Source of the DNA: a virus
Virus record (IMG/VR): IMGVR_UViG_3300022693_001868
Coordinates: 1-21,286 of that record
DNA length: 21,286 nt
Reading direction: 5' to 3' (one strand)
Below the pieces are notes generated by a model. That model saw only the letters and a program-made list of their open reading frames with translations. It ran no database searches and was not told where the DNA came from. Position 1 is the stretch's first letter, and each line of letters opens with the position of its first letter. The position numbers and the translations under genes are program-made. This document shows, piece by piece, positions 1 through 21,286 of this stretch.

Positions 1-1
1 C

Positions 2-730
2 TCTGAGGTTTGGGGAGTCGGTCGACAGCACAGTAAGAAACTACATGCCATGGGTGTGCATACCGTTCAGGATCTCACACGAACTGAGCCGCGCAATATG
101 AAAAGCCTCTTTTCTATTGTTATGGCCAAGACGGTAGCTGAGTTGCAAGGCATTTCTTGCATTGAAATTGAACATGCCCCACCCGCTAAAAAACAAATCA
201 TCTCATCGAGGTCGTTTGGCCAACGTGTAACGGATAAAGAATCTTTGTCTGAGGCAATGAGTGATTACCTGCAGTCAGCAGTTAAACGCCTACGTGAGGA
301 CAAAAGCTTATGTGGTTGCGTGATTGCTTTTGCTGAGTCCAATCCATTTGATAAGAACAAACCGTTTTATAAGAAATCAATCAGTGTGGGTTTTGCTGAG
401 CCGACCGACTCTGCTGCAGTCATCAATAAAGCAGTGATGAAGCAAATGAGTGAACTGTTTCAAGAAGGTGTTGAGTTTAAAAAATGCGGTGTGATTTTAA
501 CGTGTATCGAGAATAAAGCCGCTTACATTCCTGACCTACTTAGCGATGTTGAATCCATAGAACGAAATGAGAAGCTGCAGCTTGCAATGGAAGGTGTTAA
601 GGAAAGGTTTGGAGATAAGAAACTTGCAATCGGCCCTTGTAAATTACCGAATCGTGGCTGGTCGATGAGTCGAGGGAGTCTAACGAGGGATTACTTTAGC
701 TGGGAAGGTATGTTGACTGTAAATAACTAA
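2..730 (+). CDS. umuC: DNA polymerase V catalytic subunit UmuC, C-terminal part (5' end outside window)
   Basis: Y-family translesion polymerase subunit, normally active with processed UmuD in SOS mutagenesis. The reading frame is open to the left edge, so the gene begins outside the window; an internal ATG at 50 is not the true start. Visible parts are the thumb helix-hairpin-helix (EVWGVGRQHSKKLHAMGV), the little-finger region starting near SRSFGQRVTD, and the C-terminal extension ending in a W-x-M-x-R...L-x-x-x-Y pattern typical of UmuC/DUF4113. The palm and fingers with the catalytic carboxylates are not in the window. Where the beta-clamp motif (QLxLF) is expected there is only YIPDLLSD, a weak match. 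It points towards the phage lysis cassette and may be prophage cargo or flanking host DNA. Confidence 0.93.
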   Translation, partial: SEVWGVGRQHSKKLHAMGVHTVQDLTRTEPRNMKSLFSIVMAKTVAELQGISCIEIEHAPPAKKQIISSRSFGQRVTDKESLSEAMSDYLQSAVKRLREDKSLCGCVIAFAESNPFDKNKPFYKKSISVGFAEPTDSAAVINKAVMKQMSELFQEGVEFKKCGVILTCIENKAAYIPDLLSDVESIERNEKLQLAMEGVKERFGDKKLAIGPCKLPNRGWSMSRGSLTRDYFSWEGMLTVNN

Positions 731-755
731 AATAATATATATTAAACAACAAATA

Positions 756-986
756 ATGGTGAACTTTATGAAACTAGAAGAATCAGATGTAACCGAGGTA
801 ACTTTAGGCGCTTTAATAAACCTACTTAAACTTAGTGGTTACGACCTAAATTTAATCCTTGCTAATTACGAAAGAAAAATAGTTGATAACAAACTTACTG
901 GTGCTAATCCACACTACAAAATGGCAAGTGTAGAGTTATTAAAGGAACTAATAGATGAAGCCAACAATAATTCCGTTTTGAATTAA
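756..986 (+). CDS. Small hypothetical protein downstream of umuC
   Basis: 76 residues, acidic and helix-rich, with no signal peptide, membrane segment or family I recognise. It starts 25 nt after umuC, behind a very AT-rich spacer (731-755), and may be cotranscribed or have its own AT-rich promoter. The ATG at 756 has no good ribosome site. An in-frame ATG at 768 has GGTG six bases upstream and could be the real start, giving 72 residues. The gene ends just before a strong hairpin terminator at 991-1009. Amino-acid composition looks protein-like, but function is unknown. Confidence 0.6.
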   Translation: MVNFMKLEESDVTEVTLGALINLLKLSGYDLNLILANYERKIVDNKLTGANPHYKMASVELLKELIDEANNNSVLN

Positions 987-1013
987 GAAAAGCCCTCACT
1001 TAGAGGGCTGTTT
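986..1013. terminator. Bidirectional intrinsic terminator between converging operons
   Basis: Perfect 7-bp stem AGCCCTC/GAGGGCT (991-997 and 1003-1009) with a 5-nt loop. On the minus strand it is followed by TTTTCTTAA, a good U-tract; on the plus strand by GTTTC. It ends both the umuC-side transcript and the phage lysis cassette, whose last stop codon is at 1013-1015. Confidence 0.85.
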
Positions 1014-1117
1014 CAATTCACACACTGCACACAAACAGTGACATGAACATTTGTCGAAATCGAATGAGCTGTGCAACCTGAAAGCAGGATGCACAGCAAT
1101 AAAGTAAATAACTTCAT
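1013..1117 (-). CDS. Small lysis-cassette lipoprotein (candidate outer-membrane spanin, Rz1-like)
   Basis: A 34-codon gene. Its ATG (1117-1115) overlaps the endolysin stop as ATGA, a classic translational-coupling arrangement. The product starts with MKLF, has a hydrophobic core (TLLLCILL) and a lipobox L-S-G-C with the acceptor Cys at residue 15. Cleavage and lipidation would leave a mature peptide of about 20 residues with three cysteines, short like the mature part of Rz1 but without its usual proline richness. It ends four bases before the terminator stem at 1009, so it is the last gene of the lysis operon. Position and lipobox suggest an o-spanin or a colicin-lysis-type lipoprotein. Function is inferred; the open frame, overlap and lipobox are seen directly. 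Confidence 0.7.
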   Translation of the reverse strand: MKLFTLLLCILLSGCTAHSISTNVHVTVCVQCVN

Positions 1118-1635
1118 TTCAAAAATAAAGCCTTTTCAACAGTCCGGCGATTCACAAGCCCTTGCATACGTTTACCGCCTGCATTCACCCATACATCAAA
1201 CTGATCTGCAGCACCACGAATATCATTGGCATTCAACTTTTTAACCAACGTCGATTTGCTAAATGCATTAGTCCCAATGTTGTAGGCAAGTGAAACCAAA
1301 GCATCAAACTGATTTTGATTAAGTTGCACTGTGACTGCCTTATTTACAGTAGCTTCAAACTTCTTTAAATCATGTGCCATGTATGTCTTAGCTTGTGCTT
1401 CCGTGCAGGTATCACCTTTCATAACTTTAATGCCGTTCGGATAATAGGCAGTAAGTCTCTTACCTTCAAAAAGGTTTATCCCACTTGGGCTGATGTGCAT
1501 TTCATCTGTGGCGATACCCAGCATATCATTCAGGTCATCATAGGCGGTTGCAATTAACTTATCTGCAGCATCAACCTGCTTTTGGGTGAGTTTGCCACCA
1601 CTGATCTTTCGCAGGAAATCAAATATGTGTTTCAT
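1114..1635 (-). CDS. Phage endolysin, GH24 (T4-lysozyme type), with an apparently deleted catalytic segment
   Basis: A 173-aa relative of phage muramidases that cleave peptidoglycan. Residues 1-48 form an N-terminal extension with a GGKLTQKQVDAADKLI motif. The GH24 part follows, with LFEGKRLTAY at about 55-64 and a typical C-terminal half (QNQFDALVSLAYNIG, AGGKRMQGLVNRR). The family pattern is E-x8-D-x5-T. Here E57 is present, but the equivalent positions hold Pro66 and Met72, because the sequence jumps from LTAYY straight to PNGIKVMKGDTCTEAQ. About 16 residues carrying the Asp, the Thr and the TIGYG-like strand seem to be missing. The start overlaps the holin stop (TAATG) and the stop overlaps the lipoprotein start (ATGA). 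Family assignment is firm; activity is doubtful. Confidence 0.88.
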   Translation of the reverse strand: MKHIFDFLRKISGGKLTQKQVDAADKLIATAYDDLNDMLGIATDEMHISPSGINLFEGKRLTAYYPNGIKVMKGDTCTEAQAKTYMAHDLKKFEATVNKAVTVQLNQNQFDALVSLAYNIGTNAFSKSTLVKKLNANDIRGAADQFDVWVNAGGKRMQGLVNRRTVEKALFLK

Positions 1636-1853
1636 TATGGGCTACCCTTAACTTTAGGCTGTGCAATCTTACGGCCAATGTACGCCAATGCAGGCAATAC
1701 AACTGAAAGCAAAATAGCATGGTATTCAGTCGGAATGAGTTGTGTGTTGATGCCCTCTTGAATTAAAACAGGAAGAACACCCAATAAAAAAGCTCCGATA
1801 ATTGGGAGCTTTACAGATAAATATTTCCAGACGTTTTCGGGGATGAATTTCAT
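1635..1853 (-). CDS. Putative holin (two membrane segments)
   Basis: 72 residues with two hydrophobic segments, roughly residues 15-31 (LPIIGAFLLGVLPVLIQ) and 44-60 (YHAILLSVVLPALAYIG), and a basic C-terminus, as in class II holins. It lies directly upstream of the endolysin, overlapping it as TAATG, and its own start overlaps the preceding gene as ATGA. A holin forms the inner-membrane lesions that let the endolysin reach the wall and sets the timing of lysis. Size, topology and position support the call; I do not recognise a named holin family with certainty. Confidence 0.75.
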   Translation of the reverse strand: MKFIPENVWKYLSVKLPIIGAFLLGVLPVLIQEGINTQLIPTEYHAILLSVVLPALAYIGRKIAQPKVKGSP

Positions 1854-2227
1854 TTTTGATAATTCCTAATGGTTGATACGTCGGACTCAAGACGAGCCGT
1901 TTTTTCCTTAAGGAGTGAGTTTTCTTGTGCATTCTGGATAATTGAAGATCCGACCCATGTGCACACGCCAATAAAAACCCCTGCGAGAAGTGTTAAGGCA
2001 ATACGAATGACATTCAGGCCACCATCGAGTTGAGCTGATTTATTTTCCAGCACACCAACCCGGGTAATAATCGAATCAATATCTTTGCGGTTTTCAGCAC
2101 TCATGTTTTGGTGCGCTTCGTTAATGAATGTCAATCTGGTTACGTGGTCGGACAGCATTCGAATGTCAGACTGCATTGAATCAATCTTCTTCTCTACTCT
2201 GACCCCGTACGACTCGTTGTCGGTCAT
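1850..2227 (-). CDS. Coiled-coil inner-membrane protein of the lysis cassette (XhlA-like or accessory holin/spanin)
   Basis: About 125 residues from the ATG at 2227, which follows AGGGGG at a good distance. An upstream ATG at 2260 lies inside the terminator hairpin and is unlikely. Residues 1-75 are heptad-rich, with many Lys/Glu/Asp, and look like a coiled coil. A single hydrophobic segment follows (about 82-100, IRIALTLLAGVFIGVCTWVG), then a short charged tail (KEKTARLESDVSTI) that could again coil. This layout resembles XhlA-type haemolysin/holin helpers more than a classical i-spanin, which has an N-terminal anchor and a long periplasmic coil. It is first of four overlapping lysis genes. 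The exact role is unknown. Confidence 0.65.
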   Translation of the reverse strand: MTDNESYGVRVEKKIDSMQSDIRMLSDHVTRLTFINEAHQNMSAENRKDIDSIITRVGVLENKSAQLDGGLNVIRIALTLLAGVFIGVCTWVGSSIIQNAQENSLLKEKTARLESDVSTIRNYQK

Positions 2228-2250
2228 AAGACCCCCTAAATTTTGGCAAT

Positions 2251-2273
2251 AAAAAAGCACCCTATTGGGTGCT
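2251..2273 (-). terminator. Intrinsic terminator between tail and lysis genes
   Basis: 7-bp stem AGCACCC/GGGTGCT (2256-2262 and 2267-2273) with a TATT loop, followed on the minus strand by TTTTTTATTG. The stem overlaps the stop codon of the presumed receptor-binding gene (2272-2274). The lysis genes therefore need readthrough or a promoter inside the 3' part of that gene. Confidence 0.85.
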
Positions 2274-3288
2274 ATGGTTTTGTAAAAAATACTTTTAGAA
2301 GACTATCGGTATTGACGTCATACAGCAACATAAAATCTGTATACAGAAAGCGATTTGTGTTATTTCCTCTTGTCACACTTAATGCAACCCCTCGATTAAC
2401 AATGACCTGCTCAAAACTAGAGAAATTGAAAGCAATATCACTTTTAAGTGATACAATTTTTTTATCTTGTGCTGTTGTTCGATTTCCAGAAACCAAGACA
2501 ATTGATTTGCCGTCACTAGCCACATCAAAACAGTAAGTAAAATTTGTCGGTATATTGTATGTATTTGAGTTTACTAGTGAATAATTGGAGAATATGTCCC
2601 CTGTTATTTGGGAAATTGTTATAGTTCCCGCACTAGCCACAATATAATATTGTCCAACAATTTTTGATCTTTCTACTCCTGTGATTTGCATCTCATTCTT
2701 AAGAACTGCGGTTTCAATTTCGTAAGCTTTACTCAACTCAAAGATATATCGCTTATAAATTGATGATCCAGTGATAATGCAAAGACCAAACCCATCATTA
2801 AAGAATGAGGCATAAAGAAACGTATTGGTAGTATTTGGTAGTAACTCTACAGATGTTGATGCTGGAAAATAATCCCCAAAGGGTGACGATGTTGCATGTT
2901 TTAAAAATTGAACTTTTGATGTTATTGAGGTGTTGTGAATATATATATAATCCCCATTTTTTGAATAAAACGTCGATCTAAGTGATAGTGATGGGGTTAA
3001 AACCGATTCAGAATCAATACCTACAATTATCGGAACGTCGGCTTTATTCGCAAAAACCTCAAAACAATCTGTAAATACCTCTTGCTCCCCAAGTCTTGCT
3101 GACAACATATAAAAATATGTTTCATCTTTTTCTGTCGTTAAATCCTCATATTCATATATGTCACCCACAACTTCAGCTAAAAGTGGTGGCAAGCTATTTG
3201 ATGTAAATGCAGAATCTGCACGATAAATTCGCACAGATTCAGACATGACACTCTCATTTTCCCAGTTTATTTTGATTTTTACTGCCAT
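2272..3288 (-). CDS. Tail tip / presumed receptor-binding protein with N-terminal FN3-like domain
   Basis: 338 residues, last gene of the tail module, three bases after the J-like gene. Residues 1-80 have the strand pattern of a fibronectin type III-like domain (IKINWENESV...VRIYRADS...YEYEDLT...TYFYMLSARLG). Residues 90-338 are rich in short beta strands, Ser/Thr/Asn and aromatic residues (YYIVASAGTITISQ, VASDGKSIVLVSGN), resembling a propeller-type ligand-binding domain. The DNA is clearly more AT-rich than the head genes, as expected for a frequently exchanged host-range gene. Position after J and before lysis fits a receptor-binding or tail-tip accessory role. No catalytic depolymerase motif is seen. 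Confidence 0.6.
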   Translation of the reverse strand: MAVKIKINWENESVMSESVRIYRADSAFTSNSLPPLLAEVVGDIYEYEDLTTEKDETYFYMLSARLGEQEVFTDCFEVFANKADVPIIVGIDSESVLTPSLSLRSTFYSKNGDYIYIHNTSITSKVQFLKHATSSPFGDYFPASTSVELLPNTTNTFLYASFFNDGFGLCIITGSSIYKRYIFELSKAYEIETAVLKNEMQITGVERSKIVGQYYIVASAGTITISQITGDIFSNYSLVNSNTYNIPTNFTYCFDVASDGKSIVLVSGNRTTAQDKKIVSLKSDIAFNFSSFEQVIVNRGVALSVTRGNNTNRFLYTDFMLLYDVNTDSLLKVFFTKP

Positions 3289-3291
3289 AAA

Positions 3292-6015
3292 TTAATACTC
3301 TACAACTTCAAATGTGACATTGCTTGGAGCGATTAATGTTAATCTTTTTACAGTGCAATCAAATACATTCATACATTCATACCCATCCCGCACTGTTTTC
3401 AAGTTGATGTGCAATGAGCGTGTATCAGCTTGCATTGCTGTCTCAAGGAGTGTGAAACTATTAGTTGCTGATGCATTTATGCTATGAGTTGCAAGCTCTA
3501 TATTTTCTTCATCGAGCTCAATTACAGTGAGTAATGTTTGCGTTCTATCTTCAAGCGATACACCCTGCTCAAAATACCCGATAAAATCACCACCTGTTTG
3601 CTGTAAACGATTCCGATTAGACCAAGTCAGTATGAAATCATCTTCAAAATAAGCAGGCCAATACTTGTCATTGATTTTCACATTCGCAGGTGGATAGGGT
3701 CGGTTAGCACGTGCTTTGATTTGAACTTGCTGCATATCAACATCATCAATCCCTAAAATACCACTTGGAGTAGTCGTCAGTGCTTTTACATTGATGATCT
3801 CACCAGTGACATATTCCGTTGGATCTACCGTGATAAAATCATCTGCAAAATACAAAATACTCCCAGCCAAGTGATTTTGAGGAACTGTATCTAACGCCCC
3901 ACGTTTTACCGTGAGCAAACCTGTCTCTTCATCATAAGATTGGTAGACCATGATTTCGTTATTCACGGTAATCTGCGTACCAGTACTGACCATGTCTATA
4001 TCACCTGCATTTTTTAAAATGAAAGTGGTATCGACCCGTGAAATATTCTGATCCAGCTCAGCTGTTTCGCTATATACAATCGCACCTGCTCGCTCAAAGT
4101 CATTGCCAATATCTGTATACATCAGAGCATTTAATGAATTACTTTGTGGGCGCTGAGCAATCACCGCCGCATAGCCTGCATCGGGGTTATAAGCTAGAGC
4201 CTCGTCCACAGCTTTCTGCCCATTGAGCTGCACTGCTTCTAAATAGGACAACTCAAAAGCCTTAAACAATGCAGGCTGTGGAGGTTTTGGTATGGTGTCT
4301 ACAGGTGTATCATTCACAATGTTTGAAGAAAGATTGCCTGAATAAGGCACGACCTCTACAAAATCAATCGATACATCTGTACCGGTGCCTAAGTTGATTT
4401 TCATAATCCGAACTAAAATGGTACCGCTCCAACGTCTTGGCCATTCCAGTTTGAGCAAGTCATACCGATTCCACTTTCGTGCCTGATAAAACCCAGTTGT
4501 GAAAGTTCCTTGCCAAACTGGAGTAGATACCTGCTTGAGCTTCCACTGACTTACTATTGCTGCATTACGCTGATGCATGAAATAAGGAAACTTCACCTCA
4601 TCAGAGTTTTCATGTCCATTTAAGTTCCGAATTGCAGCATTCTCGGCAATTGAAAATGAAGAGTTTTTAATCGCACTTCGATTGTAATAACTCACGTTCA
4701 ACTTATTAATCAGTTCATCTGCAGATGTTGCTCCATCCAGCTGCATACCCTTAATTTTGTTGACAGGCAGTGTGTGAACTTCATTATCTGCAAACCAATC
4801 ATCACGAAATAAGACCATCTCATATAAACCAGTTTGACGGTTCATCCGCACACCCGCTTCGATATGGCCACAAAGTTCATTGATGGCTTCAAGACATGAC
4901 TTCTCAGTAATTGACCATGAAATACCCAAACCTTCATCAAAAATTCGATCCGCAGCTTTCATAAAATTCACGTCATTTATGTCTGATTCAGGCTTGCCCA
5001 TCGCGGTATCATCCGTAAGAATTTCCCTAATCTTATGAATTGGATTTATATCGGGAGCATCAATTTCAATAAAATCTCTATGCATTTTTATATCAAGAAA
5101 ATAAACATCAAGAGCCACACCCATTACATGAGAATTGGAATCTGGGTTGTAAATAGAATTTCTGCAATAAGCTGAATCTACAAAAACACCACCCGACTCT
5201 ACCCAAAGCTCGTAATTTTTTTCTGGTGACGCACTCTCGCCTCTTGCGCTTGACTCAACTCGAATGAGAATGTCGAAAGGGGATGTATTTGTAAAAGTTT
5301 GTTTTTCTTCATGATAGCCATCGAAGTAGCTTTGACCTGACACTCCCGATCCACTACCTGACTTATTAGGCGAGAAATTCATTGTTACTTTATTGAAATT
5401 AATTTCATTTAGGTCTTGTCCGCCTGTATACGTCCTAGTTGCGTTTAAAGTAAATGGCTGTGGATTAAATTCCTCATTATTTTTGATGTAATAGCCATTA
5501 ATCTCACAAACAACAGCACCATCCTCTCGCACCTCATACCATTGTCTGCGACCATCATTTCTAACTCGTGTGCGTTTCGGCCAAAGCAACATTTCTTTCA
5601 TGTAACCTGAGTTGCCGTGATAAAACGATTTATTGTAGTGGTGTCGTTTCGCAATAATTCCCGCAATTTCACCAACTACGCCACCCGCTGAAACCCCTCT
5701 GCCCAGTCCACGGAACAATAAATAAGACTGAAATGGATAGCCTGAAACTTTTGGAAAGTCAGTGCTATAAGTGGCATTAGGCAACTGATCTGCTGTACCC
5801 GTATAAATATCAATAAACCCAGCAACCCCACCTTCTTTATCCCCATATAGATTTGGACTTTCTACACGTAGAAAGGTTTCATCATTATCGGGTTTAAAAA
5901 TCCAGCCACGGTTATCAAAGTTAATCCCAATCAATTTTTCAATCGGATTACCAATGAAGGTGGTGAGTTTTGCGAAGTATCGTTGACCAATTGTTTGACT
6001 ACTGCTTCCGCCCAT
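3292..6015 (-). CDS. Tail tip attachment protein, lambda gpJ-like
   Basis: A 907-aa protein at the distal end of the tail operon, where the J/host-specificity protein of lambda-like siphophages lies. It forms the central tail tip and contacts the receptor. The N-terminal 300 residues are beta-rich and include GGVAGFIDIYTG and a Gly-rich stretch near GRGVSAGGVVGEIAG. The middle part (roughly 340-560) resembles the hub domain of the phage-tail_3/J family (INKLNVSYYNRSA, KWNRYDLLKLEWP). The C-terminal part has an FN3-like stretch from about RPYPPANVKINDKYWP. The ATG at 6015 overlaps the preceding small gene by 17 nt. Family assignment is good; domain borders are approximate. Confidence 0.82.
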   Translation of the reverse strand: MGGSSSQTIGQRYFAKLTTFIGNPIEKLIGINFDNRGWIFKPDNDETFLRVESPNLYGDKEGGVAGFIDIYTGTADQLPNATYSTDFPKVSGYPFQSYLLFRGLGRGVSAGGVVGEIAGIIAKRHHYNKSFYHGNSGYMKEMLLWPKRTRVRNDGRRQWYEVREDGAVVCEINGYYIKNNEEFNPQPFTLNATRTYTGGQDLNEINFNKVTMNFSPNKSGSGSGVSGQSYFDGYHEEKQTFTNTSPFDILIRVESSARGESASPEKNYELWVESGGVFVDSAYCRNSIYNPDSNSHVMGVALDVYFLDIKMHRDFIEIDAPDINPIHKIREILTDDTAMGKPESDINDVNFMKAADRIFDEGLGISWSITEKSCLEAINELCGHIEAGVRMNRQTGLYEMVLFRDDWFADNEVHTLPVNKIKGMQLDGATSADELINKLNVSYYNRSAIKNSSFSIAENAAIRNLNGHENSDEVKFPYFMHQRNAAIVSQWKLKQVSTPVWQGTFTTGFYQARKWNRYDLLKLEWPRRWSGTILVRIMKINLGTGTDVSIDFVEVVPYSGNLSSNIVNDTPVDTIPKPPQPALFKAFELSYLEAVQLNGQKAVDEALAYNPDAGYAAVIAQRPQSNSLNALMYTDIGNDFERAGAIVYSETAELDQNISRVDTTFILKNAGDIDMVSTGTQITVNNEIMVYQSYDEETGLLTVKRGALDTVPQNHLAGSILYFADDFITVDPTEYVTGEIINVKALTTTPSGILGIDDVDMQQVQIKARANRPYPPANVKINDKYWPAYFEDDFILTWSNRNRLQQTGGDFIGYFEQGVSLEDRTQTLLTVIELDEENIELATHSINASATNSFTLLETAMQADTRSLHINLKTVRDGYECMNVFDCTVKRLTLIAPSNVTFEVVEY

Positions 6016-6190
6016 TTTTTACATACTCCACAACTTGCTGCGCCATGGCATCATTGGTTTGTTCAACAATTTCGATATCGATGCCGTTTTCAAGAAAGGT
6101 CGACCAGTCCCAACCTTGAGCCAAAAAAAATGCCCGCGATCCGCGAGCACACATTCCTGATTTTCGTATATCTGACATGTAAATCTTCAC
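5999..6190 (-). CDS. Small conserved tail assembly protein (GTG start)
   Basis: About 63 residues with an MSDIRKSGMCARGSRAFFLAQGWDWSTFLENGID core, a pattern I associate with a small conserved protein just upstream of J-type genes in siphophages; its role is unknown. I choose GTG at 6190 because it overlaps the previous stop as GTGA and AAAGG lies six bases upstream. An ATG at 6178 is a fallback, and the longer ATG at 6232 would run 46 nt into the preceding gene. It overlaps the J-like gene by 17 nt. No membrane segment is visible. Confidence 0.65.
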   Translation of the reverse strand: MKIYMSDIRKSGMCARGSRAFFLAQGWDWSTFLENGIDIEIVEQTNDAMAQQVVEYVKNGRKQ

Positions 6191-6432
6191 TTGCCACCTT
6201 TCTGTTTGATATCCGTTGTCGCATGCCCCCAAATATGGGTAATGTTTCCATACATGTGTGGGCTACCTGCTACATCTGAGAAAGAAACGCCTTCATCAGC
6301 AATCGTTCCATCAAGCTGATTGGCGGTTTGCTGGTTTTTCTTTTGGGCTTTGCGCATGGCGTAATAGCTGTAAGCCATTGTGACAACCATCAGCGCCAGC
6401 ATGGCGTAAATCACCCATGGAGCAATAACCAT
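6187..6432 (-). CDS. Small membrane-anchored tail assembly protein
   Basis: 81 residues: a hydrophobic N-terminal segment (about 3-25, IAPWVIYAMLALMVVTMAYSYYA), a Lys-rich stretch, then a conserved-looking C-terminal part (DEGVSFSDVAGSPHMYGNI and IWGHATTDIK) like short proteins found before J in many siphophages (compare G-x-x-x-IKGPN-V-W-Y-G-D). A GAGGTG ribosome site precedes the ATG. It occupies the place of lambda K/I but is not obviously homologous to either. The position suggests tail-tip assembly; the N-terminal hydrophobic helix could insert in the membrane or be buried in the tip. Confidence 0.6.
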   Translation of the reverse strand: MVIAPWVIYAMLALMVVTMAYSYYAMRKAQKKNQQTANQLDGTIADEGVSFSDVAGSPHMYGNITHIWGHATTDIKQKGGK

Positions 6433-6444
6433 TCGACACCTCGC

Positions 6445-7296
6445 TTACTTAATCAATTGGGTAAAAATTGGGTTGCTGTTCGGGATGAATTGATGCCCAG
6501 CATAACGTGCCCAATTGTTAAACTTCTCATCACACATTTTTTTAGATTGGTCGCAACCCGGTACAACTGAGAAAACATCACCCACCGCTAAACCGACATG
6601 CTGGCGGTATAACGTGAAGCTATTCACAGTGCTGGTCGTGATTAAGGTATGTACTCCACCTTTCAGCATCAACCCCAAACTCAACCATTGATCTGGGTAA
6701 CTCTTGGTTTCCATGATCGGGTCTCCATTTTCAAAAGTGGGGTTGCCCTGACCATCTAAAACCAGAGTGGGCACCACATCGAATGAAACCTTTAAGCCAT
6801 CGATCGCAGTCACTTCAACCTCAAATGACCAGTCTTCAAACTTGAGCCCACACCAGCGGTCATAGATTGAGTTTGGGCACGAATACTGAAACTTACGTGT
6901 CAAAATATTACGATTTAGGTAAGATTCTCCCGTTTCACATACCAGCGTCAATGTGTCTGCATCTTCATCATACTTTGGCTGCGTCACACGGCCTTTATGC
7001 AGGACCAGTGTTTCGCCCTGATAAAGCTCAAGGATGGTAATCGTCACACCGCCATAGAAGATCTTGCCTGCAAAGATGGCAGCCAAATCTTCACCCTCAG
7101 TATTGAATAAATGCATCTGCGGAAAAGTCACTTCGGTATCGCATTTATCAATACTTTCATCTTCAATGGCTGTACGCTGTAGGCCACGGATCGGCAGATA
7201 CTCAATCCCTGCATGTGTGATTGCTTTACGCTGATCTGTAAAATACCAAGCACGTGCACCATGCTTCAGTTGATATAACTCTGCTCTGTTTCTCAT
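6445..7296 (-). CDS. Tail tip protein, BR0599/DUF2163 family (lambda gpL-like position)
   Basis: 283 residues. The C-terminal motif GCDQSKKMCDEKFNNWARYAGHQFIP matches the Cys-rich ending of the phage BR0599 family (GCD...C...F.N...F.G...IP), and CPNSIYDRWCGL adds two more conserved cysteines, so a metal or Fe-S site is plausible as in lambda gpL. The N-terminal two thirds are the DUF2163-like beta-rich part. It overlaps the upstream gene as ATGA (7296-7293). Such proteins sit between the tape-measure/gpM region and the J hub, in the baseplate-like tail tip. Confidence 0.8.
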   Translation of the reverse strand: MRNRAELYQLKHGARAWYFTDQRKAITHAGIEYLPIRGLQRTAIEDESIDKCDTEVTFPQMHLFNTEGEDLAAIFAGKIFYGGVTITILELYQGETLVLHKGRVTQPKYDEDADTLTLVCETGESYLNRNILTRKFQYSCPNSIYDRWCGLKFEDWSFEVEVTAIDGLKVSFDVVPTLVLDGQGNPTFENGDPIMETKSYPDQWLSLGLMLKGGVHTLITTSTVNSFTLYRQHVGLAVGDVFSVVPGCDQSKKMCDEKFNNWARYAGHQFIPNSNPIFTQLIK

Positions 7297-8504
7297 GATG
7301 ATAGTTCCACAATAGGCACTGTCACTTGCGTAATCTGTGCACCTAAAAATTGAAATTCGATTTGATCTGCATCAAAACGGTGTAGACCCAAATAGCAAAT
7401 GGTTTGGATGTCGTTGCGGTGTGCATTGATTGCAGGTGACACCGTTAAAGAGCCACCCGTTTTGGCCGTAATTTCATGCGCGGTCCACATTCCGTTTTTA
7501 CGCTTTACCGCAATATGCTTACGATCAGCCTCAAGCAAGTACTTGGTGTTGGTACTCAGTGAGGTGGTGATATTTGCCGTGTTTAAGATATTGAGATGCT
7601 TCTCATACAAAGGCATCCAAAAAGCTTGATAACGGCCCATGCGTCGAAATAAAAATCGGCGGTATTCGCTATATAGATCCCATCCTTTCAACACAGACTT
7701 AAACGGTTTTAGGTAGCGGGGTTTCTTCCAGTGGGTGAATTGTTGAAATCCTCCCACATCAGCATCCACTATGTTTTGGTGCTGCATCAGCGTCATTTCT
7801 AACGCGCTGCCATCCAAAAGCAATGGTTTGAAATAGATATCCTCGCCCTGGTACTGTTCTGGTACATCACCACTATGCTCAGGTGAATCTTCTGCCAGTA
7901 CGCGAAACACCACTGATGAGCTTGACCAAAATCCGCCTGTGCTGATCGATGCATCACCATCAATGATGCAGATCCGCAGAGGCATGATTGAAGCATTTGA
8001 TACAGTGACATTCTGGGCCAATCGAAACCCATCCTGATATTCAGTTTCTAAGGCTTGAAGAATCTCATCCGTTTCAGGATCTCGAATTTCTTCCTGAGTA
8101 ATGATGTATCGGCCGACTGCAGTAATCTCAACAACCTGAAAGCCTGCAGCTGATTCAATTAAAGCAAAGCCGACTCTAAGGTCGGCTATATGGGCTGCTG
8201 TAGACAGCGGGATGTAATCACTATCATCAAGATCAGGAATAGGCTGTCTGAACTGGGGCAATGGAATCCCCCACTGTTTACGCAAGTTGGCATACAGCAT
8301 ATGGAAGATGTCGCCCATCGCTTTCTGCATATTCACGTAATTGAAACTGAGGACTTGTCTTGGTGCATCACGCTGGATGTAGCGGTCTTCGCTACTGTCA
8401 TAAGCCTCATGAACTTCAGTTTTGAATTCCAGTCGCTCAGTCGAATCTAATAGAGGGCAATTTGTTAATACGTGCACCTCACCATATTTGGTTTGTATTT
8501 TCAT
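7293..8504 (-). CDS. Tail tip / minor tail protein (gpM-like position)
   Basis: A 403-aa protein following the tape-measure block and preceding the BR0599-type protein. It starts with an ATG behind GAGGACAAA, a strong ribosome site. It contains RFLFRRMGRYQAFWMPLYEKHLNI near residues 283-306, a pattern (R-x-x-x-GR-x-x-xFW-x-P) common in distal-tail proteins of this phage type, and it ends in a beta-rich domain (TICYLGLHRFDADQIEFQFLG). No enzyme motif is visible. I place it as a distal tail or tip protein from context and composition; the exact lambda equivalent is uncertain. Confidence 0.65.
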   Translation of the reverse strand: MKIQTKYGEVHVLTNCPLLDSTERLEFKTEVHEAYDSSEDRYIQRDAPRQVLSFNYVNMQKAMGDIFHMLYANLRKQWGIPLPQFRQPIPDLDDSDYIPLSTAAHIADLRVGFALIESAAGFQVVEITAVGRYIITQEEIRDPETDEILQALETEYQDGFRLAQNVTVSNASIMPLRICIIDGDASISTGGFWSSSSVVFRVLAEDSPEHSGDVPEQYQGEDIYFKPLLLDGSALEMTLMQHQNIVDADVGGFQQFTHWKKPRYLKPFKSVLKGWDLYSEYRRFLFRRMGRYQAFWMPLYEKHLNILNTANITTSLSTNTKYLLEADRKHIAVKRKNGMWTAHEITAKTGGSLTVSPAINAHRNDIQTICYLGLHRFDADQIEFQFLGAQITQVTVPIVELSS

Positions 8505-8523
8505 TTTGTCCTCATTTACGGGT

Positions 8524-8763
8524 TTACATTAAATTTTGCCGATTACGTTTAATAAACTTAAGTAACCCCGCCTTATCATCTAAATTTTTTAAATATGTCC
8601 CAATATCAGAGCGATTATCGATTGTGTAAATGATTGGCTTGCCTTGTTGAGATTTTGATACATAGCCACCTTCAGAAAACCCTTTTGGTAAGTTTCCCTT
8701 CTTGTGTTTTGAAAACAACAAATTCCCAACTGCGACACCAAGTGCAAAAAAGACTAATTTCAT
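8524..8763 (-). CDS. Small membrane-anchored protein resembling the tape-measure C-terminus
   Basis: 79 residues with a hydrophobic N-terminus (KLVFFALGVAVGNLLF, about 2-17) and then GFSEGGYVSKSQ. The last 31 residues align without gaps to the last part of the tape-measure protein encoded just upstream: both have D-x-R, YL, D, KF, KRN and a final L at the same spacing, 11 identities in 31 by eye. The tape measure also has YADGGMV where this protein has FSEGGYV. It looks like a separate copy of the tape-measure tail domain given its own membrane anchor. Start ATG at 8763 follows GAGGAAC. Function unknown; tail-tip assembly or injection is a guess. Confidence 0.65.
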   Translation of the reverse strand: MKLVFFALGVAVGNLLFSKHKKGNLPKGFSEGGYVSKSQQGKPIIYTIDNRSDIGTYLKNLDDKAGLLKFIKRNRQNLM

Positions 8764-8776
8764 TTCTGTTCCTCAT

Positions 8777-8807
8777 AAAAAAAGCCCCAGGTTAAACACC
8801 TAAGGCT
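8777..8807 (-). terminator. Imperfect intrinsic terminator after tape measure gene
   Basis: Stem AGCC/GGCT plus AGGT/ACCT separated by a 2x2 internal loop (8783-8807), then TTTTTTTATG on the minus strand. It overlaps the tape-measure stop codon (8792-8794). Weaker than the other terminators in the window and possibly a partial one. Confidence 0.55.
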
Positions 8808-11800
8808 GCTTTATTACGTTTAAAGAATTTTACAAATGCTTTTGTACCATCTGGACTAAACAGGTAATCACTCATACTTTCACGCTCATCAACAATCACG
8901 AAGTTTGGATTGAGGTTGACGTTCGGCTGTTGGGTTTTATTGACCTGCCCGACATAGTTCTCCATTTTGGAGTTTTGCTGAGTGAATACTTTTGGTGGAT
9001 CTAAAACCATCCCACCATCTGCATAACCATTCTTGATAGCCTCCCTTAATGCATAAAACCCAGCAGGTCCACCCAATGCAGCAATCTCTTCCTGAGTTAA
9101 AACACCCTCACCGCGGTGAACTAAACCTGCAACATCATATTTCCCACCATAACCAGTAAAACCACCGTCAGCAAAACCTTGCATGGCAACTGAGGAAATC
9201 GTCGCAATTGCAGGCATTAATGCTGCCATCACAGCAGTACCACCCGCAAACTTCTGTGGAAGTGTCATTGCACTAGGATCAGCAAATGCTTGTGTATATG
9301 CTGTCCAAGCAGCGACAAGTGATGAGGCGATTGAAAATGCTTGCTGACCAGCAAAAGCGATTCTATATGCAGTCGATTGCTCACCTGCATTTTCCTTAAC
9401 AGATTGAGTTAATTGCGAAAAAGTATTCTGTCCATCAGATAAAATACCTTGCCACATACTCAACTGTTGCTGATATTGATCTAAAGCAAGCTGCTTGGCA
9501 TTAGCATGATAATCAGCATCTAGAGCTTTTAAATTTTCTAGGTGTAATTCTCTTGCTAACTCCAACAACTCATATTGCTTTTGAACTTCATCTGGCGCTT
9601 CATACTCATTAGTAATTTGAGTAACGCTGTTTGAAAAACGATCAAACTCTGCTTCTTTTGCCTGTTTAGAGGAAATTGTCAAACCAGCATTTTGGTATTG
9701 GAGCGAGTTTTTCCCGTGTTTACTAGCAATTCCATACAGCGCAATAGCATCTTCAGCATTTGCTAATTGCGCCAATAAATCGTTTTTCGAGCTATCAAAC
9801 TTCTCTTGCTGCGCCCGTCGAAAGTTATCAACATCATTCTGATATGCAGCTTTCTGCTTATCGGTATATTCCTTAATTGCAGAGTCATCACCAGCGTACG
9901 CTTTCTGAATTTCAAGAAGGGCTTCTTTGTTATCCTCTGCCATTCGCTCTTCTTCAGTGAAATACATTTGGCGGACATTTTTTTGACGCTCAAGAGAAGC
10001 TTCCTTTTGCGCCTCAATGTCTACCCAGTATTCACCCCAAGCCTTGAGATCTGCGACATTATCCCCACTCAAAACAGTTGCGTTTTTGGATGTATTCCCG
10101 CCTAAGCCAACAAGCCACTTATCAACCTTTCCAGCATATTCACGAGCCTCTTTAGTCTTGGCTGCTGAACCAGTGAACCCCTTTGATAAAAGATCTTGGG
10201 TTCCTTTGATTCCAGCATTGTAAGCTGTGGCTGCATCCACCCAATTACCAAATATCTCGTAAGACTTTGATAAATCTTTTGCAGCAGCTTCAGCTGATTT
10301 AGAAACATTATATGAATCAGCTACTGATAGACCATGTTGCTTTCGGTAAATACTGGTTGTTTGGAAAGGGCCAATTGCTCCTGTAGGGCTTTTAGCTGTA
10401 ATGTTGCCTTTCGACTCTTGAGCCATTACAGCTGCAAGCATATTTTCAGGAATCCCATACTTAGCACCAATGGCATTAAGATTATGCTTTGCATTTAATT
10501 CAGCAACTCTTTTAAGCATTTCTGTTTCAGACTTGGTGAAAGTATAGTTTTTCTGATTATATTCAACCTGTTTTCGATTTGACTCCTCAATTTTCTTTTC
10601 CGATTCTTCACGCGCTTTAATTTGTTGTTGAAGCTTATACCCAGCCTCAACCTGCAAAAACCAAGCCTTAGATGATGTTTCAGAAAAACTCATGCCTGAA
10701 TCTTCTCGCGCATCAGCAAAATAGTTTGCCTTATCACGGTTCCAACCCTTTGCCATGTTTGCAACAATGTAGTTTTCACGCGCTATATCAGCACTTATAT
10801 TTTTAAGTGCCTCTCGTTGCTTTTGCGTGAGCCCAAGAAGTGCTTGCTCCTGAGCTGAAATTGACTTCGCATTTTCATTATTAAGTCTTGTATTTTCTTG
10901 GACCTTTCCAGAGTAAATACCTAAGACTCTTCGCGCATCATCAACTGCTGTTTTTTCTTTACTTACAGACTCTGCTTTTTTATCAATACTAGACTTTGCA
11001 GTATCATTTACCGTTGTTAGAGCATTCACGGCGGTAGCAAGTTCGTTCGAATTTATTTTCCCTAAACGATATTGCTCAAATAATTTTGATGCAGAATCAC
11101 GATCTTTTTCAGATACTTCTGAATTTCGGGTAACAGCATCAATAAGCCCAAGAAGCTCATTCTTTTGCTCACGATAAAGTTTATTTGCTTCATTTAGCTC
11201 ATCTGTAGCCTTGCGAGTAAGCACACGCTGTTGGGTTCTATCCAACTTTTCATACTCAACACGTAGCTCAGCAACAGTTTTTCCTTGGGTGCTTAATGAT
11301 GGATCTAGTGTATCGCTAGACTTTTTCATATAAAGAAAAGCAGAGCCTGCCGCGATCCCCTGAATAGCCAACATGGCTAAACCAGCTGGTCCTCCAAGAA
11401 ATGCCATGGCTCCACGTAGCGCTACCATAGAGCCAGCAGCAATTGAACCAGCTCCAGACAAACCAATAAGCCCAGCTCCAGCTCGAATTGAAAATGCTGT
11501 CAATTGTGCTAATTGAATACTGGTTGCAATTACAGTAGGAACAAGCTTTACAGCCATTGCTGTCGCCACCGCAACAGAAACAGCTTTGATATTATCCATA
11601 TTATCTGCAACGGTCTGAACTACAGGAACAATGTTGTTTATTAAAGTTGCCTGTAAACCATCCCATTGCAAATTTAGAAGCTGGACATTTTCTTTAGCTA
11701 AAGCTAAGTTTTCAATCATTTCATCTGACATGATTGCATTTGCACGCTCAGCTGCATCACCCCATTTTTTAAAGCCCTCACCACCATTTTCTAGCAATGG

Positions 11801-12370
11801 GATGAGTAGTGAAGAATCGGAGATGATAGCCTCCATGTAAAACTTCATGTCATTCTGGGTTGCTCCAACCTTTTGCAGAGAATCATAATAAAGTTGTAAA
11901 GCTTCAGGACCTGATAGTTTTTGAAACTGCTGAATAGTCACACCAACCAATGGAGCAATATTTTCGAAAAAATCCGCTAAAGGACCACCGCCAGTTTGCT
12001 GAAAATCACCAATACGATCCTGCATGTCTTTCATTTTGTCAGCGAAAGACTCGATTGATATGCCAGCTATCTCAGCCCCTTTTGAGTAATATTGAAAGTC
12101 ATGAACCGAGGTATTTGCCAATTGTGAGAACTTCTTAATTTCACTGCCCGTTTGAATCGTTTGATCCGCTAAAGCAACCAAACCACCAACAGAAATACCA
12201 GCAATTGCAGCGCCCAATGCTGTTGCCGCCATTGCAGCAATATCAAAACTATTCGCTATACCTTTACTTGAATTCTTTGCATGACGTTCTGCTTTAGTCA
12301 TAGGCTCGGTGAAGTTGCCAATTTTTGCGACTAAATCAAGGGTTAGTCTACCCAGCGAAGCTGTTGCCAT
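8792..12370 (-). CDS. Tail tape measure protein with embedded lytic transglycosylase domain
   Basis: 1192 residues, the longest gene here, between the G/T chaperone region and the tail-tip genes as expected for a tape measure. It sets tail length: at about 0.15 nm per residue the tail would be near 170-180 nm, an estimate only. The N-terminus (SLGRLTLDLVAKIGNF...AERHAKNSSKGI) and hydrophobic segments around 45-65 and 265-350 are typical. Around residues 640-725 lies a soluble lytic transglycosylase-like domain with AVMAQESKG (catalytic Glu near 652), SPTGAIGPFQ and AATAYNAG, which would help DNA pass the cell wall. The C-terminal region carries FADGGFTGYGG and YADGGMV. A moron block separates it from the chaperone genes. 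Confidence 0.95.
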   Translation of the reverse strand: MATASLGRLTLDLVAKIGNFTEPMTKAERHAKNSSKGIANSFDIAAMAATALGAAIAGISVGGLVALADQTIQTGSEIKKFSQLANTSVHDFQYYSKGAEIAGISIESFADKMKDMQDRIGDFQQTGGGPLADFFENIAPLVGVTIQQFQKLSGPEALQLYYDSLQKVGATQNDMKFYMEAIISDSSLLIPLLENGGEGFKKWGDAAERANAIMSDEMIENLALAKENVQLLNLQWDGLQATLINNIVPVVQTVADNMDNIKAVSVAVATAMAVKLVPTVIATSIQLAQLTAFSIRAGAGLIGLSGAGSIAAGSMVALRGAMAFLGGPAGLAMLAIQGIAAGSAFLYMKKSSDTLDPSLSTQGKTVAELRVEYEKLDRTQQRVLTRKATDELNEANKLYREQKNELLGLIDAVTRNSEVSEKDRDSASKLFEQYRLGKINSNELATAVNALTTVNDTAKSSIDKKAESVSKEKTAVDDARRVLGIYSGKVQENTRLNNENAKSISAQEQALLGLTQKQREALKNISADIARENYIVANMAKGWNRDKANYFADAREDSGMSFSETSSKAWFLQVEAGYKLQQQIKAREESEKKIEESNRKQVEYNQKNYTFTKSETEMLKRVAELNAKHNLNAIGAKYGIPENMLAAVMAQESKGNITAKSPTGAIGPFQTTSIYRKQHGLSVADSYNVSKSAEAAAKDLSKSYEIFGNWVDAATAYNAGIKGTQDLLSKGFTGSAAKTKEAREYAGKVDKWLVGLGGNTSKNATVLSGDNVADLKAWGEYWVDIEAQKEASLERQKNVRQMYFTEEERMAEDNKEALLEIQKAYAGDDSAIKEYTDKQKAAYQNDVDNFRRAQQEKFDSSKNDLLAQLANAEDAIALYGIASKHGKNSLQYQNAGLTISSKQAKEAEFDRFSNSVTQITNEYEAPDEVQKQYELLELARELHLENLKALDADYHANAKQLALDQYQQQLSMWQGILSDGQNTFSQLTQSVKENAGEQSTAYRIAFAGQQAFSIASSLVAAWTAYTQAFADPSAMTLPQKFAGGTAVMAALMPAIATISSVAMQGFADGGFTGYGGKYDVAGLVHRGEGVLTQEEIAALGGPAGFYALREAIKNGYADGGMVLDPPKVFTQQNSKMENYVGQVNKTQQPNVNLNPNFVIVDERESMSDYLFSPDGTKAFVKFFKRNKAALGV

Positions 12371-12389
12371 AACTTTTCCTCAGGCAATA

Positions 12390-12414
12390 AAAAACCGCCT
12401 AAGAGGCGGTTTTT
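12390..12414. terminator. Bidirectional intrinsic terminator upstream of tape measure
   Basis: Stem ACCGCCT/AGGCGGT (12394-12400 and 12404-12410) with a 3-nt loop, flanked by AAAA and TTTT so the stem extends symmetrically. It lies between the exported small protein gene and the tape measure gene, closing the HIRAN/exported-protein block. Confidence 0.85.
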
Positions 12415-12430
12415 GCGTGTTCGTATCAAA

Positions 12431-12775
12431 CTATAGAGACTCATAAGCCTCCATACAGGCTAGATAATATTTGGCTGCATACTCGTTAATGGATTCTTTC
12501 TGATGTTCTTTTGTTGTGTATTTTGATTTGCTGTAAGCATCTCTTAAAATCAACTTCATAAGTGAAGATTCTTCTTTTGTTGCATCACCAGTGGTTATCA
12601 TCTTTTCATTTTGTTCAAGCACACTTGCAAGGGATATCCCACTTTGCCTCAATGTCATTGCAGCTTCAGCCATTGCCATCGCATTCAAACAGTTAGACTC
12701 TTGAGATGCAGTAACCTCTTTTGAGTGGGAATTAAAACTTATAACAAAAAAAGAAATAAATAATATTTTTTTCAT
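12431..12775 (-). CDS. Small exported (periplasmic) protein, moron-like
   Basis: 114 residues with a Sec signal peptide: MKK, hydrophobic core ILFISFFVISF, and likely cleavage near SHS-KE around residue 19. The mature part is helix-rich and has two cysteines (about positions 29 and 108) that could pair in the periplasm. I recognise no family. It sits six bases after the HIRAN gene and before a strong terminator, inserted between the tail chaperones and the tape measure where lambda has no gene. An exported protein in a late operon could modify the envelope, for instance by excluding other phages, but this is inference. The ribosome site is weak, which suggests coupling with the upstream gene. 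Confidence 0.65.
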   Translation of the reverse strand: MKKILFISFFVISFNSHSKEVTASQESNCLNAMAMAEAAMTLRQSGISLASVLEQNEKMITTGDATKEESSLMKLILRDAYSKSKYTTKEHQKESINEYAAKYYLACMEAYESL

Positions 12776-12781
12776 TTTGAT

Positions 12782-13249
12782 TTACACCAAGTCATAAACA
12801 CTGTTAATTGCAAGCCTAACACCATAACTACCAGTGCTATCCTGATCTTTCCACCCGCCATTTATCACCGCAGGTACGGTTTTATTTATAACTCTTCCAG
12901 CTAGTTGGGCAGCCTCGTTCTTGCTTATGTATCCAACCAACAACCCATTAATTTCCACTTTGATTGCATTTTTATCGTACTTATTAAATGGCTCAGAAGA
13001 AACTTTTGCATGACACTGAATAAATTTGGATTTTTCTTCTTTTTTCCCTGCAATTTTAGATAGATTCTTTTGATAAGATTGCTCACCAACTATATCAAAA
13101 TTATAAGCAACTGCCTGCCTACCCATAGATGTAATGTCGCCCATTAAATTTTTTAATAGCTGAGCATCTGTATCACTCTTATGCTTATCTTGGAGCTTGA
13201 CTACCACAATAATAGCTATAACGACAATTATACTAATTACCACCCACAT
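12782..13249 (-). CDS. Membrane-anchored HIRAN-domain protein, moron-like
   Basis: 155 residues. The N-terminal 18 residues form a near-pure Val/Ile membrane helix (WVVISIIVVIAIIVVVKL), followed by a charged linker. Residues about 50-155 match the HIRAN pattern: FDIVGEQSYQKNL, then EPFNKYDKNAIKVEINGLLVGYIS, then an Ala/Leu-rich helix and a final beta part (YGVRLAINSVYDLV). HIRAN domains in HLTF-type proteins bind 3' single-stranded DNA ends; stand-alone bacterial copies are of unknown role. With the positive-inside rule the domain should be cytoplasmic. It lies between the frameshifted T gene and the tape measure, with a terminator just upstream and an AT-rich stretch (13250-13300) that could hold a promoter. 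It pairs with the exported protein downstream. Confidence 0.78.
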   Translation of the reverse strand: MWVVISIIVVIAIIVVVKLQDKHKSDTDAQLLKNLMGDITSMGRQAVAYNFDIVGEQSYQKNLSKIAGKKEEKSKFIQCHAKVSSEPFNKYDKNAIKVEINGLLVGYISKNEAAQLAGRVINKTVPAVINGGWKDQDSTGSYGVRLAINSVYDLV

Positions 13250-13303
13250 AACTTACACCCGCCCCAAATTTATAATTTAGAACAAGATACAAGTTCATTG
13301 GAC

Positions 13304-13326
13304 AAAAAGAAACCTCCCGAAGGAGG
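13304..13326 (-). terminator. Intrinsic terminator with UUCG tetraloop after the G-T chaperone gene
   Basis: Read on the minus strand: CCTCC, loop TTCG, GGAGG, then TTTCTTTTTG (stem 13313-13317 and 13322-13326). The UUCG tetraloop and U-tract make a strong terminator. It starts two bases after the T-frame stop codon (13328-13330). Confidence 0.85.
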
Positions 13327-13327
13327 A

Positions 13328-13651
13328 TTACTTAACTGCGGACAAGCCCTTTTCAAACATTTCATCAACACTGTATTCAACTTCTTCAGGCTCCTTCTCA
13401 TGTGGCATAAAGGAATACGCACTCACATTTTCAGCGCCTTTAGAAGCTAGATATGCTGCCATAAGATTACCAAATCCCTGCTCAATCCTTCTGCCAAAAA
13501 AGAAAGGGCCATACTTTTTACGGTAGGCCCTCCACATTGGTAGTTCAGAAATGCTTATGGTATTTTTTGCTTCTTGGATGGTTCTTCCACCGATTCCGTT
13601 GAGGACGAGTTCGCACCAGAACTCGTTTTCGTCGAACTCTTCTTCAGTGAC
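13328..13651 (-). CDS. Tail assembly chaperone T domain, made as G-T fusion by -1 frameshift
   Basis: In the -1 frame after the slippery site, codons run from GTC at 13651 to the stop at 13328, 107 residues beginning VTEEEFDENEFWCELVLNGI and containing MWRAYRKKYGPFFFGRRIEQ, the usual look of gpT-type chaperone extensions. Joined to codons 1-146 of the G gene this gives a fusion of about 253 residues. An ATG at 13537 could open only the last 69 residues and has no good ribosome site, so I take the fusion as the real product. In lambda the minor G-T product binds the tape measure and recruits tube protein during tail assembly. Confidence 0.85.
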   Translation of the reverse strand, partial: VTEEEFDENEFWCELVLNGIGGRTIQEAKNTISISELPMWRAYRKKYGPFFFGRRIEQGFGNLMAAYLASKGAENVSAYSFMPHEKEPEEVEYSVDEMFEKGLSAVK

Positions 13652-14088
13652 TTTCCCGTAAAATTATTAACCTTATTTGCCGCTTCATAAATCGCATTAA
13701 TAAAGTTGGGATCCGAGGTATAAACGTCCTGAACCGATTCAAAGAAAGGCGTGCCTTTCTCATCTTCACAAATGGAACCAACCAAACGAGATGCCACCAA
13801 CTGCTTTCCATCAATACCTTTTAATTCAGGATTCTCTGGATCTTTCACAACATCCCATTCAAAAGCCTTGGACACCTCTTGTTGAGCTTCAAATGTTAGA
13901 CGCTTTATGAAAACTTGCCCTTCAAGTTCAAGAAATTCATCAATTTGAATTTCTTGCTTACCCACAAGCTCTTTAAGCTCGTCAATGTTCTGTTCAGTGA
14001 CAAGAACGGACCACTTAACAACCTGTTCAACAGGTGCTGAGCTCTGAGTTACTTTGCGCAACTTTTTAAGATTTAATGTCTTAGCCAT
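13555..14088 (-). CDS. Tail assembly chaperone, gpG-like
   Basis: 177 residues, directly after the tail tube gene, with a strong AAGGATAGGTT ribosome region before the ATG. The N-terminal 140 residues have the acidic alpha/beta composition of siphophage chaperones (LKELVGKQEIQIDEFLELEG, KQLVASRLVGSICED). The last 31 residues are low-complexity Ser/Lys/Thr. The slippery heptamer falls at codons 144-146, just before this tail, so the short form ends with the low-complexity tail and the long form continues into the T domain. Together they chaperone the tape measure; neither is expected in the virion. Confidence 0.88.
   Translation of the reverse strand: MAKTLNLKKLRKVTQSSAPVEQVVKWSVLVTEQNIDELKELVGKQEIQIDEFLELEGQVFIKRLTFEAQQEVSKAFEWDVVKDPENPELKGIDGKQLVASRLVGSICEDEKGTPFFESVQDVYTSDPNFINAIYEAANKVNNFTGKSLKKSSTKTSSGANSSSTESVEEPSKKQKIP
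13605..13626 (-). other. Stem-loop downstream of frameshift site
   Basis: Perfect 8-bp inverted repeat ACGAGTTC/GAACTCGT with a 6-nt loop, 24 nt after the slippery heptamer. An alternative stem pairs GAGTTCG, which begins 11 nt after the heptamer, with the same 3' arm (CGAACTC). Either could stall ribosomes and tune frameshifting; the alternative has the better spacing. Lambda itself is not known to need such a structure. Confidence 0.4.
13651..13657 (-). promoter_or_regulatory. Programmed -1 ribosomal frameshift slippery site GGGAAAG
   Basis: The minus strand reads ACG GGA AAG in the G frame, so the heptamer G-GGA-AAG is in the correct phase for slipping to GGG-AAA. It is the same heptamer as at the lambda G/T junction. 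The -1 frame beyond it stays open for 107 codons and encodes a recognisable T domain, which is strong evidence that the site is used. Confidence 0.9.
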
Positions 14089-14097
14089 AACCTATCC

Positions 14098-14568
14098 TTA
14101 AGGAATTGTGCGCATTGTTTCGTTAACACTAGAAGTGCGTTTAAGTGGATAGTTGTAACCAACAAACTGCCCTTTTTCGAATGTACGTTCAGGTGTTTTC
14201 AAGTAACCTTCAAAAGCCCACCACATACGTTCAGGCGGTAGAGTCACAACACCTGCAGCAACAGTTGGCGCTGCATCTGAATGGCTTGAACCTAAATACC
14301 ACATGACTTTTTTACGTGGATCAGTTTTGGACAACGCAAGAATCTTTAAATGTGATTCGTTTTCGTCGTCAAAATCTGTACCAAGAGATCCTTCACCCGG
14401 TGTCTTTTTACCAGGATCAAAATTATCTTCGGCATCATCAAGGCATGTCACATCAATATCTTCTTCAGTGTCATTCCCAAGTGTTAAGTTTTTTGCACAT
14501 TGCACGGTAATAACCTCATTACCGTCAACATAGAACAGTTGCGACTTTTGTACTTTAATACGCGCCAT
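14098..14568 (-). CDS. Major tail tube protein
   Basis: 156 residues, in the expected place between the tail terminator (with the Rha cargo in between) and the G chaperone. The N-terminus (FYVDGNEVITVQCAKNLTLG) and the DVTCLDD...GSLGTDF region are typical of siphophage tube proteins. In these the sequence folds as a beta sandwich with a long loop and polymerises in rings around the tape measure. RMWWAFEGYLKTPERTF near residues 113-129 resembles the conserved second half of the family. The stop is nine bases before the G gene start. Confidence 0.85.
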   Translation of the reverse strand: MARIKVQKSQLFYVDGNEVITVQCAKNLTLGNDTEEDIDVTCLDDAEDNFDPGKKTPGEGSLGTDFDDENESHLKILALSKTDPRKKVMWYLGSSHSDAAPTVAAGVVTLPPERMWWAFEGYLKTPERTFEKGQFVGYNYPLKRTSSVNETMRTIP

Positions 14569-14596
14569 GAGTAGCTACTCCTCAATTTTTTGGCAT

Positions 14597-14618
14597 AAAA
14601 AAACCACCTTTCGGTGGT
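14597..14618 (-). terminator. Intrinsic terminator after the rha gene region / before tube gene
   Basis: Stem ACCACC/GGTGGT (14603-14608 and 14613-14618) with a TTTC loop (GAAA read on the minus strand), followed on the minus strand by TTTTTTTATG. It lies 21 nt after the rha stop and 29 nt before the tube protein start, so it closes the rha block. Confidence 0.82.
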
Positions 14619-14639
14619 ATTGGTTTAAAAATGATTTAT

Positions 14640-15158
14640 TTATTCAAATAGACATGGCTGAATTTGCCGATCCACATTTGCAATAGCGGTTTCAAGAACA
14701 TCACGTTGTTTTTTCCATTGAGACAAACCACGACCGCATTCACTAGCTATATCTTTCTCGCAGTCTAATTTTGCGCTAAGTGCTTCACGTTTTTGGATTA
14801 GAGAAAAATAGTCTGTTTGTAGAAGTGCACGTGCCTCAAAGAATGCTCGAACTAATGCTTTCTTGAACTGGCGCACCTTTGGGCTGTTCCGCATGTAGGT
14901 TAAAAGCAAGGTAGCCTGCTGCTCATTTAGGACAGCATACTGTAAAGAGTGCCCATAACCACCTTGGGGAAGTGGTGCACCCATCCGCATTTCAAATGCC
15001 AATGGGCCAAACTCATCAAAATCTGACTTATAGCTTCGCACCAACTGGATTATGGACTTATGCTGAATACCCAAACCAAGTGCGATTTGTAAAGTTGTGG
15101 TTTTTGGCACACCTTTTTCAACATCAACAATTTTTATAACTTCAATTTTTGCATTCAT
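14640..15158 (-). CDS. rha: Rha-family phage regulatory protein (moron in the tail module)
   Basis: 172 residues. The N-terminal 115 residues match the phage Rha domain: TTTLQIALGLGIQHKSIIQLVR near the start, then FEMRMG, GGYGHSLQYAVLNEQQATLLLTYMRNS and VRQFKKALVRAFFEAR. The C-terminal 60 residues are a Lys/Glu/Gln-rich helix, probably a coiled coil. Rha proteins are known from lambdoid phages as host-interaction or regulatory proteins and contain a KilA/Bro-like DNA-binding region; the exact target is unclear. It has a strong AAGGAG ribosome site, a terminator on each side and a 9-bp inverted repeat just upstream (15184-15218). This is an unusual location, inside the tail genes between the tail terminator and tube genes. 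Confidence 0.85.
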   Translation of the reverse strand: MNAKIEVIKIVDVEKGVPKTTTLQIALGLGIQHKSIIQLVRSYKSDFDEFGPLAFEMRMGAPLPQGGYGHSLQYAVLNEQQATLLLTYMRNSPKVRQFKKALVRAFFEARALLQTDYFSLIQKREALSAKLDCEKDIASECGRGLSQWKKQRDVLETAIANVDRQIQPCLFE

Positions 15159-15183
15159 ATATAACTCCTTGAGTTGCTGTAAA

Positions 15184-15218
15184 CCTGTTTATCGAATGCA
15201 GTTGGAATAATAAACAGG
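15184..15218. repeat. Inverted repeat upstream of rha (candidate operator)
   Basis: Perfect 9-bp arms CCTGTTTAT (15184-15192) and ATAAACAGG (15210-15218) separated by 17 bp, 26 bp upstream of the rha start codon. It could be a dimer binding site, possibly for Rha itself, or a 5'-leader hairpin. No clear -35/-10 pair was found with it. Confidence 0.45.
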
Positions 15219-15221
15219 CGT

Positions 15222-15250
15222 AAAAAAAGCCTTACATTTCTGTAAGGCTT
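15222..15250 (-). terminator. Intrinsic terminator upstream of rha
   Basis: Perfect 10-bp stem AAGCCTTACA/TGTAAGGCTT (15227-15236 and 15241-15250) with a TTTC loop (GAAA read on the minus strand), followed on the minus strand by TTTTTTTACG. It is the longest perfect stem among the terminators. It lies 53 nt after the DUF3168 gene stop and ends the upstream block before rha. Confidence 0.88.
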
Positions 15251-15303
15251 AATTCTTTCATCACTAAAATCCGTGATTTGTTCAATTTTCCATATTTAAC
15301 TCT

Positions 15304-15657
15304 CTACCGATCAAGCCACCAACTACCTGAAAATCCACGAGCAAAAAGCTTTGTATTTGACTCGTAGTGACCGATTCTCTGATCAATCAAACTATGCTCT
15401 TGGAGAACATTGCATACAGCAGCTCGAATATCTAAAGCCGTCTTTTGGTTAGGGCTATAGACCATCACCTGATACATCACATCATCCTCATTGGTGATGT
15501 TATCTAAAGAGGTATTTGGGGTTCCTGATAAGTCAGTCCAAACCAAATAAGGTAGTGGTGTCTTTTCAGGTGCCACATCTTCATAAATGCGTTCACCCAA
15601 CATTCCAAATACTTGGGCATCAGCCTTTAAAATTCGATAAATAGGTAATTGCTTCAT
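15304..15657 (-). CDS. Tail terminator / completion protein, DUF3168 family
   Basis: 117 residues with the DUF3168 layout: N-terminal helix LPIYRILKADAQVFGMLGERIYEDVAPEKTPLPYLVW, strand pair DDVMYQVMVYSP, helix ALDIRAAVCNVLQE and a final beta strand. Such proteins form the ring that caps the tail tube and joins it to the head. It overlaps the gp10-like gene as ATGA (15657-15654). A gap of 145 bp to the next start contains the terminator and the inverted repeat. Confidence 0.85.
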   Translation of the reverse strand: MKQLPIYRILKADAQVFGMLGERIYEDVAPEKTPLPYLVWTDLSGTPNTSLDNITNEDDVMYQVMVYSPNQKTALDIRAAVCNVLQEHSLIDQRIGHYESNTKLFARGFSGSWWLDR

Positions 15658-16133
15658 TCGATCTTGCCCTTTTTGATTGCGGATTCAATCGACTTCATAA
15701 ACGCCTTATTGAACTCGTTGGTGACCACTTCAATATTCTGAGCCAATGCAGGACGCATAAAAGGTGTAGGTGGAAATTTTGAAGTACCAAACTCGATGAA
15801 ACGCCAATACACAGTCATCCCACCGGGCAAAGCATTTAATTTTTCAAAATTTGATTTGGCATTTACAGCTGCACCACCCATTACACCGACTCGCATACGA
15901 ACGGTGTTTATATCGCGGCTTTTACCATTACGAATCAGCAAGTTTTCTTGAATGCTTTCTCGCGTATCAGGATCATCAATACGTGAAGCTCCAACCTTGG
16001 CAGCAAAGAGCACTAGTTGCATTGCTTTACGTGCAGCGGATCGAGCGCGGCGGTTAACAGCCTTGCCATCTGTCAAAGTTTGGAGTTTCTTAGAAAGCTC
16101 ATCCATGCCCTCAATCTTAAATTCTATCGGCAT
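15654..16133 (-). CDS. HK97 gp10-family head-tail joining / minor tail protein
   Basis: 159 residues matching the HK97 gp10-like family: IEGMDELSKKLQTL at the N-terminus, a basic helix (RRARSAARKAMQLVLFAAK) and the signature YWRFIEFGTSKFPPTPFMRPAL at about 110-130. It acts at the head-tail interface between adaptor and tail terminator. AGGA precedes the ATG at a good distance. It is translationally coupled to the DUF3168 gene. Confidence 0.9.
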   Translation of the reverse strand: MPIEFKIEGMDELSKKLQTLTDGKAVNRRARSAARKAMQLVLFAAKVGASRIDDPDTRESIQENLLIRNGKSRDINTVRMRVGVMGGAAVNAKSNFEKLNALPGGMTVYWRFIEFGTSKFPPTPFMRPALAQNIEVVTNEFNKAFMKSIESAIKKGKIE

Positions 16134-16146
16134 TTTAATTCCTAAT

Positions 16147-16172
16147 AAAAAGCCGCCTTTTGGCGGCTTTTT
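16147..16172. terminator. Symmetrical intrinsic terminator after the 66-aa gene
   Basis: Stem AGCCGCC/GGCGGCT (16151-16157 and 16162-16168) with a TTTT loop, flanked by AAAA and TTTT, so the stem extends to 11 bp and has U-tracts on both strands. It immediately follows the stop codon of the 66-aa gene (16173-16175). Confidence 0.88.
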
Positions 16173-16373
16173 CTAAATTAACTTTTGCAGAAAATCATTC
16201 AATTCATCCTGAGTATGAAACGAAATAGTTTTTAATTCCGAACCAAAATGTAAAACTAAATCAATAGGAACTTCTCTTGAAGTTCTCAAAGTTGACGTAT
16301 TCTCAATAAAAGTTATTAATTCAGTATTGAAATAGATTTCAGTACCATTATGAGACGTGAATTTTACAAACAT
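16173..16373 (-). CDS. Small AT-rich hypothetical protein, moron-like
   Basis: 66 residues beginning MFVKFTSHNGTEIYFNTELI, with alternating beta-like segments and a C-terminal helix (DELNDFLQKLI). No membrane segment, Cys pair or known family is seen. It separates the head-tail adaptor from the gp10-like gene, normally neighbours in HK97-type phages. It has AT-rich upstream DNA with a possible promoter (16405-16432) and its own terminator, the usual build of a moron. The ribosome site is weak. Function unknown. Confidence 0.65.
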   Translation of the reverse strand: MFVKFTSHNGTEIYFNTELITFIENTSTLRTSREVPIDLVLHFGSELKTISFHTQDELNDFLQKLI

Positions 16374-16404
16374 AATCTTTATTCTTCATAATTATTAAAA
16401 TCTA

Positions 16405-16432
16405 ATAATTACATAAATTTAGATAATTTCAA
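16405..16432 (-). promoter_or_regulatory. Possible sigma-70-like promoter for the 66-aa gene
   Basis: On the minus strand TTGAAA (16432-16427) is followed after 16 nt by AATTAT (16410-16405), within a very AT-rich spacer that contrasts with neighbouring genes. The match is only moderate and AT-rich DNA produces such pairs by chance. Confidence 0.3.
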
Positions 16433-16434
16433 CT

Positions 16435-16785
16435 CTATTTCTCTACACCGTGACTGAGCATCAAAGTGCAGTAGATTTTGCCATTTTCAGCATCGGGTAA
16501 AGGTTCACCCGTGATGCTATAAATTTTTCCATCGTAAACAACACGCATGGTTGTATCGATATCGGATCGCTTACGGATCTTACAGCGCGCAACAATTTCG
16601 GAATTATTGGCCTGAGCAACCAATGTGTCTTTGACTGAAAGCCATGTGACCTTCGCCCAAAGAGTTGCATGTGTGGACCATACTGGATCTAGGATGTTGC
16701 CATCGTCATCACGTGCGTCATCACGTGACGAAGTTTCCTTTTTAATGCGGATGCGGTGGCAGAGTTCGCCTGCAAGTAGACTCAT
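16435..16785 (-). CDS. Head-tail adaptor (SPP1 gp16 / HK97 gp9-like)
   Basis: 116 residues from the ATG at 16785, which overlaps the connector stop as ATGA and follows GGGTG at good spacing. An in-frame start at 16884 would overlap the connector gene by 100 nt and is less likely. The sequence begins MSLLAGELCHRIRI, then DPVWSTHATLWAKVTWLSVKD, and has a beta-rich second half (MRVVYDGKIYSITGEP), the layout of phage head-tail joining proteins (Phage_H_T_join). It sits between the gp6-like connector and the tail interface proteins and probably forms a ring below the portal. Confidence 0.82.
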   Translation of the reverse strand: MSLLAGELCHRIRIKKETSSRDDARDDDGNILDPVWSTHATLWAKVTWLSVKDTLVAQANNSEIVARCKIRKRSDIDTTMRVVYDGKIYSITGEPLPDAENGKIYCTLMLSHGVEK

Positions 16786-17108
16786 AAATTCACCCATCGG
16801 TGGCGCTTCCAAAGCCAATCTGTTGCTTGAGGCAAATTTGTTGAAATCGTACCTAGTACAACCGACTCTCTGTTTGCATACCAATGACCAATAAGCATGT
16901 GAGCACCTTGTATAATCGATTTACTCACATGCATACCATTGCCTACATCTTCAGGAATAACTTCACCAACTACGTAAAGTTTACGATTGGTACTTTGCTC
17001 AAAGGCTTCAAATGCAGCATCAATCAAACCTTCAATCAAATCATCTTCATCATCGTGATCAATACGAAGATTAAGCTTGACCTGTTCCTTCGTTAGAAAC
17101 TGCGGCAT
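16782..17108 (-). CDS. Head-tail connector, HK97 gp6-like
   Basis: 108 residues starting MPQFLTKEQVKLNLRIDHDDEDDLI, followed by an alpha-helical region (GLIDAAFEAFEQSTNRKLY) and PQATDWLWKRHRW near the end, the pattern of gp6-type connectors that form a ring under the portal. The ATG at 17108 has AAGGTG about seven bases upstream. In this sequence the gene is also in frame with the upstream broken head gene and its Met-Pro repeat, so a longer fused product of about 218 residues from 17438 is possible. I take 17108 as the natural start because the family usually begins at this motif. It overlaps the adaptor as ATGA. Confidence 0.82.
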   Translation of the reverse strand: MPQFLTKEQVKLNLRIDHDDEDDLIEGLIDAAFEAFEQSTNRKLYVVGEVIPEDVGNGMHVSKSIIQGAHMLIGHWYANRESVVLGTISTNLPQATDWLWKRHRWVNL

Positions 17109-17438
17109 TTTTAGCACCTTTTCCACGTTTTGGCTTTGTAACTTCTGGCTGCTCGGCATCGGCATCGGCATCGGCATCGGCATCGGCATCGGCATCGGCA
17201 TCGGCATCGGCATCGGCATCGGCATCGGCATCGGCATCGGCATCGGCATCGGCATCGGCATCGGCATCGGCATCGGCTCGGCAGATGATTCAACAAGAAT
17301 GGCTACTTGCAAATGATTAATCGCAATATCTGCAATTCGCTCTTCAACGTCATGAATACCTGGTTCAATCTCAATCACTTTATTGCCGTTTTCTACTGCA
17401 ATTTTAAATTGCTTATGTACTTCAATTACTGGTGGCAT
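17071..17438 (-). pseudogene. Small head-associated protein gene with a 1-nt frameshift at a hexamer repeat
   Basis: The ATG at 17438 follows a strong GGAGG site and opens MPPVIEVHKQFKIAVENGNK...VAILVESSAEP. The frame then enters the repeat as Met-Pro. One nucleotide away, the same DNA reads Ala-Asp repeats followed by EQPEVTKPKRGKGAKNAAVS and a stop at 17071, a Lys/Arg-rich ending that makes a natural C-terminus for this type of small phage protein. The 368-nt span is one base short of 123 codons, so a single base seems missing near 17275-17280. As it stands the N-terminal part is fused in frame to the gp6-like connector. Either a real mutation or a sequencing error in the repeat could explain it. 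Function of the family is not established here; a head decoration or joining role is inferred from position. Confidence 0.65.
17155..17274. repeat. Perfect hexanucleotide tandem repeat, 20 copies of GGCATC (GATGCC on the minus strand)
   Basis: 120 bp without a single mismatch. Depending on frame the minus strand gives Asp-Ala, Met-Pro or Cys-Arg dipeptides. Copy-number changes keep the frame because the unit is a multiple of three. The tract is purely tandem, without spacers, so it is not a CRISPR. Confidence 0.98.
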
Positions 17439-17453
17439 ATTCTTTCCTCCAAT

Positions 17454-17481
17454 AAAAATGACCCTCAATTTGAGGGCCATT
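17454..17481 (-). terminator. Intrinsic terminator after the major capsid gene
   Basis: Stem CCCTCA/TGAGGG (17462-17467 and 17471-17476), extended by AATG/CATT around one mismatch, then ATTTTTATTG on the minus strand. It lies 13 nt after the capsid stop and upstream of the small head gene's ribosome site. Confidence 0.82.
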
Positions 17482-17494
17482 TTTACTATTAGTA

Positions 17495-18694
17495 TTAAGC
17501 TTTAAGTGTTAAAACTTTCACAGCATTTGAGTCAGTCAATAAACCACCTACACGTTTAGTAGTGTAGAACTCAACATATGGTTTTGATGAGAATGGATCA
17601 CGTAATACACGAGTTCCCATACGATCCACCACTGAATATGCACGCTTAAAGTTACCAAACATCACAGCATTTGCATCTGCTGCAACGTCAGGCATATCTT
17701 CATTTTCCGCAATACCATAACCCAATAGGCTTGAAGGCTGGTCAGCTTGTAAACCAGGCTGCCATAGATAATTTCCTTGTGAATCTTTGAATTTACGAAC
17801 ATACATTTGAGTAAGTCCGTTCATCATAAATTTGGCACCATTACGGTAACCTTTACGCAATCCATAAATCAGATTAATTAAGTCATCAGAATCAAACGAA
17901 TCTGCACTACCTGAATTAAAGTTTTGTAATGTTCCAAAAGCACGATCTTTATCACCAGTTAGGGCCATGGCGTGTGCCATCAGACCTTTTGGTTTATTTG
18001 TGCCATCTCCTAACAAAAATGCTGAAGACTCTTGTTCGGCAAATTCGATAGCAACTTCACTTGATAACCACTGTTCAACATCAAAAAACATGTCGTCCAA
18101 TGCCTGCTGAGTCGATTTAGGTTTTGCATAAATCTCCCCCATAGTTGCAATAATTTCTTTCAGTTTTGGTGATTTAGTGTCAGGGCGTTCATCAGTTTCA
18201 CCAACCCAGCCTGAACCGGCACCACCGATATTTACGAGCTTTTTATAGCCCGATGCGCTGATAAGAATTGATCCGCATTCTTCGCGCATAACGTTATCTT
18301 TTCGCAGAATTTCCAGCAGTGACTGATCAAGTTCTTCTGGAGCGGCATAACCACCATCTTCATCAACCCCAACCTGCACAGCTTTTTGCTGAAGCTCAGC
18401 CAAACCATCTTCATTGCCTTTGCGTACAAACTTACCAAAGGCAGCTTTATATTCACTGACCTCTTTACCACCTACCGCTCCTGGGCGTTTGGCAGCTTTA
18501 AGTTCCTTTTCCAGTTCAGTTTTTAGGTTATCGAGTTCGCTCATTTTTTCGTTGAGCTTATCGACTTGTTCTGACAATTTGCCTTTTTCAGATTTAATAC
18601 CTTCTAGCTCTTTGTCATTTTTCTTTTTGAAATCTTCAAACGTACCCTTAAGGTCTGCTGCAACTTCTTCAATATCTTTCTTTTCAATACCCAT
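17495..18694 (-). CDS. Major capsid protein, HK97 fold
   Basis: 399 residues. The first 100 or so are a Lys/Glu-rich coiled coil (KNDKELEGIKSEKGKLSEQV, LKTELEKELKAAK), the delta domain that serves as a built-in scaffold and is removed by the prohead protease. The capsid domain follows with VDEDGGYAAPEELDQSLLE at about 109-127 and a typical ending (VVDRMGTRVLRDPFSSKPYVEFYTTKRVGG). It is two bases after the protease stop and ends before a terminator, which may reflect its high expression level. All hallmark regions of the phage_capsid family are present and the length is normal. Confidence 0.96.
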   Translation of the reverse strand: MGIEKKDIEEVAADLKGTFEDFKKKNDKELEGIKSEKGKLSEQVDKLNEKMSELDNLKTELEKELKAAKRPGAVGGKEVSEYKAAFGKFVRKGNEDGLAELQQKAVQVGVDEDGGYAAPEELDQSLLEILRKDNVMREECGSILISASGYKKLVNIGGAGSGWVGETDERPDTKSPKLKEIIATMGEIYAKPKSTQQALDDMFFDVEQWLSSEVAIEFAEQESSAFLLGDGTNKPKGLMAHAMALTGDKDRAFGTLQNFNSGSADSFDSDDLINLIYGLRKGYRNGAKFMMNGLTQMYVRKFKDSQGNYLWQPGLQADQPSSLLGYGIAENEDMPDVAADANAVMFGNFKRAYSVVDRMGTRVLRDPFSSKPYVEFYTTKRVGGLLTDSNAVKVLTLKA

Positions 18695-18696
18695 GA

Positions 18697-19362
18697 TTAC
18701 TCACCTACGAAAATGGATTTTAAGGATTTAAGTGGTTGTAGCGCATCTTCGTTGTCAGCCTCTCGCTGAGAATCAATTGCACTGTAGCCTTTAGACATAA
18801 ATGCCTTGGCTTGAGAACGTGAAAACCCTACATCTCGCAGAGCACGCTCAATTTTGGTTGGAGATGGTGTCTCACCCTTTTCAAGCAAAGATTTCACTTC
18901 AGAAATTCTTGCTTCATCATTTGCAGGCATGGTCACAAGTGACACTTCCCACAAATCAATTTCTTTCAATAAATAGACCCCTTTGGAAGAGTCATATTCC
19001 CAATCTTTTAAGATGTACCCGATTGATAGACCACCAAGGCTGCCTGCTTTGGCATGGGCATAAGCACGTTTTGCCAATGGGTCGTCATCAATAAGAAGAC
19101 GGCCTTTCACATATAAACCATGGTCGTCTTCTTTCATTTCCGTATATATGCCGATTGGTTCGGACATTTTGTGTTGCCAAAGCAATGAAGGAAGTCGGCC
19201 TTTTTCAGCCCAAAAAGAAAGGGACTTCTGAAAAGCCCCCTTTACTACTACATCTGAATAACTATCTTCGACACCAAATACTGAGCCATAGCCCTCAAAT
19301 TCTCCCGTATCTGTTAGAGATTTAATCTTTAACGGGATATCAAGACGCTGCTTTGTTTGCAT
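18697..19362 (-). CDS. HK97-family prohead protease
   Basis: 221 residues. Herpesvirus-assemblin-like serine protease that cuts the capsid delta domain during head maturation. The N-terminus EFEGYGSVFGVEDSYSDVVV is the usual family start. His64 in LWQHKMSEPIG and Ser113 in GGLSIGY are the expected catalytic residues, and EIDLWEVSLVTMPAN follows as the next conserved block. The start overlaps the portal gene by 23 nt with AGGGGAAAACG before the ATG. Order portal-protease-capsid is standard for this phage type. Confidence 0.95.
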   Translation of the reverse strand: MQTKQRLDIPLKIKSLTDTGEFEGYGSVFGVEDSYSDVVVKGAFQKSLSFWAEKGRLPSLLWQHKMSEPIGIYTEMKEDDHGLYVKGRLLIDDDPLAKRAYAHAKAGSLGGLSIGYILKDWEYDSSKGVYLLKEIDLWEVSLVTMPANDEARISEVKSLLEKGETPSPTKIERALRDVGFSRSQAKAFMSKGYSAIDSQREADNEDALQPLKSLKSIFVGE

Positions 19363-20566
19363 CGTTTTCCCCTTCTGGATCTGTTGTCATGTTCATTGGT
19401 GTTAGATAAATATCCCCACCTTCACGCGGGTTCATATCCTCAAGCTCACGGCAATCATTTGGGCTTAACCAGCCCCACTGAATACCTTTCCCATAGGATT
19501 CATAGCGAGTTTTTAGGTCGCCTCGAAGCAATGCGCCTGCATTAAATTTTGCATAGTGCGTTTTGCGATCCTTTTCATTGAGTAACCCAACCTTGATTCG
19601 TGACTCAATTCGAGTCATATAAGGAACTAATGAGTAATTCACAAAACTCATTCCCATATGCTCAATATTGTTTAAAGTCATTTTTTCCATGTTTGCGGCT
19701 AAATGTGGTGGAACACGGAACAGCCCGCAAATTTCTGTCGCCTGATATTGACGTGTTTCTAAAAACTGAGAGTCTTCAAGATTTAATGCAGTAGGTTTCC
19801 ACTTCAAACCTTGTTCTAAAATCATGGGTTTGTATGTATTCGCTAAACCTGTGTAGTTTTCCTCAAACTCATCCTTGAGCCGAGCAAATGCCACATCGGA
19901 AAGTTGCTCATCTGTTTCCAGAACACCAGAAGTTACAGCTCCATTTTTAAATAAATTTGCACCATGGTCCTCTGTATCCATCCCCAATCCAATACATTTG
20001 CGTGCATAAGTAATTGGATTCAAACCAAGCAATCCATCAAGTGTGAATAATCGAACGTGCCAAATTTCGTCTTGTGTCAAAGTCTTTGTGCCTTGACCTT
20101 TAAAATTTACACTGTATTCAACTGTCCAATCATCGTTAAGTTTTGGCGTGACACTCGCGGGATCAATCGGTAATAACTCAGCTACTTCACCCAATACATA
20201 AACTTTGTAGGCGTAAAAATTACCGCGCAAACATAAGCACACCATAAGCAGCTCCCAAAACTCTTGGGCTGTCATATAATCATTTGGTGCAACATATAAA
20301 AGATCATGCAATTTATGATTTTCTGCCGGTACCTTATCTCGACCTTTCTTTTTATAAAGTCTGCAAGGCAACATACCCATCGATTCAGATAAAACACGTA
20401 CACACGTAAAAACTGTAGATAATTGCATAGCAGTCAAAGGTGTTACTGACCGCCCACCAACAACGGCATTAGCCCCAAATATTTTTGATAAATCATCGGG
20501 ACTAGAAATTGGATTCGTCTTGATACTTAAACCAAACGCATCCAATAGTTTTGTTTTTAAACTCAT
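19340..20566 (-). CDS. Phage portal protein, HK97 family
   Basis: 408 residues. Forms the dodecameric ring through which DNA enters and leaves the head and to which the terminase and connectors bind. Family features include MQLSTVFTCVRVLSESMGMLPCRLYKK near residues 47-73, WHVRLFTLDGLLGLNPI near the middle, and FRVPPHLAANMEKMTLNNIEHMG around 287-309. It overlaps the terminase stop as TAATG (20568-20564) and the protease start by 23 nt, so the three are probably translated together. The length is typical of HK97 gp3 relatives. Confidence 0.96.
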   Translation of the reverse strand: MSLKTKLLDAFGLSIKTNPISSPDDLSKIFGANAVVGGRSVTPLTAMQLSTVFTCVRVLSESMGMLPCRLYKKKGRDKVPAENHKLHDLLYVAPNDYMTAQEFWELLMVCLCLRGNFYAYKVYVLGEVAELLPIDPASVTPKLNDDWTVEYSVNFKGQGTKTLTQDEIWHVRLFTLDGLLGLNPITYARKCIGLGMDTEDHGANLFKNGAVTSGVLETDEQLSDVAFARLKDEFEENYTGLANTYKPMILEQGLKWKPTALNLEDSQFLETRQYQATEICGLFRVPPHLAANMEKMTLNNIEHMGMSFVNYSLVPYMTRIESRIKVGLLNEKDRKTHYAKFNAGALLRGDLKTRYESYGKGIQWGWLSPNDCRELEDMNPREGGDIYLTPMNMTTDPEGENDANKAAS

Positions 20567-21286
20567 TACAGTTTCCTAATCCCATGTTTTTCCAAATGGC
20601 TTGAAAGCGTTGCTTTATCAGAGTGTTCAGGGTTCAAACTCATCAATGCCACGGCGTTAAACATTGCAATAACTGGATCAATTTTTCCTACACCTGAATC
20701 CTGCTTGGTAATACGCATACCATTACCGATCATCACGACCCGAGCATTACCTACACACCAAGTCATAAGCTGCTGACCCGCATGCCAGAGATTTCCCTCT
20801 GCCAATTTACGCTCAGAAGTCATGATGTATCCCATCAACTTATGACCTTGCGGGACTGCGACAAGAACCTCTTCAGGTATTCCAGCGCCAGTTAATCCAT
20901 CAATGAGACCTCCAAGACCTTGCGGATCTAGCCCAATTTTGTCGAGCTTGCCACTGTCATAAATTTGCTTTGCAATTAACGCCAACTGGTCAATGTCTTC
21001 ACCCACTTTATCGACAACAACAAGGCTTTCTTCTTGCTCAAAGTCTTTGTATTTAGGTATGTTCTCTTTACGGCGTTCTAAGGCAATTTTATTAGCCCAA
21101 GCACGACTCCAAAGCCACCAAATACGTGGATCTTTCTTCAATCGTCCTAAGGCTGCGAACCCAAGTAAGTCATCCAAGCCACCGCCATCAATCCCTAATG
21201 TGATCAACTCAGATTGTTCAATTAATTGCTCAAGTCCAAACACATGCTTTTGCTGAACCCAATACTCAGCACCCGCCCAACGGTTT
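20566..21286 (-). CDS. terL: Terminase large subunit, C-terminal (nuclease) part, cut by window edge
   Basis: About 240 residues are visible; the frame stays open to the right edge, reading NRWAGAEYWVQQKHVFGLEQL before the GTG at 21243, so the ATPase domain lies outside. The nuclease domain shows acidic motifs expected of an RNase H-like terminase: GIDGGGLDDLLGFA, IGLDPQGLGG, and KIDPVIAMFNAVALM near the end. It cuts concatemeric phage DNA and drives packaging through the portal. The stop overlaps the portal start as TAATG. Confidence 0.94.
   Translation of the reverse strand, partial: NRWAGAEYWVQQKHVFGLEQLIEQSELITLGIDGGGLDDLLGFAALGRLKKDPRIWWLWSRAWANKIALERRKENIPKYKDFEQEESLVVVDKVGEDIDQLALIAKQIYDSGKLDKIGLDPQGLGGLIDGLTGAGIPEEVLVAVPQGHKLMGYIMTSERKLAEGNLWHAGQQLMTWCVGNARVVMIGNGMRITKQDSGVGKIDPVIAMFNAVALMSLNPEHSDKATLSSHLEKHGIRKL

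What the first reader, a model, noticed from the sequence alone, without database searches (positions are those of the whole stretch)
12782..13249. HIRAN domain tethered to the membrane by a phage late gene
HIRAN is a DNA-end-binding fold best known in nuclear and repair proteins. Here it sits behind a Val/Ile-rich membrane helix, encoded in the tail operon. A membrane-tethered sensor of incoming linear DNA ends would suit superinfection exclusion or protection of the prophage's host.
Basis: partly seen in the sequence, partly recalled or inferred. Interest (0 to 1): 0.65.

Follow-up and report, generated by a model that had tools for sequence, protein, structure and literature searches.

The report
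Membrane-anchored HIRAN protein of a prophage
An Acinetobacter prophage carries a small gene, in a known 'extra cargo' slot between its tail genes, for a protein that is predicted to sit in the inner membrane with a HIRAN (DNA-end-binding type) domain facing the cytoplasm, and it may protect the infected cell from further incoming DNA, which has not been tested.

Summary
ORF 12782-13249 (-) encodes 155 aa: one transmembrane helix (1-17), a linker, and a HIRAN-family domain (about 48-155). By itself it scores just under Pfam's cut-off, but its family profile hits human HLTF HIRAN at 5e-8, and 27 of 28 relatives match PF08797. K/R counts place the domain in the cytoplasm. It is not an ordinary late gene. 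It lies between tail protein T and the tape measure protein, the slot that holds the HK97 gp15 superinfection-exclusion moron. A terminator flanks each side, and a hairpin buries its ribosome-binding site; both recur, with changed sequence, in other prophages that carry the gene at the same slot. In 80 Acinetobacter phage loci the slot's cargo is mostly envelope-targeted (43/58 distinct proteins against 40/361 elsewhere). Best reading: a prophage-expressed, inner-membrane accessory protein that interferes with incoming DNA, i.e. superinfection exclusion. Architecture, slot and insulation are shown; topology is predicted; DNA-end binding and exclusion are inferred. A prophage transmembrane HIRAN gene (thaL, pneumococcus) is already named but untested in what I read, so this is a new variant of a known kind.

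The parts
12782..13249 (-). Gene for a 155-aa transmembrane-HIRAN protein
   Evidence: purifying selection
13199..13249 (-). Transmembrane helix (residues 1-17, MWVVISIIVVIAIIVVV), predicted N-out/C-in
   Evidence: over 23 family members, 1 K/R before and 76 within 15 residues after the helix
12785..13108 (-). HIRAN domain (residues 48-155; family motif FDIVGE..YQ, then F-N-K-Y-D-K-N-A and VGYISK)
13250..13295 (-). RNA hairpin that pairs the ribosome-binding site (GGGGCGG) of the HIRAN gene
   Evidence: z -5.4, 0 of 200 shuffles as stable, SD fully paired; clear in L003, L004, L015, L016, L173, weaker in L014, L181, L081
13304..13326 (-). Intrinsic terminator between tail T and the HIRAN unit (CCTCCTTCGGGAGGTTTCTTTTT)
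12389..12414 (-). Intrinsic terminator between the unit and the tape measure gene (AAAACCGCCTCTTAGGCGGTTTTTT)
12431..12775 (-). Second gene of the unit: 114-aa protein with a signal-peptide-like N-terminus (phrog_2315, unknown function)
   Evidence: E 4e-22; in L014-L016 its place is taken by a lipoprotein
13328..13537 (-). Tail protein T (upstream boundary of the slot)
8792..12370 (-). Tape measure protein with SLT domain (downstream boundary of the slot)

Best explanation
This is an accessory gene ('moron') of a temperate HK97-type siphophage of Acinetobacter. Its product is held in the inner membrane by one N-terminal helix, with a HIRAN domain on the cytoplasmic side. It is insulated from the tail operon by two terminators and by a hairpin that blocks translation from read-through mRNA, so it is probably made from its own promoter in the lysogen rather than as a virion part. 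The likely job is to protect the prophage's host at the moment DNA enters: the HIRAN domain sits where foreign linear DNA emerges into the cytoplasm and obstructs it, most simply by gripping the free (3') DNA end so that the genome cannot circularise or be used. Shown by sequence: architecture, slot, insulation, recurrence, family. Predicted: topology. Inferred: lysogenic expression, DNA-end binding, exclusion.
For: Same slot in HK97 holds Gp15, annotated as a moron, between the tail chaperone gene and the tape measure; Gp15 is an exclusion protein predicted to be in the inner membrane, and hybrids with HK022 tail tube/tape genes escape it (PMC10883804). The TM-HIRAN gene recurs in that slot in divergent prophages: L014-L016 (tail tube 32-35%, HIRAN 52-55% identical), L081 (tail tube 45%, HIRAN 60%), L173 and L181. 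79 of 80 loci carry an envelope-type gene in the slot; 43/58 distinct slot proteins against 40/361 others, Fisher p 4e-23. Terminators of different sequence flank the unit, and RBS-burying hairpins recur with changed sequence; T4 I-TevI, segB and mobE use that device with an internal promoter (PMC2988022). Positive-inside count 1 against 76. Relatives in other mobile elements sit beside integrase, repressor or terminase genes. The related phage fEg-Aba01 (TerL 76% identical) has HK97-type 10-nt 3' cohesive ends (PMC7354433), a possible ligand for an end-binding domain. SNIPE, a membrane-bound nuclease with the same topology, defends at the DNA-entry step (PMC13190303).
Against: No promoter was found above threshold upstream of the gene. 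There is no nuclease domain. HLTF N90, half of the N90/N91 pair needed for HIRAN function (PMC4666394), is F88 here. Closely related genes occur alone in Acinetobacter chromosomes outside prophages (L029, L030), and some paralogues lost the pocket motif but kept the helix, so the general role may not be end binding. No phenotype exists for any relative that I found.
Confidence: 0.5

Rival explanations
1. Exclusion without DNA binding: like HK97 gp15 or TP-J34 Ltp, the protein interferes with the incoming phage's tape measure or the host entry complex, and the HIRAN fold serves as a protein-binding module.
For: Same slot as gp15 next to the tape measure gene; known prophage exclusion proteins act on tape measure proteins (PMC10883804; PMC3952083); chromosomal paralogues lost the pocket motif but kept fold and helix.
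Against: The pocket residues N89, D92, A95, G106 are invariant or nearly so in 28 diverse relatives; the soluble domain is predicted cytoplasmic.
Confidence: 0.2
2. Protection against natural transformation: the protein catches single-stranded DNA entering through ComEC, so that the prophage is not deleted by recombination.
For: Acinetobacter is naturally competent, and partial inhibition of transformation benefits mobile elements there (PMC12637031); HIRAN binds DNA ends (PMC8262856); 31 of 149 Acinetobacter genomes carry the family.
Against: The slot's other cargo and HK97 gp15 point to phages; relatives occur in many lineages not known to me to be competent.
Confidence: 0.12
3. Lysogeny sensor: a membrane-bound DNA-end sensor that tunes prophage induction, as may be the case for pneumococcal thaL.
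For: [quoted passage not shown] a Streptococcus phage relative sits beside the integrase.
Against: In the window the gene lies in the tail region, not beside a lysogeny repressor or integrase; no signalling domain.
Confidence: 0.1
4. Ordinary late gene with a virion or assembly role, translated with the tail operon.
For: It lies on the same strand between tail genes.
Against: Absent from the same slot in fEg-Aba01 and in most of the 80 related loci; terminators on both sides; fully buried ribosome-binding site, unlike any other gene tested in the window.
Confidence: 0.05

Closest known systems
[quoted passage not shown] PMC12637031)
   Same: Transmembrane helix plus HIRAN domain, encoded by a prophage
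   Different: Lies in the lysogeny module, Gram-positive host; its sequence was not compared here; mentioned once in the paper and not tested there
Phage HK97 gp15 moron (superinfection exclusion)
   Same: Same position between the tail chaperone and tape measure genes, putative terminator annotated after it, small protein predicted to be in the inner membrane
   Different: 62 aa, not described as carrying a HIRAN domain (not compared by sequence here)
SNIPE (PMC13190303)
   Same: N-out single membrane helix near the N-terminus, cytoplasmic DNA-binding part, acts (SNIPE) or is proposed to act (here) at phage DNA entry
   Different: SNIPE has DUF4041 and a GIY-YIG nuclease; this protein has neither
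HIRAN domain (PF08797) of HLTF/Rad5
   Same: Domain family by profile, and fold-search ranking
   Different: Eukaryotic members are soluble parts of large helicases; here a stand-alone, membrane-anchored domain with an N-terminal FD[IV]VGE..YQ motif

Membership tests
HIRAN domain (PF08797) | Pfam match above the curated cut-off | tested here: inconclusive
   Window protein 20.9 bits against 24.7; relatives aligned over the whole domain (in the records of L017, L021, L031, L040, L043) exceed the cut-off; 27/28 relatives hit the family
HIRAN domain (PF08797) | Profile similarity to solved HIRAN domains | tested here: met
   HLTF 5e-8, lp_0118 (3k2y) 1e-4
HIRAN domain (PF08797) | HIRAN fold (six-stranded barrel with two helices) | tested here: inconclusive
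   First 17 Foldseek PDB hits are all HIRAN with prob 0.94-1.00, but TM-scores are 0.28-0.47 and E-values 0.003-0.05
HIRAN domain (PF08797) | DNA-binding pocket residues (HLTF Y72, N90, N91, Y93) | tested here: inconclusive
   N91 and Y93 positions kept (N89, Y91), N90 is F88, Y72 not aligned with certainty
HIRAN domain (PF08797) | Binds ssDNA/dsDNA ends | not testable with these tools
   Needs biochemistry
Moron (autonomous accessory gene of a prophage) | Inserted between phage genes, absent from relatives | tested here: met
   Absent in fEg-Aba01 slot; variable cargo in 80 loci
Moron (autonomous accessory gene of a prophage) | Own promoter and terminator | tested here: inconclusive
   Terminators on both sides; no promoter above threshold
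Moron (autonomous accessory gene of a prophage) | Expressed from the prophage | not testable with these tools
   Needs RNA-seq of a lysogen
Superinfection-exclusion protein | Blocks infection by other phages | not testable with these tools
   Needs plating assays
SNIPE | GIY-YIG nuclease and DUF4041 | tested here: not met
   Only HIRAN was found above noise in the 155 aa

The most novel reading that the evidence does not exclude
A nuclease-free entry barrier: a prophage places a 3'-end-binding HIRAN domain at the inner membrane to seize the cohesive 3' ends of superinfecting HK97-type genomes as they emerge, stopping circularisation; self is spared because only entering DNA has free ends at the membrane.
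Probability: 0.2. Interest if true: 0.82.

Novelty: new variant of a known kind. Interest (0 to 1): 0.55.

Why it matters
It joins a DNA-end-binding domain known from fork repair to the membrane step of DNA entry, in a slot where phages exchange envelope-acting cargo. If it blocks entry, it would be a way to tell self from foreign DNA by place and by free ends, without a nuclease. It also offers a system in which the unknown role of bacterial HIRAN domains can be tested with one small gene, and it marks the T-to-tape-measure slot of Acinetobacter prophages as a place to look for more exclusion genes.

Tried and rejected
An amphipathic N-terminus in the relatives without a membrane helix (MGLF..LFG type) was tested by hydrophobic moment and is not significant, so no claim is made. 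A sample of PF08797 hits from two phyla did not show membrane tethers as the rule: most of the Bacillota-side hits are large helicases and many Pseudomonadota hits look exported, so the tether is a feature of this subfamily. Promoter scan: nothing above threshold at the gene; AT-rich -10-like stretches in the hairpin are not counted as evidence. PADLOC gave only a weak hit to a defence candidate, PDC-M03B, E 1.4e-4, with no paper on it. The first genome-contig scan with the single protein found nothing; the profile was needed. One viral scan failed for lack of conserved blocks. A first count of slot proteins with an SD-based choice of start codon picked internal starts and gave 38/74 against 46/439; it was replaced by a start-neutral count.

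Full report
What is there. The window is a 21-kb fragment of a temperate-type, HK97-like siphophage (G000 is an IMG/VR virus record); its nearest named relatives in the phage collection are Acinetobacter phages. Genes run on the minus strand: terminase, portal, protease, capsid, tail tube (14098-14568), tail chaperone (13555-14088), tail protein T (13328-13537), the gene in question (12782-13249), a small protein with a signal-peptide-like N-terminus (12431-12775, phrog_2315), and the tape measure (8792-12370).

The protein. Residues 1-17 are a membrane helix. Residues about 48-155 belong to the HIRAN family. Alone, the protein scores 20.9 bits against Pfam's 24.7. Relatives settle it: a profile of 28 sequences finds HLTF HIRAN at 5e-8 and the bacterial HIRAN structure 3k2y at 1e-4, and 27 of the 28 match PF08797 on their own. 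The domain-only AlphaFold2 model has pLDDT 90 and pTM 0.82; its first 17 PDB hits are HIRAN structures, but with TM-scores of 0.28-0.47, so the fold comparison agrees in ranking but is not a close superposition. The family has invariant V54, G55, E56, Q60, A81, D92, A95, G106 and G131, with Y59, N89 and V105 nearly so. N89 and Y91 correspond to HLTF N91 and Y93 (alignment); HLTF N90, the other half of the pair whose double mutation abolishes function (PMC4666394), is F88 here. End binding is plausible, not shown.

Topology. In 23 family members with the helix there is 1 K/R before it and 76 within 15 residues after it, so the HIRAN domain is predicted to be cytoplasmic. Between window and L004 the domain has dN 0.026 and dS 0.361, so it is under purifying selection.

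Where it lives. In fEg-Aba01 the same slot holds only a lipoprotein. The TM-HIRAN gene recurs in the slot in L002-L004 and in divergent phages L014-L016 (tail tube 32-35%, tape measure 35-41%, HIRAN 52-55% identical), L173 (truncated), L181 and the chromosomal prophage L081. In HK97 this slot holds Gp15, annotated as a moron; it is an exclusion protein predicted to be in the inner membrane, and HK97 hybrids with HK022 tail tube and tape genes escape it (PMC10883804). I counted the slot's content in 80 loci: 79 have at least one gene with a lipobox, signal peptide or N-terminal membrane helix; 43 of 58 distinct slot proteins have one, against 40 of 361 other phage proteins (odds ratio 23, Fisher p 4e-23). 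These loci are related to each other and the features are heuristic, so the p-value is only a guide, but the contrast is large.

Insulation. A terminator follows tail T, and another precedes the tape measure. Terminators of different sequence stand at the same places in most relatives (the pattern missed the upstream one in L003, L014 and L081 and the downstream one in L081, though L003 and L081 show similar stem and T-rich stretches there). Directly before the start codon a hairpin pairs the whole ribosome-binding site (z -5.4, 0 of 200 shuffles). The only comparably stable leaders in the window (genes starting at 12370, 8763 and 16133) are terminators that leave the site free or almost free. 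L015 and L016 have the same device with unrelated sequence, L014 weakly; L173 fully, L181 and L081 partly. Solitary chromosomal relatives show no significant hairpin there. T4 homing endonucleases I-TevI, segB and mobE use this device so that read-through mRNA is silent and mRNA from an internal promoter is translated (PMC2988022). I found no promoter above threshold, so lysogenic expression is an inference.

Wider family. 31 of 149 Acinetobacter genomes carry a relative; all 30 that I read have one N-terminal membrane helix. Some are solitary chromosomal genes (L029, L030). Two subgroups (L085-L093, L094-L106) keep the helix but have lost the N-x-x-D-x-x-A pocket motif. Outside Acinetobacter, TM-HIRAN genes lie near an integrase (L033), an S24 repressor (L037) or a phage regulator (L021), and relatives without the helix lie beside an XRE regulator (Nostoc phage) or the terminase (L017).

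Mechanism. A cytoplasm-facing end-binding-type domain at the inner membrane, in an exclusion slot, suggests interference with entering DNA. fEg-Aba01, whose terminase is 76% identical to the window's, has HK97-type 10-nt 3' cohesive ends (PMC7354433), and the HIRAN of HLTF is reported to bind 3' DNA ends (title of the study cited in PMC8262856). Gripping that end would prevent circularisation. SNIPE shows that a membrane-anchored DNA-binding protein can act at injection (PMC13190303), but it does so with a nuclease that is missing here. Rivals: action on the tape measure like gp15, protection from transformation, or a lysogeny sensor.

Prior art. [quoted passage not shown] My searches of the held library found no other description of a membrane-tethered HIRAN protein, but most subscription papers are not held. 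Hence 'new variant of a known kind'.

Noticed in passing
window 12371-13327 and L003, L004, L014-L016, L167-L246 (slot between tail T and tape measure): The slot is a cargo site of Acinetobacter siphophages: mostly lipoproteins and secreted or membrane proteins, sometimes Arc-like plus KilA-N/BRO-N regulators.
   Followed up: partly
L108, L111-L116, L118, also L072, L073: Many Pseudomonadota HIRAN proteins look exported (Tat- or Sec-like signal), i.e. HIRAN domains in the periplasm, where fork repair is impossible.
   Followed up: no
L085-L106: Acinetobacter chromosomal paralogues keep the membrane helix but have lost the HIRAN pocket motif.
   Followed up: no
window 14640-15158: Rha-like regulator gene between tail genes; no match in L003, split into two frames in L016.
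   Followed up: no
window 16782-17480: ORF with about two dozen Met-Pro repeats (hexanucleotide repeat), possibly a contingency tract.
   Followed up: no
window 50-730 (+): Partial Y-family polymerase (UmuC-like C-terminal IMS_C domain) on the opposite strand at the window's edge.
   Followed up: no
L173:5141-5467: TM-HIRAN gene in the slot ends early, inside the domain.
   Followed up: no
L004:2289-3260: KilA-N-like gene in the slot matches PADLOC defence candidate PDC-S22 (4.5e-9); window HIRAN matches PDC-M03B weakly (1.4e-4).
   Followed up: no
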